Below are positions 1 to 64,000 of a stretch of 64,000 nucleotides of DNA, piece after piece (positions within the stretch are counted from its first letter, which is position 1; the number at the start of each line of letters is the position of its first letter). The DNA lies in NCBI RefSeq assembly GCF_003545715.1, contig NZ_QVNU01000002.1, forward strand, positions 186,001 to 250,000, given 5' to 3'. The notes beneath the pieces are model-generated. The model did no database searches, had not been told where the DNA came from, and saw only the letters and a list, made by a program, of their open reading frames with translations. This stretch comes from Taibaiella koreensis (GTDB taxonomy: Bacteria; Bacteroidota; Bacteroidia; Chitinophagales; Chitinophagaceae). Made by a program: the position numbers and the translations under genes.

Positions 1-675
1 GCTAAAGTTAAGCAAATCGTCCCAATCCTTATAGGACTGTTGTCTGTATGGTCGTTAAAAGCGGACGCACAGGAGTACAACGACGAATTCCATGTGCTTA
101 CCGGCGGGCTGGTGGGCGGAATCAACTTTTCGCAGGTCGACGGCGATGGCTACAAAGGCTACGATAAGATGGGCTATGGCGGCGGTGGCGTGCTGTTTCT
201 GCCTTTCGGCGACATGGAAATGCCGATCAAAGATGCGACCATTGCCCTGAGCATGGAAGTGTTGTTTACCCAAAAAGGCTCAAAGGGCCGCGGCGATCTC
301 GGCGGCCTGGTAAGCCAGGACATGAAGCTGCAGTATGGCGAAGTGCCCATCCAGATCAACCTTTACCGTGGCACCCGCAAAAGTGGCTTTGGCGCCGGGT
401 TTTCGATCGGCTACCTGGCTTCCAGCGAGGAAACGATCGACTACGGCAATGGCACGCCGGTGCTGAAAAATGGGTATCCGTTCAAAAAATTCGACCTTAA
501 TTTTGTACTTACCGGCAACCTGCATCTCTGGAACGGCTTTTTCCTCAGTCCCCGCTTCCAGTACTCTATGTTGTCGATCAGGGACAATAACAGCCGTTTC
601 GGCGGGCGTGACCAGCAGTTCAACAACGTCGTTTCCCTACGGCTGATGTACCTGTTCCGGAGAACAATGCGGTAG
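1..675 (+). CDS. Outer-membrane beta-barrel protein (5' end missing)
   Basis: The reading frame is open from the first base, so the gene starts left of the window. The first visible residues are a hydrophobic stretch (IVPILIGLLSVWSLKADAQ) ending in an ADA-Q signal-peptidase site, so only a few N-terminal residues are missing. The mature part of about 190 residues is rich in alternating glycine and aromatic residues (GGLVGGINFSQVDGD, YGGGGVLFLPF) and ends LRLMYLFRRTMR. This is the pattern of the PorT-like outer-membrane beta-barrel family common in Bacteroidota, which has no single known function. A TTG inside the signal peptide could be mistaken for a start, but the signal peptide continues upstream of it. 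Confidence 0.75.
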   Translation, partial: AKVKQIVPILIGLLSVWSLKADAQEYNDEFHVLTGGLVGGINFSQVDGDGYKGYDKMGYGGGGVLFLPFGDMEMPIKDATIALSMEVLFTQKGSKGRGDLGGLVSQDMKLQYGEVPIQINLYRGTRKSGFGAGFSIGYLASSEETIDYGNGTPVLKNGYPFKKFDLNFVLTGNLHLWNGFFLSPRFQYSMLSIRDNNSRFGGRDQQFNNVVSLRLMYLFRRTMR

Positions 676-768
676 GTACCGTTTGTTAAGCGTTTGCTGT
701 TTTCCATTTCTTTAAGAATACAGGGATTTAATTTTAGGTATTCGTAACGCCTAAAACAAACCAAACTA

Positions 769-969
769 ATGAAAAAGCTACAAGGCACCCGCAAGCTATT
801 ATTGAAAAAAACGGCTATTACGCCATTGGACAGCGCCCTGGTCAAAGGCGGCGTCAATACGCTTATCGGCTGTGCGCAACCCACCTCCACCGTACAGCAT
901 ACTTATATCTGTCCTTCGATACGTATGGTTTGCCTGACGACGCAAACCCTGCGCTGCACAACAGAATAA
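769..969 (+). CDS. Lanthipeptide-type RiPP precursor, orphan
   Basis: This 66-residue peptide begins MKKLQGTRKLLLKKTAITPLD. That matches the Bacteroidota leader type with K-L-x-L-K-K-x-x-I-x-x-L-D followed by a GG cleavage motif (VKGG, residues 25-28). Databases often label such leaders class I lanthipeptide. The core after GG holds four Cys and many Ser/Thr (CAQPTSTVQHTYIC and onward), suitable for thioether formation. No LanB/LanC, protease-transporter or other maturase lies nearby, so modification would have to be supplied from elsewhere. A short terminator follows the stop. A second peptide of the same design lies 160 bases downstream. The family call rests on leader shape only. Confidence 0.65.
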   Translation: MKKLQGTRKLLLKKTAITPLDSALVKGGVNTLIGCAQPTSTVQHTYICPSIRMVCLTTQTLRCTTE

Positions 970-994
970 AGCGCGGTCCCAATACTGCTATTTT

Positions 995-1026
995 GAGGTT
1001 ATCCACAACGGGTAGCCTCTTTTATT
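995..1026 (+). terminator. Intrinsic terminator after the first precursor
   Basis: A GAGG-TTATCC / GGGTA-GCCTC stem with G-U pairs and a 5-base loop is followed by TTTTATTT. It isolates the first precursor gene from the second. Confidence 0.6.
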
Positions 1027-1130
1027 TAGCCGGCGATTGTTAAACTCTTTGCAAGGGCAGATAGCAGCCCCGGGGATGGCTTAATTTTAATTAACCAAAA
1101 CCATTTCTCATTTTTAAAAGCATTGTTTTT

Positions 1131-1301
1131 ATGAAACAGAAAAACGGGAAACAAAAGCTGTCGTTGCGCAAAACAGCGATCAGCAGGCTAAGCACCGAAG
1201 CCTCAGGACAGATCAAAGGCGGCGTAACTACCTTTAATAAGGGCTGCCCCACAGGGCCCCAAACGCTTCATACCTGCGCCAGTTTTGATCGCAGCTGCTA
1301 A
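1131..1301 (+). CDS. Second lanthipeptide-type RiPP precursor, 56 aa
   Basis: This short frame is easy to miss. It starts ATG at 1131 and ends TAA at 1299-1301, giving 56 residues. The leader KQKLSLRKTAISRLSTEASG carries the same K-L-S-L-R-K-x-x-I-x-x-L pattern as the neighbour, then GQIKGG (GG at residues 30-31). The core GVTTFNKGCPTGPQTLHTC... holds three Cys and several Ser/Thr. The matching leader, the similar core and its own downstream hairpin argue that it is a real gene. As with its neighbour, no modification enzyme is visible in the window. It could be a paralogous substrate of a maturase encoded elsewhere. Confidence 0.65.
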   Translation: MKQKNGKQKLSLRKTAISRLSTEASGQIKGGVTTFNKGCPTGPQTLHTCASFDRSC

Positions 1302-1315
1302 CGAAGGCCGTCATA

Positions 1316-1354
1316 AAAGAACGAAAGGACCAGGCCGGCCCTTCCGTTCTTTTT
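1316..1354 (+). terminator. Intrinsic terminator after the second precursor
   Basis: AAAGAACGAAAGG pairs with CCTTCCGTTCTTT (one mismatch) around a GC-rich loop, and the 3' arm ends in a T run. Confidence 0.75.
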
Positions 1355-1449
1355 GATGCTATGCCTGTTACAACAAGTTTAATAACGGTTTTTATCCATT
1401 TGCCTAACTTTGTCCCGTCTTTCTGTAAGAAAGCTTAAACGGAGAAGAA

Positions 1450-3447
1450 ATGCAAGACTACGCGGCATCACTGACGCAATATAAACGACTGAAGACAAGA
1501 GAGGTAAATGTAGGCGGACTGCTGATCGGCAATTACCAGCCCATCAGGCTGCAAACGATGACCACCACCGATACCATGGATACCGAGGCTACAGTAGCCC
1601 AAACCATACGCTGTATCGAGGCCGGCGCCGAATTGGTCCGCATTACGGCCCCCTCAAAAAAAGAGGCGGAAAACCTGCTCCATATCAAAAACGAGCTGAA
1701 CCGCCGCGGCTATCATGTGCCGCTGGTTGCCGATATCCACTTTACACCCAATGCTGCCGAGATTGCCGCGCGCATTATCGAAAAGGTGCGGGTAAATCCC
1801 GGCAACTATGTCGACAAGAAAAAATTTGAGCAGATCGACTATACAGATGCCGAATACCTGGAGGAGATCGACCGCATCAGGGAACGCTTTACGCCCTTGA
1901 TCAGGATCTGTAAAGAATATGGCACTGCGATGCGGATAGGCACCAATCATGGCTCGCTCAGCGACCGTATCATGAGCCGCTACGGCGATACGCCGATCGG
2001 GATGGTAGAGAGCGCCATGGAGTTTCTCCGTATCGCCCGCGACGAAAATTACCACAATATCGTGTTGAGCATGAAGGCCAGCAATCCCCAGGTAATGGTA
2101 CAGGCCTACCGCCTGCTGACCAAAACCATGAACCAGGAATTTGGCGAATGCTATCCCCTGCACCTCGGGGTGACGGAAGCCGGCGACGGCGAAGATGGTC
2201 GTGTCAAAAGTGCCGTAGGCATGGGTACTTTGCTGGAAGACGGCATCGGCGATACGGTACGCGTAAGCCTTACCGAGGAGCCTGAGGCCGAGATCCCCGT
2301 TTGCCGCGATCTGGTAAAACGCTATTCCCTGGCAACTACCGTTCCGGAGACCATAAAGGAGCCGGCGCTACACTTACCGCCGGCATCGAAACCTTTTGCA
2401 GTAGGCAATATCGGCGGCGGGCAGGTGCCTGTGGTTGTAGCAGACCTTAGCAAGCTGGCGGAAATAACACCGGAAACGCTGGAAAGCATCGGCTATGCCT
2501 ATGATGAGGCTACCGATAAATGGACCATCAGCGACATGGCCGCCGATTATATATTTACCGGGAAAGCGGCGCTCCCTTTTGCGCTACCGGGTATGCTGAA
2601 AGTGATTACCTGGCCAGCCTTATGGGCGCAAGCCGGCGACAAGACCAAATATTTCCCACTCTGGCATGCCGAGGAGTATGAAGCGGCATCCGAAAAGAGC
2701 GCTACACAGAATTTTGTAATGCTGGACTGCTACAGTGAGGGGTCTCTTCCCGATCCGGCCTTACTGCAGCAATTGGGCGCCGATACGACTGCTGTGCTAT
2801 GCCTGAGCTCGGGCAATACCAATGCACTGCAAAGCATCCGGCGGATGTACGCAACCCTGGCCGGGCAAAGCGTCCATAATCCCACCATAATCACTGTTGA
2901 CAGTCACTGGTCTAGCGGCGACGAGCATTTGATCCACTACGCAACGGAGGCCGGTGGCCTGCTGCTCGACGGATGGGGTAATGGCGTATGCCTGGGCATG
3001 GATAACACTGCCTATACGCAGTTTCAGGCAGTGTTTTCGGATAAAGAGACATTATCGGGCCGGAACTACAATACCAATACAAGCATAGAGCAGTTTGTGA
3101 ATACAACTGCCTTCTCTATACTACAAGCTACCCGTACCCGTATTTCCAAAACGGAATACATTAGCTGCCCCTCCTGCGGCCGCACGCTTTTTGATCTCCA
3201 GGAAACGACGGCGATGATCCGCAGCCGTACGAACCATCTGAAGGGCGTAAAGATCGCGATCATGGGCTGTATCGTGAATGGACCAGGCGAAATGGCCGAT
3301 GCCGACTTTGGTTACGTTGGCAGCGGTGTGGGCAAGATCACCTTGTATAAGGGCAAAGAGGTAGTGAAGAAAGGCGTGGATAGCGAAGTGGCTGTCGACG
3401 AGCTCATCAACCTGCTGAAAGAGAGCGATGCCTGGGTAGAGCCCTAG
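1450..3447 (+). CDS. ispG: 4-hydroxy-3-methylbut-2-enyl diphosphate synthase IspG (GcpE), long form
   Basis: IspG catalyses the penultimate step of the MEP isoprenoid pathway, reductively converting methylerythritol cyclodiphosphate to HMBPP with a [4Fe-4S] cluster. At 665 residues this is the three-domain form of Bacteroidota, chlamydiae and plants: an N-terminal TIM barrel (about 1-290), an inserted second barrel-like domain (about 310-550) and the C-terminal cluster domain. The cluster ligands are visible as C573 and C576 in CPSCG and C607 with E614 in GCIVNGPGE. The usual bacterial enzyme has about 370 residues and lacks the insert. The ATG at 1450 follows AAACGGAGAAGAA and gives a natural N-terminus (QDYAASLTQYKRLKTREVNVG). 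It appears to be a single-gene unit. Confidence 0.96.
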   Translation: MQDYAASLTQYKRLKTREVNVGGLLIGNYQPIRLQTMTTTDTMDTEATVAQTIRCIEAGAELVRITAPSKKEAENLLHIKNELNRRGYHVPLVADIHFTPNAAEIAARIIEKVRVNPGNYVDKKKFEQIDYTDAEYLEEIDRIRERFTPLIRICKEYGTAMRIGTNHGSLSDRIMSRYGDTPIGMVESAMEFLRIARDENYHNIVLSMKASNPQVMVQAYRLLTKTMNQEFGECYPLHLGVTEAGDGEDGRVKSAVGMGTLLEDGIGDTVRVSLTEEPEAEIPVCRDLVKRYSLATTVPETIKEPALHLPPASKPFAVGNIGGGQVPVVVADLSKLAEITPETLESIGYAYDEATDKWTISDMAADYIFTGKAALPFALPGMLKVITWPALWAQAGDKTKYFPLWHAEEYEAASEKSATQNFVMLDCYSEGSLPDPALLQQLGADTTAVLCLSSGNTNALQSIRRMYATLAGQSVHNPTIITVDSHWSSGDEHLIHYATEAGGLLLDGWGNGVCLGMDNTAYTQFQAVFSDKETLSGRNYNTNTSIEQFVNTTAFSILQATRTRISKTEYISCPSCGRTLFDLQETTAMIRSRTNHLKGVKIAIMGCIVNGPGEMADADFGYVGSGVGKITLYKGKEVVKKGVDSEVAVDELINLLKESDAWVEP

Positions 3448-3460
3448 GCGCTCTCAACTT

Positions 3461-3545
3461 TCTTCAACTCTTATAGGGCTTCGAACCCTATAAGAGTTGA
3501 AGAGGAGAAGAAAAGGCAGAGGGGTTTAAAATCCTATAAGAGTTG
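3461..3545. repeat. Perfect 18-bp palindrome plus half copy upstream of a RAYT gene
   Basis: TCTTCAACTCTTATAGGG (3461-3478) and its exact reverse complement (3486-3503) flank a 7-base loop CTTCGAA. A partial third copy, CCTATAAGAGTTG, lies at 3533-3545. It sits between ispG and a REP-associated transposase gene, as REP palindromes recognised by RAYTs do. It could also work as a terminator for ispG, but no T run follows. Confidence 0.75.
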
Positions 3546-3592
3546 GTAGGAAGGAATTGAAATAATCGGTATCTTGGGTAAAAACCCCGGTT

Positions 3593-4222
3593 ATGGCACG
3601 ACCGCCCAATACGGATCTTTTTCTGCCCGACCAGTTTTACCATATCTACAATCATGCGGTTGGGGAGGACAATCTTTTCCGGCGCCGCGACAACTACCTT
3701 TATTTCCTCAACCGGCTCCGGTATTACCTGCTTGATGTTTGCCATTGCTTCGCCTATTACCTTATGCCCAATCATTTTCATTTCCTGGTGCAGGTTAGAG
3801 CCGGAACAGCGCTTGAACATTTCCGGATGACCTACAAACCGGACCAAGCCAATGTCCCGGCACACCACACGATCGTTATGAACCAGCTCAGCCGCATGCT
3901 GAATGGCTATACACAAGCCTACAACAAGATGTTCGACCGTAAAGGCGCCCTGTTCCTGGACAATACCAGGCGCAAGCAGGTAACCGATCCGGCTTACCTC
4001 GTCACTCTCGTGTCTTATATTCACCACAACCCCGTGCGTCATGTGTTTTGTGAAGACATATCGGATTGGGAATTTTCATCCTACCAGTCATTATGCAGTT
4101 CAGCCCCCACGCAGGTCGCAAGGGAAGCTTTGCTCGCATTATTTGACAGGCAGGAGAACTTTGAGCAGGCACACCGCAACAGCCAGGTTCACCACGGCAT
4201 CACTAATGAATTTGAATTTTAA
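3593..4222 (+). CDS. REP-associated tyrosine transposase (RAYT, IS200-like Y1 fold)
   Basis: The 209-residue protein has the Y1 HUH nuclease layout: YYLMPNHFHFLVQ carries the HxH metal ligands (H61, H63), and NGYTQAYNK carries the candidate catalytic tyrosine (Y110) on the following helix. RAYTs are single-copy, usually vertically inherited relatives of IS200/IS605 TnpA that cut single-stranded palindromic REP sequences. The perfect palindrome and half copy directly upstream fit that pairing. No TnpB and no conventional insertion-sequence ends are present, so this looks like a domesticated gene and not an active IS. The ATG at 3593 follows the palindrome by about 50 bases. Confidence 0.85.
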   Translation: MARPPNTDLFLPDQFYHIYNHAVGEDNLFRRRDNYLYFLNRLRYYLLDVCHCFAYYLMPNHFHFLVQVRAGTALEHFRMTYKPDQANVPAHHTIVMNQLSRMLNGYTQAYNKMFDRKGALFLDNTRRKQVTDPAYLVTLVSYIHHNPVRHVFCEDISDWEFSSYQSLCSSAPTQVAREALLALFDRQENFEQAHRNSQVHHGITNEFEF

Positions 4223-4237
4223 GAAGAAAAAACCAGT

Positions 4238-4645
4238 ATGCTAAAGATCGCCCATTCCCTTTTTGTTGACGAAACCCCCGGAAAAGGACGCGGTGTTTTT
4301 ACCCGCGAAGATATTCCCCCAATGAAAACGATTGAAATCTCGTCTGTACTAGTGATGGATGGTGAAGCGCGGAAACACCTGGACCAGACGACCCTCCACG
4401 ATTACATTTTCGAATGGGGCGCCGCTGAGGATCAATGTTGTGTAGCCTGGGGATACATCTCACTATACAACCACAGTTATGAGTCTAATTGTGAGTATTT
4501 TATGGATTTCGACAAGCAGGTGATCCAGATCAAAACGGTGAGAAAAGTACTACAGGGCGAAGAACTGACCATCAATTATAATGGGGATTGGAACGATGCC
4601 AAACCGGTTTGGTTTGAGACACTTGATTCGTCCCCGGGACAATAA
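4238..4645 (+). CDS. SET-domain protein (putative protein lysine methyltransferase)
   Basis: This is a compact 135-residue protein made almost entirely of a SET domain. It begins with the GKGRGVFTREDIP loop (residues 15-27). It carries the NHS motif of the SAM pocket (78-80) and ends with the GEELTINYNG motif holding the catalytic tyrosine (107-116). No post-SET cysteine cluster or targeting domain is visible. Bacterial SET proteins of this size methylate lysines on proteins, but the substrates are mostly unknown. The gene begins 15 bases after the RAYT stop, so the two could be co-transcribed, although a functional link is not expected. Confidence 0.85.
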   Translation: MLKIAHSLFVDETPGKGRGVFTREDIPPMKTIEISSVLVMDGEARKHLDQTTLHDYIFEWGAAEDQCCVAWGYISLYNHSYESNCEYFMDFDKQVIQIKTVRKVLQGEELTINYNGDWNDAKPVWFETLDSSPGQ

Positions 4646-4671
4646 GTAAGTTATTTTTCAGTTTATATTCT

Positions 4672-5349
4672 ATGTTCAAGAAGTTTGGAGCAGCAGTCCT
4701 GACCTTATGCCTTTTAGCAGGTTCCGTTCTGGCACAGGACGGGGATCAGGCCGCCCTGGCGCCGCCTCCCCCCGACCAGCAGTACAAGACCAATATTATC
4801 CGCGTTTCGCCTACCACTGCAATGGATGTAGGCGTAGGCTTCGGACTGGGATACGAAAAGATCCTGGGCCAATCGCAAATGATCGGCATTGTATTACCGG
4901 TATTTATGTTGCTCGAAAAGAAAGATAATTACACTTTCGATGTGCCCTACAAGGGTTCCAAATACTATACTTACGTTTATTTTACCCCCGGGATCAAGAT
5001 CTATCCCATGGGACAACGAAAAGTTACCTATGCCGTAGGACCTAACCTGATGCTGGGCTATGGCGGCGGCAACGACTGGCAGTACCAGATAGAGCCCGAT
5101 GGCAGCCAGCACCTGTACAGCGTCAAGACCACACGTTGGCGACTGGGTCTGCTGGTCAATAACTATGTCAATATACAGGTAAGTCCCTCGTTCAACCTGG
5201 GCCTGGAAGGCGGTCTTGGTCTCCGCTACCTGGACCGCGTGACCTATAGTGGCTCCGACGCCTATAGCGCTTTCGCAGGTAACGGCCAGTCTAATTACGG
5301 CGTGGACATCACCGGGCAGTTCTCCCTTACCTTAGGATACCGGTTTTAA
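4672..5349 (+). CDS. Secreted outer-membrane barrel-like protein, paralogue A
   Basis: The 225-residue product has a signal peptide (MFKKFGAAVLTLCLLAGSVLAQD), then a Pro-rich linker and a body of amphipathic strands ending FSLTLGYRF, an aromatic C-terminus typical of outer-membrane barrels. It is a clear paralogue of the next gene. Both share NI(I/L)RV(S/A)P, MDVGVGFG(L/I), YEKIL, MIG(I/L)(V/I)LPV, R(K/R)VTYAVGP, LMLGYGGG, LVNNYVN and the same C-terminus. I do not recognise a function. The tandem pair argues for recent duplication. Confidence 0.8.
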   Translation: MFKKFGAAVLTLCLLAGSVLAQDGDQAALAPPPPDQQYKTNIIRVSPTTAMDVGVGFGLGYEKILGQSQMIGIVLPVFMLLEKKDNYTFDVPYKGSKYYTYVYFTPGIKIYPMGQRKVTYAVGPNLMLGYGGGNDWQYQIEPDGSQHLYSVKTTRWRLGLLVNNYVNIQVSPSFNLGLEGGLGLRYLDRVTYSGSDAYSAFAGNGQSNYGVDITGQFSLTLGYRF

Positions 5350-5437
5350 AACTTTCCCCTGACCTATTCAGGATCATGTATTGCCGGCCAGCCCGGATAA
5401 TAAAATGGTCTTTTCATTTTTATAAAGCACATAATTT

Positions 5438-6145
5438 ATGTTTAAAAAATTTGGCTCCCTGGCCTTGTTTGCCCTGCTGGCTACCACTTCGTTAAATGCA
5501 CAGCATCGCCGGGATTTCCGGAGAGAGCGGGAACAGTTGGCCCGCGAAGAACGGGCGGAAAAACGCAGGATGCGGGAAGAGCGGGGACAACAACCCGGAG
5601 CGGCTTATGGTACCAATATCCTGAGGGTGGCCCCCCTTACTGTAATGGATGTGGGCGTGGGTTTCGGCATAAGCTATGAAAAGATCCTGGACAAAAACCA
5701 GATGATAGGCCTTATCCTTCCCGTCCATTTCCTGATCAGCGACAATGATGATTTCTTTTCAGGAAACAATAATAGCCTGTCCAATACCCAAACCTATTTT
5801 TATTTCACACCAGGACTAAAGGTCTATCCATTCGGCCAGCGCAGGGTCACTTATGCCGTAGGCCCAAGCCTGATGCTGGGCTATGGCGGCGGTAAAGACT
5901 ACCAATACGATTACCTCACCGGCCTTACTACCGATGCTGATATCCGCAAATTCCGCCTGGGCATGCTGGTCAATAATTACGTCAATTTCCAGCTGGGCCC
6001 CACATTCAACCTTGGGCTGGAGCTTGGTATCGGCGTGCGCTACCTGGACCAGGAGCGTGTAGAATTCCGCGACTATACCCGGACGGAAAATAAGGACCTC
6101 GACGCTACCGGCCAGTTTTCCCTTACATTGGGCTATCGTTTTTAA
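5438..6145 (+). CDS. Secreted outer-membrane barrel-like protein, paralogue B
   Basis: This second copy of the tandem pair has 235 residues. The signal peptide (MFKKFGSLALFALLATTSLNAQ) is followed by a highly charged Arg/Glu stretch (HRRDFRREREQLAREERAEK) that paralogue A lacks. The barrel body and the FSLTLGYRF end are then closely shared. The charged stretch would lie at the periplasmic N-terminus and could contact peptidoglycan or a partner protein, which is speculation. A good terminator follows, closing the unit. Confidence 0.8.
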   Translation: MFKKFGSLALFALLATTSLNAQHRRDFRREREQLAREERAEKRRMREERGQQPGAAYGTNILRVAPLTVMDVGVGFGISYEKILDKNQMIGLILPVHFLISDNDDFFSGNNNSLSNTQTYFYFTPGLKVYPFGQRRVTYAVGPSLMLGYGGGKDYQYDYLTGLTTDADIRKFRLGMLVNNYVNFQLGPTFNLGLELGIGVRYLDQERVEFRDYTRTENKDLDATGQFSLTLGYRF

Positions 6146-6169
6146 CCCTTCCCTCATCAGCATAAAAAC

Positions 6170-6204
6170 AGCGGGTACCTGCTTCGTGCAGGTCCCGCTT
6201 TTTT
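6170..6204 (+). terminator. Intrinsic terminator closing the barrel pair
   Basis: AGCGGG(T)ACCTGC pairs with GCAGGTCCCGCT around a TTCGT loop and is followed by TTTTTT. Confidence 0.85.
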
Positions 6205-6217
6205 GTATTTTACCGGC

Positions 6218-6694
6218 ATGTCTCACCCGTTCGGCCTTTCCATCATTAAGCCTTCCACTTTCCTCGTACTGGTAGCCACCATCCTGTTCGTCTGCTCTCT
6301 TTTTATACCCGGCGTCATGGATATTCATTTCCGTAACAAGAACTGGTTGGTTGCTACGCCGCTGCTATTTTCCATTATTGCCGCGCTCCTGTTGCTATTC
6401 GCCGCTTTTTATCACTTCTGTTCTGCTATATTATACTCCGGGATACTGACCTGGCTTCATATCATCATTACGGTTCTATGCATTGTTCCGTTCCTTGTTC
6501 CCTTACCCTATACAGGAATTGCCGGCGCGCCAAGACGTGCCTATGGCGGTAACAGTACCTGGAGCGCATTCCGTTCATTTAGCAGGATCAATGTGCTCAT
6601 TGCGATAGCCACGCTTTCCCTATGTGGCGCACAGCTTATCTTTTTGTTCCATATTTTGTCCGGCATTTTGCGCCGGATTCGCCGCAGAAGATAG
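6218..6694 (+). CDS. Small integral membrane protein, unknown function
   Basis: From the ATG at 6218 (MSHPFGLSIIKPS) the product has 158 residues with four likely membrane segments: around FLVLVATILFVCSLF, LLFSIIAALLLLFAAF, LHIIITVLCIVPFLVPL and VLIAIATLSLCGAQLIFLF. It ends in a very basic tail (RRIRRRR) that would be cytoplasmic. A TTG 15 bases upstream is possible but less likely. I do not recognise the family. It lies 30 bases before gldF on the same strand and may share its transcript. Confidence 0.6.
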   Translation: MSHPFGLSIIKPSTFLVLVATILFVCSLFIPGVMDIHFRNKNWLVATPLLFSIIAALLLLFAAFYHFCSAILYSGILTWLHIIITVLCIVPFLVPLPYTGIAGAPRRAYGGNSTWSAFRSFSRINVLIAIATLSLCGAQLIFLFHILSGILRRIRRRR

Positions 6695-6724
6695 TACATT
6701 TGTGACCTGGCAACCCGTTTCGTA

Positions 6725-7456
6725 ATGTTGAGCATTTATTTCAAAGAACTCCGATCCTTTTTCAGCTCCATAGCAGGCTATGTGGTGCTGCTGGTGTTTC
6801 TCACCGCCTGCGGCGTATTCCTGTGGGTATTGACCGATACCAGCATTCCCGATTATGGCTATGCTTCAATGGACCAATTCTTTAGTATTGCACCATGGCT
6901 GCTGCTGTTCCTGATACCTGCCATTACCATGCGGTCTTTTGCCGATGAGTACCGTGGTGGTACTATCGAATGGTTGTCGACCAAGCCCATTTCACCCAGC
7001 CAGATCATTTTCGGGAAGTTCCTGGCCTCCTTTACCCTGGTCTGCATTGCCCTGCTGCCCACCCTTATCTACGTCTTCAGCATTCATTACCTGGCCATGG
7101 ACGACGCGGCGCTGGATGCCGGCGGCATTACCGGTTCTTATATTGGCTTACTATTCCTGGTGGCAACCTTTACGGCGATCGGTATTTTTGGCTCAACCCT
7201 TACCGACAACCAGGTCGTGAGCTTTCTCGTGGCCTTATTCCTTTGCTTTTTACTCTACTTCGGCTTTGAGGCCCTCAGCCGGGTGCCGGCCTTTAGCGGA
7301 GGTCCCGACTATTACCTGGGACTCTTCGGCGCCGACGAGCACTACCATAGCATGAGCCGTGGTGTGATCGACACCCGCGACGTAATCTATTTCAGTAGCC
7401 TGGTTGCCCTGTTCATTGCGCTCACCCGTTTTACCCTCGTCAGGAAAAAAGCCTGA
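6725..7456 (+). CDS. gldF: Gliding-motility ABC transporter permease GldF
   Basis: The 243-residue permease has about six membrane spans in the ABC-2 arrangement. It shows the family's opening (LSIYFKELRSFFSSIAGYVVLLVF) and the conserved MRSFADEYRGGTIEWLSTKPIS loop. GldF works with the GldG auxiliary protein and the GldA ATPase in Bacteroidota gliding and T9SS-related processes. Here gldG is not adjacent: rsgA follows 18 bases downstream. Partners must therefore lie elsewhere, or this is a GldF-like permease with another role. Gene order alone cannot decide. Confidence 0.85.
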   Translation: MLSIYFKELRSFFSSIAGYVVLLVFLTACGVFLWVLTDTSIPDYGYASMDQFFSIAPWLLLFLIPAITMRSFADEYRGGTIEWLSTKPISPSQIIFGKFLASFTLVCIALLPTLIYVFSIHYLAMDDAALDAGGITGSYIGLLFLVATFTAIGIFGSTLTDNQVVSFLVALFLCFLLYFGFEALSRVPAFSGGPDYYLGLFGADEHYHSMSRGVIDTRDVIYFSSLVALFIALTRFTLVRKKA

Positions 7457-7474
7457 TAAGTCCAATCCTTTCAT

Positions 7475-8404
7475 TTGACAGCAACGATATACAAATCCAC
7501 CGGCAGCTTTTACCTGGCATATGACGATGCCGGCAACAAATGGCATTGCCGTATCAGGGGACGGCTCAAGATCGACGAAGATATCTCCTCGACCAACCCT
7601 ATTGCCGTAGGCGATACCGTAACCTTAATGCTGGAGTCGGAAGAGCAGAGAACGGCCGTGATCACCGGCATCGCCGACCGTAGTAACTACATGGTGCGCA
7701 CCTCTCCGCACAATAAGCATCAGAAACACATTGTAGCTGCCAATATCGACCTGGCGCTGCTCGTAGCCACCATAAAGGAACCCAGGACTTCCAACGGCTT
7801 TATCGATCGCTTTCTCATCACCTCCGAAGCGTACCATATACCGGCGGTGATCGTATTCAACAAAGCCGACCTGCTCCGCGGCAAATACCAGGAGGAATGG
7901 CAGGAACGGAAAGCGATATACGAAGCCATCGGCTACCAGACCTTTGCAGCCACCGCCATCAATGGCGAAGGCCTCGAAGCGCTCAGCAGCGTGCTAAAGG
8001 ACAAAACAACTTTGTTCAGCGGGCATTCAGGCGTTGGTAAAAGCACGCTGATCAATTACTTTATTCCCGACAAAAACCTTAGGGTACAGGAAGTATCGGG
8101 ATGGAGCGGAAAGGGCCAGCACACCACTACCTTCGCCGAAATGTACGATCTTCCGGGAGGCGGGCGCATTATCGACACGCCGGGCGTCAAGGAATTCGGC
8201 ATTGTAGACATGGCGCGGGAAGAGCTATCGCATTACTTCCCGGAAATGCGGGTACTTATCAACGAATGCCGCTTCAACAATTGTATCCATATCAACGAAC
8301 CGGGCTGCGCCGTGAAAGCCTCTGTGGAAGCGGGAACCGTAAGCATAGAGCGTTACGAGAGCTATATCGCGATCCTTTCCAGCCTCGACGCTGGCTTCAC
8401 TTAA
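7475..8404 (+). CDS. rsgA: Ribosome small-subunit-dependent GTPase A (RsgA/YjeQ)
   Basis: RsgA is a circularly permuted GTPase that checks late 30S maturation. The expected order is visible: an N-terminal OB fold (about 1-85), then G4 NKAD (129-132), G1 GHSGVGKS (183-190) and G3 DTPG (234-237), then the zinc knuckle with C265, C270, H272 and C278. The length of 309 is normal. The start is TTG at 7475. The frame has a stop (TAA, 7457-7459) just upstream with no ATG between, and the N-terminus TATIYKSTGSFYLA fits the family, so TTG is well supported. Confidence 0.95.
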   Translation: MTATIYKSTGSFYLAYDDAGNKWHCRIRGRLKIDEDISSTNPIAVGDTVTLMLESEEQRTAVITGIADRSNYMVRTSPHNKHQKHIVAANIDLALLVATIKEPRTSNGFIDRFLITSEAYHIPAVIVFNKADLLRGKYQEEWQERKAIYEAIGYQTFAATAINGEGLEALSSVLKDKTTLFSGHSGVGKSTLINYFIPDKNLRVQEVSGWSGKGQHTTTFAEMYDLPGGGRIIDTPGVKEFGIVDMAREELSHYFPEMRVLINECRFNNCIHINEPGCAVKASVEAGTVSIERYESYIAILSSLDAGFT

Positions 8405-8438
8405 CATTCACTTACCAAATTTATCCTGAACCCGCTTG

Positions 8439-8446
8439 TACCTTTG
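8439..8446 (+). promoter_or_regulatory. Bacteroidota -7 element TACCTTTG before the SCO gene
   Basis: It is an exact TAnnTTTG match. Transcription would begin near 8452, which rules out an upstream TTG and supports the ATG at 8465. Confidence 0.65.
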
Positions 8447-8464
8447 CGCTTTCATCATTTCTAT

Positions 8465-9127
8465 ATGAAGCGTCAAAGGATCACCGTTATTCTGGTCACC
8501 TTTTTCATCCTGTTGTCAGCCGGCTTTGCTTTCTATTATTACTCACTCAGTAAAAAAATGAGACAGCCGGAGCTGGCGATCGTAGGTGAAGCAGGACAAA
8601 GCATCCGCCCTTTTGCTTTCCTCAACCAGGAAGGCGATACCATTACCAACAAGCATATCAAAGACAAGGTCGTTGTTGTGGAATATTTTTTCACGACCTG
8701 TAAAGGTATCTGCCCCAAAATGAATGAGAACATGTCGAAGGTATACCAGGCCTACCGCAACGACAATGATGTGATCATTCTCTCGCATACCGTAGACCCG
8801 CAGCGGGATTCGGTGCCGGCGATGAAAGCCTACAGTCTGCGTTTCGATGCCGACCCCAAGCATTGGATGTTCCTTACCGGCGAAAAACAGGCCCTGTACG
8901 ACCAGGCCTATTACAGCTACCTGATGACTGCTGTGGATGAGCGCAATCCCAATATCGATGAGGATTTTATCCACACCCAGAAATTTGTGCTCGTCGACAG
9001 GCAAGGCCGGCTGCGGATGCGCCTCGACAAGGAGGGTAAGCCGGATGCTTATGACGGCACCAACGAAAGATCGGTGGCACAGCTGATCAACGATATCAAG
9101 ATACTCGAAGAGGAGAACAATCCTTAG
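8465..9127 (+). CDS. SCO1/SenC family copper chaperone / thiol oxidoreductase
   Basis: SCO proteins deliver copper to the CuA site of cytochrome oxidase or reduce its thiols. The 220-residue protein has one N-terminal membrane anchor (ITVILVTFFILLSAGFAFYY), then a thioredoxin-like domain. Its CxxxC copper motif (C79-KGI-C83) and the distal histidine (H170 in DEDFIHTQKF) are both present, so the metal site is complete. It would face the periplasm. The MazG-like gene starts 2 bases after its stop, suggesting co-transcription, but no oxidase genes are nearby. Confidence 0.92.
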   Translation: MKRQRITVILVTFFILLSAGFAFYYYSLSKKMRQPELAIVGEAGQSIRPFAFLNQEGDTITNKHIKDKVVVVEYFFTTCKGICPKMNENMSKVYQAYRNDNDVIILSHTVDPQRDSVPAMKAYSLRFDADPKHWMFLTGEKQALYDQAYYSYLMTAVDERNPNIDEDFIHTQKFVLVDRQGRLRMRLDKEGKPDAYDGTNERSVAQLINDIKILEEENNP

Positions 9128-9129
9128 CT

Positions 9130-9480
9130 ATGCAGGAGTTAACGCTCAAGGCCGCCCAGCAGCAAGTAGACGAATGGATCAGGACCCTTGGGGTGCGCTA
9201 TTTTGCACCATTGACCAACCTGGGTATACTGATGGAAGAAACAGGCGAGCTCGCCCGGCTGATGGTACGCCTGTATGGTGAACAGTCTTTTAAAGAATCG
9301 GACGAAGGGCGAGACCTGGGCGATGAAATGGCCGATGTATTGTGGGTGCTGCTGTGCCTGGCCAATCAATGCGATATCGACCTTACTGAAGCCCTGCAAA
9401 AGAATTTTGCAAAAAAGACAGGCCGGGATGCCACCCGGCACCAGGAGAACGAAAAGCTGAACGGCCCGTCCGGCAGCTGA
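9130..9480 (+). CDS. MazG-like nucleotide pyrophosphohydrolase
   Basis: This 116-residue protein of the all-alpha NTP-PPase superfamily carries the metal-binding pattern EExxE (E36, E37, E40) followed by DExxD (D65, E66, D69). Single-domain MazG-like enzymes hydrolyse nucleoside triphosphates to monophosphates and act in house-cleaning of non-canonical nucleotides. Full MazG is about 260 residues with two domains, and this is the short form. It follows the SCO gene almost without a gap and ends before a terminator. Confidence 0.88.
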   Translation: MQELTLKAAQQQVDEWIRTLGVRYFAPLTNLGILMEETGELARLMVRLYGEQSFKESDEGRDLGDEMADVLWVLLCLANQCDIDLTEALQKNFAKKTGRDATRHQENEKLNGPSGS

Positions 9481-9505
9481 TACACAGCTTCCGGAAAATA
9501 TATTG

Positions 9506-9547
9506 GATACCTGCCCTGCTCAACAGCGCAGGTATCGTTATTTTTGC
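9506..9547 (+). terminator. Terminator overlapping the next gene's promoter
   Basis: GATACCTGC (9506-9514) pairs with GCAGGTATC (9528-9536), followed by GTTATTTTT. The same T-rich tail forms TATTTTTG (9539-9546), a TAnnTTTG element for the DUF2490 gene. This supports the ATG at 9571 as that gene's start. Confidence 0.7.
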
Positions 9548-9570
9548 AGCAATCCAATCTTTTTGATTTC

Positions 9571-10347
9571 ATGAAGCATTTGCACTGGCGTACGTTTTCC
9601 ATAGTTCTTTCCGCTGTCCTGCTCACCTGTTTTTTTGCCCATGGGCAAAACCGGCTACATACGGCCAACACGATCGTATGGCTCAATACTTTTCACACCA
9701 TCAATATCAGCAAGCACTGGGCTGTGCTGGCCGAATACCAATGGCGCCGTACCGAAGGGTTGAAATCCTGGCAGCAAAGCCTGCTCCGCGGTGGCATCCA
9801 GTATAAATTCAACAACGGACTAAGTGTACTCGCCGGCTACGGATGGATCGAGACCTTTCCTTACGGCGACTACCCGCCGGTTGCGCCACAACCTTTTCCC
9901 GAGCACCGTATTTACGAGCAGGCGATCTGGAACGACAATATCGGCCGCCTTCAGCTCAACCACAGAGGGCGCCTCGAACAACGCTTCCTGGGCGTGCTCG
10001 ACCCTCAAAGCGACGGCGACCGCGTGATTACCCGCTGGAATTACCTGAACCGCTTCCGCTACCAGCTGCGGGCCACGCTGCCGATCAATCACCCCGCCAT
10101 GGAAGACAAAACGGTTTATGCTGCAGCTTTCGACGAGATCTTTATCGGGTTCGGCAAGAACGTCAATGCCAACATTTTCGACCAGAACCGCCTTGGCATC
10201 CTGCTGGGCTATAAGCTCAACAAAAGACTGAGCGTTGAGGCCGGCTACCTGAACCAGACGCTGCAGCAGCCGCAGCCCGTCAACGGCAAGCCGGTATTCC
10301 AGGCCAATAACGGGTTTATCCTCAACCTGCTTTGCAACTGGAACTAG
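9571..10347 (+). CDS. DUF2490 family outer-membrane protein
   Basis: The 258-residue product has a signal peptide (MKHLHWRTFSIVLSAVLLTCFFAHGQ). The mature body matches DUF2490: W-x-N-T-F-H opening, YQWRRTEG, LRGGIQYKFNNGLSVLAGYGW, HRGRLEQRFLG and RWNYLNRFRYQLR. It ends in alternating strands to NLLCNWN. The family is predicted to form a small outer-membrane barrel of unknown function. It is a single-gene unit between a terminator and its own promoter. Confidence 0.85.
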   Translation: MKHLHWRTFSIVLSAVLLTCFFAHGQNRLHTANTIVWLNTFHTINISKHWAVLAEYQWRRTEGLKSWQQSLLRGGIQYKFNNGLSVLAGYGWIETFPYGDYPPVAPQPFPEHRIYEQAIWNDNIGRLQLNHRGRLEQRFLGVLDPQSDGDRVITRWNYLNRFRYQLRATLPINHPAMEDKTVYAAAFDEIFIGFGKNVNANIFDQNRLGILLGYKLNKRLSVEAGYLNQTLQQPQPVNGKPVFQANNGFILNLLCNWN

Positions 10348-10404
10348 GCGCCGGTCTTTATTAAAAAGAAACCTATATCTTAGTACCCTAAAAACGCGAT
10401 AAAC

Positions 10405-11001
10405 ATGAAAACAAAACTAATGACCCTGTTGGCCCTGCTTTCCCTGGCCGTGCTACAGCCGGCCTTTGCTCAAAAGATCAAAGTAAAGGAGGGCAGTCTG
10501 GATGCACTTAAAGGCGTGAGCAAGCTCAACCTTACCTTCGATTACAGCGATATGAGTGTGGGCAAGTTCAAGACGGAGGCGGAATATATCGATAAGAAGA
10601 AAGGCGACTACAACAAGAAAGAAGCAGGAAAAGGCGACCAGTGGGAAAAAGATTGGATCGCTGACCGCACCGGACGTTATGCGCCGCAATTCACCGAGCT
10701 TTTCAATAAGAATAGTGACAATATCAAAGTAGGTGACTATGCCTCGGAAAAGTATACCATGGTAGTAAAGACGACAAAAACAGAGCCAGGCTTCAACATA
10801 GCCATCACCCGCAAAAATGCGGAGATCGAAGGTGAAATATTGATAACCGAAACCGGCAATCCTTCGCATGTGGTGCTGCGACTGAGCTTCGAAAAAGCCC
10901 TGGGACGCAGCTTCGGCGGCTACGATTACGATACCGGCTTCCGCATCCAGGAAGCGTATGCCGACCTTGGCAAAGCTCTTGGCCGCTACATGAGTAAGTA
11001 A
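10405..11001 (+). CDS. Secreted protein of unknown function
   Basis: The 198-residue protein has a clear signal peptide (MKTKLMTLLALLSLAVLQPAFAQ). The mature protein is Lys-rich with alternating short strands and no cysteine. It includes LDALKGVSKLNLTFDYSDM near the N-terminus and a conserved-looking VVLRLSFEKALGRSFGGYDYD near the C-terminus. I do not recognise the family. It is probably periplasmic. A terminator follows at 11048. Confidence 0.6.
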   Translation: MKTKLMTLLALLSLAVLQPAFAQKIKVKEGSLDALKGVSKLNLTFDYSDMSVGKFKTEAEYIDKKKGDYNKKEAGKGDQWEKDWIADRTGRYAPQFTELFNKNSDNIKVGDYASEKYTMVVKTTKTEPGFNIAITRKNAEIEGEILITETGNPSHVVLRLSFEKALGRSFGGYDYDTGFRIQEAYADLGKALGRYMSK

Positions 11002-11047
11002 TTTAAAAGGCCATTCGTAATAGCCTCACAACCTTAAAACCAGCAAG

Positions 11048-11068
11048 GCCGCCACTAGGGCGGCTTTT
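11048..11068 (+). terminator. Intrinsic terminator
   Basis: GCCGCC-ACTAG-GGCGGC is followed by TTTT, between convergent genes. Confidence 0.65.
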
Positions 11069-11108
11069 GCCATTTATGGCCGGAGGTCCCCCCGGATGCC
11101 CCGGCCCA

Positions 11109-13097
11109 CTATCTTAGTAAGGTCAGCTGCCCTTTCCGGAAAAGCGCATCTCCGCTACCCTCTGCCTGGATGTTTACCGTATAGTGGTATACGCCGGTTT
11201 CTGTCTTTTGCCCGCTCATGGTACCGTCCCAGCCCTGGTCGGGATTATGGGTAATGAATATTTCCTGGCCCCAGCGGTTGTAGATCCGGAGCTCGTAAGC
11301 ATGCACGGGCCGGCTACAAGGATAACGAGGCAGAAAAACATCATTGCGGCCGTCGGCATTAGGACTGAAGGCATTGGGTATAAAAAGATAATCACAGGTA
11401 CAGGCCCCATAAGTCACCTGCAACGAATCGCTGCTGTTGCCACAGGCATTTTGGGCAAATACCCTGATCCAGCCACTTTGTTTTACCGTATAGCGGTTGC
11501 CGGTGGCGCCGTCGCTCCAGGTATAGCTTACCCCGGGAACGATGGGAAGATCTATGGTCCACTGCTGTCCGCGACACAGGCTCGTATCGCCGGGCAGCAG
11601 GTTTGCCGGCAGCGGAGAGGGCGCTTCCAGGTTGAAGGTATCGGTATGGCTGCCACAGTCTTCGGTAATCTGCACCCAATAGATACCCGGTGCATCGACT
11701 GTGATCGCGGCAGTGTTGCTGCCATTATTCCACAAATAGCTACCGCTCCGGCTGGCGGTGACCGGCAATGGTGTTCCGCACCAGGGTAATGTCGTTTTTG
11801 CTGTTGTCACCTGCCTCTGGGGATCTATATTGGCTACAGGAAAAAGCATCGGAAAGCCCTCCCCTATCAATGGAGAGCCGATACCCGTTTCCCAGCCGGC
11901 AGCAGCGGCCGGGGCATTCGGTGCATTGATGCGTGCCAGCGGGATCACCGATCCGGTTGACAAGGGAAAAATATCGCCGGCAGCCAGGTAAAGCTTGTCA
12001 TCGGGCCCCAGGCGCATATCTGTAAGGAAAGGAGAACTGATGGCACCTACGGGAGGCACCACTCCTACCAGTGTTTCCGATGCCCTTATCGATGCGATCG
12101 ACGCCACGTTAAGATCGTATTGCACTACTTTATTCCAGGTAGCGACATCATAATCGGTACGCTGCACCGTATACAGCTTTTTGCTGTCGGGCGAGAAGTC
12201 CATAGGGAAGAAGCCGTACATAAAAGGAATGAAAGCCAGATTCTCATATAAGCTGGCAGCGTTGGAGAAGACGCCGGTCGCCTGGTCAAAATCCAGCAGC
12301 TCCAGCGAAGCATAGCTTCCGGGATCGAAAGGCATCGCTATGGAATTCCGCAAGGAAAACAAGGCCAATTTGCGGGCATCGGGCGATAGCTTGCCATAAT
12401 AAGACCCATAACCCGGCCGGTTGTCGCCCAGATAGTCTACACCGGCAACGGAATGTACCGGAACACCCAAACCGGCGGCGGTAACGGGATAGCTGAGAAA
12501 GGCGGCTGTAGTCGCTTCATGTACGGCGATCCACCTGTCGTCGCAGCCGGGCCCCGGCGCTGCCAGTAGGAAGCAACGCATCAAGCCGCTTTTCACCAAT
12601 ATCTTTTTGCTTCCCGGAACAATATCGCCATTGCCCCCGTTCAGGCTCATATCGATCACGGAATAGTACAGCGAGGGCTGGATCATGGTATCAGCAGCGC
12701 CGGCCGGCAGATTGACGGCCAGGCTATCGGGGAGCAACGAGAACAGGTAGTACTGGTCGCCCCCTTTGGGCAGGATCACGGCGCTGCAGGGCTGATGATC
12801 GAAGCGTACCGGATCTCCGTTAACCAGTATGCCACCGGGCATGGGTAGGTGATCGCGGCCATAAACGATGTTTCCATTGGTATAAAAGAGCAAAGCACCG
12901 GCAGCATCGCAAACCGATGCCGGTTGCCCGTTGGAGGGGATCGCCGCCGGCGACAGGAAAGCCGGTCCGGCGCCGGCATTGAAATCCAACGCCACAAAAG
13001 GCGCGTACCAGATGTTGTTACGACCATCCTGGGCCCGGCAAAAAGCGGGGACCAACAGGATACAGTATAACGCAGCGATCAGCCATTTCTGCCTCAT
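11109..13097 (-). CDS. Secreted protein with type B T9SS C-terminal domain
   Basis: The 662-residue protein has a signal peptide (MRQKWLIAALYCILLVPAFCRAQ). A large N-terminal region resembles a WD40-like propeller: KLALFSLRNSIAM, KKLYTVQRTDYDV and DDKLYLAAGDIF are repeated blade-like pieces. An Ig/PKD-like segment follows (SYLWNNGSNTAAITVDAPGIY). The C-terminal gliding-motility-associated domain begins FIPNAFSPNADGRNDVF and continues to LRIYNRWGQEIF and VYHYTVNI. That domain directs export by the type IX system and cell-surface attachment. Its substrate or adhesion target is unknown. It lies alone on the minus strand. Confidence 0.9.
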   Translation of the reverse strand: MRQKWLIAALYCILLVPAFCRAQDGRNNIWYAPFVALDFNAGAGPAFLSPAAIPSNGQPASVCDAAGALLFYTNGNIVYGRDHLPMPGGILVNGDPVRFDHQPCSAVILPKGGDQYYLFSLLPDSLAVNLPAGAADTMIQPSLYYSVIDMSLNGGNGDIVPGSKKILVKSGLMRCFLLAAPGPGCDDRWIAVHEATTAAFLSYPVTAAGLGVPVHSVAGVDYLGDNRPGYGSYYGKLSPDARKLALFSLRNSIAMPFDPGSYASLELLDFDQATGVFSNAASLYENLAFIPFMYGFFPMDFSPDSKKLYTVQRTDYDVATWNKVVQYDLNVASIASIRASETLVGVVPPVGAISSPFLTDMRLGPDDKLYLAAGDIFPLSTGSVIPLARINAPNAPAAAAGWETGIGSPLIGEGFPMLFPVANIDPQRQVTTAKTTLPWCGTPLPVTASRSGSYLWNNGSNTAAITVDAPGIYWVQITEDCGSHTDTFNLEAPSPLPANLLPGDTSLCRGQQWTIDLPIVPGVSYTWSDGATGNRYTVKQSGWIRVFAQNACGNSSDSLQVTYGACTCDYLFIPNAFSPNADGRNDVFLPRYPCSRPVHAYELRIYNRWGQEIFITHNPDQGWDGTMSGQKTETGVYHYTVNIQAEGSGDALFRKGQLTLLR

Positions 13098-13365
13098 AAT
13101 ATTAGCCTTCCGGCGGGAATGATGAAAACCGGACGCCTATACAAACAGACGGCTGCGCCACCAGGAGTTCTTAGATCGCGCCGGAAATTCCGGGTTTTCC
13201 GGTAGACTGCCAGGCCTTCGGGCGTCCCGTATCAGGTTTGATGATAATGCCATTGCCCCTGTAGGAGCGCTGCTTTGCGCAGAAACCGGTCCGGGGGTAC
13301 AAAAAAGGTGCAGGCTATATTTAAATCTTGTTTTACTTTTACGGCCTTAAATAATTGGTAGTAAC

Positions 13366-14139
13366 ATGATGAGTAAACATCCTGAGGGATACGTACATAC
13401 CTCCATCGAAAATGGAATAGGCAAAATCGAATTCTATCATCCTGCCAGCAATTCCTTGCCAGGCGCTATTCTGACCGACCTGGCCCATGCCATCAACGAC
13501 GTGGGAACAGACGACCGGGCCAAGGTGATCGTGCTACAAAGCGGCGGCGACCGTTCCTTTTGTGCCGGCGCGTCCTTCGACGAGCTGCTGGCGATCAGCA
13601 ATGAAACGGACGGTAAAACCTTCTTTAATGGCTTTGCGCTGGTGATCAATGCTATGCGTAAATGTCATAAGTTCATCATTGCCCGCGTACAGGGCAAGGC
13701 CGTAGGTGGTGGTGTCGGTATCATTTCGGCAGCCGACTATGCGATCGCGGTAGAGACCGCCTCTATCAAGCTGAGCGAGCTGGCTGTGGGCATCGGCCCC
13801 TTTGTGGTAGGCCCTGCAGTACAGCGGAAGATCGGCGTAGCCGGTTTCTCGGCCCTGGCGATCGACGCTACCGAGTGGCGCAGCACCGACTGGGCACGCA
13901 AGCATGGTTTGTATTCGGAAGTGTATGCCGATATTCCGTCGGTAGACGAGGCGGTAAGCGCCCTGGCCAACAAGCTGGCGCATTCCAATCCCGAAGCCAT
14001 GACCCAGCTCAAGAAGATATTCTGGGAAGGCACCGAGAACTGGGATGAGCTGCTGACCAAACGCGCCGGCATCAGCGGCAAGCTGGTATTGAGCGAGTTC
14101 AGCCACAACGCTATCCACTCATTTAAGAGAAAAAGCTAA
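13366..14139 (+). CDS. Enoyl-CoA hydratase/isomerase family protein
   Basis: The 257-residue crotonase-fold protein shows the two oxyanion-hole regions, FCAGASFDELLAI and GKAVGGGVGIISAADYAIA. One catalytic acidic residue may be E in the LSELAVGIGP segment. The overall length is typical. The usual hydratase glutamate after the second glycine-rich loop is not obvious, so the exact reaction (hydratase, isomerase or methylglutaconyl-CoA hydratase-like) cannot be fixed. Two adjacent ATG codons (13366 and 13369) are possible starts. The 268 bases upstream show no gene. It is probably a lone gene upstream of infC with a separate promoter between. Confidence 0.88.
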   Translation: MMSKHPEGYVHTSIENGIGKIEFYHPASNSLPGAILTDLAHAINDVGTDDRAKVIVLQSGGDRSFCAGASFDELLAISNETDGKTFFNGFALVINAMRKCHKFIIARVQGKAVGGGVGIISAADYAIAVETASIKLSELAVGIGPFVVGPAVQRKIGVAGFSALAIDATEWRSTDWARKHGLYSEVYADIPSVDEAVSALANKLAHSNPEAMTQLKKIFWEGTENWDELLTKRAGISGKLVLSEFSHNAIHSFKRKS

Positions 14140-14168
14140 TTTTTATATTTTGATTTTAGTTTAAAGCC

Positions 14169-14176
14169 TATCTTTG
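14169..14176 (+). promoter_or_regulatory. -7 element TATCTTTG before infC
   Basis: It is an exact TAnnTTTG match 26 bases before the infC start, with TTTG at 14149-14152 as a possible -33 element. Confidence 0.65.
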
Positions 14177-14202
14177 CTTACTATCTAACACTAAAAGATT
14201 TA

Positions 14203-14751
14203 ATGCAGAAAAGAGTAAAACCTAGATTACCTCTTAAGAAGGAACCGGAACACCGAATCAATCAATTTATCAAGGCGCAGCAGGTACGTGTGGTTGGCGA
14301 GAATATTGAGCCCGGTGTCTATTCATTGGAGGAAGCCCGTAAGATGGCTACAGACCTGGAAGTAGACCTTGTAGAAATATCGCCCAATGCTGATCCGCCG
14401 GTTTGCCGGCTGGTTGACTACAATAAATTTCTTTACGAGAAGAAGAAAAAGGATAAAGAGCAAAAGGCAAAGGCCAAGCAAACGGAAGTAAAAGAGATCC
14501 GTTTTACGCCCAACACCGACGATCACGATTTCGACTTCAAAGCCAAACATGCCGAAAAATTCCTCCAGGAAGGCAACAAAGTAAAATGCTTTGTGCAATT
14601 CAAGGGACGTTCCATCCTCTTCCAGGATCGCGGACAATTGCTGCTGCTGAAATTTGCAGAGCGCTTGTCGGAGTGGGGCACGCTGGAGGCCATGCCTAAA
14701 ATGGAAGGCCGCCGTATGCTGGCGATGTTTACCCCTAAAAAGAAAAAATAA
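14203..14751 (+). CDS. infC: Translation initiation factor IF-3
   Basis: IF-3 keeps 30S subunits free and polices start-codon choice. The 182-residue protein has the N-terminal domain (EHRINQFIKAQQVRVVGEN, then LVEISPNADPPVCRLVDYNKF), the lysine-rich linker helix (YEKKKKDKEQKAKAKQTE) and the C-terminal domain (EIRFTPNTDDHDFDFKAKHAEKFL to KMEGRRMLAMF). All regions are intact. The start is ATG, whereas infC often uses a rare start codon in other phyla. rpmI and rplT, the usual downstream neighbours, are not here. A hairpin about 120 bases downstream ends the transcript. Confidence 0.97.
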   Translation: MQKRVKPRLPLKKEPEHRINQFIKAQQVRVVGENIEPGVYSLEEARKMATDLEVDLVEISPNADPPVCRLVDYNKFLYEKKKKDKEQKAKAKQTEVKEIRFTPNTDDHDFDFKAKHAEKFLQEGNKVKCFVQFKGRSILFQDRGQLLLLKFAERLSEWGTLEAMPKMEGRRMLAMFTPKKKK

Positions 14752-14868
14752 GAAGTGTCCGGGATGAATTCAATTTATCCTTAACATTAACTTATTAAAA
14801 ATATTTTTGCGGATAATTTTTTTGCCGTAATTTTACACTTTGTTTTCATGGTGATAGGGTTTATAGGG

Positions 14869-14901
14869 GCTGGCTCATTCTTGGGCCGGCTTTCCTTTTT
14901 T
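14869..14901 (+). terminator. Intrinsic terminator downstream of infC
   Basis: GCTGGCTC pairs with GGGCCGGC (two G-U pairs), followed by TTTCCTTTTTTT. Confidence 0.65.
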
Positions 14902-15040
14902 TATGCCGTTTCTTTTTGTTAAGTTGCTGCAACTATGCCGTATTCCTGCCTCGCTTTAAAAAGCATTGCTTATTTTTAGAACCTATTTTCAACCTTTATG
15001 CCGACGACAGTTGCGCCTGGGTAATATTCACTGGAAAAGC

Positions 15041-16198
15041 ATGCTTATGAAGTGTAAACATTTACTATTCTTTTTCCTTTTGTTCGTTGTGGCTACACCC
15101 GGCCGGGCGCAACTCTCAGCCTATACCAGTTTCCAGAATCAATTTATGGTATGGGACAATGGCATGATCCGCAAGATCGAATACCTGGTTCCCCTCCAGG
15201 TTAAAATAGGACGCATAGCTATTCCCTACCTGGATAATTCCCGGAGCTTCAAGATATACAGTAATGGCGGTGCAACAAAGATCAATGACGGCTTTACCCA
15301 GAACTTCCAGGTAACCGATAACCTCATCACCTACCAGAATGCCCGGGCGCTGAATGTATGGGACCAGGGCAAGATTACGAACCTGTCCAAATATTGCGAG
15401 CAATTCTATACCGGCGATAGCCTGGTCGTCTTTTTCGAAGGCGTGCAAAAGGAATTCCGGGCGTATTATAACGGCGAGGTGCATCAGATCGAAGGCTTCC
15501 TGGCCGCAACCAATACAACCAATCTGTTCAACACCGATCCTAATGCTGTCCGTGTTTCCAGCGAAATGGATATCGCTTCGGGCGCATTGCCCAGCGTCAA
15601 GGTGTCTGATAATATAGCTGCCTACGTCAATTATGCCAACCAGTTCCACATATTTTACCGTGGCAATATCATAGCACAGGAAAACTACCTGGTCACCAGC
15701 TTTGATGTGGGCCGCAATAATGTCGCTTACGTAGACGCCAACCGGGAATTCAAGGTCTTTCACGATGGCGAAACCCGTCAACTGGACAATTTCCCACCCT
15801 ATAGCTATGCTGCGGGAGATAACCTGGTAGCCTTCGTAGGTTACGACAACTACTTCAAAGTATACTACCAGGATTCTGTTTACAACATTGGCTTCTTCCA
15901 GCCCGATTTTGTGGTGAAAGACAATATCGTGGCCTTCCAGGATGCAACAGGCTATTTTAAAGTATTTTACAAGGGACAGGTCTATACGTTGGAAAGCTAT
16001 TATCCCGACAATTTCCAGGTAGCTTATAACTCTGTAGCCTACGTTAACCGCGCCAAAGTGCTGCGTCTCTTCACCGAAGGTGATATTTACGACGTGACCA
16101 ATGCCGATATCGCCGACTGGCGCCTTGATTACGATGTGGTACAATATCGCTTCGGGGCCAATATGTTCAAGGTATTTTATAAAGGAAAAACGTACTAA
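15041..16198 (+). CDS. Secreted repeat protein, probable beta-propeller, unknown function
   Basis: ATG codons at 15041 and 15047 both give a good signal peptide (MKCKHLLFFFLLFVVATPGRA-Q). About 385 residues then form at least six degenerate units of 40-45 residues. Each combines a hydrophobic opening (DNIVAFQDA, DNLVAFVGY, NSVAYVNRA) with an aromatic strand pair (YFKVFYKGQVYTLESY, YFKVYYQDSVYNIGFF, MFKVFYKGKTY). This spacing suggests a propeller or similar solenoid closed by the last repeat. I do not recognise the family. The stop overlaps the convergent miaA stop by 4 bases. Confidence 0.7.
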   Translation: MLMKCKHLLFFFLLFVVATPGRAQLSAYTSFQNQFMVWDNGMIRKIEYLVPLQVKIGRIAIPYLDNSRSFKIYSNGGATKINDGFTQNFQVTDNLITYQNARALNVWDQGKITNLSKYCEQFYTGDSLVVFFEGVQKEFRAYYNGEVHQIEGFLAATNTTNLFNTDPNAVRVSSEMDIASGALPSVKVSDNIAAYVNYANQFHIFYRGNIIAQENYLVTSFDVGRNNVAYVDANREFKVFHDGETRQLDNFPPYSYAAGDNLVAFVGYDNYFKVYYQDSVYNIGFFQPDFVVKDNIVAFQDATGYFKVFYKGQVYTLESYYPDNFQVAYNSVAYVNRAKVLRLFTEGDIYDVTNADIADWRLDYDVVQYRFGANMFKVFYKGKTY

Positions 16199-17112
16199 AC
16201 ACTTTTCTTACCGATCTCTCCGCTGACAAAGGACAGAATGGTCTCTTCGTCCTGGGGCCGGAACCAATGATATTCCTTGTCCTTACGGAACCAAGTGAGT
16301 TGACGCTTGGCGTAATTGCGGCTGTGCTGTTTGATCAGCGCAATGCTTTCCTCTCTGCTGATGCGCCCGTCCAGGCAGTCGAATATTTCGCTATAGCCCA
16401 CGGTCTGCAGGTTTTTCAAATGCCGCAGCGGGTAAAGCGCCGATGCTTCTTCCCATAATCCGGCTGCCATCATTTGATCCACCCTCCGGTCAATGCGCTC
16501 ATACAGCGCTTCACGCGGCAGCTCCAGACCGATCTTCAGTATATTGAAGGGTCTGCTTTTCACCTTCCCGCTGCGATAGTGTACTATGGAAGTGCCGGTA
16601 GTACGCTTAAATGCCAGTGCGCGAATGAGCCGGGCAGGATTCTGTTGCTCGGCAATGGCGAAGAATTCCGGGTCCTCTGCAGCAGCGACCTGTTGTAGCC
16701 ATCCTATCCCATGCTGATCGTACGCCTGCTGCAGGGCTTGCTCTACGGCACGGTCTGTTGCCGGCATCACATCGATCCCCTCGCACAGCGCTTTGATGTA
16801 TAAACCCGTACCACCACAGACTACTGCCACCTCGTTGTTTTGAAAAATGGCATCGCAGTAATCCAGCGCCAAAGCCTCATAGCCGGCCGCATTCAGCTCT
16901 TCAGTAACACTGTGCGAATCGATAAAATAATGTCTTACCCTGGCTTGCTCTTGCGCCGTAGGCTTCGCCGTCCCGATACTCATTTCCCTGTAGCACTGCC
17001 GAGAATCGGCCGAAACGATCTCCGTGCCGAAATGCTCCGCCACCCGGATCGCGACATCCGTTTTCCCCACGGCCGTAGGCCCGGCGATAACCACCAGCTG
17101 CTTTTCCCCCAT
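16195..17112 (-). CDS. miaA: tRNA dimethylallyltransferase MiaA
   Basis: MiaA transfers a dimethylallyl group to N6 of A37 in tRNAs reading U-starting codons. The 305-residue enzyme has the P-loop GPTAVGKT (11-18), the SADSRQCYREMSIGTAKP segment that binds substrates, VVCGGTGLYIKALCEG, and the C-terminal QTVGYSEIFDCLDG...RNYAKRQLTWFRKD signature. All are intact. Several tRNAs of the array at 33.1-33.6 kb carry G rather than A at position 37 and would not be MiaA substrates. Confidence 0.96.
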   Translation of the reverse strand: MGEKQLVVIAGPTAVGKTDVAIRVAEHFGTEIVSADSRQCYREMSIGTAKPTAQEQARVRHYFIDSHSVTEELNAAGYEALALDYCDAIFQNNEVAVVCGGTGLYIKALCEGIDVMPATDRAVEQALQQAYDQHGIGWLQQVAAAEDPEFFAIAEQQNPARLIRALAFKRTTGTSIVHYRSGKVKSRPFNILKIGLELPREALYERIDRRVDQMMAAGLWEEASALYPLRHLKNLQTVGYSEIFDCLDGRISREESIALIKQHSRNYAKRQLTWFRKDKEYHWFRPQDEETILSFVSGEIGKKSV

Positions 17113-17126
17113 AGCTTTTCCTTTTC

Positions 17127-17159
17127 AAAAAAAACCTGGCAGTAAAGATGCTGCCAGGT
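17127..17159 (-). terminator. Intrinsic terminator (minus strand)
   Basis: ACCTGGCAG / CTGCCAGGT with an 8-base loop. On the minus strand it is followed by a run of eight T, ending the gene at 17182-17766. Confidence 0.8.
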
Positions 17160-17181
17160 CCGTATCTCGTACTATTATTTC

Positions 17182-17766
17182 TTAAAAATCTTCGGACCCT
17201 TCGCTCTCCGCTTCGCTGCCATAGCTCTCCTCTTCCGAAGAAGAGCCGCCGTCGTCATCTCCTTCTTTGCCATAGCCTTCGCTCATATCTTCCGAGCTGA
17301 GATCGTATTTCTCTTCGATCTCCATCAACCTTTCGTTGGCCAGGCCCTTAATACCGGTTTGCGCGGGGGCCACACCTTCTTTCTTAACACACAGCGGATA
17401 TTCCTTTTTGCTGTCCTCTTCCTTGTCGATACCGATCAGCTCTACCAGGAAAGTCCATTTTTTTGCAGGATCGTAAGTATAGACAAACTTTTCATCCGGC
17501 TTTTCTACCAGGGCCGACACCGGCGTTTTGATCATGGATAAAGCTGGTGCATCTTTTTTATTGACCAGCACATCGGAAGCGATTTCCCGGCCACGGTTCC
17601 AATTGTCGTTGCTCGCGAAAAAGGAGGCTTTATGCTTATGGTCAAATTCAAAGGCAGTTAATATGGCTTCGTGAAAAGAGTGAAAGGTCTGGCCTGTCTT
17701 CAACACGATATCGCGGTAAATATTATCGTCATCTTCCCAATAGACCCGGAACTTAAATAACGGCAT
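17182..17766 (-). CDS. Plasmid pRiA4b ORF-3 family-like protein with acidic tail
   Basis: The 194-residue protein opens with the pattern of the pRiA4b ORF-3 / IS1096 passenger fold: FKFRVYWEDDDNIYRDIVLKTGQTFHSFHEAIL, then FEFDHKHKASFF, YTYDPAKKWTFLVELIG. It ends in a strongly acidic Ser/Glu/Asp tail (about residues 155-194). Despite the database name this family is a common chromosomal protein of Bacteroidota with no established role. The tail suggests binding to a basic partner, which is speculation. It is a monocistronic gene with a good terminator. Confidence 0.75.
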   Translation of the reverse strand: MPLFKFRVYWEDDDNIYRDIVLKTGQTFHSFHEAILTAFEFDHKHKASFFASNDNWNRGREIASDVLVNKKDAPALSMIKTPVSALVEKPDEKFVYTYDPAKKWTFLVELIGIDKEEDSKKEYPLCVKKEGVAPAQTGIKGLANERLMEIEEKYDLSSEDMSEGYGKEGDDDGGSSSEEESYGSEAESEGSEDF

Positions 17767-17886
17767 AGGTTTTTATTTTTCAGGTAACAAAAGTAACTAA
17801 TAATCAGTACAGCGAAAAGCATGCAGCGGCATATGTTTTGCCCTCGTTAAATTACCTGCTACTCAGTTGCATTTACAAAAAAAGCC

Positions 17887-17894
17887 TACCTTTG
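17887..17894 (+). promoter_or_regulatory. -7 element TACCTTTG before the His-rich gene
   Basis: It is an exact TAnnTTTG match with TTG at 17867-17869 as a -33 candidate. It probably drives the following locus of four genes. Confidence 0.65.
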
Positions 17895-17907
17895 CGGTTA
17901 CAAGTCT

Positions 17908-18243
17908 ATGTTGAAACGTGTTTTGCATATAAGCCTTTCTGTTGCGATAGCCGCGCTGCTGTTGCTCAATGGCATTTCGCACGAGTTCCTGCATAGCTTT
18001 ACGGGCCACGAGGATACGGTGGATTGCGTACACCATGACGGCGATGCGCATGCCTCCTTTGAGAAGGTCCACCATCACTGCGATTTTCTCGACCTCCAGA
18101 CGCCCGTATTTCTTACCAGCACATTACATTTTTCCTTCTATACACCTTTTGCGCACAACGATTTCTTTGTGCTGCAAACGCAGAAAGGCCTGAGTCCCGA
18201 AGCCGGGCATACAGCGCTGCGCGGTCCGCCTGCGTTGATCTGA
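17908..18243 (+). CDS. His-rich membrane-anchored or secreted small protein
   Basis: The 111-residue product has a hydrophobic N-terminus (VLHISLSVAIAALLLLNGIS). A dense set of potential metal ligands follows: HEFLHSFTGHE, DCVHHDGDAH, and KVHHHCDFLD. The rest has the look of a small family often placed before TonB-dependent receptors for metals in Bacteroidota. The ligand spacing suggests zinc or copper binding at the periplasmic face, but no specific family is recognised. It begins the unit that continues with the receptor, a lipoprotein and a barrel. Confidence 0.65.
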   Translation: MLKRVLHISLSVAIAALLLLNGISHEFLHSFTGHEDTVDCVHHDGDAHASFEKVHHHCDFLDLQTPVFLTSTLHFSFYTPFAHNDFFVLQTQKGLSPEAGHTALRGPPALI

Positions 18244-18352
18244 TTTTTACCACATTTCAAATGGCAATGTTACCCTGCATGGCTGCTCATGGCATGTACC
18301 GGTATGGCCTTAGTAAAGGATATGTTTCATATCCCGCAGATCAACGTTTTCC

Positions 18353-20704
18353 ATGAATACACATTCCAGGTATGCAAAAGGGCCGTTCGTGTTCGTTTGC
18401 ATGGTAGTGCTCCTGGCTGTCTTATCCCCTTTGGCGGGAAAGGCACAGGGATGTACAGAACAGATCCGCGGTATCATTCGCGATAAGGATGGGGCCGCTA
18501 TCCCGGGCGTGAGCGTTATGCTCTCGGCTAAAGATACCCTTTCTGCCACAAGTGATGTCGACGGTATCTTCCGCTTCAGGGACCTTTGTCCCGGCAACTA
18601 TACGCTCTTCTTGTCCGAGGTAGGCTATGCCGGTGTGCAACGCCGGTTGTCCCTGCCTGGTGCAGACAGCATCGCAAACATTACCCTTGCTGAAGGAACG
18701 GAGCAGCTGCGCGAAGTGTTGGTTACCGGGCAGAAACGCCAGGAGATCGCCACTATAGCGCATGTAGAGCTGGCGGGCAACAGTCTGCTTGAAGTAAGAG
18801 GCAAAAGCCTTGCCGAATCCATCAAGCAACTGGCCGGTGTCAACGCCATCCAGTCCGGACCAACCTTGTCCAAGCCTGTTGTCCATGGCCTCAGCGGCAA
18901 CAGGGTATTGCTGGTCAACAACGGCGTACGCCAGGAAGGACAGCAATGGGGTAATGACCACGCCCCGGAGATCGATCCTTTCACGGCGGATAAGATCACT
19001 GTGCTGAAAGGCGCCGCCAGCATCCGCTATGGCGCCGATGCGATAGCGGGCGTCATCCTGCTTGATCCTGCACCCTTACCGGAGCAAAAGACGATCGGCG
19101 GCAGCATAAGCGCGGTGGCCTCTTCCAATGGGCAAATGGGGACTATCTCCGGCATGCTCCAGGGCGCCTTCGATAAAAAGCTAAGCGGCTTGTCCTGGAG
19201 GGTACAGGGAACATTACAGCGTTCGGGCAATTTCCGCACTGCTAATTATTACCTGTTCAACACGGGCATGGCCGAAGAGGATTTCTCGGCACAGCTGGGC
19301 TATAAATGGAAGTTCCTTAATCTCTCCGCTTCTTACAGCCAGTACAATGCCAAGCTCGGTATTTTCAGAGGTTCCGACGTGGGCAACAAGGAGGATCTGC
19401 TTGCCGCTTTCGCCCGGGCCAAACCGATTACGCCGGATGAATTCAGCTACAAGATCGACCGGAGTTACCAATCGATCCGCCACCAGGTATTCCGGGCTGC
19501 AGCGGAGCATGTATTCGCCAATCATGGCAGCCTCTCGCTCAGCTATGCCCGGCAACAGGATGTACGCAGCGAATACGACATAGACCTGCCTTATACTTCC
19601 GACTCATCGCTGCTGTTCAAACCGCAGGTGCAATTCAAGATCGTAACGCATACGCTTGACCTTGCTTATAAGCAACCCTCGGTCAATGGCTTCTCGGGTA
19701 TTTTTGGCATCAGCGGCAGCACCCAAGGTAATGTCTATTCAGGCCTGCGTTACCTGATCCCCAACTTCAGGAATTATGGCGCGGGGGCTTTTGCTATAGA
19801 ACGTTATGAAACCGGCAAATGGATGTTTGAAGCTGGCTTGCGCTACGATTACCGGTGGTTGCAGGTATACCAGCGTAATCCAACGTCGCTGGAGCTGTAC
19901 GACAATACCTATAACTACAACTCTGTTACCGGCACGGCAGGCGTAACCTATAACTTCAACGATCATTTGTCCCTAAATGCGAATTTTGGCACCGGCTGGC
20001 GTCCGCCAAGCATCAATGAGATGTATATCCAGGGAATTCACCTGAGCGCAGCACGCTTCGAAATAGGCGATTCTTTACTGAAATCGGAACGCTCGTACAA
20101 TACCACGCTTTCTCTGAATTACCATACCGATAAGCTGAAAGCACAGGTAGACCTGTACGACAACGAGATCAACAATTTTATCTATGCCCGTTACATCGGT
20201 GTTGTGGTCAACAGCAAGGGGGCCAATCCAGGCTATCAATACACACAGACCAACGCCAGTCTGCTGGGTGCCGACATCACGCTGCAATGGGACCCCATAA
20301 AGCAGCTGACGTTGTTCTCTAAAACATCGCTGTTGCGTGCGACCAATAAGAGTGAGCACGACGGCCTGGTGTATATGCCGCCTTCCCGGTTCCTGAACGG
20401 GATCACCTACCATTTGCCACAAATATTGCGCCTGGACAATGCTTATGTGACACTCGAAAATATAAGCGTGCTCGGGCAGCGCTATGTCAATCCCGACGCC
20501 GACGCGATACCGCCGCCACCGGGCTATTCCATCTGGAATGCACGCATGGGTTGCGCTATGCCGCTGGGCAAAAAAACGCTTGATCTGAATTTCTCGGTAG
20601 ATAACCTTACAAATCTTGCCTACCGCGATTACCTTAACCTGTTCCGCTATTATGCCGACGACCTGGGTATCAATTTTACCCTCCGGGCAAAACTTTCCTT
20701 TTAA
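18353..20704 (+). CDS. TonB-dependent receptor, probably for a metal or metallophore
   Basis: The 783-residue receptor has a signal peptide ending GKAQG and an N-terminal carboxypeptidase-regulatory-like domain (IRGIIRDKDGAAIPGVSVML to VGYAG). The plug contains VHGLSGNRVLLVNNGVRQEGQQWGNDHAPEIDPF and the barrel ends FTLRAKLSF. The NDHAPEID plug segment resembles ZnuD-type zinc receptors. Together with the His-rich gene upstream this suggests zinc or copper uptake. It is shorter than SusC proteins and has no SusD partner. The start at 18353 gives a normal signal peptide. Confidence 0.88.
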   Translation: MNTHSRYAKGPFVFVCMVVLLAVLSPLAGKAQGCTEQIRGIIRDKDGAAIPGVSVMLSAKDTLSATSDVDGIFRFRDLCPGNYTLFLSEVGYAGVQRRLSLPGADSIANITLAEGTEQLREVLVTGQKRQEIATIAHVELAGNSLLEVRGKSLAESIKQLAGVNAIQSGPTLSKPVVHGLSGNRVLLVNNGVRQEGQQWGNDHAPEIDPFTADKITVLKGAASIRYGADAIAGVILLDPAPLPEQKTIGGSISAVASSNGQMGTISGMLQGAFDKKLSGLSWRVQGTLQRSGNFRTANYYLFNTGMAEEDFSAQLGYKWKFLNLSASYSQYNAKLGIFRGSDVGNKEDLLAAFARAKPITPDEFSYKIDRSYQSIRHQVFRAAAEHVFANHGSLSLSYARQQDVRSEYDIDLPYTSDSSLLFKPQVQFKIVTHTLDLAYKQPSVNGFSGIFGISGSTQGNVYSGLRYLIPNFRNYGAGAFAIERYETGKWMFEAGLRYDYRWLQVYQRNPTSLELYDNTYNYNSVTGTAGVTYNFNDHLSLNANFGTGWRPPSINEMYIQGIHLSAARFEIGDSLLKSERSYNTTLSLNYHTDKLKAQVDLYDNEINNFIYARYIGVVVNSKGANPGYQYTQTNASLLGADITLQWDPIKQLTLFSKTSLLRATNKSEHDGLVYMPPSRFLNGITYHLPQILRLDNAYVTLENISVLGQRYVNPDADAIPPPPGYSIWNARMGCAMPLGKKTLDLNFSVDNLTNLAYRDYLNLFRYYADDLGINFTLRAKLSF

Positions 20705-20729
20705 TTATTAAAACGCATTCAATAAGCAA

Positions 20730-21296
20730 ATGAAAAAAGTCATTCTGGGTATTGCCCTCCTCGCTGCAACGGCCACACTGTGGACCTCCTGTAAGAAAGA
20801 TGAAAAAAGTGTGGCGCCGCCGGAGCCGGGAAATGAATTCCTGACTACGGTAAAGCTGGTGGCTACCAATGCCAACGATCCGTCTGATGTACAGACGGCG
20901 AGCTGGAAAGACCTTAACCCCGACGATCTTACCCCGCCGGATACTTCGCTGGCCAAGCTAAACCTGCACGCCAACGCTGTTTACAATGTGCAGGTACAAT
21001 TCTGGGACGACAGCAAGACACCCTCTGCCGCGATTACACCAGAGATCCAAGAGCGCGCCAATTATCACCTGATCTGTTTCGATATGGATGGCAACCTCAA
21101 TCTTACCGTACAGCGTACCGACCAGGATACCAACAATCCGCCGCTGGAAATAGGCCTACAGGATAAGTTTACTACGGGCGCTGCAAGTTCCGGCAACCTG
21201 AATGTCCAATTGCGCCACCAGCCCAATGTAAAGAACGGCAGCTGTGATCCCGGATCGACCGACGCTGATGTTAACTTCCACATCAATATTCAATAA
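20730..21296 (+). CDS. Lipoprotein encoded with the TonB-dependent receptor
   Basis: The 188-residue product has a lipoprotein signal with lipobox LWTSC (C21), followed by KKDEKSVAPPEPG. The mature part looks like an all-beta domain with FLTTVKLVATNANDPSDVQTASW, YNVQVQFWDDSKTP and RADYHLICF-like strands (as ANYHLICFDMDG), and a final HINIQ. Proteins of this type commonly sit directly after metal-type TonB receptors in Bacteroidota and are probably surface or periplasmic partners. The gap to the receptor is 25 bases, consistent with one operon. Confidence 0.75.
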   Translation: MKKVILGIALLAATATLWTSCKKDEKSVAPPEPGNEFLTTVKLVATNANDPSDVQTASWKDLNPDDLTPPDTSLAKLNLHANAVYNVQVQFWDDSKTPSAAITPEIQERANYHLICFDMDGNLNLTVQRTDQDTNNPPLEIGLQDKFTTGAASSGNLNVQLRHQPNVKNGSCDPGSTDADVNFHINIQ

Positions 21297-21319
21297 TCAC
21301 CAGCAAAAGAACAATCGAA

Positions 21320-22048
21320 ATGAAAAGAACATATATGTTGATCGCAGCCCTGGTTATGGGCCTGGCATTTAATGCCACAGCGCAGGAACAACAATCAACA
21401 ACCGCAAAGGGCTATATCGGCATTACCGGCGGGCTTTCCCCCGTTTTCGGAAATTATACCAAATCCGACTATACTTCGGATGCTTCCGGCTATGCCAGCA
21501 CCGGCGCCAATATTGGTATTACCGGAGTGTATTTTATCAAGCACAATTTCGGTGTAGCCGCGTTGATCTCTTATCAGGGCTTTGGCTTTCACGGGTCGCA
21601 AAGCCTGGCCGACGGCTTCAAAGAAGCTTTTGACCTGGATAGCACCACGGTATACCGCAAAGGGAACAACAGTACTTTCAATTTCATGATCGGCCCTTAT
21701 TACGCTCTCCCTTTTGCCCATAAATGGCATCTTGATTTCAGGGTATTGGCCGGTGTAGTCAACGCAAAGCTGGCCGGATACGAAGTATTCCTGGAAGATG
21801 GCGAAGGCAACCAGTTCAGCCAGAAACAAAGCACCGCCACTACCTTTGGCTACCAGGCCGGCGTGGGTTTGCGCTATGACATTGGCAGGCACCTGGGCGT
21901 TGGCGTCAATGCCGATTTCTTCGGGTCCCGGCCCAACTTTAAGATCGAAAATGATAACCGTGTCAATTCTGCGGGAAGATTGCTGACCAACTATAAGCAA
22001 TCGATTACCGGTGTTAATACCAATCTTACAGTGATGTATCGCTTCTAG
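21320..22048 (+). CDS. Outer-membrane beta-barrel protein
   Basis: The 242-residue protein has a signal peptide (MKRTYMLIAALVMGLAFNATAQ). An eight-strand-like barrel follows, with GYIGITGGLSPVFGNYTKSDY, NIGITGVYFIKHNFGVAALISY and a C-terminal TNLTVMYRF. The family is the general outer-membrane beta-barrel family. It starts 23 bases after the lipoprotein and ends before a strong terminator, so it closes the receptor operon. Confidence 0.8.
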   Translation: MKRTYMLIAALVMGLAFNATAQEQQSTTAKGYIGITGGLSPVFGNYTKSDYTSDASGYASTGANIGITGVYFIKHNFGVAALISYQGFGFHGSQSLADGFKEAFDLDSTTVYRKGNNSTFNFMIGPYYALPFAHKWHLDFRVLAGVVNAKLAGYEVFLEDGEGNQFSQKQSTATTFGYQAGVGLRYDIGRHLGVGVNADFFGSRPNFKIENDNRVNSAGRLLTNYKQSITGVNTNLTVMYRF

Positions 22049-22068
22049 ACCATTCTTGAATCAGGTAT

Positions 22069-22106
22069 ACGGGGCTGTTCCAAAAAGGGACAGCCCCGTT
22101 TTTTTT
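22069..22106 (+). terminator. Strong intrinsic terminator of the receptor operon
   Basis: ACGGGGCTGTTCC / GGGACAGCCCCGT with an AAAAA loop, then a run of T. Confidence 0.9.
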
Positions 22107-22163
22107 AACGTTCCCTTACGCCCAAACCGGATGATACATATCACTTTTGATGATCTGATGGAT

Positions 22164-22171
22164 TATATTTG
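22164..22171 (+). promoter_or_regulatory. -7 element TATATTTG before the third RiPP precursor
   Basis: It is an exact TAnnTTTG match, giving a leader of about 100 bases before the ATG at 22280. Confidence 0.5.
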
Positions 22172-22279
22172 TATTATTGTAAAATAAAAAATCAACCCGT
22201 TTTGCGCTGAACAATCACTCCAGGGCGCTGTGCAACTACCAGAAGACAGGAGTGAACCACCCCGATAAATGGACCAAAC

Positions 22280-22501
22280 ATGAAAAAGAAGAAAGTGGAC
22301 CTGGGCAGAAAGCTGACCCTTACCAAAGAAACCATCACCGGACTGAACGACAAGTTGCAGGAAGCGATTCTTGGCGGTGCTACCGGAAAAGGATGTGCTG
22401 TATCCGGCACCGGATGCGGCTGCGATCCGCAGGCTTCATGCGGCATTGTGCTATGCACCGCTTATGTGGGCTGCCAGAGCAAAGATTGCCCCGAAGCGTA
22501 A
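22280..22501 (+). CDS. Cys-rich lanthipeptide-type RiPP precursor, orphan
   Basis: The 73-residue peptide starts MKKKKVDLGRKLTLTKETI, the textbook Bacteroidota leader K-L-x-L-x-K-E-T-I-x-x-L, followed by NDKLQEAILGG (GG at residues 32-33). The core has eight Cys in a compact arrangement (GKGCAVSGTGCGCDPQ, ASCGIVLC, VGCQSKDC) with several Ser/Thr. Its own promoter and terminator support a real gene. No modification or export gene is adjacent. Compared with the two precursors at 0.8-1.3 kb the leader type is shared, but the core is much more cysteine-rich. Confidence 0.75.
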   Translation: MKKKKVDLGRKLTLTKETITGLNDKLQEAILGGATGKGCAVSGTGCGCDPQASCGIVLCTAYVGCQSKDCPEA

Positions 22502-22524
22502 ACAGATCAAGTAAAGGATCAAAA

Positions 22525-22552
22525 AAAGCCAGGCCTGCAACGGCCTGGCTTT
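22525..22552. terminator. Bidirectional terminator
   Basis: A perfect 11-bp stem AAAGCCAGGCC / GGCCTGGCTTT with a 6-base loop lies between convergent genes. T runs flank it on both strands. Confidence 0.85.
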
Positions 22553-22570
22553 AACTTGGAACGAACTCTA

Positions 22571-23596
22571 TCAGGCATGCGCCTTGTTGAAATGATTTGC
22601 GGTATCGTGGATGAAATCTTCGATCATTTTGCTTACCGCAATAGCAGCGGTTTCCCGCGGAAATTTCACAGCTACCCTATCGTCATTTAGCAACCATTGG
22701 TGCACGGTACGGAATGATTTTGCTGAAAGCGAATCGATCACCGGCACACCCAGGCGGTGGATGGCGGCGGCATTGCATTGTTGCTCGTACTGTCGTTTCA
22801 TAGGAACGACCAATAGTTTCTTGTTGAGATAAAGCGCCTCTGCCGGCCCCTCAAATCCCGCGCCCAACAAGGCTCCCGAACAAGACTCGAGGCTCTCCAG
22901 GAAGGCTTCGTTCTCGATGGGACGAATCTGTATCTGCTCAAAAGTAAACGCTTCTTTGTTATGCTTTGAAAACACCTCCCAGGTTACGCCTTTGAAACGA
23001 TGAAGAAAGCGGATGAGCGCAGCATCGTCGTAAGCAGGCAGGTAAACGGTATAATGATTCCCCTTGACAGGCGTCAGGGCCTGGACCTCCCTGCGGATAA
23101 CCGGGGTAAAGATCTTGTCGTTGTACCGCTCAAAGTGAAAGCCATAATAAGAAGAGAAAGGTGCGTAATAACGCAGAATGAATCGTCCGAACCAACCGGC
23201 TACTTCCGGCTTGGGCGATGCGGCCTGCACCACTGCCGATTGATGGCTTAGCGCAATGCAAGGCACCTTGCGCAGCTTGCAGGCCCAGGCCGATACCGGC
23301 TCAAAATCGTTGACCACGAGGTCATAATCCTCCACCGGCAAATGATAGATATCCCGGAAGAACCGCCAGGGGCTGAGCCGGCGAAAGGTTTGCCATAACG
23401 ACACGCCGCCATGCCTGCCAAAGATGAAACTAAGCCCTTTCAAACGGTACTTTACCGGGTAAGGCAAGCTGAGATCGGCCTGGTAGCCGCTTACCAACAG
23501 ATCGACCTCTCCATATTTCATCAATTCGGGATATATATCTCTCGCCCGGCTCAGATGGCCGTTGCCTGTACCTTGTACCGCGAAAAGTATTTTCAT
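22571..23596 (-). CDS. Glycosyltransferase family protein (MurG-like fold, TIGR00661-type)
   Basis: The 341-residue protein opens MKILFAVQGTGNGHLSRA, the N-terminal Rossmann loop of GT-B enzymes related to MurG. It contains VNDFEPVSAWACKLRKVPCIALSHQSAV and the C-terminal GAGFEGPAEALYLNKKLLVVPMKRQYEQQCNA donor-site segment. These point to a nucleotide-sugar transferase acting on a lipid or envelope acceptor. The donor and acceptor are not known. The metallophosphoesterase gene lies 49 bases upstream on the same strand and is probably co-transcribed, so the pair may act on one glycolipid. Confidence 0.82.
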   Translation of the reverse strand: MKILFAVQGTGNGHLSRARDIYPELMKYGEVDLLVSGYQADLSLPYPVKYRLKGLSFIFGRHGGVSLWQTFRRLSPWRFFRDIYHLPVEDYDLVVNDFEPVSAWACKLRKVPCIALSHQSAVVQAASPKPEVAGWFGRFILRYYAPFSSYYGFHFERYNDKIFTPVIRREVQALTPVKGNHYTVYLPAYDDAALIRFLHRFKGVTWEVFSKHNKEAFTFEQIQIRPIENEAFLESLESCSGALLGAGFEGPAEALYLNKKLLVVPMKRQYEQQCNAAAIHRLGVPVIDSLSAKSFRTVHQWLLNDDRVAVKFPRETAAIAVSKMIEDFIHDTANHFNKAHA

Positions 23597-23645
23597 TTAG
23601 GGGTATGATGTGGAATGGTCAATAATAGGGGGAAACAAGCGGTCG

Positions 23646-24491
23646 CTATTTCTGTACCAGCTTCATTTCGGCGAGCAGGCTGTCAAACAGCTCCTTGGTC
23701 GATTCCTTGCGGATCTGGCTGCTCTTAAGCACTACCGATTGCGCTACCGGGTCGTCGGTGTAGCGGTAAAGTTTCCATTCTCCATCAGTATATTCAAGCG
23801 AGGAAAGGTTCTCGATCCAGTCGCCGGAGTTGAGATAGCGGATCGGGCCTTTTTCGGTCACCATAGTCTTCATAGCCGGCTCATGGATATGACCACAGAT
23901 CACATATTTGTAGTCGTTTGAGGCAGCGATCTCACATACAGTAGATTCAAACTTATTGATAAAGGCTACAGCGCTTTTTACGCCATTCTTGATCTTTTTG
24001 GAAAAGGAGATCTTGCCTCTGCCCATCTTCTCGCTGATAAAATTGACGAAACGGTTGATGAGGATCAGGGTATCGTAGCCAATAGCGCCCAGTTTGGCCA
24101 GCCATTTTGAATGCTGCATCACCACATCGAACACGTCGCCATGGAAGATCCATACCTTTTCCCCACCCAGCTTGATGGACAGCTTGTTGCAGATCTTCAG
24201 CGTACCCAGCTGAAATCCTTTGAACTTACGCAGCATCTCATCGTGGTTACCGGGAATATAATACAGCGGCACGCCCTTGGTAATGAGACCTATCAGGTGC
24301 TTGATCACCATCATATGGGTTGGCGGCCAGTACCGCTTGCTGAACTGCCATACATCAATAATGTCGCCGTTAAGAATGACCGCCTTGGGTTTAATGCTTT
24401 TCAGGTACTGAAGCAGCTCTTTGGCATGACAGCCATAAGTGCCCAGGTGTATATCGGAAAGTACCAGCAGGTCTATTTCTCTTTTTGCCAT
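23646..24491 (-). CDS. Calcineurin-like phosphoesterase, UDP-2,3-diacylglucosamine diphosphatase-like
   Basis: The 281-residue metallophosphoesterase has all ligand motifs: SDIHLGTYG, NGDIIDVW, GNHDE, FHGDVFD and CGHIHEP. The closest well-known relatives are LpxH-type lipid A enzymes, but the length and sequence between motifs (FINKFESTVCEIAASNDYKYVICGH) differ from the second family member at 61-61.8 kb, which is the better LpxH candidate. This copy is therefore more likely to act on another nucleotide-linked or lipid-linked phosphate, perhaps with the neighbouring glycosyltransferase. Confidence 0.82.
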   Translation of the reverse strand: MAKREIDLLVLSDIHLGTYGCHAKELLQYLKSIKPKAVILNGDIIDVWQFSKRYWPPTHMMVIKHLIGLITKGVPLYYIPGNHDEMLRKFKGFQLGTLKICNKLSIKLGGEKVWIFHGDVFDVVMQHSKWLAKLGAIGYDTLILINRFVNFISEKMGRGKISFSKKIKNGVKSAVAFINKFESTVCEIAASNDYKYVICGHIHEPAMKTMVTEKGPIRYLNSGDWIENLSSLEYTDGEWKLYRYTDDPVAQSVVLKSSQIRKESTKELFDSLLAEMKLVQK

Positions 24492-24669
24492 AGCAGCGAC
24501 ATAATGATTGGTTCAATGTGTTTTTCCCACGCTTCCTGCAAAATGAAGAAACAGATATTGCTTAATTATTAAATGCAAGTAAAGTAATCATTAAAAACAG
24601 CACGCATACATGACGCTGACACCTTAGGCTGCTCCGGTAAGGAACCAGTTACTTCCTTCCATAAACAAG

Positions 24670-24697
24670 AGCGGCTGCCCGTCAACAGGCAGCCGCT
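24670..24697 (-). terminator. Intrinsic terminator (minus strand)
   Basis: AGCGGCTGCC / GGCAGCCGCT around an 8-base loop, with a T-rich tail on the minus strand, just downstream of the barrel gene. Confidence 0.7.
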
Positions 24698-24715
24698 TCG
24701 TCCGGGAAACCGGCC

Positions 24716-25450
24716 TCAAAGGTTATAGGACAAACCAACAGTAAGTGTACTGAAGGCATCCTTGCTTTTGTTGGAATAGCCCGTGGGATTGTAGCCATCC
24801 AGCTTTTCGGAAAAGGAAAGATTGTGCCGGTAGTTAATATTGAGCGAAAGCTGGGACCGGCCGTACACTTTTCCCGTATAGGCTTTGTTGAGATGTGCTA
24901 TAGGTAAATAATAGCCTACCTCGGCGGGCACCACAATACCGGCGCCATCAGGATCTGGTATCAGGCCGACATTGGGATCGGAGGTTGAACGTGCCTCTAC
25001 CTTATTGACAATAAACCCGGCGCCTACTCCGGCATACAGGCCGCCAAGATATTTGATATTGGTTTGCACATCGGCATCAGATTTACCGGTAAGCGCAAGG
25101 CGCAAAGGATAAAAACGGGCGGTCACTGCGCCATAGAAAAAGCTATTGCTGAATTCCATATTGTATACGCTGGCATCGTTGCGGTCGCCGGCTTTCAGCT
25201 TGCCCATCTGGACATCGAGGTTAATGCCGAGCCAGGGCATGGCCGCGTACTGCGCGCCAATACCGAATACCGGCTGCTTCGACTTCTTTTTTACATCGGT
25301 AAAAGGAAAGGTAAGCCCACCGTTTACGGCAATGCTGAATTGGTTGGGCTGGTTAGGCGCATTATCCTTGGGCAGGGTTTCGGTTTGGTCTTGCGCCACA
25401 GCCCATAGCGGACTGAGCAGGCAAGCAGTGAATAGGGTCTTAATGGTCAT
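24716..25450 (-). CDS. Outer-membrane beta-barrel protein
   Basis: The 244-residue protein has a signal peptide (MTIKTLFTACLLSPLWAVAQ) and a barrel body: FSIAVNGGLTFPFTDVKKKSKQ, GIGAQYAAMPWLGINLDVQMG, FFYGAVTARFYPLRLAL and the final FSTLTVGLSYNL. It belongs to the broad porin-like barrel group. The YLGGLYAGVGAGFIVNKVEA segment and the final aromatic residues support outer-membrane insertion. No operon partner is evident, and the specific role is unknown. Confidence 0.78.
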   Translation of the reverse strand: MTIKTLFTACLLSPLWAVAQDQTETLPKDNAPNQPNQFSIAVNGGLTFPFTDVKKKSKQPVFGIGAQYAAMPWLGINLDVQMGKLKAGDRNDASVYNMEFSNSFFYGAVTARFYPLRLALTGKSDADVQTNIKYLGGLYAGVGAGFIVNKVEARSTSDPNVGLIPDPDGAGIVVPAEVGYYLPIAHLNKAYTGKVYGRSQLSLNINYRHNLSFSEKLDGYNPTGYSNKSKDAFSTLTVGLSYNL

Positions 25451-25540
25451 AACAGCGTTTTTTGCTATAACTAAAGTATAGAATAAAGGCCTTCAAAAGA
25501 AATCATTATAGAAATTTTCTGACAAAATTGGCGGCAGATC

Positions 25541-26683
25541 CTAAAGAACGCTTAATCTTGCCGCAGCGGCCTCCAGTGTGCTCTCCTTTTTAGCAAAGCA
25601 GAACCGTACCAGGCGCTGATTTCCGGGCTGACCATAGAAGGAGCTCAACGGTATTGTAGCCACGCCATGCGTCTGCGTCAGCCAGCGGGCAAATTCTTGG
25701 TCGGGCAGGTCAGACAAGGCTTCGTAACTCATGACCTGGAAATAGCTTCCCTGCGCAGGCCGGTCGAAGCGGAACCGGGTATCCTTCATTTGCTCCAGAA
25801 AGAAATCGCGCTTACCCTGAAGCAGCCTGGTAGTGCTTTTCAATCGTTCCAGGTCTTCCAGGTAAATGGCCAGCGCTTGCTGCATTGGCGTGTTGACGCT
25901 GAAAGCCAGGTATTGGTGCAGGTCCCGGAATGCCTTAGTGAGCGCCGGCGGCGCAATGCAGTAACCCATTTTCCAACCGGTACAGTGGAAGGCTTTTCCA
26001 AAGGAATAGAGCGCAAAGCTGCGTTCCCGCAGTTCGGGAAAGCGTAATACCGAAAGATGTTCTTTACCATCGTAGACCAGGTGCTCGTACACTTCATCGG
26101 CGAACACATATAGCCCGTATGTTTGCACCAGCCGTATCAGCTGCTGAAAATCTGTAGCAGTCCAGGTACTGCCGCAGGGATTATGAGGATTGTTGATAAT
26201 GATGGCCTTGGTGCGCGTTGATGCCGCCGCGAAAACCCTTTCCCAATCAACACTGAAATCATGATCGTTAAGGGTCACGCGTACCGGGATACCGCTGTTG
26301 GCATAGATATTCGGCACATAGCTGTCGTAAGCCGGTTCCAGCACGATCACTTCGTCGCCGGGCTGCAGCAGCGTCGCAAAAGCGGTATAGATCGCATAAG
26401 TAGCACCGGGCGTGATAGTAATCTCTGTATCGGGGTCGATGTCTACACCTTGGAAGTGCGCTACTTTACGGCTGATAGCCTGTCGCAGCGCCGGCAGGCC
26501 GGGCATAGGCGCATATTGGTTATAGCCCTCCTTTATCGCTGCCGCCACAAGCTCGCTTAGCGTCTCATCTATGGGAAAATCGGGAAAACCCTGCGACAGG
26601 TTGATCGCCTGGTGTTCCTGCGCCAGCGCGCTCATAATGCTGAATATAGTAATACCGGTGGAGGGATATTTGGGAATGATCAT
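25541..26683 (-). CDS. PLP-dependent methionine/kynurenine-type aminotransferase (YbdL-like)
   Basis: The 380-residue class I/II aminotransferase has NLSQGFPDFP near the N-terminus, ITITPGATYAIYTAF, NNPHNPCGSTW (substrate and PLP loop), FADEVYEHLVYDG and the PLP-lysine segment SFGKAFHCTGWKMGYC. The GF/PDF opening and GKAFHCTGWK motif match the YbdL / kynurenine aminotransferase I group, which accepts methionine and aromatic amino acids. In Bacteroidota these enzymes are usually annotated as methionine aminotransferases of the salvage pathway. No salvage genes are adjacent. Confidence 0.9.
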   Translation of the reverse strand: MIIPKYPSTGITIFSIMSALAQEHQAINLSQGFPDFPIDETLSELVAAAIKEGYNQYAPMPGLPALRQAISRKVAHFQGVDIDPDTEITITPGATYAIYTAFATLLQPGDEVIVLEPAYDSYVPNIYANSGIPVRVTLNDHDFSVDWERVFAAASTRTKAIIINNPHNPCGSTWTATDFQQLIRLVQTYGLYVFADEVYEHLVYDGKEHLSVLRFPELRERSFALYSFGKAFHCTGWKMGYCIAPPALTKAFRDLHQYLAFSVNTPMQQALAIYLEDLERLKSTTRLLQGKRDFFLEQMKDTRFRFDRPAQGSYFQVMSYEALSDLPDQEFARWLTQTHGVATIPLSSFYGQPGNQRLVRFCFAKKESTLEAAAARLSVL

Positions 26684-26763
26684 GGCTGTAATTTACTAAG
26701 GAAATGGTACCGGTGAGCATTACAGCCGGGTATCAATAAAGAATTTACCTCCTGAGCTGTATG

Positions 26764-26806
26764 AAAACAGAATAGCCGGCGCTTACGACGCCGGCTATTC
26801 TGTTTT
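26764..26806 (-). terminator. Perfect 18-bp stem terminator
   Basis: AAAACAGAATAGCCGGCG pairs exactly with CGCCGGCTATTCTGTTTT around a 7-base loop. It lies downstream of the gene at 26822-27178 on the minus strand, with T-rich ends on both strands. Confidence 0.85.
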
Positions 26807-26821
26807 CCTTTTTTGAGGGCA

Positions 26822-27178
26822 TCAGTCAACCCCGAAATAATCCAGAATGTATTCCTTGAGGAATATATCCTGCGCCGCCAGCGTATTCTGGTCCGTCTCT
26901 ACTTTCTTCAGCTCCCTGAAATGCGGCCAGCCTTCATCATCGTAACCTTCCAGCATATAATAGCCGCCACGGCATAGCAGCGTACATACGGCTACGTGCA
27001 TCAGCTCTTGTTTCTGCTCTTTTGAGAATTTGATCTTGGGCACCCGTCCGCGGTATTCGTTCATACCGATGAGGAACAGGATCGCTTCCATATTCGGCTT
27101 TTTGCCAAAACGCTCCACCAGGTCTGCTTCTAATATGATCCAACGCTCGAACAGCGATTTCTTTTCTTCCATTACCAT
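26822..27178 (-). CDS. Conserved-looking small protein of unknown function
   Basis: From the ATG at 27178 (MVMEEKKSLFERW) the product has 118 residues. A minus-strand TACCTTTG element at 27224-27231 places the transcript start near 27217, so upstream ATGs at 27205 and 27202 remain possible. It is a soluble, mostly helical protein with no signal peptide. Notable segments are EADLVERFGKKPNMEAILFLIGMNEYRG and CRGGYYMLEGYDDEGWPHFRELKKV. I do not recognise a characterised family. It has its own promoter and terminator, so it is a single-gene unit. Confidence 0.7.
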   Translation of the reverse strand: MVMEEKKSLFERWIILEADLVERFGKKPNMEAILFLIGMNEYRGRVPKIKFSKEQKQELMHVAVCTLLCRGGYYMLEGYDDEGWPHFRELKKVETDQNTLAAQDIFLKEYILDYFGVD

Positions 27179-27243
27179 TATGCTAGCTTTAGCTACGGGC
27201 ATCAATAGCGAGCCCTCTCACTGCAAAGGTACGCCATAACAGC

Positions 27244-28209
27244 TTACAGCATACGCCCGATCACTTCGCTGATGGCGATGCCCTCTGCTTCCGCCTTATA
27301 GCTACCCACTACGCGATGCAGCAGCACGGAAAGGGCCATAGCTTTTACATCCTCGATATCAGGAGAGAATTTACCATGCAGCAGCGCATAGCATTTCGCA
27401 GCCAGGATCAGGTTCTGCGATGCGCGCGGACCGGCGCCCCAGGCCAGGTATTGTGTGGCCAGGCTATCCTTGTTCTTCTTATCGGGACGTGTTTGCTGTA
27501 CCAGTCGCACGGCGTATTCCAGCACATTGTCGGGCACAGGCACCTTGCGCACCAGTTGCTGGAAGTACAGTATCTCCTCGGCATGCAGTACTTTGGGCAG
27601 CACCGTATTCTGCGGGCTGGTAGTCTGCCGTACGATCTGTACCTCTTCAGCAAAAGCAGGATAGTTCACGATGATCTGGAACATAAAGCGGTCTAGCTGC
27701 GCTTCCGGCAGAGGATAAGTACCTTCTTGTTCTATGGGGTTCTGCGTCGCCAGCACAAAGAAGGGGGCAGGTAGCTTGTACTCTTCGCCGGCCGCTGTAA
27801 CATTACGTTCCTGCATAGCCTCCAGTAAGGCAGCCTGGGTTTTGGGCGGCGTACGGTTGATCTCATCGGCCAGCACGATATTGGCAAATACCGGGCCTTT
27901 CATGAATTTGAACTTGCGGTTCTCATCCAGTATCTCTGCGCCGGTGATATCGCCCGGCATCAGGTCGGGCGTAAACTGTATTCGCTTAAAGGACAGGTCC
28001 AGGGCGTCTGCCACGGTCTTTACCAGAAGGGTTTTGGCCAGCCCCGGTACGCCCACCAGCAGACTGTGTCCATTACATAAAATGGAGATCACCAGCTTTT
28101 CCACCACATCCATTTGTCCCACGATCACCTGCCCGACGGCCTTGCGTAGCTCTTCGTATTTCTGTTGTAAAGCTTTTACAGCTTCTACATCCGATGCGTA
28201 ATGTACCAT
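27244..28209 (-). CDS. MoxR-family AAA+ ATPase
   Basis: The 321-residue ATPase has Walker A GVPGLAKT (53-60), Walker B with ADEINRTPPKTQ (114-125), and the long MoxR signature LATQNPIEQEGTYPLPEAQLD. It ends with the small lid domain. MoxR ATPases act as chaperones that mature metalloproteins or drive VWA-domain partners. The usual DUF58/VWA neighbours are absent here, as the next genes are unrelated. The start at 28209 (MVHYASDVEAVK) is preferred over an upstream frame extension with a poor N-terminus. Confidence 0.92.
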   Translation of the reverse strand: MVHYASDVEAVKALQQKYEELRKAVGQVIVGQMDVVEKLVISILCNGHSLLVGVPGLAKTLLVKTVADALDLSFKRIQFTPDLMPGDITGAEILDENRKFKFMKGPVFANIVLADEINRTPPKTQAALLEAMQERNVTAAGEEYKLPAPFFVLATQNPIEQEGTYPLPEAQLDRFMFQIIVNYPAFAEEVQIVRQTTSPQNTVLPKVLHAEEILYFQQLVRKVPVPDNVLEYAVRLVQQTRPDKKNKDSLATQYLAWGAGPRASQNLILAAKCYALLHGKFSPDIEDVKAMALSVLLHRVVGSYKAEAEGIAISEVIGRML

Positions 28210-28415
28210 AATGTCAAAGTAAGGAGATAATTGCCACTTCTGCAAATGATTTCGACAAGGGCAAGCATGGCCTTTGAAGCGCAATCAAAAAATAGATATA
28301 TTTGCAAAAATGACCATTCGTGATCCTTTTTCCGGCAGATGATCCGCGCTATCGATCCATCGCCAGGAACATAGAATGCCAATGACCATTTTACCCAAAC
28401 CCAAAACAAATTATC

Positions 28416-30095
28416 ATGGACACTAAATCAGCGCTGACCTGGTTCAGGCAGCAATTCGGCGCGCAGCTCGACGCAGCCGCACAGCACACGCCCTATACCA
28501 CCGACCTGCTGTGTGCAATCGCCTACCAGGAAACCGGTCACATCTGGAGCCGTATGATCGGCAAGCTGGCACTGCCCGATATTGTACGGCTTTGCGTAGG
28601 CGACATTATCGACGCACCCGGCCGCTCTGCTTTTCCCAGGAACAAAACCGACTTGCTGAGCATAGCCGATGGACAGCAGATGTTTGATATTGCCCGGCAG
28701 TGCTTTGAGCAGATGGCGGCCTACATCACGGAATACAAGCCTTATCTCAGCAATAAGAATAAATTCTGCCACGGCTATGGCATTTTTCAGTACGACTTGC
28801 AGCACTTCAAAGCCGATCCGCAGTATTTCCTGCAACAGGACTGGGCCAACTTTGCCCTATGCCTGTCCAAATGCCTGGGCGAGCTGGAGGCAGCACAGCA
28901 AAGACAGGGATGGCGCGGCAAAACAACACTGAGCGATGAAGAAATGGTATATGTGGCAATAGCGTATAATAAAGGCAAGGCCGATCTGCGAAAAGGATTC
29001 AAACAAGGTTATTACGATAAGAACAGCAAGAAATACTACGGCGAATACATTTTTGAATACCTGATGCTAGCCCGCTCGCTCAAAGGCGCGGACAGCCCCG
29101 GCGCGCCGCTATCCTATCCCGAACCGGTAGCAGCCGGCAGCCGTGTTTACCGTGTTCAGCTTACCGACGGCACACTTAACCTTCGTCGTGAACCGGCAAT
29201 ACCGGTCCAGGGCAAACCCTCGAATGTATTGACCCGTCTGCCCCAGGGACAACTGGTCAATTGGCTGTCAGGCAAAAAGACTGATGGTTGGTACCTGGTA
29301 GAGACCACCATGAACGGCGCTTATTTCAAAGGCTATGCCTCGGCCCAATACCTGGTACCGGAAAAAGAAGCACTGCCCGATGTGCTCGAGCCGGTGGTTA
29401 GTGGTCCTTTGCCCGCCCTTCCCCCAGCTTACCTGCCGGTACGGCCGGGTACCATCACCAGGAGAACCGATCCCGCCAATGCCCGTTCACTCAACGAGAC
29501 TGGGCAGCCACAACGGAATGCGAAAGGAACGCCATCGGAGCTGACTGCTGCTTTACTACAGATCATCGACTGGCTGGATGTAACCAACCCGAAGTATAAA
29601 CGCTACCAACCTGCAGATGGAAAAACGTTTTGCAATATCTATGCACATGATTACTGCTACCTGGCGGGCGTTTACTTTCCACGCGTATGGTGGACACCAG
29701 GCACAGTAGCGCGACTGTCCGCCGGCGGACAGGCTACACCAGTGTATGGCGATACCGTATTGGAGATGCAGGCCAACGCCCTGCTGGTATGGCTGAAAGA
29801 TTTTGGCCCCGGATTTGGCTGGCAACGTACGGCCACACTCAATGAGCTGCAGCATGCGGCTAACCTGGGCGCAGTAGCGCTAATCATTGGCAGGCGCATC
29901 GCCGATAAGGGGCCGGGACATGTGGTGATCATCGCACCGGAAACCGATGTAAAGGCAAAACGCGATGTCTCCGGTATCGTAACCTTACCCGTACAAAGCC
30001 AGGCTGGCGCCAGCAATATCAAGCTGGGTAACGGAACGGCCTGGTGGCTCAACAGCAATAAATTTGCCGAATATGCTTTCTGGGTGCATGCCTGA
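28416..30095 (+). CDS. Two-headed peptidoglycan hydrolase: lysozyme-like, SH3b and Cys/His amidase-type domains
   Basis: The 559-residue protein has no signal peptide. Residues 1-220 look lysozyme/lytic-transglycosylase-like, with a candidate catalytic glutamate in CAIAYQETG (E39), FCHGYGIFQYDLQHF and YVAIAYNKGK. An SH3b-type wall-binding segment lies around 245-315 (GTLNLRREP ... GWYLVETTMNGAYFKGYASAQYLV). A Pro-rich linker leads to a C-terminal domain with a Cys (C406 in KTFCNIYAHDY) and a His (H502 in GPGHVVII) in NlpC/CHAP-like order. This is the architecture of an endolysin or a contact-delivered toxin. No holin, immunity or secretion gene is adjacent. The catalytic assignments are inferred from motifs. 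Confidence 0.7.
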   Translation: MDTKSALTWFRQQFGAQLDAAAQHTPYTTDLLCAIAYQETGHIWSRMIGKLALPDIVRLCVGDIIDAPGRSAFPRNKTDLLSIADGQQMFDIARQCFEQMAAYITEYKPYLSNKNKFCHGYGIFQYDLQHFKADPQYFLQQDWANFALCLSKCLGELEAAQQRQGWRGKTTLSDEEMVYVAIAYNKGKADLRKGFKQGYYDKNSKKYYGEYIFEYLMLARSLKGADSPGAPLSYPEPVAAGSRVYRVQLTDGTLNLRREPAIPVQGKPSNVLTRLPQGQLVNWLSGKKTDGWYLVETTMNGAYFKGYASAQYLVPEKEALPDVLEPVVSGPLPALPPAYLPVRPGTITRRTDPANARSLNETGQPQRNAKGTPSELTAALLQIIDWLDVTNPKYKRYQPADGKTFCNIYAHDYCYLAGVYFPRVWWTPGTVARLSAGGQATPVYGDTVLEMQANALLVWLKDFGPGFGWQRTATLNELQHAANLGAVALIIGRRIADKGPGHVVIIAPETDVKAKRDVSGIVTLPVQSQAGASNIKLGNGTAWWLNSNKFAEYAFWVHA

Positions 30096-30133
30096 TTTGC
30101 CTGCGTCATTAGCGAACGATTAGATGGCACTAG

Positions 30134-30195
30134 CCTTGTAGAGACGTTGCATGCAACGTCTCTACTCTATAAAGGCATGCAACGCCTCTACAAGG
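30134..30195. repeat. REP-like nested palindrome
   Basis: A perfect 28-base palindrome (30138-30165, centre TTGCATGCAA) is followed by a third copy of the half site at 30175-30195. The outer arms CCTTGTAGAG (30134-30143) and CTCTACAAGG (30186-30195) are also complementary. It sits between the stop codons of the convergent hydrolase and mqnC genes. The GTAGAGACGTTGCA half-site type is, from general knowledge, widespread as an intergenic repeat in several phyla. Confidence 0.75.
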
Positions 30196-30196
30196 T

Positions 30197-31327
30197 TTAA
30201 TAATTGATTACCTGCTGCTCAAGCACCGGCATTTCCCTGAATTCATACTGCTGGTTGCGGAGCTGTGGCTCGAAGCCCGCTTCCCGTATGGCTTCCTGTA
30301 TGCCCGCGGCGGTGAAGCGATGCGGCGCGCCGGCAGCGCTTACCACATTCTCTTCGATCATGATCGACCCGAAATCGTTGGCGCCCGCGTGCAGGCACAA
30401 TTGCGCCGTCTGCTTGCCTACTGTAAGCCAGCTGGCCTGTATGTTCTTCACATTGGGCAGCATAATGCGGCTCATGGCGATCATGCGTATGTACTCTTCT
30501 GGTGTGGTATCGTTCTTTGCCCTGCGGATGCGGCGTAGCAAGGTATCCACATCCTGGAAGGTCCAGGGGATAAAGGCGACGAAACCCTTAGCCTGTTCCG
30601 GCTTTTTGGCCTGCACCGTGCGCAGCTTTACCAGGTGCTCGAAGCGTTCCAGTATGGTCTCTACGTGGCCAAACATCATCGTGGCGCTGGTGGTGAGGCC
30701 TATCTGGTGTGCTGCTTCCATGATCTCAAGCCATTCCTGCGCCCCGCATTTGCCTTTGGAGATCAGGCGGCGTACGCGATCGTCGAGTATCTCGGCGCCG
30801 GGTCCGGGCATGCTGTCCATGCCGGCTTCTTTAAGTGCCAGCAAAGCTTCCGTATGGCTTACACCGCTTACTTTGCAGATATGCGCCACCTCGGGAGGTC
30901 CCAACGCGTGAAGCTTCAATCGCGGGAACAGCTGCTTCAGCTCGCGGAACAGGCCGGTATAGTAGTCCAGCCCCAGCTCAGGGTGATGGCCGCCTTGCAG
31001 CAGCAGTTGCTCACCGCCATAGCGAAAGGTCTCTTCAATCTTCCGCTTGTAGGTTTCGATATCCGTTGTATACCCCTCGGCATGTCCGGGGATACGGTAA
31101 AAATTACAGAACTTACAGTTGGCGGTACATACATTCGTCGTATTCATGTTCCGGTCAATGATCCAGGTCACCTTGTTGTAAGGCACTTGTATCTTGCGGA
31201 GCTCGTTGGCTACATACGCCAGCTCGGTAAGCGGCGCATGCTCAAACAGAAAGACGCCTTCTTCCGCCGACAGGAACTCGAAGTTCAGCGCACGGTCATA
31301 CAGTTGGGAGAGATTCATCGTTAACAC
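30197..31327 (-). CDS. mqnC: Cyclic dehypoxanthinyl futalosine synthase MqnC
   Basis: MqnC is the radical-SAM enzyme that cyclises dehypoxanthine futalosine in the futalosine route to menaquinone. The 376-residue protein has the cluster motif CTANCKFC (C67, C71, C74). The flanking DRNMNTTNVC and FYRIPGHAEGY segments are typical, as are GGEQLLLQGGHHPELGLDYY and MPGPGAEILDD. MqnE is a close relative, but the N-terminal pattern and length suit MqnC better. An alternative ATG lies three codons in (MNLSQLY). A minus-strand TAACTTTG at 31373-31380 is a good promoter. Other mqn genes are not in the window. Confidence 0.93.
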   Translation of the reverse strand: MLTMNLSQLYDRALNFEFLSAEEGVFLFEHAPLTELAYVANELRKIQVPYNKVTWIIDRNMNTTNVCTANCKFCNFYRIPGHAEGYTTDIETYKRKIEETFRYGGEQLLLQGGHHPELGLDYYTGLFRELKQLFPRLKLHALGPPEVAHICKVSGVSHTEALLALKEAGMDSMPGPGAEILDDRVRRLISKGKCGAQEWLEIMEAAHQIGLTTSATMMFGHVETILERFEHLVKLRTVQAKKPEQAKGFVAFIPWTFQDVDTLLRRIRRAKNDTTPEEYIRMIAMSRIMLPNVKNIQASWLTVGKQTAQLCLHAGANDFGSIMIEENVVSAAGAPHRFTAAGIQEAIREAGFEPQLRNQQYEFREMPVLEQQVINY

Positions 31328-31372
31328 TATCAGGATCCGTAATCATGCGGTCTATCGCCGCTTTTCAACAAG

Positions 31373-31380
31373 CAAAGTTA
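31373..31380 (-). promoter_or_regulatory. -7 element TAACTTTG for mqnC
   Basis: It is an exact TAnnTTTG match on the minus strand, about 46 bases upstream of the mqnC start. The rest of 31381-31570 shows no further gene. Confidence 0.6.
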
Positions 31381-31578
31381 GGACAAAATGATACCCCAAC
31401 CTTTGTCCAGGTTATCTTTTCGCCCCGTTGCCACTACAGGTGGCTCCTTGCCTTTCTTCTGGCTTTAAGCAGAATGAAAAAGCCTGGAATAAAAAAATAT
31501 AAATCTCACCAAAACCGCCACCAACGATCATTTCATCCGCTTATTATTATTTACTGATCTGATGTTTTTAAAAATAAA

Positions 31579-31611
31579 TTTGGCAATTTAAAAAAGAGCC
31601 CCATATCTTTG
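31579..31611 (+). promoter_or_regulatory. Strong promoter of the ligase/tRNA-array locus
   Basis: TTTG (31579-31582) and TATCTTTG (31604-31611) are separated by 21 bases, matching the Bacteroidota TTTG-N19-21-TAnnTTTG consensus. Transcription would start near 31617 and read into the two short ORFs, the RNA ligase and the tRNA array. Confidence 0.75.
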
Positions 31612-31647
31612 CGACGCGAAAAAATTATTATCACAACAACCAACGAG

Positions 31648-31740
31648 ATGCAACGTTACGCGGTACACATCATCAATAAAGCAGGCTTCAGTCCCTTGTG
31701 GAAAAGCCATGCGTGCGGGGCATACGCACAGTTGTCTTAG
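31648..31740 (+). CDS. 30-codon leader ORF, possible attenuator peptide
   Basis: An ATG at 31648 begins a 30-residue frame (MQRYAVHIINKAGFSPLWKS, then HACGAYAQLS) ending TAG at 31738-31740. It lies about 30 bases after the predicted transcript start and 28 bases before an intrinsic terminator, the geometry of a leader peptide. It holds codons read by the array tRNAs: CAA and CAG (Gln), CAC and CAT (His), two TAC (Tyr), TTC (Phe), AGT and AGC (Ser). These make up nine of 29 sense codons after the start. The frame is short and has no homologue I recognise, so translation is unproven. It could instead be a small functional peptide or simply untranslated leader. Confidence 0.4.
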   Translation: MQRYAVHIINKAGFSPLWKSHACGAYAQLS

Positions 31741-31768
31741 AACGATCAGAAAGACACTATTCATACAG

Positions 31769-31794
31769 GCCCCGCTGAAGAGCGGGGCTTTTTT
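31769..31794 (+). terminator. Intrinsic terminator T1 inside the locus leader
   Basis: GCCCCGCT-GAAG-AGCGGGGC is a perfect 8-bp stem followed by TTTTTT. It lies between the promoter and the RNA ligase, so it must be read through or act as an attenuator. Confidence 0.85.
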
Positions 31795-31825
31795 AATGCT
31801 AAAAAAACAAAAAACAGATACAGGC

Positions 31826-32005
31826 ATGAACCGGTCATTACAACATATCATCACATTGCAGGAACGCACGCCGAACCCCGTGCTACCGGAGGTGGTATGG
31901 CTGCAAGTGATGAATATAGATCGTGATGGCTCTGCGATGAGCTATAGCCGGTTCGGCAACAAAAACAATTATTCCCGACTGAGGAGCGTCGTTTGGCAGG
32001 ATTGA
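31826..32005 (+). CDS. 59-aa ORF between two terminators, unknown
   Basis: The ATG at 31826 follows an A-rich tract (AAAAAAACAAAAAACAGATA) that closely resembles the sequence before the ykuK-like gene of the same locus (TAAAAACAAAAAACAGCC), which favours this start. The 59-residue product (MNRSLQHIITLQERTPNPV to SVVWQD) is hydrophilic, with no signal peptide and no motif I recognise. An upstream ATG at 31796 inside the T1 tail is in frame. It ends 15 bases before terminator T2. It may be a small protein of the system or a second leader. Confidence 0.45.
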   Translation: MNRSLQHIITLQERTPNPVLPEVVWLQVMNIDRDGSAMSYSRFGNKNNYSRLRSVVWQD

Positions 32006-32020
32006 GTCCTGCATACGTGT

Positions 32021-32053
32021 AAAGCCCCGCAGTCCGTACTGCGGGGCTTTTTT
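32021..32053 (+). terminator. Intrinsic terminator T2 directly upstream of the RNA ligase
   Basis: A 13-bp stem AAAGCCCCGCAGT / ACTGCGGGGCTTT with a 4-base loop, then T run. Its core GCCCCGC/GCGGGGC is the same as in T1, so arms of T1 and T2 could also pair with each other. No good promoter lies between T2 and the ligase; the best is GACCTTTG at 32072-32079, 7 of 8. Confidence 0.85.
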
Positions 32054-32094
32054 ATGGCCCCTATATACCCTGACCTTTGAAAAACAATATCACC

Positions 32095-33072
32095 ATGAGA
32101 AAACTAGCTTCTATTCAACGCATCCGTAGCCTGGCGCCTATCCCCGGCGCGGATGCCATTGAAAAAGCAACCGTACTGGGCTGGCAATTGGTCGTAAAGC
32201 GCGCCGAGTTCCAGGTAGATGAGCTGTGCGTCTATATCGAGATCGACAGCCTGTTGCCGGAACGGGAGCCATTCGAATTCCTGCGCAGCCGCAGCTTCCG
32301 CATACGCACCGTAAAGCTGCGGGGTCAGGTATCGCAAGGCATTTGCTTTCCGCTGAGCGTTCTGCCACAGGGTACCACGATCGAAGAAGGCGCCGATGTA
32401 ACGGCTTTGCTGGGCATCGTAAAGTATGAGCCACCCATACCACTTTCCCTGTCAGGGATCGTCAAAGGATCCTTCCCCTGTTTCATCCCCAAAACCGATG
32501 AGACCAGAGTGCAGGTACTGGGCGACCTGCTGCAGCAATACGCAGGACAGGAGTGTTACATTACCGAAAAGCTGGACGGCAGCTCGGCTACTTTCTACCT
32601 GCGCGACGAAGCGTTTGGTGTATGCAGTCGCAACCTAGAGCTGGTGGAAGATGCCGGCAACGGCTTCTGGAAGATGGCCCGGCAGCTGGACCTGGAAAGC
32701 AAGCTGAAAAGCCTTGGTAAAAACCTGGCGCTACAAGGCGAGCTGACTGGCGAAGGGATACAGGGCAACAAGCTGCAGCTGAAAGGGCAGCAATGGTTCT
32801 GCTTCGGCATTTACTTCATCGATGAGGCCCGCTATGCTTCCTTCGATGAATGGATAGCGCTGACGGAACAACTAGCCTTACCCAGGGTTCCGGTATTGGA
32901 TAGCGCCTACCTGTTGGAGGCCGATATCGATAGCCTGCTGGAAAAGGCGCAGCGGCGTTCGGTATTGGCCGGCGCTCGGGCCGAAGGCATCGTGATCAGG
33001 GTGAAGCAGGCGGGGGAACATGTTTCCTTCAAGGCCATCAACAATGAATTCCTGTTGCATTACGGGGAATGA
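32095..33072 (+). CDS. RNA ligase, Rnl5/DraRnl-type
   Basis: The 325-residue protein has an N-terminal OB-like domain (about 1-110: MRKLASIQRIRSL, VLGWQLVVKRAEF, VKLRGQVSQGICFPL) and a C-terminal nucleotidyltransferase domain. The motifs are in order: I, EKLDG with nucleophile K159; Ia, SRN 178-180; III, LQGELTGEGI with E216; IIIa, WFCFGIYFID; IV, EGIVIRV with E298; V, SFKAIN with K313. This order, OB first, is that of the Deinococcus DraRnl family. Those ligases seal nicks with a 3'-OH RNA end and a 5'-phosphate, adenylating themselves with ATP. The ATG at 32095 gives the natural N-terminus. The tRNA array begins 54 bases after the stop, which points to tRNA or tRNA fragments as the substrate (inference). 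Confidence 0.9.
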   Translation: MRKLASIQRIRSLAPIPGADAIEKATVLGWQLVVKRAEFQVDELCVYIEIDSLLPEREPFEFLRSRSFRIRTVKLRGQVSQGICFPLSVLPQGTTIEEGADVTALLGIVKYEPPIPLSLSGIVKGSFPCFIPKTDETRVQVLGDLLQQYAGQECYITEKLDGSSATFYLRDEAFGVCSRNLELVEDAGNGFWKMARQLDLESKLKSLGKNLALQGELTGEGIQGNKLQLKGQQWFCFGIYFIDEARYASFDEWIALTEQLALPRVPVLDSAYLLEADIDSLLEKAQRRSVLAGARAEGIVIRVKQAGEHVSFKAINNEFLLHYGE

Positions 33073-33126
33073 GGAGCATACAGCGGTCTTATGGCCGGCC
33101 GCTGCTCCTTCCTTCAAATAAATGTT

Positions 33127-33197
33127 TATCGGGTGGTGCAAGGGTAGCACTCCGGTTTTTGGCACCGGCGATACAGGTTCGAATCCTGTTCCGATAG
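33127..33197 (+). tRNA. tRNA-Gln (UUG)
   Basis: This 71-nt cloverleaf is complete: acceptor TATCGGG/TCCGATA (G-U at the end), D stem GTGC/GCAC, anticodon stem CCGGT/ACCGG with loop TTTTGGC (anticodon TTG), and T arm ACAGG-TTCGAAT-CCTGT. The U1-A72 pair and G73 are Gln identity features. CCA is not encoded. The variable loop has 4 nt. It is the most canonical member of the array, and the next tRNA starts 5 bases downstream. Confidence 0.9.
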
Positions 33198-33202
33198 CGT
33201 AT

Positions 33203-33275
33203 GTTGTCTTTAGCTTACCTGGTAAAGCGCCACATTGTGACTGTGGAGAACAGGGTTCGATTCCCGGAGACAACC
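33203..33275 (+). tRNA. tRNA-His-like (GUG), irregular
   Basis: Acceptor GTTGTCT/AGACAAC is perfect, D stem GCTT/AAGC, anticodon stem CCACA/TGTGG with loop TTGTGAC (anticodon GTG). The T arm CAGGG-TTCGATT-CCCGG has an A-G mismatch. If drawn with 7 acceptor pairs there are three bases (TTA) before the D stem instead of two. If drawn with an encoded G-1 facing C73, the T stem is one base short. Either way it departs from a standard tRNA-His. CCA is not encoded. Confidence 0.8.
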
Positions 33276-33282
33276 TGATTGC

Positions 33283-33300
33283 TCCCGCCCTTCGGCGGGA
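33283..33300 (+). other. Stable hairpin between tRNA-like units
   Basis: TCCCGCC-CTTC-GGCGGGA forms a 7-bp stem in the 27-base spacer between the His-type and the third tRNA-like element. No T run follows, so it is unlikely to terminate. It could guide processing of the precursor. Confidence 0.6.
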
Positions 33301-33302
33301 AC

Positions 33303-33374
33303 GGTACTTGGGCAAGGAAGCATCCCCCATGCGCCGGCGTAGCCGGTATCGCGGTTCGAGTCCGCGGAGTACCC
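33303..33374 (+). tRNA. tRNA-like element of uncertain identity (GUA possible)
   Basis: The ends are clearly tRNA: acceptor GGTACTT/GAGTACC and a perfect T arm CGCGG-TTCGAGT-CCGCG. The middle is irregular. A hairpin around 33334-33346 can be drawn as stem GCCG/CGGT with loop GCGTAGC, which would give anticodon GTA (Tyr) but with C at position 33. The D region (GGGCAAGGAAGCATCCCCCATG) is about three bases too long and lacks U8. It has a class I length (72 nt), whereas bacterial tRNA-Tyr normally has a long variable arm. It may be a degenerate tRNA or a specialised tRNA mimic. Confidence 0.6.
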
Positions 33375-33379
33375 TTAAT

Positions 33380-33465
33380 GGTAGATTACTCAAGAGGTCT
33401 AAGAGAGCCGCCCGCTAAGCGGCCAGGGTGTAACAGCCGCATTGGTTCGAATCCAATATCTACCG
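33380..33465 (+). tRNA. tRNA-Ser-like (GCU) with C33
   Basis: This 86-nt class II tRNA has perfect acceptor GGTAGAT/ATCTACC, D stem CTC/GAG with a GG-containing loop, anticodon stem GCCGC/GCGGC with loop CCGCTAA (anticodon GCT), a 17-nt variable arm and T arm ATTGG-TTCGAAT-CCAAT, with G73 as in serine tRNAs. The base before the anticodon is C33, whereas U33 is almost universal and makes the U-turn. CCA is not encoded. Confidence 0.85.
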
Positions 33466-33479
33466 CAGCGTATATAACA

Positions 33480-33552
33480 GGTATTCTGGCAGAGATGGTC
33501 TATGCACCGGATTGAAGCTCCGGCAAACGCGGTTCGAGCCCGTGGGATACCA
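33480..33552 (+). tRNA. tRNA-Phe-like (GAA)
   Basis: This 73-nt cloverleaf has acceptor GGTATTC/GGATACC (one G-U), a 3-bp D stem GCA/TGC, anticodon stem CCGGA/TCCGG with loop TTGAAGC (anticodon GAA, U33 present, G37 in place of the usual A37), variable loop CAAA and T arm CGCGG-TTCGAGC-CCGTG, with A73 as in Phe tRNAs. CCA is not encoded. It is the last unit before the ykuK-like gene. Confidence 0.85.
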
Positions 33553-33590
33553 CATGATCGTAAGTGAAAACCTAAAAACAAAAAACAGCC

Positions 33591-34079
33591 ATGGAAACAA
33601 AAACATTACATTGGAGAAAGCTTGCGGGCCACCAGGTCCGGCGGCCTATTGAAGAAGAGATACAGCAGGCCATTGTCCGGGAACATGCCGGCGGGTACCG
33701 GCTCAAAGCCTGCATCGGTACCGATAGCCAGGTGAAGGGTAAGCGTATCGAATGCGCTACCGTAATCGTATTGCTGCGGGAAGGGCGGGGCGGCTTCATG
33801 TACATCCATAAGGAAGTGCTGAGCCAGACCATGAGCATCAGGGAAAGGATGCTGCACGAAGTTGCACGAAGCGTCGAAGTAGCGTATAGCCTCTGCGAAG
33901 TGTTCAACGAATTTGATGTCGCTATGGAAGTGCACGCCGATATCAATACTGATCCCGGCTTCAAAAGCCATGTGGCCCTTAAAGATGCCATGGGCTATAT
34001 TACAGGAATGGGCTTTGCCTTCAGGGCCAAGCCGCATGCCTTTGCCAGCACCAGCTGCGCCAATAAGATCGTGCACTAA
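33591..34079 (+). CDS. YkuK-type RNase H-fold protein (DUF458)
   Basis: The 162-residue protein matches the YkuK/DUF458 family. It carries the first-strand GTDSQVKG motif (D45 in GTDSQ), the acidic position around E90 in RMLHEVARSVEVAY, HADINTDPG (D117), and KDAMGYITGMGFAFRAKPHAFAS near the C-terminus. The family is predicted to have an RNase H-like nuclease fold, and its substrate is unknown. The start ATG at 33591 follows TAAAAACAAAAAACAGCC, an A-rich leader shared with the short ORF upstream. It lies 38 bases after the last tRNA and is the last gene before a terminator, so it probably belongs to the ligase/tRNA unit. Here it could trim or degrade tRNA (inference). Confidence 0.8.
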   Translation: METKTLHWRKLAGHQVRRPIEEEIQQAIVREHAGGYRLKACIGTDSQVKGKRIECATVIVLLREGRGGFMYIHKEVLSQTMSIRERMLHEVARSVEVAYSLCEVFNEFDVAMEVHADINTDPGFKSHVALKDAMGYITGMGFAFRAKPHAFASTSCANKIVH

Positions 34080-34094
34080 ATGGTTTCTATAACA

Positions 34095-34124
34095 AAAATG
34101 GCTGTCCTTCCAGACAGCCATTTT
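34095..34124. terminator. Bidirectional terminator
   Basis: A perfect 12-bp stem AAAATGGCTGTC / GACAGCCATTTT with a CTTCCA loop separates the tRNA-array locus from the convergent MATE gene. Confidence 0.85.
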
Positions 34125-34167
34125 CTATTTCAGGAAATATTGCTTTAGCACACTTCCCTTTGCCTAT

Positions 34168-35592
34168 TTATACTTTCTTTTTCTTCCAGCGTCCTCTTTT
34201 AAACAGGATGAAAGCAGCGATAGTAATTGCCGTCTCGGCAACGGGGATCGACACAAACACACCTTTAGGTCCCCATTCCAGGTATTTGGCCAATAGATAA
34301 GCCAGCGGGATCTGGAAGGTCCAGAAGCCGAAGAGGTTGACCCAGGTGGGCGTCCAGGTATCGCCCGAACCATTGAAGGCGTTGATCATCACCATACCGA
34401 TACCGTAGAAGATAAAGCCGGTGCTCATGATCATCAGCGCTGTACGGGCCACCGAACGGATGCTTTCGTCGTTGGAGAAAAAGGATACCAGCCAGCCACC
34501 CAGCAGGAAGAAGATAATGCTCACCGCCAGCATGAAGAGCACATTGTATTTTACCGTCTTCATTACCGATTGTTCAGCACGCTGAACGTTCTGTGCGCCC
34601 AGGTTCTGCCCCACCAGGGTAGCGGCAGCATTGCTGAGCCCCCAGGCCGGCAGCATAAAGAACATCATAAGCCGCAATGCGGTTTGATAGCCGGCCGACC
34701 CCGCATCACCACCGGTAGTCGCTACCAGTTCGGCCAGGAAAATCCAGCTGCAGGAAGCGATCACAAACTGGAAAATGCCGGGTGTGGCAATGCCCACCAA
34801 TGCGCGGATCACTTTGAAATCGGGGATGAAATGACCTATCTTGATCTTCAGCTGATGCTTACCTTTAAACAGGTGATAGACCTGGTAAAGCACGCCGATG
34901 CTCCTGCCTGTGGCCGTGGCCATAGCCGCGCCGGTAAGACCGAATGCAGGCACAAAGGCAAAGCCGTTGATGAATATGGGACAAAGAATAATGTTGCAGA
35001 TATTGGCGATCCAAAGGCTCTTCATCGCTATTGCCGCATTACCGGCCCCGCGAAATATCCCGTTGATGAGGAAGAGCAGCATGATCACCACGCTACTACC
35101 CATCATGATGCGGGTAAACGTGCTGCCCTGAGCAGTGGTCTCGGCCGAAGCGCCCATCAGGCGCAGGATATCGGGCGCAAAATACATACCGGCAATACTT
35201 AGGAGCAGGGTAACGGCGGAAGAAACTACGATAGCCTGAACACCGCTGTGGCCGGCTTCTTCAGGATTCTTTTCACCTACACGGCGGGCAACCACAGCAG
35301 TGGCCGCCATGCTCATGCCTATGGCGATAGAATACATAATGGTCAGCACCGATTCGGTGAGCCCTACGGTCTGTATGGCTTCGCGGCTGTTTTCCAGGTG
35401 ACCTACAAAATAGAGGTCTACGAGGGCGAATACCGACTCCATAGCCATTTCCAGCATCATGGGTACGGCCAGCATGATCACGGCCTTACGGATACTGCCT
35501 TGGGTGTAGTCCATTTCTTCGCCACGCAGGGCTTGCTTCAATAAAGAGAAGTAGTTGGCCGCCTTAGAGGCGCCATTTATTGTAGAGGGCAT
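34168..35592 (-). CDS. MATE family efflux transporter
   Basis: From the ATG at 35592 the product has 474 residues with about twelve membrane spans in two homologous halves. The N-terminal MDYTQGSIRKAVIMLAVPMMLEM and the ESVFALVDLYFVGHL span are typical of the DinF/NorM-like Bacteroidota subgroup. The second-half counterpart is ATPGIFQFVIASCSWIFLAELV. It should export cationic drugs or metabolites using Na+ or H+. A minus-strand TACTTTTG at 35745-35752 is the likely promoter. An upstream ATG at 35649 is possible, but its extension is unlike the family. Confidence 0.92.
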   Translation of the reverse strand: MPSTINGASKAANYFSLLKQALRGEEMDYTQGSIRKAVIMLAVPMMLEMAMESVFALVDLYFVGHLENSREAIQTVGLTESVLTIMYSIAIGMSMAATAVVARRVGEKNPEEAGHSGVQAIVVSSAVTLLLSIAGMYFAPDILRLMGASAETTAQGSTFTRIMMGSSVVIMLLFLINGIFRGAGNAAIAMKSLWIANICNIILCPIFINGFAFVPAFGLTGAAMATATGRSIGVLYQVYHLFKGKHQLKIKIGHFIPDFKVIRALVGIATPGIFQFVIASCSWIFLAELVATTGGDAGSAGYQTALRLMMFFMLPAWGLSNAAATLVGQNLGAQNVQRAEQSVMKTVKYNVLFMLAVSIIFFLLGGWLVSFFSNDESIRSVARTALMIMSTGFIFYGIGMVMINAFNGSGDTWTPTWVNLFGFWTFQIPLAYLLAKYLEWGPKGVFVSIPVAETAITIAAFILFKRGRWKKKKV

Positions 35593-35744
35593 AAAAGGAT
35601 TTATAAAAAGATGAAAAATAGACAAGCCTGATGGCCTGGCGTCCATCAATCGTGTATTGTCTGCTCGGGAGTATTGGCCAGATCCGTAGTTAGCGTACGA
35701 GGATCATAGCCCCATAGATTTTCATCGTTCGGAGATTTGAAGGG

Positions 35745-35752
35745 CAAAAGTA
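35745..35752 (-). promoter_or_regulatory. -7 element TACTTTTG for the MATE gene
   Basis: It is an exact TAnnTTTG match on the minus strand, with an AT-rich upstream tract between the MATE gene and the WYL gene. Confidence 0.6.
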
Positions 35753-35792
35753 AGTTTTTTTCCACAATGAAAAGTTAGCATTTTCCGAAAGC

Positions 35793-36704
35793 CTAGTGTT
35801 GGTATATTTTCTCCGCCCGGTTATAGATCTCGTTCAGCGTTTTGCGCAGGGATGCCGGCTGCAGCACGGTTACATCGGCGCCATGCGATAGCAGCTCCAT
35901 GATAAGGTCGTGTGTTATATATAGCTCCAGCGCCACCTGCAGGCCCTCTTCATCATCCTTGATCACGCGCTGCGATTCGTGCAGCGGAAGGCTTTTGATG
36001 TATTTACCTTTACCGGGTCCAAACTGAAGCACGATGTCCTGCGGCTTGCTTTCCGGCGCCGAAGGGCGAATGATGCCAAAGCAATGCCGGAAATAATCAT
36101 TTACATTAAAGCCCTTATCTGCCTTATATTTCTGGCGGCTGGTCTCCAGAGCGGTCATCCGGTCCAGCGCAAAGGTCTTCAAAGAATGATCCTTCAGGTC
36201 TTTTGCAAGCAGGTACCAGCGGCTTTGAAATTCCTTAAGCGCCAACGGTTCCACACGGCGTTCGCTGATGTTCTCATCCAGGTATTTCTCATATTGGAAG
36301 GTAACCACCAGCCTTGAGCGTATGGCGTGCAGCAAAGGATGAAAGTGCTCCATACCCTGTGGCCGCCGCTTTTCCAGATATACAAAATCGGACAGGCCGT
36401 CGGCCAGGTTCAGCGCCTGGTAGGTATTGTAGGCATCGGCTATCCTTTCGCCCAGGTCATCGGGCATGTGGTCTTCTTCAAGATAATATTTACGCAGGGA
36501 AGGATTGTACTGGATATCCTTCTTATGCAGGGAAAGTATCTCCTCCTTATCCCTTAGGAAAGTGCGCTGGGAAAAGATGAAATTATAGTCGTGGGTTTCA
36601 CATTCCAGCTCGTAATAATCTTTCAGCTCCTGCAGGCTGGCCGGCGCCTTCAACAGTCTCCGGATCATGCATTGGTGGCGAAAGTAAGTATCTGAAAGCG
36701 ACAT
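35793..36704 (-). CDS. WYL-domain transcriptional regulator (YafY-like)
   Basis: The 303-residue protein has an N-terminal winged-helix region (YFRHQCMIRRLLKAPASLQELKDYYE) and a WYL domain with SRWYLLAKDLKDHSLKTFALDRM (the W-Y-L triplet at the start). A C-terminal WCX-like extension ends LNEIYNRAEKIYQH. WYL proteins bind nucleic-acid ligands or nucleotides and regulate operons, including defence loci. The adjacent candidate targets are the MATE pump downstream on the same strand and the RNA ligase/tRNA locus beyond it; neither link is shown by the sequence. An ATG 21 bases upstream is less likely. Confidence 0.88.
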   Translation of the reverse strand: MSLSDTYFRHQCMIRRLLKAPASLQELKDYYELECETHDYNFIFSQRTFLRDKEEILSLHKKDIQYNPSLRKYYLEEDHMPDDLGERIADAYNTYQALNLADGLSDFVYLEKRRPQGMEHFHPLLHAIRSRLVVTFQYEKYLDENISERRVEPLALKEFQSRWYLLAKDLKDHSLKTFALDRMTALETSRQKYKADKGFNVNDYFRHCFGIIRPSAPESKPQDIVLQFGPGKGKYIKSLPLHESQRVIKDDEEGLQVALELYITHDLIMELLSHGADVTVLQPASLRKTLNEIYNRAEKIYQH

Positions 36705-36810
36705 GGCGAGGGTGTTTGTATGCAAATATAAAGTTTATCTGTAGCGGAGCGGACAACGGTGGCACATGTATTCAACCCGGATTACGCAAGGCCGGCGCCG
36801 TGAGATTTTA

Positions 36811-36843
36811 AAAGCCGGCACCCCCTCCTCAGGTACCGGCTTT
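36811..36843 (-). terminator. Intrinsic terminator (minus strand)
   Basis: AAAGCCGGCACC pairs with GGTACCGGCTTT (one mismatch) around a 9-base loop, downstream of the gene at 36871-37362. Confidence 0.7.
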
Positions 36844-36870
36844 ATGGTGACAGGGTATATACAGGGGCTT

Positions 36871-37362
36871 TTAAAAGGGTTTCGAAAAGACCCCCTTCCG
36901 GATAAGGTCTGAAGCATGCTCCAGGCCACCCAGCTCTTTATATTTCTCTTTGAAGTAATTGCTGTTCCAGAAAAGCCTTACCCAGTTCCGGAATTGTTCG
37001 GCCTTTTCGGCATCCAGGTGTGCCGGTGCGGTATGGTTATGCTCCTGCTCAAAATGCGCGCCTATCTTTTCATCAAAGAAAAGGGCATGCAGGCAGTATT
37101 TATGCAATGCTTCATGATCGCTGTCTGCATTGAAATGAAAGAGCGTGGTATGCCGCGGCTTATTGCCGGGGATGTATACCGCTTCGGTATAGTACAGCAC
37201 TTTACAGGCATTCCTGTTTTCGTACAGGTGTACGGTAAGCATCAGGGGCTCCCCGTTCCGCACACAATGATAGGTACGCGGCCGCTCCAGCTCCCGGTAG
37301 CCCAACCGGCCGATAAGCGCAGCCTGGTCACCGGTGGTTTCAGCATTGATTGTCGTTTCCAT
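36871..37362 (-). CDS. Soluble protein of unknown function
   Basis: The 163-residue protein lacks a signal peptide and membrane segments. It has a His-rich middle (PRHTTLFHFNADSDHEALHKYCLHALFF) and FEQEHNHTAPAHLDAEK, which could bind metal, and an aromatic-rich C-terminal part (VRLFWNSNYFKEKYKELGG). I do not recognise the family. A minus-strand TACCTTTG at 37430-37437 is a good promoter and supports the ATG at 37362. It appears monocistronic. Confidence 0.7.
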   Translation of the reverse strand: METTINAETTGDQAALIGRLGYRELERPRTYHCVRNGEPLMLTVHLYENRNACKVLYYTEAVYIPGNKPRHTTLFHFNADSDHEALHKYCLHALFFDEKIGAHFEQEHNHTAPAHLDAEKAEQFRNWVRLFWNSNYFKEKYKELGGLEHASDLIRKGVFSKPF

Positions 37363-37611
37363 AATTCAGATGGTTTTGGTGTTGGGAAAATGGCTTGCAG
37401 AACACAGCTGTTTTCGTTATTTGATAAAGCAAAGGTACCGGGAGCCTACGCCAGTACACGGCGCAGCAGCCCGTCAAGGCAGAAATTTTTGTGCTGACGC
37501 TACTTGACAGGCTCAACTATTTCTCTGTTTATTTGTAGTGAGAGCGGCCGGCATATATAATGCATGGCTCGCTTTTTCACATTTTCCAAACGAAGGAACA
37601 ACACGATAAAT

Positions 37612-38811
37612 ATGGGACTATTTTTTAATCGCAAAAAAAACAAGCCAGGCGACAATGCAGGCGAACAGGAAGTGCTTCATGCACGCCAGAGCTTCCCTTT
37701 CTACATTAAAGCGCCGATGGTTATTATCGGCATCTATCTCTTTTTCTACATCCTGTCGCTGCTCCAGGACATCATTGTCCCTTTCGCCTTCTCGGGACTG
37801 ATCGCTATTTTGCTCAACCCGGTGTACAACCGGCTGCAGAAATGGAAAGTGCCCAAGATCCTCGCCATATTGCTGACCATATTCCTGGCTGTGCTGGTAC
37901 TTGCTGCTATAATGTTTTTCCTTTCCTCCCAGATCGTTCAGTTTGGCGATATGATTCCCCAGCTGAAGGAAAAGACGCTGTCGCTGCTTCATCAGCTGCA
38001 GCAATGGCTGAGCGACCGTTTTGGCATTTCTACAGAAAAGCAGATGAATATGGTGAACGAGGCCATGAACAACAGTAAGGCTTATGTAGGCCGCACGCTC
38101 AATACCGTATTTGGCATGCTCAGCTTTTTTGTGCTGATCCCACTGTATGTTTTCCTGCTCCTGTTCTACAAGCCGCTTATCCTTAATTTCATTTATGAAG
38201 TATTTGAAGAAGACAATGAAGAGCAGGTAGCAGAGATATTGAAAGAGACCAAAGGCGCCGTACAGAGTTACATCGTGGGCCTTATGATCGAGACTTCCAT
38301 CATCGCCGTGCTGAACTCGGTAGCGCTGCTGATACTTGGTGTCAAGTATGCGATCCTGCTGGGCGTCATTGGTGCGATATTGAACCTGGTCCCTTACATT
38401 GGGGGTGTGATCGCGATACTGTTGCCCGTGCTCATGTCCATTATTACCAAAGAAGGCTACACCACGCCGGTGCTTATTATAGCAGCTTACTCCGTAATCC
38501 AGTTCCTCGACAACAATGTGATTGTGCCGCGTGTAGTATCGTCCAAGGTATCGGTCAATGCGCTGATCTCGATCATCGTCGTGCTACTGGGCGGCACGCT
38601 TTGGGGCGTGAGCGGCATGTTCCTGTCTATTCCCTTTGTGGCTGTACTCAAGATCATCTTCGATCGTATCGACGAGTTGAAGCCATGGGGCAAATTGCTG
38701 GGCGACAAAATGCCCGCCAAAGCACCACGCCTGGTCGTTAACCCTGAAGAAACCGACGACACACCCGAAGGCCGGGCTGCCCAGGCTGCCAGCGAAGACC
38801 GGGTATCGTGA
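37612..38811 (+). CDS. AI-2E family transporter (PerM-like permease)
   Basis: The 399-residue membrane protein has the family arrangement. Two N-terminal spans (MVIIGIYLFFYILSLLQDII, FSGLIAILLNPVYN) are followed by a third span, a soluble region with amphipathic helices (about 120-190), and a C-terminal bundle. That bundle holds GAVQSYIVGLMIETSIIAVLNS, YIGGVIAILLPVLM and the signature QFLDNNVIVPRVVSSKVSVNAL. Despite the name, members include Na+/H+ antiporters and unknown exporters. The ATG at 37612 is preferred; one at 37564 is also in frame. It has a short acidic cytoplasmic tail. Confidence 0.9.
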   Translation: MGLFFNRKKNKPGDNAGEQEVLHARQSFPFYIKAPMVIIGIYLFFYILSLLQDIIVPFAFSGLIAILLNPVYNRLQKWKVPKILAILLTIFLAVLVLAAIMFFLSSQIVQFGDMIPQLKEKTLSLLHQLQQWLSDRFGISTEKQMNMVNEAMNNSKAYVGRTLNTVFGMLSFFVLIPLYVFLLLFYKPLILNFIYEVFEEDNEEQVAEILKETKGAVQSYIVGLMIETSIIAVLNSVALLILGVKYAILLGVIGAILNLVPYIGGVIAILLPVLMSIITKEGYTTPVLIIAAYSVIQFLDNNVIVPRVVSSKVSVNALISIIVVLLGGTLWGVSGMFLSIPFVAVLKIIFDRIDELKPWGKLLGDKMPAKAPRLVVNPEETDDTPEGRAAQAASEDRVS

Positions 38812-39113
38812 AAGCCCTTATCAAAGGATAGAAAAAATTAATTGGACGTTCCGGAACAAGCTTATAGTTTTGCGGCTCATTGTTCATCTTCTTTAATCTC
38901 ATGCGATGCTGAGTATACATCTCTATATCTCCCCGATCGGCGCCACTTCCAAGGGCTGTACCTTTCGCAGGCTGTCGCATGCTATGGATTAACTATTATA
39001 TTCCTTTGTAGCAAGCGGCCCTGCATGATGCAGGGCCGCTTGCCGTTTACAGCACCGGCATGTTTTGCAACAGATGCCCGGCAGCCCTTTTTAATTCCTA
39101 TACCAATCATTTT
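38812..39113 (+). other. 302-base intergenic region with promoter and palindrome, possible small RNA
   Basis: TTGG near 38843 and TAGTTTTG (38865-38872) form a good promoter. The GC-rich inverted repeat CAAGCGGCCCTGCAT / ATGCAGGGCCGCTTG (39012-39043) lies about 140 bases downstream. No convincing frame lies between. The segment could be the long leader of the AAA ATPase gene or a small RNA ending at the hairpin, although the hairpin lacks a T run. Confidence 0.4.
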
Positions 39114-40193
39114 ATGAACACACTTTTTCAAGATAGATCATTCGATCACCATACTTTATTCGACAATTATTATATAGAGGTTAAATCCCTTTACCTTTCC
39201 CTGTTCGGGATGCTGCCGGATATTCACTATATCGGGCACATCAACGGCGAAAAGCTGCACGGGCTTATTTGCGCACAATTTGGCAGCATGGTCCTCAGCA
39301 CGCATCATTATCGTATCTACGAAGCGAAAAAGAAAACATTCCCGTTCGACCGTACGGCTATCATTCTCAACAACCGGGTGATACTGGAATGTGACGAGGA
39401 ATTTATCGACATCTTTCACGACGGCAGCCAGGCGACTTTCGTCGGGGAGCTGACTGAGCTGGCCAGGCATTGTCGCGAGCGGGTACGCCACTACAAAGCG
39501 GAGGTTAACCTCGTGATCAGAGGATATAATGGTCTTGAGCTGAAATCGATGGAGATCAAAAGAACACGGCTAAACCTGGATCTCTACTACGAAGACGACT
39601 TCAAACCTGTAGATGAGCTGATCCGCAAACGGCTGAACCGGAAAGAAGACAAAGGCATCATCCTGCTTCATGGCGTACCGGGCACAGGAAAGACCACCTA
39701 TTTGCGTTACCTGATCGCGAAAATTAAAAAGCGGGTGCTGTTCCTGTCGCCTGATACCGCCGGCTGCCTGATGGAGCCGGCTTTTATCCAGCTGCTGATC
39801 AATAACCCCGATTCGGTGATCGTGATCGAAGACGCTGAGAATATCATCATGGACCGTCGCAGCAATAGTAACTCGTCGGTATCCAACCTGCTGAACATCT
39901 CCGACGGCCTGCTGTCCGACTTTCTGAATGTGCAGCTGATATGCACTTTCAACAGTGCGCTGACCCTGATCGACCCCGCCCTGATGCGCAAGGGAAGACT
40001 GATCGCACAATACGAATTCCGGAAGCTTTCCGTAGTCAAGCCCCAACGGCTCAGCGATAAGCTAGGGCATGTGCGTTGCATCAAAAGCCCTATGACCATT
40101 GCCGAGATCACCCACCCGCAGGAGCATCATGCTTCTGAACCGCGAACCAAGGTGATCGGCTTCAGAAGGCCGGATGAGCAGATGGCCCGTTAA
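39114..40193 (+). CDS. Bcs1-like AAA+ ATPase
   Basis: The 359-residue protein has a unique N-terminal half (about 1-165: HYIGHINGEKLHGLICAQFG, FPFDRTAIILNNRVILECDEEF) and a C-terminal AAA+ module. That module carries Walker A GVPGTGKT (187-194), Walker B VIVIEDAE (235-242), sensor 1 CTFN (277-280) and the RKGR arginine segment (292-295). The ATPase part resembles Bcs1/FtsH-type AAA domains, but there is no transmembrane anchor and no protease domain. Its partner and substrate are unknown. The ATG at 39114 is preferred over an upstream in-frame ATG at 39060 that overlaps the palindrome region. Confidence 0.8.
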   Translation: MNTLFQDRSFDHHTLFDNYYIEVKSLYLSLFGMLPDIHYIGHINGEKLHGLICAQFGSMVLSTHHYRIYEAKKKTFPFDRTAIILNNRVILECDEEFIDIFHDGSQATFVGELTELARHCRERVRHYKAEVNLVIRGYNGLELKSMEIKRTRLNLDLYYEDDFKPVDELIRKRLNRKEDKGIILLHGVPGTGKTTYLRYLIAKIKKRVLFLSPDTAGCLMEPAFIQLLINNPDSVIVIEDAENIIMDRRSNSNSSVSNLLNISDGLLSDFLNVQLICTFNSALTLIDPALMRKGRLIAQYEFRKLSVVKPQRLSDKLGHVRCIKSPMTIAEITHPQEHHASEPRTKVIGFRRPDEQMAR

Positions 40194-40238
40194 TTACCGG
40201 CGCCATACATATCCCATTCCTCCACGAGGATTATTTCC

Positions 40239-40270
40239 AACAGGAGCTGCCGTAGCGGGCAGCTCCTGTT
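40239..40270 (+). terminator. Hairpin terminator after the AAA ATPase
   Basis: A 13-bp stem AACAGGAGCTGCC / GGCAGCTCCTGTT around a 6-base loop. The T tail is weak. Confidence 0.6.
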
Positions 40271-40446
40271 ATGTTATGTGGCGATAGGGAGGCCGGCGCA
40301 AACGCTTAAGGTATGTTTGAAACGGCGTACCATTATAATTATTTTTGTTTTCGTCCCGGGCCTGGTAGAGTTTGGCATTATCCTTGATAGAATACAGTAT
40401 CTTTCATATCATCAAAAACTCCCTTTTAACTTAAAAAAACACTACT

Positions 40447-41307
40447 ATGCTTTTCCTGCAAATCGACGAAACGATTAAAGCCGGCGCGGATGCGCTGAAC
40501 TCGGGCCAGGTATGGCTGATCAAGATCAAGTCCATGGCGATCGACTATGCACCCAAGCTTATCGGCGCCGTCCTGGTGTATCTCATCGGGCAATGGATCA
40601 TCGGCCGCATCGGCCGCCTGTCGCGCAAAGTATTATCAACACGTAATTTCGACATCTCGCTGCAAAAGTTCCTGTTATCGCTCATTAAGGTTACACTAAG
40701 CATTTTATTGTTCCTGGCCATTGCCGGCATGGTAGGTGTGGATATTACCGGCTTCGCCGCTATACTGGCGGGCGCCGGCATCGCGATCGGCGCGGCACTC
40801 AACGGCTCGCTGGGCAACCTCGCAGGCGGTGTGATGCTGATGATCTTCAAACCCTTCAAGGTACATGATATGATCGAGGCTCAGGGCTCTATCGGTATTG
40901 TGCAGGAGATCGGGATTTTCAATACAACCATCCTTTCGCCCGAGAATAAGACCGTGATCCTGCCTAATGGCGCCTTGTCTACCGGCGTCATCACCAATTA
41001 CACTACCCATGGCAACCTGAGGGTAGATCTGGTGATGGCCGTAGCATTGGATGTCGATATCGACACAGCCCGCAGAATTGCCAGCGAAGCCATGCTTCAG
41101 CACCCGAAGGTGCTCAAGGCGCCTGCTCCCGAAGTGAGCGTGCTTAAGGTGGGCGACGGGATGACTTCCCTGGCCATTCGTCCTTATACGACACAGGCCG
41201 ACTATTGGGATGTTTACTTTGGCGTACAGGAACTGGTGAAAAAGGCTTTTGATGCCAATGGCGTAGCCGGCCCTATCCCTACCCGCATACTCATCAACAA
41301 GCAATAG
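40447..41307 (+). CDS. MscS-family mechanosensitive channel
   Basis: The 286-residue protein has three membrane helices. The last is the pore helix with the Gly/Ala pattern GFAAILAGAGIAIGAALNGSLGNLAGGVMLMIFKPF, here with N in place of the Q seen in E. coli MscS. The beta domain follows (VHDMIEAQGSIGIVQEIGIFNTTILSPENKTVILPNG), then the alpha/beta cage domain. The size is that of classic MscS. It should open under membrane tension during osmotic downshock. A TATTTTTG element near 40338 may drive it, and a strong terminator follows. Confidence 0.93.
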   Translation: MLFLQIDETIKAGADALNSGQVWLIKIKSMAIDYAPKLIGAVLVYLIGQWIIGRIGRLSRKVLSTRNFDISLQKFLLSLIKVTLSILLFLAIAGMVGVDITGFAAILAGAGIAIGAALNGSLGNLAGGVMLMIFKPFKVHDMIEAQGSIGIVQEIGIFNTTILSPENKTVILPNGALSTGVITNYTTHGNLRVDLVMAVALDVDIDTARRIASEAMLQHPKVLKAPAPEVSVLKVGDGMTSLAIRPYTTQADYWDVYFGVQELVKKAFDANGVAGPIPTRILINKQ

Positions 41308-41330
41308 TTTTCAGAAAAATAGCGCAAGCA

Positions 41331-41365
41331 AAAAGCGCGGCTGTATATGCAGCCGCGCTTTTTTT
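41331..41365 (+). terminator. Strong intrinsic terminator after the MscS gene
   Basis: A 13-bp stem AAAAGCGCGGCTG / CAGCCGCGCTTTT with a 6-base loop and T run. Confidence 0.9.
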
Positions 41366-41440
41366 GTATCAACCCATTACCGGGATTAACCGCAATGCTT
41401 TTGCATGCTCAATGCTTGTAGCCTACCATCCTTCCTCCCC

Positions 41441-41530
41441 CGATTCCTACATTCCATTCTTGCAGCCCGGCTCTTGTATCCTGGCTCCTGATTCCTTCAT
41501 CCTGGTTCCTGCATCTTCCTGTATCCCACC
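41441..41530. repeat. Degenerate polypyrimidine tandem repeat
   Basis: The segment repeats units such as TATCCTGGCTCCTGATTCCT and CATCCTGGTTCCTGCATCTT, with further decayed copies on both sides. On the minus strand it is a purine-rich tract immediately downstream of the parA stop. The function is unknown, and the unit length of about 20 is approximate. Confidence 0.5.
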
Positions 41531-42270
41531 TATACTATCCCTTCCTTAATTTCTGTCCAAAGATCGTGGTAGCTTACCGCCGCCCTGCCCGAGGGTGCAA
41601 AAGCGGTAACGGGCGCCTGGTGTACGCCCATTTTCTCTACGTCGGAGAGATAAGGGATATAATGCTCAAAGAAACGGCGATCGGCGCTGAGGGTATGCAT
41701 CACCTCTGTATGCAGGCTTTTACGGGCATCGACCATCGTAAAAAAGCACATGAGCTTTTCGAGAGCCAGGTGTTTGTCTTCGAAATACTCTTTAACGATA
41801 TCGTAAGTACGTACAGAGAGCGTAGTAGGAATGGCAGGCATCAATACAATGTCGGCCGCTTCAAAAATATTGTCGGCCAGCACCGAGAAGCCCGGAGGAC
41901 AGTCGATGAACACAAAATCGTAGTTATGTTCCGCCTGCTTCAGCAATTGACGCATCTGCTTCTTGGAACCCTTTTGCTCATCCAATAAAATATCCAGTTT
42001 GCGGGCCGACTTATCGGCCGGTATCACATCGAGATAGTCATAAAGGCTCTGTTGCACCAACTCGTCCAGGGACATTTCCTTCTCCAGCAGCTTACGGACG
42101 CCGCTCTTGGCCCGCGGCTGCGTCTGGTAATAATAGCCGGCAGCGCCCTGCGGATCGAGGTCCCACAGCAAGGTGCAGTAGCCATCGCTGGCCGAAAGAT
42201 GCGCCAGGTTAACACAGGAGGCCGTTTTGCCTACGCCACCTTTCAGATTGTATAATGCAATAACGATCAT
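41530..42270 (-). CDS. ParA-family ATPase
   Basis: The 246-residue ATPase starts MIVIALYNLKGGVGKTAS, the deviant Walker A of ParA/MinD/Soj (second lysine in KGGVGKT). It continues with LLWDLDPQGAAGYY (Walker A') and FIDCPPGFSVLADN (Walker B). ParA proteins position DNA or other cargo. No parB, parS-like repeat or replication gene is next to it, so this is an orphan ParA acting on a chromosomal or protein cargo, not evidence of a plasmid. The ATG at 42270 gives the natural N-terminus. Confidence 0.9.
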   Translation of the reverse strand: MIVIALYNLKGGVGKTASCVNLAHLSASDGYCTLLWDLDPQGAAGYYYQTQPRAKSGVRKLLEKEMSLDELVQQSLYDYLDVIPADKSARKLDILLDEQKGSKKQMRQLLKQAEHNYDFVFIDCPPGFSVLADNIFEAADIVLMPAIPTTLSVRTYDIVKEYFEDKHLALEKLMCFFTMVDARKSLHTEVMHTLSADRRFFEHYIPYLSDVEKMGVHQAPVTAFAPSGRAAVSYHDLWTEIKEGIV

Positions 42271-42510
42271 AAGACAAGTGTTTGTGGATACCGCAGGCAT
42301 GCCTCCGGCAGATCAATATACAAAACCACCCCGGTTTTGTTGCCGCTGCTGCACTGCGTCATCGCGTAAGCTTATTGCAAGATAAGCTATTGCCCCAATA
42401 TGCCGTCGCCGTACCTGCAGCAACGCGGCTGCTGAACCCATCGAAGCAGCTAACATTTGTCCTTTCGACAAAGCGCAAGGACCGGAATGCCGTTGTGCTT
42501 ACGCCGAAAC

Positions 42511-43140
42511 CTATTTAATGAACAACGACCGCCGCTGAAAGGTTTCCCCCGACTCCAGGAAGCGCGTTAGCTGCGCAAAATGCTCCGGCTTATTAAAATC
42601 GGCCAGTGCGGTATCTACCATCAAAATGGGACATTCTTCCTGGCCAAGGTACCGGAGATAAGCGTCCTGGATCTCTTCCAGGTAGGCATCGGCGATTTGT
42701 GTTTCGTATGGTCGCCCCCTGCGGAGTATCTGCTGCTGCAGCTTGGCAATGGGGCTTTGCAGATAGATCAGCAGGTCGGGGCGTGGCAGCTGGGTACGTA
42801 TGATCTCGGCCATGCGCTGAAACAGTTCATATTCGTCAGGACTTAAGTTGTTGCGTGCAAAAAGCTGGCTTTTGATAATGGTATAGTCCGCTACGATCAT
42901 CTGCTGAAACAGCTCCCGGTTGAGCAGGGTGTCTTTAAGCTGGCTGTAGCGTTCGGCCAGGAACGACAGCTCCACAGGAAAGGCGTAACGTTCTCTATCC
43001 TCATAGAATTTGGGCAGAAAAGGATTGTCGGCAAACTGTTCCAGGATAAGTCTTGCATTATAATGTTCTGCCAGTTTGTGAGCCAATGTGGTTTTTCCGA
43101 CGCCTATATTCCCTTCTATAGCGATAAAGTGGTACTCCAT
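42511..43140 (-). CDS. Deoxynucleoside kinase
   Basis: The 209-residue kinase of the dNK/dGK family has the P-loop IEGNIGVGKTT, the EQFADNPFLPKFYEDRERYAFPVELSFL substrate segment, and the LID region with QQILRRGRPYE. It phosphorylates deoxynucleosides for salvage; the substrate preference cannot be read from the sequence. Bacteroidota often carry this enzyme in place of thymidine kinase relatives. It is a single gene on the minus strand. The adjacent 240-base region (42271-42510) shows nothing I can name. Confidence 0.9.
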   Translation of the reverse strand: MEYHFIAIEGNIGVGKTTLAHKLAEHYNARLILEQFADNPFLPKFYEDRERYAFPVELSFLAERYSQLKDTLLNRELFQQMIVADYTIIKSQLFARNNLSPDEYELFQRMAEIIRTQLPRPDLLIYLQSPIAKLQQQILRRGRPYETQIADAYLEEIQDAYLRYLGQEECPILMVDTALADFNKPEHFAQLTRFLESGETFQRRSLFIK

Positions 43141-43227
43141 GCGGTAAAGATAATACGCTTTTCAAAACCCGATTTATCCCGTAACAGATTTCACGTTCTG
43201 AACTATTGTTTAAACAAAAAGTTAAAG

Positions 43228-43272
43228 TTTATGTAAGGAAATTTAACTTACATAAATTATCATTTATCTTTG
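43228..43272 (+). promoter_or_regulatory. Inverted-repeat operator and promoter of the graspetide cluster
   Basis: TTTATGTAAG (43228-43237) and its exact complement CTTACATAAA (43247-43256) flank a 9-base AT-rich centre. TATCTTTG (43265-43272), an exact -7 element, follows 8 bases later. The palindrome therefore overlaps the -33 region, the position of a repressor or activator site. A 110-base leader with an AGAGCCC/GGGCTCT hairpin follows. Confidence 0.65.
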
Positions 43273-43391
43273 GGCGACATGAGGCCTTATGTACCAGGAA
43301 AGACACCTATAAACCTGTATAAATACTGGTGTACGCTGAATATAGAGCCCAGGGCGGCAAGACAGGGCTCTTCAATCTAAAAGCATAAAAG

Positions 43392-43652
43392 ATGAAAAAA
43401 GCACCTTTAGAAAGCTTACATTCTGAAAAATTCGCCAAAGCTACCGTGAGCCCCGAAATAATGGTTATGGTGAAGGCCGGCGGCGCTTCTGGTACCAGCG
43501 AACATCTTGTCGATGGTAAAAAGCTGACCGATAGTTATTCCTATTCCTGCTGCGGTGGCCGGTACGATTGCTACACGAAATTTTCGGACGGTTCTTCTTA
43601 TAACCGCATGAGCCTTACCATTTTTGATGGTACCACACCCGATATGTATTAA
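43392..43652 (+). CDS. Putative grasp-with-spasm precursor peptide (GwsA-like)
   Basis: The 86-residue peptide begins MKKAPLESLHSEKFAKATVS, an N-terminal leader with the KF..A pattern, then MVMVKAGG (GG at 30-31). A core rich in Asp, Thr, Ser, Lys and Tyr follows (VDGKKLTDSYSYSCCGGRYD and onward to DGTTPDMY). ATP-grasp ligases of graspetide clusters link side chains of Thr/Ser/Lys with Asp/Glu, all available here. The assignment rests mainly on position: first gene behind the operator, followed by GwsG and GwsS-type enzymes. The CC pair and multiple Tyr are unusual additions. Confidence 0.7.
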   Translation: MKKAPLESLHSEKFAKATVSPEIMVMVKAGGASGTSEHLVDGKKLTDSYSYSCCGGRYDCYTKFSDGSSYNRMSLTIFDGTTPDMY

Positions 43653-43660
43653 GCCTTTCA

Positions 43661-43692
43661 GTAGCGCCTGTAGCTTTTTTTACAGGCGCTAC
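43661..43692 (+). terminator. Perfect 12-bp hairpin after the precursor gene
   Basis: GTAGCGCCTGTA / TACAGGCGCTAC around GCTTTTTT. The T run is in the loop, so it is more likely a 3' stabiliser or partial terminator that favours precursor mRNA over enzyme mRNA. Confidence 0.6.
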
Positions 43693-43710
43693 ACTACAAT
43701 TAATTGATCT

Positions 43711-44643
43711 ATGCGTATCCTGATCCTGCTGTGGCTGCTTTTTACAGGGATAGCCGATACTGGCGCCCAGGCCGTAATCAGTACGGTTGTGGTCGATGGT
43801 GTAGGTCTCAAGCCAATGGATAGCGCTATGCGGCAAGCCGAAGCCGATTCCAGAAATAAAGAAGAATACCATAAAGCGTTTAGCCGGTTCAATGACTCTT
43901 TATTTGCAGCAGGGCAATATGCGCTGGTCATCGACAACTGTGAGTGTCATAATGAGGGCAACCTTGCGGATGAAGCCTATGGCTACCTGGTAGCCAGCTA
44001 CGACGCCCTTGGGCTTAAGTTGATGTGTGATTCGATGCTCAGGAAAGCATTGCATTTTAACGATACAAGCTTTTGCTCCATGTGCCCGGGCTCCTTTATG
44101 ACGGCGACACGGGCTAACACTGCTCTCCGGTCGTACCTGGCGTTGCCAGGGCATTGGGAAATGGTCGAAACCCTGGTGGTCAGGCATTATGAAAAGATAG
44201 CCAGGCCAAAGGATAAACGCAGCGCAAGGGTATTGTGGCATTTGCTGCTCCGGGATCAATACATAAGAGGCCTTAATTATTCGGGTCAACTTACGGATAG
44301 CGCCTTCATCATTCTGAATGGCGCAAACCTGGACACGCAGCTCAGCCTGTATCGCAAGTCAGGCCATATCTTTAGCCGGGAAGAAGTGGGGGCAGGGCTC
44401 GATCACGAACAATTCCTGTTGTTGGCTCATGAGGGCAATGCACAACGCAGGGCATGGTATCTGGGGTTGGTTAAAGCGGCAGCGGCGGCCGGCATTTGTC
44501 CGAGAAGACGTATTCCCGATTTCATCCTGCGCACCGAAATGGGTAAAAAGGGGATCAGGCAATTTCTACTGGACCTGGAACAACGCGAAGCGGATATGCG
44601 GCTGGAATACAATCTTCCCGACTATTATTATTCAATCAACTGA
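43711..44643 (+). CDS. Secreted protein of the graspetide cluster, unknown function
   Basis: The 310-residue product has a signal peptide (MRILILLWLLFTGIADTGAQA) and a helical body. The first half shows a short repeat-like architecture (FNDSLFAAGQYALVIDNCECHNEGNLADEAYGYLVASYDALG) reminiscent of TPR. The second half (DHEQFLLLAHEGNAQRRAWYLGLVKAAAAAG to RTEMGKKG) is distantly similar to DUF6624 proteins. It lies between the precursor and gwsG, with 2 bases to the next start, so it is part of the operon. It could be a receptor, immunity or processing partner, and nothing in the sequence decides. Confidence 0.65.
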   Translation: MRILILLWLLFTGIADTGAQAVISTVVVDGVGLKPMDSAMRQAEADSRNKEEYHKAFSRFNDSLFAAGQYALVIDNCECHNEGNLADEAYGYLVASYDALGLKLMCDSMLRKALHFNDTSFCSMCPGSFMTATRANTALRSYLALPGHWEMVETLVVRHYEKIARPKDKRSARVLWHLLLRDQYIRGLNYSGQLTDSAFIILNGANLDTQLSLYRKSGHIFSREEVGAGLDHEQFLLLAHEGNAQRRAWYLGLVKAAAAAGICPRRRIPDFILRTEMGKKGIRQFLLDLEQREADMRLEYNLPDYYYSIN

Positions 44644-44645
44644 AT

Positions 44646-45635
44646 ATGGTCCTCATCTTATCGGAAAACAGGGATCCCTGCACTATCGAGATATTGAAAT
44701 GGCTCGATCACTTTGGCACGCCCTGGCTGCGCATCAACGAAGATGATGAGGTCGCCTTTGAATGCCTGGAATACCGGGACAACCAGTTGATCCAGCTCGT
44801 CGTTTCGGTAAACGGCCGCCTGGTCGACCTGGTGCGGATAAAGGCTTACTGGTACCGTCGGGGCTGGCTGCAGGATAGCCAGGGACAGCACGGAGCGCTG
44901 TCGCCGGATGCAAAGATCAACCGGCAGCTCTCTGCTTACCTGGGAGAGGAGCTGGATAATGTGCTTTTGTTTATCCATCGTTACCTGCAAACAGAAAAGC
45001 CGCACATCAGCTCGTTCCTGAATGCCGGCAATGACAAGACCTATTACCTGATGGCGGCGATCAAAGCCGGCCTATCTGTTCCCGATACGCTGATCTGCAA
45101 CAAAAAGAAAAGATTAGCAGCCTTTGCACAGCGCACCAATGGTAACAGAACGATCACCAAGAGCATTAATGAGCTTTTCTCGTTTTCGTGCTACGACAAA
45201 TTCTATACGGCTGCTACTTACGAGGTAAGCCGGGAGGAGATCGCGGCCTGCAGCGACCGTTTCTTCCCTTCGCTATTCCAGGGCTATGTAGAAAAATACT
45301 GCGAGCTGCGCGTGTTTTACCTGCTGGGTGAGCTATATGCCATGGCGATCTTTTCCCAGCAAAATGAGCAGACCCGGTTGGATTTCCGGAATTACGATCA
45401 TGATCATGCCAACCGAAATGTGCCCTTTTCTTTGCCGGAGGCCGTGGAGCAAAGCATCCGCGACTTTATGACTTCGATACGGCTCAACTGCGGCTCACTC
45501 GACTTTATCTTAACGCCCGACATGCGCTTTGTGTTTCTCGAAGTAAACCCCGTAGGCCAGTTTGGAATGGTATCTTATCCCTGTAACTATCAGCTGGAAC
45601 GGCGTGTTGCGACGGCCTTAAATGATATGCTATGA
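44646..45635 (+). CDS. gwsG: Grasp-with-spasm ATP-grasp peptide maturase GwsG
   Basis: The 329-residue ATP-grasp enzyme resembles the graspetide ligases (MvdC/MvdD-like). It opens with VLILSENRDPCTIEILKWLDHFGTPWLRIN and contains the tryptophan-rich segment IKAYWYRRGWLQD. NKLYD-like lid residues follow, and the ATP/Mg-binding C-terminal run is LNCGSLDFILTPDMRFVFLEVNPVGQFG (E in LEVNPVGQ). The pairing with a SPASM protein downstream identifies it as GwsG. It makes ester or amide cross-links between core side chains. The stop overlaps the next ORF by ATGA. Confidence 0.9.
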   Translation: MVLILSENRDPCTIEILKWLDHFGTPWLRINEDDEVAFECLEYRDNQLIQLVVSVNGRLVDLVRIKAYWYRRGWLQDSQGQHGALSPDAKINRQLSAYLGEELDNVLLFIHRYLQTEKPHISSFLNAGNDKTYYLMAAIKAGLSVPDTLICNKKKRLAAFAQRTNGNRTITKSINELFSFSCYDKFYTAATYEVSREEIAACSDRFFPSLFQGYVEKYCELRVFYLLGELYAMAIFSQQNEQTRLDFRNYDHDHANRNVPFSLPEAVEQSIRDFMTSIRLNCGSLDFILTPDMRFVFLEVNPVGQFGMVSYPCNYQLERRVATALNDML

Positions 45636-45826
45636 CAAAGGAGAAAATGCGTACCGACGAGCATGCCCGTTTACATCTTGAAGCGCTGCCTTTTGCTGCC
45701 CTGTACTGGTCGGTACAGCCACAGCAGCTGATGGTGAAAGAGTGGCTGCCTTCCCGGCGCTACCATACCCGGGAATACATTTATAAAAGATATTACAAGC
45801 TTATATCGAGAAGAGATGGAAGATAA
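45632..45826 (+). CDS. Small translationally coupled ORF between gwsG and gwsS
   Basis: The 64-residue frame starts at an ATGA overlap with the gwsG stop and itself overlaps the gwsS start by 11 bases, the geometry of translational coupling. The product (MRTDEHARLHLEALPFAALY, then WSVQPQQLMVKEWLPSRRY to LISRRDGR) is basic and aromatic-rich, with no signal peptide. I do not recognise it. It may be a small scaffold or a leader-binding partner of the maturases. Confidence 0.55.
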   Translation: MTKEKMRTDEHARLHLEALPFAALYWSVQPQQLMVKEWLPSRRYHTREYIYKRYYKLISRRDGR

Positions 45827-46910
45827 TTGCACCCGACAGGTATTCCGGCTTTTTGCTTCCTGCCTGCTTACGACGGGCAGCAAACGGGCGCTGCTATCCG
45901 ATACCCAACGCCATTGCTATTATACTATTTCGCTGGCCTTGTACGAGCTCCTCCATACAGCGCAGGGCAGCAGCATCGATGCGGTACTGGATGCCTGTGC
46001 AGATCATGAAGAAAAACAGATCATGAAGAGCTATTTTGATTTCCTGCTGCGTGAAGAGCTCATATTCCTTTGTCCTGAGGCTATATCCGGCAACTTTCCT
46101 CCGGTCAACACCGCATTCGATGTCCCGGCTACCATTGCCAATGCGATCATTGTAACGAGGCGGACCGATGCCGACTACCTGTACAGTATATGCCAGCAGC
46201 TGACCAAGTTGAACTGCCTGGCAACGGAGATCATTTTGACAAGGAATACGCCGCCATCGGGACCGGAAACGGTGCTGGACATCTGCCGGCAAGTCGCGCT
46301 GGACGACATTCATCTCGTCGTCCCTTTTTCCCCGGGGATCGCATACGAAACACTGCCGTTGACTTATGGCAACCTGGTATCCCTTACGGTCTACGGCGCA
46401 TCTGAGGACGAGGAACGCTACGAGGAGGGGCTACGGTACAAACTGCGCTATGCTACCGCAGATCTCAGCGATCCCCGCGCTTGCGGCTGTATCGCGGAAA
46501 AATACTTCACACCCGACCTGGATCATTATTTTGAATCGCTGCAGCACAATACCTGTCTCCACCGGAAGATCAGTGTCGATGCCGATGGCTACATCAGGAA
46601 CTGTCCGTCGATGAAGCAGCATTTCGGTCATGTGAATGATGTACCGCTGGCGGCAGTGGTCGACAAGCCGGCATTCAGGCAATACTGGCATATCACCAAA
46701 GACCAGGTAGCAGTATGCCGCGACTGTGAGTTCCGCCATATCTGCACCGACTGCCGCGCTTACCTTGAAGACCCCGACGATGCCTATAGCAAGCCGCTGA
46801 AGTGTGGTTACGATCCTTATACCTGCACCTGGGAAGACTGGAGCAGCCATCCCCTAAAACGGCAAGCTGCCGACTTCTATGAAATGCACAACACCGGCCA
46901 GGCGCAATGA
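45816..46910 (+). CDS. gwsS: Grasp-with-spasm SPASM-domain maturase GwsS
   Basis: The 364-residue protein has a C-terminal SPASM-type cysteine region: CLHRKISVDADGYIRNCPSM, then CRDCEFRHICTDCRAYLED and KCGYDPYTC. The N-terminal half is related to radical-SAM maturases but lacks the CxxxCxxC SAM-cluster motif, as expected for GwsS. In these systems GwsS is thought to bind the peptide or an auxiliary cluster together with GwsG. The start at 45816 overlaps the small ORF. No cluster ABC transporter or peptidase is visible downstream. Confidence 0.88.
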   Translation: MEDNCTRQVFRLFASCLLTTGSKRALLSDTQRHCYYTISLALYELLHTAQGSSIDAVLDACADHEEKQIMKSYFDFLLREELIFLCPEAISGNFPPVNTAFDVPATIANAIIVTRRTDADYLYSICQQLTKLNCLATEIILTRNTPPSGPETVLDICRQVALDDIHLVVPFSPGIAYETLPLTYGNLVSLTVYGASEDEERYEEGLRYKLRYATADLSDPRACGCIAEKYFTPDLDHYFESLQHNTCLHRKISVDADGYIRNCPSMKQHFGHVNDVPLAAVVDKPAFRQYWHITKDQVAVCRDCEFRHICTDCRAYLEDPDDAYSKPLKCGYDPYTCTWEDWSSHPLKRQAADFYEMHNTGQAQ

Positions 46911-47082
46911 GGAGCGCTACCCGGGCTTTGGTTATCCGGCGTATCTGCTCCGGCGCTTTCATGAAGCGGCGGGCCTCTTTACTATACTCTTACAGAATGA
47001 CCATATTATTCATTACGAACCCGGGGAGCCCGAAAGGTTCCGCAGCTGGCTTCACCAATCGGGTGTCGCCATCGTGGAGTAG
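46879..47082 (+). CDS. Small ORF overlapping the gwsS end
   Basis: The 67-residue frame overlaps the last 32 bases of gwsS. Its composition looks protein-like: NEERYPGFGYPAYLLRRFHE, then AAGLFTILLQNDHIIHYEPG and ERFRSWLHQSGVAIVE. The competing ATGA-coupled frame at 46907 gives an Arg/Ser-rich product typical of a shadow frame. I do not recognise the family. It could be a last cluster component; a start within the overlap is uncertain. Confidence 0.45.
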   Translation: MKCTTPARRNEERYPGFGYPAYLLRRFHEAAGLFTILLQNDHIIHYEPGEPERFRSWLHQSGVAIVE

Positions 47083-47262
47083 CGCGTCACAATGAGGCAC
47101 TCTTTTTTTCAACTCAGATGAACCCCAAAAGGAGCCCAAAACAATCGCTCCGCGTGTTTTTGTTGGTCAGCACGGCCCAACTTTAACCTATAATGAAGAG
47201 AGGAAGGAATGTTCTGAAGGCAATACACAGGGCATCGCAAATTCAGGAAAGGAATAGATTGG

Positions 47263-47775
47263 TCAGCTGTCCGTCGCAGGGGTATAGGGCCATACCAATA
47301 GCTTGTCACTGCTTTGCTGCAGTAGTTCTGAGGTGGTCTTATGTCGTACCGGATGCACCAGGCCCGGCGCGATCTCGTTGAGTGGCGCGAGCACAAAATT
47401 ACGCTCCTGCATCAGGGGGTGAGGGATAACGAGCTGTGGCAGATCAAGTACCAGGTCGTCGAAATAAATAATATCGATATCAATAGCGCGTACCCCCCAG
47501 CGTTCCTGGCGCACACGCCCCAGCCGCTGTTCTATCTCTTGTATCACGTCTAGCAAAGGCAAAGGAGCCAGGGTGGTTTGCAGCAACAAAGCCTGGTTCA
47601 GGTGAGCGGGTAACCCTTCGAGGCCCCAGGCCTCCGTCTCATAGAGACCCGAAGCACGAACTACCATGCCGGCATCCCGCTCCAGGGCCGTAATAGCCTG
47701 GCTGAGCTGTTCCCGGCGGTCACCCTGGTTGCTCCCGGTCAGGAGGTATACATCGTGCAAAGAGGGAACGGTCAT
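47263..47775 (-). CDS. folK: 2-amino-4-hydroxy-6-hydroxymethyldihydropteridine diphosphokinase FolK
   Basis: FolK pyrophosphorylates hydroxymethyl-dihydropterin in folate synthesis. The 170-residue enzyme has LLTGSNQGDRREQLSQAI, GLYETEAWG, LNQALLLQTTLAPLPLLDVIQEIEQRLGRVR, the RWGVRAIDIDIIYFDD metal/ATP motif and IPHPLMQERNFVLAPLNEI. All elements are present. Its start codon shares one base with the stop of the exonuclease gene (TAATG), so the two are translationally coupled. Confidence 0.95.
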   Translation of the reverse strand: MTVPSLHDVYLLTGSNQGDRREQLSQAITALERDAGMVVRASGLYETEAWGLEGLPAHLNQALLLQTTLAPLPLLDVIQEIEQRLGRVRQERWGVRAIDIDIIYFDDLVLDLPQLVIPHPLMQERNFVLAPLNEIAPGLVHPVRHKTTSELLQQSSDKLLVWPYTPATDS

Positions 47776-48332
47776 TAATATTGGGGAACGGCTTTCCGGG
47801 GAAACTTCTGTTCCAGTTCGGCGACCATAGCGGCCGATTTCCCTTCGAGGTGCATCTGGAACAATGCGGCACAGCCGCGTGCATCGGACAGGGCATTATG
47901 ATGCTTCAGGTCGATGCCGTAGGTTTCGCAGAGCAAGGCCAGGTTCCGCTTGTATATTTTAACCGTGCAATGCTGGTGAAAATGAGGTTGCGCAATGCGG
48001 TAATAATCCAAGGTCTGTCGCAGGCAGGCGCAATCGAAGTCGGCGTTATGGGCGACCACGTGCTGTCCCGCAATATAAGGCTGCATCTGGTCCCATATCT
48101 CGCTGAAAGCAGGTGCATGGGCGGTGTCTTTCCGCGACAGGCCATGTACCCGGGAATTGCCCCAGTGGTATTCGTTTTTCGGTGGTTGAACCAGTAGTTC
48201 CAGCTCCTGCACAATCACGCCATTTTCTACTCTTACCAGCCCTACCTGACAGATACTCCACATTTTGGCATGTGCGGTCTCGAAGTCAATAGCAGTATAG
48301 GTGGCAAGGGAACGTAGCTCACTCAATTCCAT
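47775..48332 (-). CDS. DnaQ-like 3'-5' exonuclease
   Basis: From the ATG at 48332 the product has 185 residues. Exo I is TAIDFETA (DxE), Exo II is VAHNADFDCACL, and Exo III is HNALSDARGCAALF (HxxxxD), a complete DEDDh site. It is a single-domain exonuclease of the type often annotated as DNA polymerase III epsilon-like. It may act in DNA repair or RNA turnover. It is the middle gene of DUF2480-exonuclease-folK, with 7 bases to the upstream gene and a one-base overlap with folK. Confidence 0.9.
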   Translation of the reverse strand: MELSELRSLATYTAIDFETAHAKMWSICQVGLVRVENGVIVQELELLVQPPKNEYHWGNSRVHGLSRKDTAHAPAFSEIWDQMQPYIAGQHVVAHNADFDCACLRQTLDYYRIAQPHFHQHCTVKIYKRNLALLCETYGIDLKHHNALSDARGCAALFQMHLEGKSAAMVAELEQKFPRKAVPQY

Positions 48333-48339
48333 AAGGTTC

Positions 48340-48849
48340 TTATTTCTTTTTGTACACGGGTACGGTAGAACAGGGTTCTCCATACATCAGGCTCTTCACT
48401 ACAGGCCGCAACCTGGCGGTCACGGCAATAAAAGCGGCTTCGGGCATTATTTTATCGCCACAGCCTTTAATCACCACACGCTTATCTGCATATTCTGCGG
48501 GATCGATTGCCGCAATGGCTTCCAATATCTTGTTTTCGGTGAGCTGCTCTATCGTGCCGGATGACAGGGAAGCGGCCACCGGCGACAAAGCAGTAGCGAT
48601 CAGCATATAGGCCCATTGCGGGATAATCGCATCGGCCGAGCAGGTAATGGTAACGTCCTTGCCCTGATACTGTTCCCAGTCATGCAAGGGCAACGCCGCA
48701 CGAAAGTCTTTTTCCCTGAGGATCATTTCACGGAACAGGAAAGGTTTCAGATCGAAAACCGCCAACTGCGCCGGGTCGGGGAGAAAATCTTCCAGATTGA
48801 GGGTGATGATGCCGCTCTCCGCTACTTTATTCACAATCATTTCATCCAT
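48340..48849 (-). CDS. DUF2480 family protein
   Basis: The 169-residue protein begins MDEMIVNKVAESGIITLNLEDFLPD and contains LKPFLFREMILREKDFRAAL, PQWAYMLIATALSP and GCGDKIMPEAAFIAVT, the hallmarks of DUF2480. It is a conserved, essentially Bacteroidota-specific protein without known function. It lacks a signal peptide. It heads the operon with the exonuclease and folK. A long frame extension upstream is not supported by family length. Confidence 0.88.
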   Translation of the reverse strand: MDEMIVNKVAESGIITLNLEDFLPDPAQLAVFDLKPFLFREMILREKDFRAALPLHDWEQYQGKDVTITCSADAIIPQWAYMLIATALSPVAASLSSGTIEQLTENKILEAIAAIDPAEYADKRVVIKGCGDKIMPEAAFIAVTARLRPVVKSLMYGEPCSTVPVYKKK

Positions 48850-49066
48850 ATCGGGCCTGACTTCTTTGCTTATCAAATTAGGGCACGAAATTACATATAA
48901 TCGGGCAGGGAATGCAATAAAAATGATGTTATTGGCAAAAGCTATGCGCTTTTGGCCCGGACCGGGGCCTGTTGCCGCCTTCGCGCAGGCCTTAAAAACG
49001 GGGAGAAGAGGAGCTATATGGCGCAAATTGGTCCATAGCAGCAGCGGCAAGCGGCATGGCCGGCCT

Positions 49067-49867
49067 CTATTTCTTTTTGATAAGGGAAGACAAGGGATAG
49101 CGCAGGTTGCTGTACCCCATCATGTCGACTTTGATGCTGCCTACCAGTATAGGACTATCGACACGCAGGGGAATATGATTGTCGTCGTCGCTTACCCATA
49201 CCGCCATTTTTTCACCGCCTTCAAAAATGGTCCCCTTGATCAATAGCGGCGCTATCCTGATGGCATTAAAGGTTCCATACTTTGTTTTGATCTTCTCTTT
49301 ACCTACATAGCGGATATACAGGTTATAGACCTGGTCGTCGAGGAACATGCTGAAGGGGATCTTTGCACCGGGCTTATATTTACCGTAATCGATATTGCGG
49401 GCGTAATAGATTGCCGAAAGCACGTCCTGCACGCATTGCGGCACATCGAAGGTCTTTTTATTGGAATAGGCTTTCCTGAGTTCCTGGTCGAAGGTGACAT
49501 TGTTGGTGAACTTATACCCACCCTCGTCGACGTTGCGGATGAATTTAACCGGCAAAAGGGTTTCCATATCCATATAGGTTTCGTACTTGTCCCTTACCCT
49601 GAAGATCCAATCGTAGGATTTATAAGTAGCACCATCGCCGGTAATGTGAAATACCTGCTTTCCGTTGAGTGTTTCCTGCCTGGTGGTAAAGTTGGCTTCC
49701 CCCGCAGCCACCCATATCGCGCTCAGGTTATAGTATACCTTAAAATTAAGCTTTTCGCCCGCTTGTACACATTTATTGCCGGTGCTGCAAAAGTCATTTT
49801 GCGCTACTCCAGGGGCAGCAATGATCGCCATCCACAATATGGTCAAGACAATGATCTTCTTCTGCAT
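49067..49867 (-). CDS. DUF3108 domain-containing secreted protein
   Basis: The 266-residue protein has a signal peptide (MQKKIIVLTILWMAIIAAPGVAQ) and a beta-rich body matching DUF3108: GEKLNFKVYYNLSAIWVAAGEANF, YDWIFRVRDKYETYMD, DVLSAIYYARNIDY and the closing GSIKVDMMGYSNLRYPL. The family is periplasmic with unknown function. It lies downstream of the TPR gene on the same strand with a 37-base gap and may be co-transcribed. Confidence 0.85.
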   Translation of the reverse strand: MQKKIIVLTILWMAIIAAPGVAQNDFCSTGNKCVQAGEKLNFKVYYNLSAIWVAAGEANFTTRQETLNGKQVFHITGDGATYKSYDWIFRVRDKYETYMDMETLLPVKFIRNVDEGGYKFTNNVTFDQELRKAYSNKKTFDVPQCVQDVLSAIYYARNIDYGKYKPGAKIPFSMFLDDQVYNLYIRYVGKEKIKTKYGTFNAIRIAPLLIKGTIFEGGEKMAVWVSDDDNHIPLRVDSPILVGSIKVDMMGYSNLRYPLSSLIKKK

Positions 49868-49904
49868 ATATAATTTAGACAAGAGAGGGCGTAAATAGTT
49901 TAGG

Positions 49905-51752
49905 TCAGGAAGAAGGCTCCTTTCCGGCTTTCAGCTTCTGATAGCGGACCCTGGCCACTTGTATGTATGTGCTGCCGGGATAACGGGTGATAAGGGTTTC
50001 GTAGTACTGGAGCGCCCTGGCCTTATCCTTCAACCGTTCTTCGTACAGTACGGCCAGCCGGAAGGCCGCGTCATCGCCCAGCACATCGTCGCCAAAGCCG
50101 GAAAGTATCTTTTCGAGGTAAGCAACGGCATCATCATTACGGCCTTCATCTTCGGCTATACGTGCGCGCAGCATATAGATATCATCCATCAATGCAGTTT
50201 CGGGGAAAGCCTTTGCAATGCTGTCGAGGAGCCGGTCTGAGGCCTGGGTCTGGTTCTGGAACAGCAGCAGGTCGGCGGCGGCAAAGCGGAGCAGGGGTGT
50301 GAGGTTGCTGTCGGGCGGGATATTTTCAGTGATCAGCACCGATAGATAGAGCGCATCGTTGGCAATGAGCTCGCTGGTAGAGGCTTTCAGCACGGAAAGC
50401 TGCGTTTGCGCCCACTTGAAATCGCCACGGTAGTAAGCCAGCTTCGCATTGCGGAACCTGGCCTCCTCGCCCAGCTGGTCTTCTTTGAAGGCTTTATCTA
50501 CCTGGGAATAGACCAGGGTTGCATCCCATACTTTCTCCTTCAACAGGTAATAGTCGCCCAGGTCGAGCTTACAATAGCCGACAAAATCCCTGCGGGCATT
50601 GGGCGCACCGATCGCCCGCTCCAGCAAGGCGATCGCCGTATCGACCTGCAAGGCATACCGCGCTTCTACCCTGGCATAGTCGCGCAAGAGCGGTGACGTT
50701 ATATACTGAGGGTATTCGTCAAAAAAGGAAGTATATTCTTTTTGAAGGCCGGCAAGCAGCTTCTGGTCTACAGGCCGCTTCTGTTCAAGCTGTCGGAGCA
50801 GCACCTGTATCTTTCCATCCCAGGCTTCCTCGTACATGGGTCCTGAGGAGCCTTTGGCCATTACGTACCCGAATCCATCCAGGGCTATCGCATATTGCCC
50901 GGCGGCGGTGGCCGTCTTACTGAAGAGGACCACCCGCTCGCCTTCTTCTTTCAATTGCTTATCCAAACCGGTGATTTGGGCATAGGCGCCTTTAAAATCA
51001 CCCTTCTGCATATAGATCCAGGTCATCAGCTCGGTCCAGTAAGGATTGTCGGGCTGCTGCGCAATGCGCTTCCCCAACTGCTTTTGCAGCAGGGCCATCT
51101 TTTTGCCATCGTCGCCGATCATCTGCAGCAAGGCGCTTTTGACATCGTCAAGCACATTGGGTTGCACCACCAGCTGATCCATCATCGCTTTGATCGCTTC
51201 GTCCGTATTGCCTTCCTTGCTATACAGCAGGCCCAGCTCCGTGGCGTATACATAAGGATTCTGGATCATGGTACGCGCCCGCTCGTAGATCCTGATCGCA
51301 TAGTCGTTGCGTCCTATACGGACAAAGGCATCGGCCAGCTGGCGGGTACGGAAATCTTCGCCGCTTACCAGGGCCAGAGCTTTTTCATATTGCTCTTCAG
51401 CTTTCTTTTTCTTTCCGGAAGCATCCAGCACCCTACCCATATCCAGCAGCATCGAGGGGTCTTCCCGGCGGATCTTGCTCATATAATCTACCAAAGCAGC
51501 CGCATCGTCGTATTTTGCCGCCAATAGCAGGGCATCCAGGTACTCGTCGTACACTCCTTTATCAAAGGGCGCCTGTTCATATACCTTTTTGAACAAGGGC
51601 AAAGCCTTTTCATATTCTTTATCGCGCAGGAACTGCCGCGCCAGTGCGATCTCTTTGCCTGGCGGCTGCTGCGCCCATACCTTACTGCAGGCAAGTAGCA
51701 GGCATAGCAGGAGCAGGGTGGCGCTTATATGTTTCCAATTTTTTCTTATCAT
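49905..51752 (-). CDS. Secreted tetratricopeptide-repeat protein
   Basis: The 615-residue protein has a signal peptide (ISATLLLLCLLLACSKVWAQ) and many TPR units along its length: REKEYEKALPLFKKVYEQAP-like starts, KKKAEEQYEKALALVSGED, NDYAIRIYERARTMI, NTDEAIKAMMDQLVVQPN and KARALQYYETLITRYPGSTY. The C-terminal repeats resemble YbgF/BamD-like periplasmic TPRs. It probably scaffolds envelope complexes. The LLACS within the signal could be read as a lipobox, but AQ cleavage fits better. Confidence 0.85.
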   Translation of the reverse strand: MIRKNWKHISATLLLLCLLLACSKVWAQQPPGKEIALARQFLRDKEYEKALPLFKKVYEQAPFDKGVYDEYLDALLLAAKYDDAAALVDYMSKIRREDPSMLLDMGRVLDASGKKKKAEEQYEKALALVSGEDFRTRQLADAFVRIGRNDYAIRIYERARTMIQNPYVYATELGLLYSKEGNTDEAIKAMMDQLVVQPNVLDDVKSALLQMIGDDGKKMALLQKQLGKRIAQQPDNPYWTELMTWIYMQKGDFKGAYAQITGLDKQLKEEGERVVLFSKTATAAGQYAIALDGFGYVMAKGSSGPMYEEAWDGKIQVLLRQLEQKRPVDQKLLAGLQKEYTSFFDEYPQYITSPLLRDYARVEARYALQVDTAIALLERAIGAPNARRDFVGYCKLDLGDYYLLKEKVWDATLVYSQVDKAFKEDQLGEEARFRNAKLAYYRGDFKWAQTQLSVLKASTSELIANDALYLSVLITENIPPDSNLTPLLRFAAADLLLFQNQTQASDRLLDSIAKAFPETALMDDIYMLRARIAEDEGRNDDAVAYLEKILSGFGDDVLGDDAAFRLAVLYEERLKDKARALQYYETLITRYPGSTYIQVARVRYQKLKAGKEPSS

Positions 51753-51833
51753 GAGATCAATCCCTCCGGTACCGGTACATGGGTTGGCTAATGTACGAAT
51801 AATCCCGCGACCGTCCCCGGCTTATTCAACGAA

Positions 51834-51864
51834 AAAGCCCCCGGAGTATTGTTCCGGGGGCTTT
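51834..51864 (-). terminator. Intrinsic terminator of the beta-helix lipoprotein gene
   Basis: AAAGCCCCCGGA / TCCGGGGGCTTT around a 7-base loop with T-rich tail on the minus strand. Confidence 0.85.
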
Positions 51865-51888
51865 ATTAATGGATCCGATCGTTTGATC

Positions 51889-53295
51889 TTAGTAAGGTGT
51901 TTTCTCAGCATCCCAGGTAGTCCAACCTGCAGTCCAATCGTTGGAACCATCGAAGGCGCCGATATAGCTTGCGCTCTGGAAGAAGGAAGGCAGACCTGAA
52001 GTATTACCACCAGTGTTTGCAGGTGAAGAAGCAGTCAGGCGGAAGTCGGGGCGACCTACCTGAGCCGGTACTACCAGCGAAGCAGTGAACTTGAAAGGAT
52101 CAGCCAGGCCAACCTGTTGTGTGCTGTCCAGCAGCTGATTGTTCTGACCAGCTACCCAAGCACCGATGGCGGCATCATAAGGAGCAGTAGCTTTCAGCTT
52201 AACCGGGCAACCGGCCATAATGTTGTTGGCAAACTTCAGTGTACCGGCGATAGCGTTAGCAGAAGTCGGAACGCCTTTGGTATCGTCTATATACAAACCA
52301 GCCAGGGGATAACCCATGATGATGGAGTTCAGGATAGAGATAGAAGAGTTACGACGAATCTGAGCGCCATGCTGGAAGTTATTGTTGATGCCACTTGCAG
52401 ATTTACCCTGTATAGGTCCGATAACCGTCATGTTAGAGAAGATCGCTTTGGTCTGAGGTGTATTGGCAGAACCGTTGGCGTCGTTATCAGACTCGAAACC
52501 GTTGGAACCACTCTGATCGGCAACTGACTTTACACGCAGTGATACGCCGAACTGTACGTTACCGGAGAAACCGTTGTCGGTATCGAAGTCATCGTCCCAT
52601 GTGTAGGCGGCAACAAGGTGATCACAGTTTACAGTACCGCCAAACCATTCGTAAGCATCATCGCCGGAACGGTATACCTGTACATAGCTGATCTTGGTAC
52701 CGGCACCTACACCGCCCATGGTCAGACCATTGATCTCGTTGTCGGGAGAGTAAGCGATACCGGCAAACTCGATACGTACATATTTCAGGGTACCGGAGTT
52801 GTCATTAGCATCAGTACCACCAAACCAGATGTAATCTTTTTCTTTGTCAGTTTGCGTAGGTACCAGACCACCTTCGATCTTGGCTTCGCCACCGGTAGGA
52901 TTGATCGGTGCTTTACCCAGCAGGATCACACCACCCCAATCGCCTTCGCGACGGGCATCGGCTGCCTGGGCAGAAGTGAAGATGATAGGCTTGTCTACAG
53001 TACCTTCAGCGTTGATCTTACCGCCACGGCTTACGGTCAGCGTACCTTTGCTGGCTTTATCGCCCATGATGATGGTACCGGGCTCGATGGTCAGGGAAGC
53101 GCCATTGGTTACGTATACAAAACCCTTGAGCATATATTTTTTATCTGCAGTCCAGGTTTGGTTGCCTGTAATATCGCCTGTAATGGTCACGACATTTGAA
53201 GGATCGACAGGGTCCGGGGTGGGATCGTCTTTGCTGCTGCAGGAAGCAAAAAACAGCGCTGCTGCACTAAAACCAAGCAATACAAGCTTTTTCAT
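51889..53295 (-). CDS. Lipoprotein with right-handed beta-helix-like fold, probably phosphate regulated
   Basis: From the ATG at 53295 the product has 468 residues and a lipoprotein signal ending FFASC (C19) with SSKDDPTPDP after it. Repeats of short strands and asparagine/glycine turns (LKGFVYVTNGASLTIEPGTI, KGTLTVSRGGKINAEGTVDK, LKYVRIEFAGIAYSPDNEIN, TKISYVQVYRSGDDAYEWFG) indicate a beta-helix. It should sit on the outer membrane. Its promoter has the same 11-nt repeat array as the TonB receptor just upstream, so the two are likely co-regulated and may act together in capturing a phosphorus source. The codon use is regular, as in well-expressed genes. Confidence 0.8.
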   Translation of the reverse strand: MKKLVLLGFSAAALFFASCSSKDDPTPDPVDPSNVVTITGDITGNQTWTADKKYMLKGFVYVTNGASLTIEPGTIIMGDKASKGTLTVSRGGKINAEGTVDKPIIFTSAQAADARREGDWGGVILLGKAPINPTGGEAKIEGGLVPTQTDKEKDYIWFGGTDANDNSGTLKYVRIEFAGIAYSPDNEINGLTMGGVGAGTKISYVQVYRSGDDAYEWFGGTVNCDHLVAAYTWDDDFDTDNGFSGNVQFGVSLRVKSVADQSGSNGFESDNDANGSANTPQTKAIFSNMTVIGPIQGKSASGINNNFQHGAQIRRNSSISILNSIIMGYPLAGLYIDDTKGVPTSANAIAGTLKFANNIMAGCPVKLKATAPYDAAIGAWVAGQNNQLLDSTQQVGLADPFKFTASLVVPAQVGRPDFRLTASSPANTGGNTSGLPSFFQSASYIGAFDGSNDWTAGWTTWDAEKTPY

Positions 53296-53330
53296 AAATT
53301 TTGTTTTCGTTGTTGTTTTATTATTTGCCG

Positions 53331-53400
53331 CAAAAGTATCCGGACCATGTAACCGGAATGTTACGTCAAGATTATGCCTTTGTAAACTTTGGATACCTTT
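53331..53400 (-). promoter_or_regulatory. Promoter with 11-nt-periodic direct repeats before the lipoprotein gene
   Basis: TACTTTTG (minus strand, 53331-53338) is an exact -7 element. Seven bases upstream of it begins a series of 11-base units on the plus strand: ATGTAACCGGA, ATGTTACGTCA, AGATTATGCCT, TTGTAAACTTT, GGATACCTTTA (53346-53400). The shared core is (A/T)TGT(T/A)AC, strong in the first two and decaying after. The layout is that of PhoB-type direct-repeat boxes. Confidence 0.65.
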
Positions 53401-53421
53401 AACACAAAGCAAACAGAAAGA

Positions 53422-53439
53422 GCGGACCAAGTGGCCCGC
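53422..53439 (-). terminator. Terminator downstream of the TonB-dependent receptor
   Basis: GCGGACC-AAGT-GGCCCGC (one mismatch), with a T-rich minus-strand tail. Confidence 0.55.
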
Positions 53440-53461
53440 CCTTCGCGATATAATCTGTTGC

Positions 53462-56260
53462 TTAGAATTTATAGCTGTAGGTCAGCGTGAAGGTGCGTCC
53501 AGGCTTATATTGCTGCAATAACCAGTCCTGGTCGGGATCAATCTTGCCATCGGCAAAGCCAACCGTTCCAAATTTCTTATCGCTGTCCTGGTCAAAGTAG
53601 AAGCGCACAGGGTTGTTGATGATGTCTTTAATGTTAAGACGGAACTCGCTATGCTTGCTCACGGCATAGCTGGCCTGGAAATCAAGCAGGTTTCGTGGCG
53701 ACTCGTACACATTACCCACGCGACCGCCGCCCACCAGGTACAAGCGCTGTCCGATAAGATTGTACAGTACATTCAGGTTCAGCTTACCATTGGTGGAGGT
53801 ATACCCCAGGCTTGTATTGACCACATAAGGCGACTGACCACTCAAGGGGCGACTAGTTACCAGCTTGTCTCTTACGTAATAGGGATCGGTGTTTACCTTT
53901 GAGTTAATATAAGCCAGGTTCATATAGAAGCTCAGGTTCTTCACGAAAGAATTTTCGGAGATGAAATCGAGCTTTTTGCGCAACTCCAGCTCAGCGCCGA
54001 TGTTCTGGGCCGACTTGTAGTTTTTGGTGGTAATGTCGTAAGCGCTACCGTCGCCGTATACAAAGTTCTCAAGGGTATTGTTGAAGTGCTTGTAGAATAC
54101 CGATACAGAGACGATCTCACCTGCCCTTGGATACCATTCGTAACGCAGGTCGGCATTGTCGATCTGGCTGCGTGTCAGGCTGGAATTACCGGTGATCTGT
54201 GCAGAGAGCTCATAATCGTAATAGCCGAGGTTGGCCATTTCACGCAGTTCGGGACGGGCTACGCTCCTGAAGTAGGAGGCCCTGAGGTTGGTCTTGGGGC
54301 TGAGCGAATAGGTAAGGTTGGCAGAAGGTAAGATGTCGTTCCAGGTCTGATCCACTTCTTTTTTCAATGGTGTATTCAGATCAATGTGATAAGATTCCAT
54401 ACGGGCGCCCCATACAATGCGGAAGTTTTCTGTGATCTTATTATCCAGCATCAGGTAACCACCGGTGGTCATGGCCTTGGCCTTGTACTCATCCGCATCA
54501 CCGGTAAGATCGGCCAGGGAATAGTAGTTCTGAGAGATCACATCGCTCGCAAACAACGTAGACAGGGGCCGCTGCAGCACATCCAGGTAGTTGGGCTGTT
54601 GGGTATTGATCACAGCACCGATATAACGGTTGGCAAAATCGCGATGGCGATAAGTAGCGAACGCACCTACTTTCAGGCTGCTTTTATTCAGGAACTTGAA
54701 GGGCATGGAATAGTTTACGCCACCATTCAGCACGGTCTCATTCAGGTCGCCAAAAAGACGGTTATTCGCTTTACCCAATGAATATAGCTGGGCCAGGAAG
54801 GGTTCTGTAGTGCCTTCAGACTGCGTATAGGCTACCTTGCGTTGATCGGGTTGATTGTTGGTAATATAGTTGTAAGATACCAGCCAGTTCAGTTTGCCCT
54901 GCTTACCACCAATCTGGTGATCACCGCTCAGTGTGGTTTTAAACAGCGACTTTTGGATCAGGTCATAGGCGTAGTACTTCACATTCTGTGAAGAACCAGC
55001 ATTTACACCTTCACGCTCCAGGTAGTTATCGTCGAAAATACGGTTGTAGAAAGTCTTAAGGTTGATCTTGCTCTTACCGGTATAGTAACCCAGGTTCAAC
55101 AGGGCGCCCAGGTTGGTAGAATAGTTGTAGATATTATCCTTATAGTCGTAGTTGTCGTATTGACGGAGCAGCTCAGGCTTTATGTTCTCGCTGTGGTTGT
55201 AAGTAACGGCAGCAGTAACACCGAAACGGGAGTTGCCTTTCAGGTTGTATACGCGTCCCAGAGAAGCCTGCAGGGCCATAGAGGGCAAGGCCGTATGCTC
55301 TTTGGTGCTAAAATCATTGTTGAGCAATTTCAGGTAAGGCACCGACTGTTCCGGCGTCAGATTTTTACCGGCTATCGCTTTCTGTGTGGGGAAGCTTTTG
55401 GGCAGCTGACGATCACCATTATCAAATCCCAGGAAATCGGTAGAAGTACGGTATCCTGATTTGAATGTCTTAAATGTGGAAGCAGTATTGACGCCGGTAC
55501 CGATGGAGATGTTGGCAAAGTTATCATCGGGAACTTCCTTGGTCAGGATGTTGATCACACCACCGGCAAAGTCGCCCGGCAGATCGGGGGTACCTGCTTT
55601 GGTGATAATGATGTTGTCGATCATGCTGGAAGGAATGATATCGAAAGAGAATGCCTTCCGGTTGGGCTCGGTACTGGGCAGTACGGCATCATCCACCAGG
55701 GCGGTATTGTAACGGTCGCTGAGGCCACGCACGATCACGAACTTATTGTCCTGGATCGTGGTGCCGCTCACCCTTTTCAGCGCTTCACCGGTGCTTCTGT
55801 CCGGTGAACGACGGATGGCTTCGGCAGAGATACCATCCGATACGGCCACGGCGTTTTTCTGCATGGTGTACAGCGCATTTACGGTTTCTTTCTTCACGGT
55901 ACCCTGGATCACCACTTCGTCCAGCTGTGTATTTTTAGGCTCGCTCATCGCTACGGAAGCCTTTGTAACGTTTCCTTCAGTAACACTAATATCTGTTATT
56001 CTCTTGGTTTGATAACCTACATATTGTACTTCAATTTCATAGTCGCCGGGAGCTACCTCAAAGACATAGTTACCGTCGATATCGGTTATGGTTCCGGACA
56101 TAGGAGTAGGAGATTCTCCTCCTTTCTGGAATAAGGATACGGATACACCGATCAGGGTTTCGGATGAACCGCCGTCGGTTATGGTCCCGACAATCTTTCC
56201 GCCCGCAAATACCTGACCTGCAATCAATAAGGTGAGGATTAGTGTAAATAAATTACGCAT
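53462..56260 (-). CDS. TonB-dependent receptor with carboxypeptidase-like domain, probable phosphate-regulon member
   Basis: The 932-residue receptor has a signal peptide (MRNLFTLILTLLIAGQVFAG), a carboxypeptidase-regulatory-like domain (IVGTITDGGSSETLIGVSVSL to VQYVGYQTKRI), a plug (TQLDEVVIQGTVKKE, IIPSSMIDNIIITKAGTPDLPGDFAGG) and a large barrel ending YKPGRTFTLTYSYKF. It has no SusD-type partner. The lipoprotein gene next door, the PhoU-like/PiT pair on the other side and the shared 11-nt operator suggest uptake of a phosphorus compound. The ligand itself cannot be read. Confidence 0.88.
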   Translation of the reverse strand: MRNLFTLILTLLIAGQVFAGGKIVGTITDGGSSETLIGVSVSLFQKGGESPTPMSGTITDIDGNYVFEVAPGDYEIEVQYVGYQTKRITDISVTEGNVTKASVAMSEPKNTQLDEVVIQGTVKKETVNALYTMQKNAVAVSDGISAEAIRRSPDRSTGEALKRVSGTTIQDNKFVIVRGLSDRYNTALVDDAVLPSTEPNRKAFSFDIIPSSMIDNIIITKAGTPDLPGDFAGGVINILTKEVPDDNFANISIGTGVNTASTFKTFKSGYRTSTDFLGFDNGDRQLPKSFPTQKAIAGKNLTPEQSVPYLKLLNNDFSTKEHTALPSMALQASLGRVYNLKGNSRFGVTAAVTYNHSENIKPELLRQYDNYDYKDNIYNYSTNLGALLNLGYYTGKSKINLKTFYNRIFDDNYLEREGVNAGSSQNVKYYAYDLIQKSLFKTTLSGDHQIGGKQGKLNWLVSYNYITNNQPDQRKVAYTQSEGTTEPFLAQLYSLGKANNRLFGDLNETVLNGGVNYSMPFKFLNKSSLKVGAFATYRHRDFANRYIGAVINTQQPNYLDVLQRPLSTLFASDVISQNYYSLADLTGDADEYKAKAMTTGGYLMLDNKITENFRIVWGARMESYHIDLNTPLKKEVDQTWNDILPSANLTYSLSPKTNLRASYFRSVARPELREMANLGYYDYELSAQITGNSSLTRSQIDNADLRYEWYPRAGEIVSVSVFYKHFNNTLENFVYGDGSAYDITTKNYKSAQNIGAELELRKKLDFISENSFVKNLSFYMNLAYINSKVNTDPYYVRDKLVTSRPLSGQSPYVVNTSLGYTSTNGKLNLNVLYNLIGQRLYLVGGGRVGNVYESPRNLLDFQASYAVSKHSEFRLNIKDIINNPVRFYFDQDSDKKFGTVGFADGKIDPDQDWLLQQYKPGRTFTLTYSYKF

Positions 56261-56285
56261 AACTATAAAGTATATAATTTGAGCG

Positions 56286-56378
56286 CAAAATTGAAATCCT
56301 AATGTTACCCTTGGATTACGGTAATGTTACCGATGGGTAAACTTAATGTTACCACAACATTACCAATTGCTTAGGATC
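56286..56378. promoter_or_regulatory. Operator of 11-nt-periodic direct repeats between TonB receptor and PiT operon
   Basis: TAATGTTACC recurs at 56300, 56322 and 56344, exactly 22 apart. The in-between registers (GGATTACGG, GGGTAAACT, ACATTACCA) keep a weaker TTAC core, giving an 11-base period over about 70 bases. A minus-strand CAATTTTG (56286-56293) is the receptor's -7 element, 8 bases from the array, matching the 7-base spacing at the lipoprotein promoter. Confidence 0.75.
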
Positions 56379-56435
56379 AAGGTTATCAAATTATTAAGTA
56401 TTGCTCCCAGCTATCATTTCCTTAAGGCATACAAG

Positions 56436-56443
56436 TAATTTTG
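56436..56443 (+). promoter_or_regulatory. -7 element TAATTTTG for the DUF47/PiT operon
   Basis: It is an exact TAnnTTTG match, 35 bases before the DUF47 start and about 60 bases downstream of the repeat array. Confidence 0.6.
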
Positions 56444-56477
56444 CGCCCACACAATTTCAATAAATCTTATATAGATT

Positions 56478-57125
56478 ATGGGTCTTAATTCCTTCATTAA
56501 ATTGTTCCTTCCCAAGGATAAAGTCTTCTACAGCATTTTCGAACAGGTAGGCGCCAACCTGAAAGAAATGGGCGCTTCCTTCCGTGCTGCGATCGAACAA
56601 ACCGATGTAACCAAAAGGACCCAGATGCTAAGGGCGCTGGAAGACGCTGAACATAAGAACGACGAACTGACCCATAAAATATTTGTCGAGCTAGGTCAAA
56701 ACTTCATTACGCCATTTGACCGCGAAGATATTCACTACCTGGCTACCTCTCTCGACGACGTTGCCGACTTCATCTATGCCTCATCCAAAAAGATGGTGAA
56801 CTACCAGGTGAGGGAGATCGACAGTTTCATGAAAGAAATGGTAGTGGTGATCGAAAACGCCATCGTGGCGCTCGACAAGGCCCTGCATGAGCTGCGTAAC
56901 ATGAAGAACCTTCGCGCGATCACCGAGGCCTGCGTGCAGATCAACAGTCTTGAAAACCAGGCCGACGACCTGTTGGACAACGCCATTATCAAGATGTTTG
57001 CCTCCAGCACCGATCCTATTGAGCTGGTAAAGCTTAAAGACATTTACCAGGATATGGAGATCATCACCGACAAGTGCGAGGATGCAGCCAACGTGATCGA
57101 ATCCATCATTATCAAATACGCTTAA
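56478..57125 (+). CDS. DUF47 family PhoU-like protein
   Basis: The 215-residue helical protein belongs to the PhoU-like DUF47 family that accompanies PiT transporters. Visible family segments are FFPK-like LFLPKDKVFYSIFEQVGANL, EDAEHKNDELTHKIFVELGQNFITPFDREDIHYLATSLDDVADFIYA and DIYQDMEIITDKCEDAANVIESIIIKYA. Acidic residues in these runs bind metal clusters in PhoU relatives. It likely gates or senses transport. The PiT gene follows after 87 bases. Confidence 0.93.
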   Translation: MGLNSFIKLFLPKDKVFYSIFEQVGANLKEMGASFRAAIEQTDVTKRTQMLRALEDAEHKNDELTHKIFVELGQNFITPFDREDIHYLATSLDDVADFIYASSKKMVNYQVREIDSFMKEMVVVIENAIVALDKALHELRNMKNLRAITEACVQINSLENQADDLLDNAIIKMFASSTDPIELVKLKDIYQDMEIITDKCEDAANVIESIIIKYA

Positions 57126-57212
57126 TTATCGGCACCGCCGCACCGTGGGGAGAAAGCTCCGGCTTCCCCTTGCCGGACCGCATGCTGCTTTTTAATTGAA
57201 GAGCCTTCTCTT

Positions 57213-58661
57213 ATGACTTTATTAATCATTATTATCATACTGGCGCTTGTATTTGATTACATCAATGGCTTCCACGATGCCGCTAATGCAATCGCCACCG
57301 TTGTATCGACCAAGGTGCTCACGCCTTTCCAGGCCGTACTCTGGGCTGCCCTGTTCAACTTCGTCGCCTATTTTATCTTTACCGATCACGGCGTAGCCAA
57401 TACCATCGCAAAGACGGTACATTCGGAGTTCATTACCCTGCCGGTGATCCTTGCCGGGCTGGTAGCGGCCATTACCTGGAACCTTATCACCTGGTGGTTC
57501 GGTATCCCTTCCAGCTCATCGCATACGCTTATCGGCGGCTTTGCCGGAGCAGCCATAGCCCACGCAGGTTTTAATTCTATCGATACGCCCACTATCCTTA
57601 CTATTGTTTGCTTTATTTTCCTGGCGCCCATCATTGGTATGCTGGTCGCCTTTATCATTTCGATATGGTTCCTTAACTCATTCCGGAAAAGCTTTGGCCC
57701 CAAGATCATTTCCTTCCTGGTAATATTGGGTGTAGTGGTATTCCTGTCGAATATGATCGAGACCAGCCCTACCAAGCTGGCCGGCATCAAGGGTTTTGAC
57801 AAAACGGAACAAGGCGCCCCCGCCATCAAAGGCATATCGGGAAGCAATACCAATGCGTATAAAATGGGGCTTCGCGACAAGGATGTGATCCTTAAGATCA
57901 ACCAGCAGCCCGTGAGCGATAAAGAAGCGATAAGCAAGGCATTTGACGGGTTCCGGAACGATGAGCCCGTAACCCTCGAGGTACTGCGCAAAGATGAGAT
58001 CAAAACACTTAACGGTTTTAACCACCCCCGTTTTGATTCCGGGTTCCTGAATGTCATTTTCTACGGTGAAAACTTCAAGTGGGTGTTGATGTGCTTTATC
58101 CTCACCGTGATGAGCCTGTTCACACTCTTCCTCAGCAACCTTAACTATGCACAGTCAGAACGCTGGTTCAAGCGGATGCAGCTGGTTTCCTCAGCGGCCT
58201 TCAGCATCGGTCACGGTGGCAACGATTCCCAAAAGGTAATGGGTATCATTATGGCCGCCCTCATCTCGTTCGATCCCGGCAGATACCACCTGGACCATAT
58301 GGAATGGTGGGTACCGCTGGCTTGCTATACCGTAATCGCCCTGGGTACTATGAGCGGTGGCTGGAAGATCATCAAGACCATGGGCACCCGTATTACCAAG
58401 GTAACGCCGTTTGAAGGCGTGGCGGCCGAAACCGCGGGAGCGCTTACCTTGTTCATTACCGAAATGCTGAAAATACCGGTAAGTACCACACATACCATTA
58501 CAGGTTCCATTATTGGGGTCGGCGCCACCAAACGACTTTCCGCCGTGCGCTGGGGTGTGACCATCAACCTGCTCTGGGCCTGGATCATCACCATCCCGAT
58601 TAGCGGTCTTATGGCGGCAATCGTCTATTTTGTATTCAAGCTTACCGGGCTGGGCAACTAG
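57213..58661 (+). CDS. PiT-family inorganic phosphate transporter with PDZ-like insert
   Basis: The 482-residue transporter has both PiT repeats: GFHDAANAIATVVSTK (19-34) with GIPSSSSHTLIGG (97-109), and IGHGGNDSQKVMGI with PVSTTHTITGSIIGVG in the second half. Between the halves, residues about 197-270 are not membrane but match a PDZ fold: AIKGISGSNTNAYKMGLRDKDVILKINQQPVSDKEAI to PVTLEVLRKDE. Most PiT proteins have an unstructured or short loop here. The insert could bind a C-terminal peptide of a regulator or partner. The DUF47 gene upstream is the normal companion. Confidence 0.92.
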   Translation: MTLLIIIIILALVFDYINGFHDAANAIATVVSTKVLTPFQAVLWAALFNFVAYFIFTDHGVANTIAKTVHSEFITLPVILAGLVAAITWNLITWWFGIPSSSSHTLIGGFAGAAIAHAGFNSIDTPTILTIVCFIFLAPIIGMLVAFIISIWFLNSFRKSFGPKIISFLVILGVVVFLSNMIETSPTKLAGIKGFDKTEQGAPAIKGISGSNTNAYKMGLRDKDVILKINQQPVSDKEAISKAFDGFRNDEPVTLEVLRKDEIKTLNGFNHPRFDSGFLNVIFYGENFKWVLMCFILTVMSLFTLFLSNLNYAQSERWFKRMQLVSSAAFSIGHGGNDSQKVMGIIMAALISFDPGRYHLDHMEWWVPLACYTVIALGTMSGGWKIIKTMGTRITKVTPFEGVAAETAGALTLFITEMLKIPVSTTHTITGSIIGVGATKRLSAVRWGVTINLLWAWIITIPISGLMAAIVYFVFKLTGLGN

Positions 58662-58702
58662 CCAAACCAGGAAAATTCTTTTTGTATTTTTTGTTTATAC
58701 CG

Positions 58703-58729
58703 GGGCGGCTTTCCAGCTGCCCTTTTTTT
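58703..58729 (+). terminator. Intrinsic terminator after the PiT gene
   Basis: GGGCGGC-TTTCCA-GCTGCCC followed by a run of seven T. Confidence 0.85.
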
Positions 58730-58805
58730 AGGCCCGGACGGAAATTCCCGGCTTAGGTCATTAGACTTGTAACCCGACCCCCAAATACTGTTCCCGGCAT
58801 TTATA

Positions 58806-58839
58806 TAAAAAGCGCGCTGCCTTTTAAAGGCAGCGCGCT
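58806..58839 (-). terminator. Intrinsic terminator of the kinase/RapZ gene (minus strand)
   Basis: AGCGCGCTGCC / GGCAGCGCGCT with a TTTTAAA loop and a T run on the minus strand. Confidence 0.85.
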
Positions 58840-58864
58840 CCACATATTCCATTAAAAGACTATT

Positions 58865-58987
58865 TGCATATAGGAAACCAACTATTCCCGGTCCTTGAGC
58901 CTGTCGAAAGGGCAACGCTATCGTGGTGCTTCGACAGGCTCAGCAACCGCAGGGAAAGGCAGAATGATGCAATGTTTCCTATATGCA
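58865..58987. mobile_element. MITE-like palindromic element, 123 bp
   Basis: TGCATATAGGAAAC (58865-58878) and its exact complement GTTTCCTATATGCA (58974-58987) form 14-bp terminal inverted repeats. Inside are TTCCC/GGGAA and a 13-bp inverted repeat TGAGCCTGTCGAA (58896-58908) / TTCGACAGGCTCA (58940-58952). The inner repeat is, from general knowledge, a very common dispersed bacterial palindrome. The element has no coding frame. Ends plus palindromic centre resemble a MITE or a REP-type unit mobilised by a transposase elsewhere. Confidence 0.6.
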
Positions 58988-59011
58988 GACAATCAGCTTC
59001 CATTATTTATC

Positions 59012-60475
59012 CTACCGGCGCTTCAGCTCGTGCGCTTCCTGCTCCAGGTGCACAACGGTTGCAACCAACCCGTATTTATCTTTCAAATGCTGGGCCAGCG
59101 ATTCTGCTGCAAATACAGAACGATGTTGTCCGCCTGTGCAGCCAAAGGATATGCTCAGGTGATCAAAGCCACGGCGGACGTAGTCGTCCACCGAAATATC
59201 AACCATAGCGAATACACTATCCAGAAACTGCGGCATCAGGGTCTTGGTTTGCAAAAACTCCTTTACTGCAGCATCCTTCCCGGTAACCTGCTTGTACTCT
59301 TCAAAACGGCCGGGATTCAGGATACCACGGCAATCGAATACAAAGCCGCCGCCATGACCGGTCACATCTTCCGGCATGCCTTTCTTATACGAGAAGCTGT
59401 AGATATGAAGCTTTAAAGGTGCATTGGCCAGCAAAGTCTCATCGAGGCCATCGAACTGCGCCGTGATCTCGGGCTTCACGATCTGCTCCAGCACATAGCG
59501 CAGCTCGCTGAAGGCGGGAATATGGCCGTAGGTATCCAGGAAAAACTTCAGCTGCTGCAAGGCAGGCTTAATACTCTTGATAAAATGAGGCTTGCGTTCC
59601 AGCAGTCCCCTGAAGCCATAGGCGCCCAGCGTTTGCAGGATGCGCAGCAGCACACATTCGAGATACACCTTCCGGAACTCCATCTCGTTGAAAGAGGGTG
59701 TCTCAGGCAGGCTCGTCAAGGCCTGGAAATAATAATTCACCAGCTCATTCTTCCAGTCGGTAGGCAATTGCGCGCGGGCTTGCCACAGCAGGGAAGCCAG
59801 GTCGTACTGAGGCAATCCCATCATGCCGCCCTGGTAGTCGATAAAATAGACCTCGTCGTTCTGCACCTGTATGTTGCGGCTCTGGAAGTCGCGGTACATA
59901 AAGGTTTGAGGCCGTACCGAAGACAAGCCCCTGCTCCACTCTTCCAGCTCTTCCAGCAGGGCCGGCTTGTTGTAATGTATCTTCAACAGGTCGGCAAAGT
60001 AATATTTGAAATACAGCAGATCGGTCAGTATCTGCTTCCGGTCGAAAGCCGATGCAGAAAAGCACAGCGAATAGTCGATCTCCTTTCCGGCTTCCCAATG
60101 GAACCGCACCAGGTTGTCAATACTCTTCTTGAACAGGCTTTTGATACGATCGGTATGTCCTTCCTGCTCCATCAACTGGAACAAGGACGTGTTGCCCAGG
60201 TCCTGCAGCAGGTAGTATTGCTTGTCGCGGCTTTTGGCAATGATCTCGGGCACCGGCAGCTTGTACTTGCCAAATACCTGCGTGAAGTAGAAAAAGGTGT
60301 TGTTCTCCTTTTTATCCGGGTTGAAGGCGCCGACTACGGTGTTGGTACCGTCGCTCAGGCGAAGGTATCGCCGGTCCGATCCGGCTAAAGGAATAGCAGA
60401 AATGTCCTGGGGGCTATTGCCGAACTGTTTGGTAAAAAGATCTGTCAGTGTGGTCGTAAAATCAGCTTTTGGCAC
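59012..60475 (-). CDS. AmgK-like sugar kinase fused to a RapZ C-terminal domain
   Basis: The 487-residue protein joins two domains. Residues 1-330 are an aminoglycoside-phosphotransferase-fold kinase: QDLGNTSLFQLM, catalytic loop YRDFQSRN (194-201) and FIDYQGG (211-217), similar to AmgK N-acetylmuramate/N-acetylglucosamine kinases. Residues about 350-487 match the RapZ C-terminal domain: YSFSYKKGMPEDVTGHGGG-like YSFSYKKGMP and FVFDCRGILNP, then SISFGCTGGQHRSVF (cysteine C446). In Enterobacteria the RapZ C-domain binds glucosamine-6-phosphate and a small RNA. The fusion suggests a cell-wall sugar salvage kinase under aminosugar control. Confidence 0.88.
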   Translation of the reverse strand: MPKADFTTTLTDLFTKQFGNSPQDISAIPLAGSDRRYLRLSDGTNTVVGAFNPDKKENNTFFYFTQVFGKYKLPVPEIIAKSRDKQYYLLQDLGNTSLFQLMEQEGHTDRIKSLFKKSIDNLVRFHWEAGKEIDYSLCFSASAFDRKQILTDLLYFKYYFADLLKIHYNKPALLEELEEWSRGLSSVRPQTFMYRDFQSRNIQVQNDEVYFIDYQGGMMGLPQYDLASLLWQARAQLPTDWKNELVNYYFQALTSLPETPSFNEMEFRKVYLECVLLRILQTLGAYGFRGLLERKPHFIKSIKPALQQLKFFLDTYGHIPAFSELRYVLEQIVKPEITAQFDGLDETLLANAPLKLHIYSFSYKKGMPEDVTGHGGGFVFDCRGILNPGRFEEYKQVTGKDAAVKEFLQTKTLMPQFLDSVFAMVDISVDDYVRRGFDHLSISFGCTGGQHRSVFAAESLAQHLKDKYGLVATVVHLEQEAHELKRR

Positions 60476-60488
60476 GAAAAAAATTTAT

Positions 60489-60992
60489 TTATTGGTTTTT
60501 AGGATAGTCAAAGAACAGCAAAGTATGCGGCGCCGTCACGAAATCGCTCCAGTGATCGGCATCAAAAGTAACCGCCACCATGCCGCAGGTAGGTATATTG
60601 TCCACATCAAGCTCCGGTGCGGTCTCGTTGGCAAAATTTGTAATCCCGGGATTATGGGCGAAAATGAAAAGTGTCGCTACGCTATCGTCGATATCGCTTT
60701 CGAGGATCACATCTTCAAATACAGAGGCCGGACAATGGTATAGCCGGTCGATCCAGCGTATATTACCGGCGTCGTAACCAAGAGCGCCGGCAACGAGCCG
60801 CGCCGTGCTGGCCGCCCTTTTGGCCGGGCTGGCTAGTATGAGGTCGGGTTGCAACCCTTTTGCTTTCAGTCGTCCGCCCATTTCCGGTGCATCTCTTTTA
60901 CCTCTTTCGTTCAGCGGCCGGTCAAAATCGGCCTGCCCCGCGGTACTCCAGTCAGACTTGGCATGCCGCACCAGGATTAAGGTTCGCTTCAT
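60489..60992 (-). CDS. sixA: SixA-type histidine phosphatase
   Basis: The 167-residue phosphatase opens MKRTLILVRHAKSDWS with the RH catalytic motif (R9, H10), then RPLNERGKRDAPEMGGRLK and ASPAKRAASTARLV, and a second histidine in FAHNPGITNFANE. This is the SixA subset of the histidine-phosphatase superfamily, short and without extra domains. SixA removes phosphate from phosphohistidine proteins of the PTS type. It sits 13 bases upstream of the kinase/RapZ gene and 6 bases from lpxH, so the three form an operon. Confidence 0.9.
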   Translation of the reverse strand: MKRTLILVRHAKSDWSTAGQADFDRPLNERGKRDAPEMGGRLKAKGLQPDLILASPAKRAASTARLVAGALGYDAGNIRWIDRLYHCPASVFEDVILESDIDDSVATLFIFAHNPGITNFANETAPELDVDNIPTCGMVAVTFDADHWSDFVTAPHTLLFFDYPKNQ

Positions 60993-60998
60993 GGTCGT

Positions 60999-61772
60999 TT
61001 ATTTAGGATTAACGGTTTCCGGTGTAAAATATTTCAGCTCCAGCTGCGACCCATCAAACACCGCATAACTATTGAAGCTGATCCAGTCGCCCAGGTTGAT
61101 ATACAGACTCTGCTCCCCCAGCGGGTGGACCACAGCCAGGTGCCGGTGCCCGAAAATGAAATAGTCATAGTGTTTTTCCTTCAGCTTTTCTTTGCTGTAC
61201 AGGATCAGCCACTCTTTCTCCTCACCCAGGAACTGTTTCTCTGTGTTGACATGCTTAGGTCCTTTCCGGCTGAAATAATTGGCAACCCCAACACCGGTAT
61301 CGGGATGCAGCCGCCGGTACAACCATTGGGCAAAGGGATTACGCAACACCGTCTTCAACAGCTTATATCCATGATCGCCCGGGCCCAGCCCATCGCCATG
61401 CGCGACCAGGAACCGCTTCCCGTTCGCTTCGAACTCCAGCGGACCGTGATGCACCTTAATGTTGAGCTCTTCTTCAAAATAGCCCCGCATCCACAGATCA
61501 TGATTACCGGTGAAGGCTTCTATCCGCAAACCCTTGTCGCTCAGCTCGGCGAGCTTGCCCAGGAATCGTGTATATCCTTTAGGGATCACATTTTTATATT
61601 CAAACCATACATCGAAAATATCGCCTACCAGGAACAGGCAATCCGCATCTTCCCGGATCGTGTCGAGCCAGCGGCACAGCAGCTGCTCCCGCTTCCTGCT
61701 CGTCTCCTTATCAGGAATGCCCAGGTGAAAGTCGGAAGCGAAGTATATTTTTTTTCCGGGCGGCAATTGCAT
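60999..61772 (-). CDS. lpxH: UDP-2,3-diacylglucosamine diphosphatase LpxH
   Basis: LpxH hydrolyses UDP-2,3-diacylglucosamine to lipid X in lipid A synthesis. The 257-residue enzyme has ASDFHLGI, LVGDIFDVWFEY, FTGNHDLWMRGYF, VAHGDGLGPGDHGYKLL and FGHRHLAVV, all the metal and substrate motifs of LpxH proper. It is a better LpxH candidate than the related gene at 23.6-24.5 kb. It is first in the operon with sixA and the kinase/RapZ gene. Confidence 0.9.
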   Translation of the reverse strand: MQLPPGKKIYFASDFHLGIPDKETSRKREQLLCRWLDTIREDADCLFLVGDIFDVWFEYKNVIPKGYTRFLGKLAELSDKGLRIEAFTGNHDLWMRGYFEEELNIKVHHGPLEFEANGKRFLVAHGDGLGPGDHGYKLLKTVLRNPFAQWLYRRLHPDTGVGVANYFSRKGPKHVNTEKQFLGEEKEWLILYSKEKLKEKHYDYFIFGHRHLAVVHPLGEQSLYINLGDWISFNSYAVFDGSQLELKYFTPETVNPK

Positions 61773-61886
61773 TATTCAGGATGACAATATTTTTAAGATA
61801 GTCTGCAAAAATACAGAAGTTAAACGGAATGGAAGCTGCTCATTGCCATAAGGCGCTAAGAGCTGCGTTGGCAGCAGGCATAATGT

Positions 61887-61920
61887 AAAAGGAGCTGTTC
61901 CGCATAGAACAACTCCTTTT
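61887..61920 (-). terminator. Intrinsic terminator after the SusD gene (minus strand)
   Basis: AAAAGGAGCTGTTC pairs with GAACAACTCCTTTT (one mismatch). A T run follows on the minus strand. Confidence 0.8.
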
Positions 61921-61938
61921 GTATATCATTTGCTTCTT

Positions 61939-63384
61939 TTATTGAATATTCCACCAGTTCCTGGTCGCCTTGGTATCGCCGCCGATGCGCTGGGCAGCTG
62001 CCGAAGCGTTGGCCGCATTGGTGCTAAGGGTGGCTACAGGATAGTTAAGCCGTTGTGGCACATCAGGCACCAGGGGATCCAATGTACCCGAAGCCGGTTT
62101 AATGAAAAGAGGTGTCCCGTCGGGTTGACGGAAATCGAGCCGCAACCGCTCCATCCAGGCCTGAAGTCCTTGCATATAGAGTGCAAGCCATTTCTGCGTA
62201 CCGATCACATCTTTCCAGCCGCCGGCGGTATACGGCACCCGTTTCAGGTAGTTGGCTACGAGCGTATCTGTAGTCTTAACGCCCCATTGCTCCATCGATG
62301 CTTTGATACCGTCTTCGTAAAGCGAAGCGGCATTACCCCCTACGTTCATGCCGCGGGCGGCAGCCTCTGCTTTGATAAAAGCCACTTCGGCATAGGTAAT
62401 AATGTACCCTTTCATCGATGCGCTATACGGTAGCGCACCCGGCTTGGACAAGGAATCCAGCGCGGGGCTGTTGTCGGCAGTGCCATAAACCTTGCCCCGG
62501 AACATTTTGGTATTGACATCTGGGCGGGCGTATACCGGCAACCTGGGATCATTCACCTTTTTCATATAATCGATAAGCGTGCTGGTCGCGGCAAACTCTA
62601 CCATAGGTCTGTCGGCTTCGTTGTAGGGAAAGCGGCTGCTTGCGGCGGTACCGTTGTAAGGGAAAAAGACGTCCTGGCTTACGCTCGTCAGGGTATTGCC
62701 GGCCGCATCCTCGATCACCTGCCGTGCGGCGTCAGGCTGCACATCTGCCATACGCATAGCAATACGCAGGCGCAGCGCATTGGCAAACCGTATCCAGTAA
62801 TCCTTGTCGCCGGCTCCCAGTATATCTCCCTGTACCGCATTGGCATCTGTTTCCTTCAGCACATTGATCTGGCCTTGCAGCGAACCCAGCAGACTGTTGT
62901 ACACATCCTGCGCTTTGTCGAAGGCCGGCTGTTGGTTAGCGTCGCCCTGTAATGCCTGGCTGAAGGGAATATCGATATAGACATCGGTAAGCACATGGAA
63001 GATCCAGCATTTCAATATTTCCGCTACGGCTACCATATGTGGATTACGTTCCGAAGGATGGCGTTCGTAATAGTTACTGATCTCCTGGAGATCCATAAGC
63101 GGACCACTGTACAAGCCGGACCACAGCCCCTCGTCGGTAAACAGGTAACGGCTTTCGGCAGTTTTGTCGGTACCGGTCCAGTATTGGGCGCAGTGCATCC
63201 CTATGCGGCCATTGTAATAAGCATGGTACATGAGGTCGGTCGCGCGTTTCTCTGCGCTGGACAACAGGTACCGCGGATCAGCTTCTTCGGGCCGTGCCGG
63301 GTCGGTATTCAGCTGCTCAAACTTCCGGCAACCGGTAATCAATATCAACGCCGCGCTCAACAGTAGCCATACTTTACTTTTCAT
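61939..63384 (-). CDS. SusD/RagB-family surface lipoprotein
   Basis: The 481-residue lipoprotein has lipobox ITGC (C19) followed by RKFEQLNTDPARPEEADPRYL, then YDYW-like helical segments (YYNGRIGMHCAQYWTGTDKTA, WSGLYSGPLMDLQEISNYY, AEILKCWIFHVLTDVYIDIPFSQALQG) and the C-terminal GWKDVIGTQKWLALYMQGLQAW. This is the SusD-like-2 subfamily that acts as the lid on a SusC transporter. The gene follows the SusC gene with a 42-base gap. Its ligand (glycan, peptide or other) is unknown, and no hydrolases are visible. Confidence 0.92.
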   Translation of the reverse strand: MKSKVWLLLSAALILITGCRKFEQLNTDPARPEEADPRYLLSSAEKRATDLMYHAYYNGRIGMHCAQYWTGTDKTAESRYLFTDEGLWSGLYSGPLMDLQEISNYYERHPSERNPHMVAVAEILKCWIFHVLTDVYIDIPFSQALQGDANQQPAFDKAQDVYNSLLGSLQGQINVLKETDANAVQGDILGAGDKDYWIRFANALRLRIAMRMADVQPDAARQVIEDAAGNTLTSVSQDVFFPYNGTAASSRFPYNEADRPMVEFAATSTLIDYMKKVNDPRLPVYARPDVNTKMFRGKVYGTADNSPALDSLSKPGALPYSASMKGYIITYAEVAFIKAEAAARGMNVGGNAASLYEDGIKASMEQWGVKTTDTLVANYLKRVPYTAGGWKDVIGTQKWLALYMQGLQAWMERLRLDFRQPDGTPLFIKPASGTLDPLVPDVPQRLNYPVATLSTNAANASAAAQRIGGDTKATRNWWNIQ

Positions 63385-63426
63385 GATGCTTCGATTTTTT
63401 GAACGGTACGGTATCTTCCGCCCTGT

Positions 63427-64000
63427 TTAAAAAGTAATATTCAGATTAACGCCATAGCTACGTACAGGGGGCAAAGCGCCGCCTTCGAGGCCTGGTGTAT
63501 TACCAATAGAGTTGTTGATAAAGGACGGATCCACATTGGGCGCATTGCTGTGGATCAGCCACAGGTTACGCCCCACAAGCGACAACCGGGCGCTCTGCAT
63601 CTTGGTCTTCCCCAACCATTTCTGCGGCAGGTTCCAGCCCAGGCGCAGCTCACGCAGGTAGATAAAGCTGCCGTCGTACAGGTTGGCCTTGCTGATGCGG
63701 TTGCCGCCATCGACATTAAAATGGTCTCTTGCCGAGATCACTTTGTCGTTGGGACTACCATCGGCTTTCACACCGGGATTGATCACCCCGTTTTCCCGTA
63801 TACCATCGGCGGCAGTCTCTTCCAGCAATCCCGATTTGTTGCCATACAGATTGGTATAGGAAAAGAAATCGCCGCCTTTCTGGAAATCGATAAGGCCGGA
63901 AAGATAGATACCTTTATAGGAGAAGGTGTTGCTGAAGCCGCCGATAAAGTCGGGATTGGCATCGCCGATCACCACAGGTTTGGAGGTTACGTCATAAGAC
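63427..64000 (-). CDS. SusC/RagA-family TonB-linked outer-membrane protein (C-terminal part)
   Basis: Only the last 190 codons are in the window; the gene continues beyond the right edge. The frame SYDVTSKPVVIGDANPDFIGG, GFSNTFSYKGIYLSGLIDFQ, KANLYDGSFIYLRELRLGWN and SARLSLVGRNLWLIHSNAPNVDPS are the typical C-terminal barrel strands of SusC proteins. It ends VRSYGVNLNITF. It is paired with the downstream SusD gene. The N-terminal plug and signal peptide are not visible. Confidence 0.92.
   Translation of the reverse strand, partial: SYDVTSKPVVIGDANPDFIGGFSNTFSYKGIYLSGLIDFQKGGDFFSYTNLYGNKSGLLEETAADGIRENGVINPGVKADGSPNDKVISARDHFNVDGGNRISKANLYDGSFIYLRELRLGWNLPQKWLGKTKMQSARLSLVGRNLWLIHSNAPNVDPSFINNSIGNTPGLEGGALPPVRSYGVNLNITF

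Follow-up and report, generated by a model that had tools for sequence, protein, structure and literature searches.

The question raised by this locus is whether the regularly spaced direct repeats in front of a TonB-dependent receptor gene and of the adjoining lipoprotein gene are operators of a phosphate regulon. PhoB is known in Bacteroidota, and TonB receptors of the low-phosphate response have been found there by omics approaches; a published operator of the present form tying the two together was not found in the literature searched. Analysis of the window (the whole stretch of DNA studied, 64 kb, C16:186001-250000 of a 5.94-Mb genome that is 99.65% complete), together with related genomes, indicates with high probability that the two arrays are Pho boxes, i.e., predicted PhoB operators that would turn on the receptor and the lipoprotein under phosphate starvation. 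The closest named relative found was Taibaiella helva, whose receptor is 94% identical. The coordinates of all features are collected in Table 1.

Both arrays consist of 11-nt units arranged head to tail in the minus-strand promoters, with the unit consensus GTAAYATTNNG. Read on the minus strand, the receptor array displays the cores GTAAT, GTAAC, TTTAC, GTAAC, GTAAT and GTAAC, followed by 14 nt and then TTTG; on the plus strand, it divides into the six 11-mers TAATGTTACCC, TTGGATTACGG, TAATGTTACCG, ATGGGTAAACT, TAATGTTACCA and CAACATTACCA. The sequence TAATGTTACC is found exactly at 56300, 56322 and 56344 (plus strand), with weaker units lying between the copies at 56311, 56333 and 56355 (the second, fourth and sixth 11-mers). 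Thus, the 22-nt spacing with weaker copies at 11 nt described in the original prediction was confirmed before the receptor. No further exact copy of TAATGTTACC was found in the window, where eight places match it with at most one mismatch, compared with 3.0 (maximum 7) in 100 dinucleotide shuffles, and the receptor array is the sole occurrence of the 22-nt pair TAATGTTACC-N12-TAATGTTACC in the whole genome. In four members of the genus, the cores of this array are kept and the spacers are altered.

The lipoprotein array is weaker and comprises a weak GTATC followed by GTTTAC, ATAAT, GTAAC and GTTAC. It had been thought to carry the same core as the receptor array, which holds for the GTAAC/GTTAC part and fails for the remainder, as two positions distinguish its best unit, AATGTTACG, from TAATGTTACC. 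The closeness of both arrays to a -7 element proved to be strict, since exactly 14 nt separate the last GTAAC or GTTAC from TTTG in each of the two promoters. The repeats had also been assigned to the PiT gene on the other side of the intergenic region; the array is oriented toward the receptor only, and PiT was therefore ruled out as its target. No box directed at the PhoU_div or PiT genes was found.

Table 1. Positions of the features described in the text; plain numbers are window positions, and operator and promoter assignments are predictions.
Feature	Position	Strand	Remarks
Secreted lipoprotein	51889..53295	-	Signal-peptide Cys 19 invariant; conserved receptor partner; own box
Lipoprotein -7 element TACTTTTG	53331..53338	-	Perfect; TTTG 14 nt past last core
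Lipoprotein Pho-box array (predicted)	53346..53400	-	Four to five 11-nt units; best genome profile match
TonB-dependent receptor	53462..56260	-	Pfam CarboxypepD_reg, Plug and barrel; no SusD partner
Receptor -7 element CAATTTTG	56286..56293	-	TTTG at 56286-56289, exactly 14 nt past last GTAAC
Receptor Pho-box array (predicted)	56300..56365	-	Six 11-nt units; second-best genome profile match
PhoU_div/DUF47 protein	56478..57125	+	Divergent neighbour of receptor; no box directed at gene
PiT-type phosphate permease (PHO4)	57213..58661	+	From Pfam; kept as neighbour in several relatives
Purple acid phosphatase with T9SS tail	C21:222758		Next profile match after the two window sites
TonB receptor	C10:137190		Profile match
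PhoA	C19:268100		Profile match
DUF5690 MFS protein	C20:13420		Profile match
TonB receptor	C2:18202		Profile match
Two T9SS-secreted proteins	C20:37295, C19:165073		Profile matches, weak
TonB receptor	C19:184385		Profile match, weak
PafA-like phosphodiesterase	C17:128464		Profile match, weak
Purple acid phosphatase, second	C20:196633		Profile match, weak
T9SS-tailed proteins with predicted box	L056:6843-10070, L060:7923-9992, L071:7371-11216, L072:5932-7053
Small-RNA candidates	L182, L183, L184		About 100 nt past box; 3' of phoR
Small-RNA candidates	L087, L139, L154, L167, L283, L291
Small-RNA candidate	L242, about 5.5 kb	-
Small-RNA candidate	L247, about 13.69 kb

Concerning the gene products, the receptor is TIGR01782-like with a score below the cut-off. 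The lipoprotein has counterparts of 41-75% identity adjoining the receptor in relatives; the Pfam search matched it to no family, no PDB homologue was found, and for its proposed beta-helix fold, the single-sequence AlphaFold model (pLDDT 30) was too poor for use. In the PiT permease, an inserted PDZ domain (residues 212-267) separates the two PHO4 halves, and the PiT frames of relatives such as L237 and L242 are far shorter (334-337 aa).

A pattern of three units, N14 and TTTG, allowing at most one mismatch, was then sought in 197 Chitinophagaceae genomes. It was found at 112 places in 90 of these genomes versus 19 for the reversed pattern, with the reservation that the genomes are related and the site counts are thus non-independent events. 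The genes downstream of the 110 oriented sites outside the source genome were classified by BLAST, which assigned 89 of them: 56 TonB receptors, 13 members of one porin family, six homologues of the window lipoprotein, five PlcP-like metallophosphoesterases, two Porin_O_P proteins, one PhoA and six of three other kinds, leaving 21 unassigned (the labels 'porin' and 'PlcP-like' were read from the sequences). Pfam agreed with this classification (PhoX 3, Metallophos 5, Alk_phosphatase 1, Porin_O_P 2). Within the stretches examined, PstS directly follows the porin in 10 of the 13 porin loci, mostly together with PstC; in the cluster used as the reference for these assignments (G073), the receptor and lipoprotein genes are followed by porin, pstS, pstC, pstA, pstB and phoU (pst and phoU having been named from their sequences). 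The boxes anticipated before pst, phoX and phoA were therefore present in relatives, at porin-pstSCA operons, PhoX, PhoA and PlcP-like genes. The element thus precedes known phosphate genes, at unchanged spacing, in dozens of genomes from relatives, and it is therefore very probably the phosphate-scavenging switch site of Chitinophagaceae.

The promoter geometry of these sites favours one fixed distance. In a free-gap search over 4-34 nt (31 possible values), a gap of 14 was observed in 28 of 46 distinct matches (p about 3e-30), and the start codon lies at a median of 21 nt past TTTG. The logo of 83 aligned sites revealed a conserved fourth upstream unit, KTWAYATT, that had not been part of the search (its two key positions are T in 97% and A in 97% of the sites), and the leading TA of TAnnTTTG likewise exceeded background; no TTTG appeared at the expected -33 place, which is covered by the array. 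Conservation was also evident when receptor orthologues (n = 30) were picked by protein similarity alone and scored with a matrix trained on 25 non-receptor sites: a box was present upstream of all 30, every one scoring above the best of 600 dinucleotide shuffles. In eight of the 30, a second box lies within the first 360 nt past the receptor gene, as in the window. In G108, a 127-aa protein (L140:770-1150) follows a box situated 553 nt ahead of the receptor box, and a similar protein (L237:11490-11945) lies between a PlcP-like gene and the receptor in G007.

In a sample of the phylum, the exact pattern was found in 19 of 296 genomes, some of these belonging to the family. Most matches outside the family are again located in front of receptors, porins, pstS, a lipoprotein homologue and a metallophosphoesterase, and a diverged version of the same kind of box is therefore probably present beyond the family. 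Thus, the designation 'the Bacteroidota Pho box' is borne out insofar as matching arrays precede phosphate genes, but it is too broad for the exact consensus, which is mainly that of Chitinophagaceae and is rare elsewhere in the phylum.

For the source genome itself, a profile of 70 positions, sequence-only and built from 73 sites of other genera, was run on the entire 5.94 Mb. The lipoprotein site (53329-53393, E 6.8e-8) ranked first and the receptor site (E 3.3e-6) second, and the upstream part of the receptor array gave an additional separate match. The remaining matches are listed in Table 1; those from C20:37295 down are weak (E 0.01-1), and further weak ones lack such a gene. The genome scan proposed earlier for other phosphate genes was thereby answered positively, with arrays of equal spacing before phoA, purple acid phosphatases and the PafA-like phosphodiesterase. 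Likewise, the pattern of three units, N14 and TTTG with at most two mismatches occurs at four places in the genome, before the receptor, PhoA, the lipoprotein and a purple-acid-phosphatase-type protein; only this threshold separates signal from noise, since three mismatches gave 14 matches in all versus 11 in controls. A three-unit TTACC pattern lacking the -7 element was discarded, as it yielded many chance matches (33 versus 13 in controls).

PstC was not found on any contig of the source genome, which gave a weak permease match only, and a missing high-affinity Pst transporter has likewise been reported for plant-associated Bacteroidetes (PMC8115612). This genome thus seems to be devoid of high-affinity Pst and presumably depends on PiT behind the TonB receptors. 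The DUF5690 MFS-type transporter (L262:1563-2885, equal to C20:13420) has a Pho box in front in this genome, and L282 and L284 show a box-like promoter before an apparently similar DUF5690 transporter adjoining the lipoprotein gene; it is a candidate phosphate-ester transporter. T9SS sorting tails were observed on a purple acid phosphatase, PhoA, a choice-of-anchor I protein and a small secreted protein among the predicted targets, and much of the predicted phosphate response would therefore leave the cell via type IX secretion.

The best match of the source genome to the PhoB model is the regulator at C21:181019-181705. Its top NCBIfam families, NF053854 and TIGR02154, are both PhoB models, with scores below the cut-off (213 bits for PhoB versus a cut-off of 296), and the PhoR orthologue, the kinase at C22:38.5k, falls below the NCBI curated cut-off as well. 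Orthologues of the regulator in three relatives (G116, G067 and G108; 58-71% identity) have a kinase gene directly downstream, and these regulator-kinase pairs lie no more than a few kb from box-associated receptor, lipoprotein and PiT genes. The kinase of the G116 and G108 pairs is orthologous to that at C22:38.5k (56-60% identity). Synteny in the relatives thus marks the regulator and the kinase of the source genome as clear orthologues of this pair, and no other regulator of that genome scores higher against the PhoB model; in the source genome, the phoB and phoR orthologues are non-adjacent, and no box was seen before its phoB. In G204, a box is followed by pstS-pstC-pstA-pstB-phoU, a PhoB-type regulator and a further gene reading as its kinase, and in G476 (L231), the phoB orthologue adjoins the box-bearing receptor.

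From these arrangements and from what is established for the PhoB family, we infer PhoB binding, activation, induction by low phosphate and the substrate of the receptor as follows. Each 11-nt unit, about one helical turn, would be bound by the effector domain of one PhoB molecule, and several PhoB dimers would therefore follow one another in the same orientation along a single DNA face. The array would occupy the place of the -33 element and stop at a fixed distance of 14 nt from TTTG in the -7 element of Bacteroidota; PhoB would thus sit beside RNA polymerase and might recruit it, as E. coli PhoB does at boxes overlapping -35 (PMC4415409, PMC3348028). Under phosphate starvation, the TonB receptor and the lipoprotein would be switched on along with secreted phosphatases; the first two would collect phosphorus at the outer membrane, the inner-membrane step being performed by PiT.

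The main competitor of this model is that another regulator of the OmpR/PhoB family owns the array and governs general outer-membrane nutrient uptake, of which the phosphate genes would be only a part. About a dozen OmpR-type regulators of the source genome match the full length of the PhoB model, direct repeats of 11 nt characterize that family as a whole, and TonB receptors make up half of the matches. However, the classified targets other than receptors are almost all phosphate genes (pst operons, PhoX, PhoA, phosphatases and phosphate-selective porins), and the regulator located beside the clusters is the best scorer against PhoB models; we thus consider a different owner unlikely. It is less likely still that the arrays act chiefly as repressor or silencing sites. 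Such sites would be expected to cover the promoter beside the -7 element, as the arrays do, but the constant 14-nt distance to TTTG and the missing -33 TTTG point to activation, and low phosphate induces rather than represses relatives of these gene types (PMC8115612). As the motif is short and a few single matches occur elsewhere in the window, a chance or local low-complexity origin of the repeats might also be considered; it is refuted by the genome-wide E-values of a model built from outside sites, by the excess over controls in the family scan and by the box at every receptor orthologue. PhoB therefore remains the favoured regulator of the two arrays.

The unassigned sites of the family scan harbor a second class of possible targets. 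Seven of the 21 are devoid of a reading frame and are followed by about 64-124 nt ending in a hairpin and a T-run, and the predicted transcripts share TTTCTCATG, usually TTTTCTCATGC. With further loci, there are 11 small-RNA candidates in about eight genera, several of which have phoR, a glycosyltransferase or the lipoprotein gene as a neighbour; three genomes of a single genus share a nearly identical stretch of about 100 nt with differing flanks. A dedicated pattern search returned 31 matches, and because many of these look like antisense gene starts, only terminator-bearing ones were counted. No curated Rfam family matched these loci, the Rfam matches obtained being plant or animal RNA models below the gathering score and dismissed as chance; RNAalifold gave no consensus structure for the 11 candidates, and none was seen in the source genome. 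On balance, we lean slightly toward the view that short, terminator-ended small RNAs with a conserved, mostly unpaired TTTCTCATG just before the terminator form a further family driven by the Chitinophagaceae Pho box. If so, Bacteroidota would possess a small RNA of the phosphate-starvation response, which may pair with the start regions (AUGAGAAA) of target mRNAs.

Compared with known systems, the gene content of the locus recalls Flavobacterium johnsoniae, in which the genes responding most strongly to low phosphate include TonB receptors and polygalacturonase-like lipoproteins, and one receptor-lipoprotein cluster sits beside phoBR (PMC8115612). The phosphate utilisation loci of that species, with lipoproteins of the FI, FII and FIII types, combine a TonB receptor with a lipoprotein, as does the pair in the window, and no operator is described for them in the main text of that report (PMC8115612). 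In gene layout, the window receptor and lipoprotein resemble the FI/FII type. Unlike PusCD (SusCD type), the partner lipoprotein here has no SusD domain according to Pfam, and the pair was therefore not classed as PusCD.

With regard to regulators of the phylum, the phosphate-responsive PhoP of Riemerella anatipestifer yielded a DAP-seq motif with the core TTTAACA from 583 peaks (PMC9603813), which is near the unit KTWAYATT; that regulator is of the PhoP/PhoB type. However, in the available part of that report, the motif is a single one compared with ArcA, with neither a phased array nor a fixed promoter distance, and is not linked to pst or phosphatase genes (PMC9603813). PhoB of Bacteroides fragilis, from another branch of the phylum, was shown to bind the pstC promoter, with no box sequence defined in the part of the source available (PMC3547664).

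The closest counterpart in form is the E. coli Pho box, in which PhoB occupies head-to-tail 11-nt units over the distal promoter element of pst- and phoA-type genes (PMC4415409, PMC3348028). Two or more such units (CTGTCAT repeats in E. coli) and the same gene types are common to both; in contrast, the core here is GTAAC/TTAAC instead of TGTCA, there are three to six units, and the array is fixed to the Bacteroidota -7 element TAnnTTTG. The predicted operator is thus of a known kind, and its defined form, fitted to the Bacteroidota promoter, is well supported by the genome comparisons. With the box and its fixed distance to the promoter defined, phosphate regulons would be readable straight from Chitinophagaceae genomes, and receptors, lipoproteins, secreted phosphatases and the DUF5690 transporter would be assigned to the scavenging of phosphorus; the box would also illustrate the fitting of an activator array to the unusual -7/-33 promoter of Bacteroidota.
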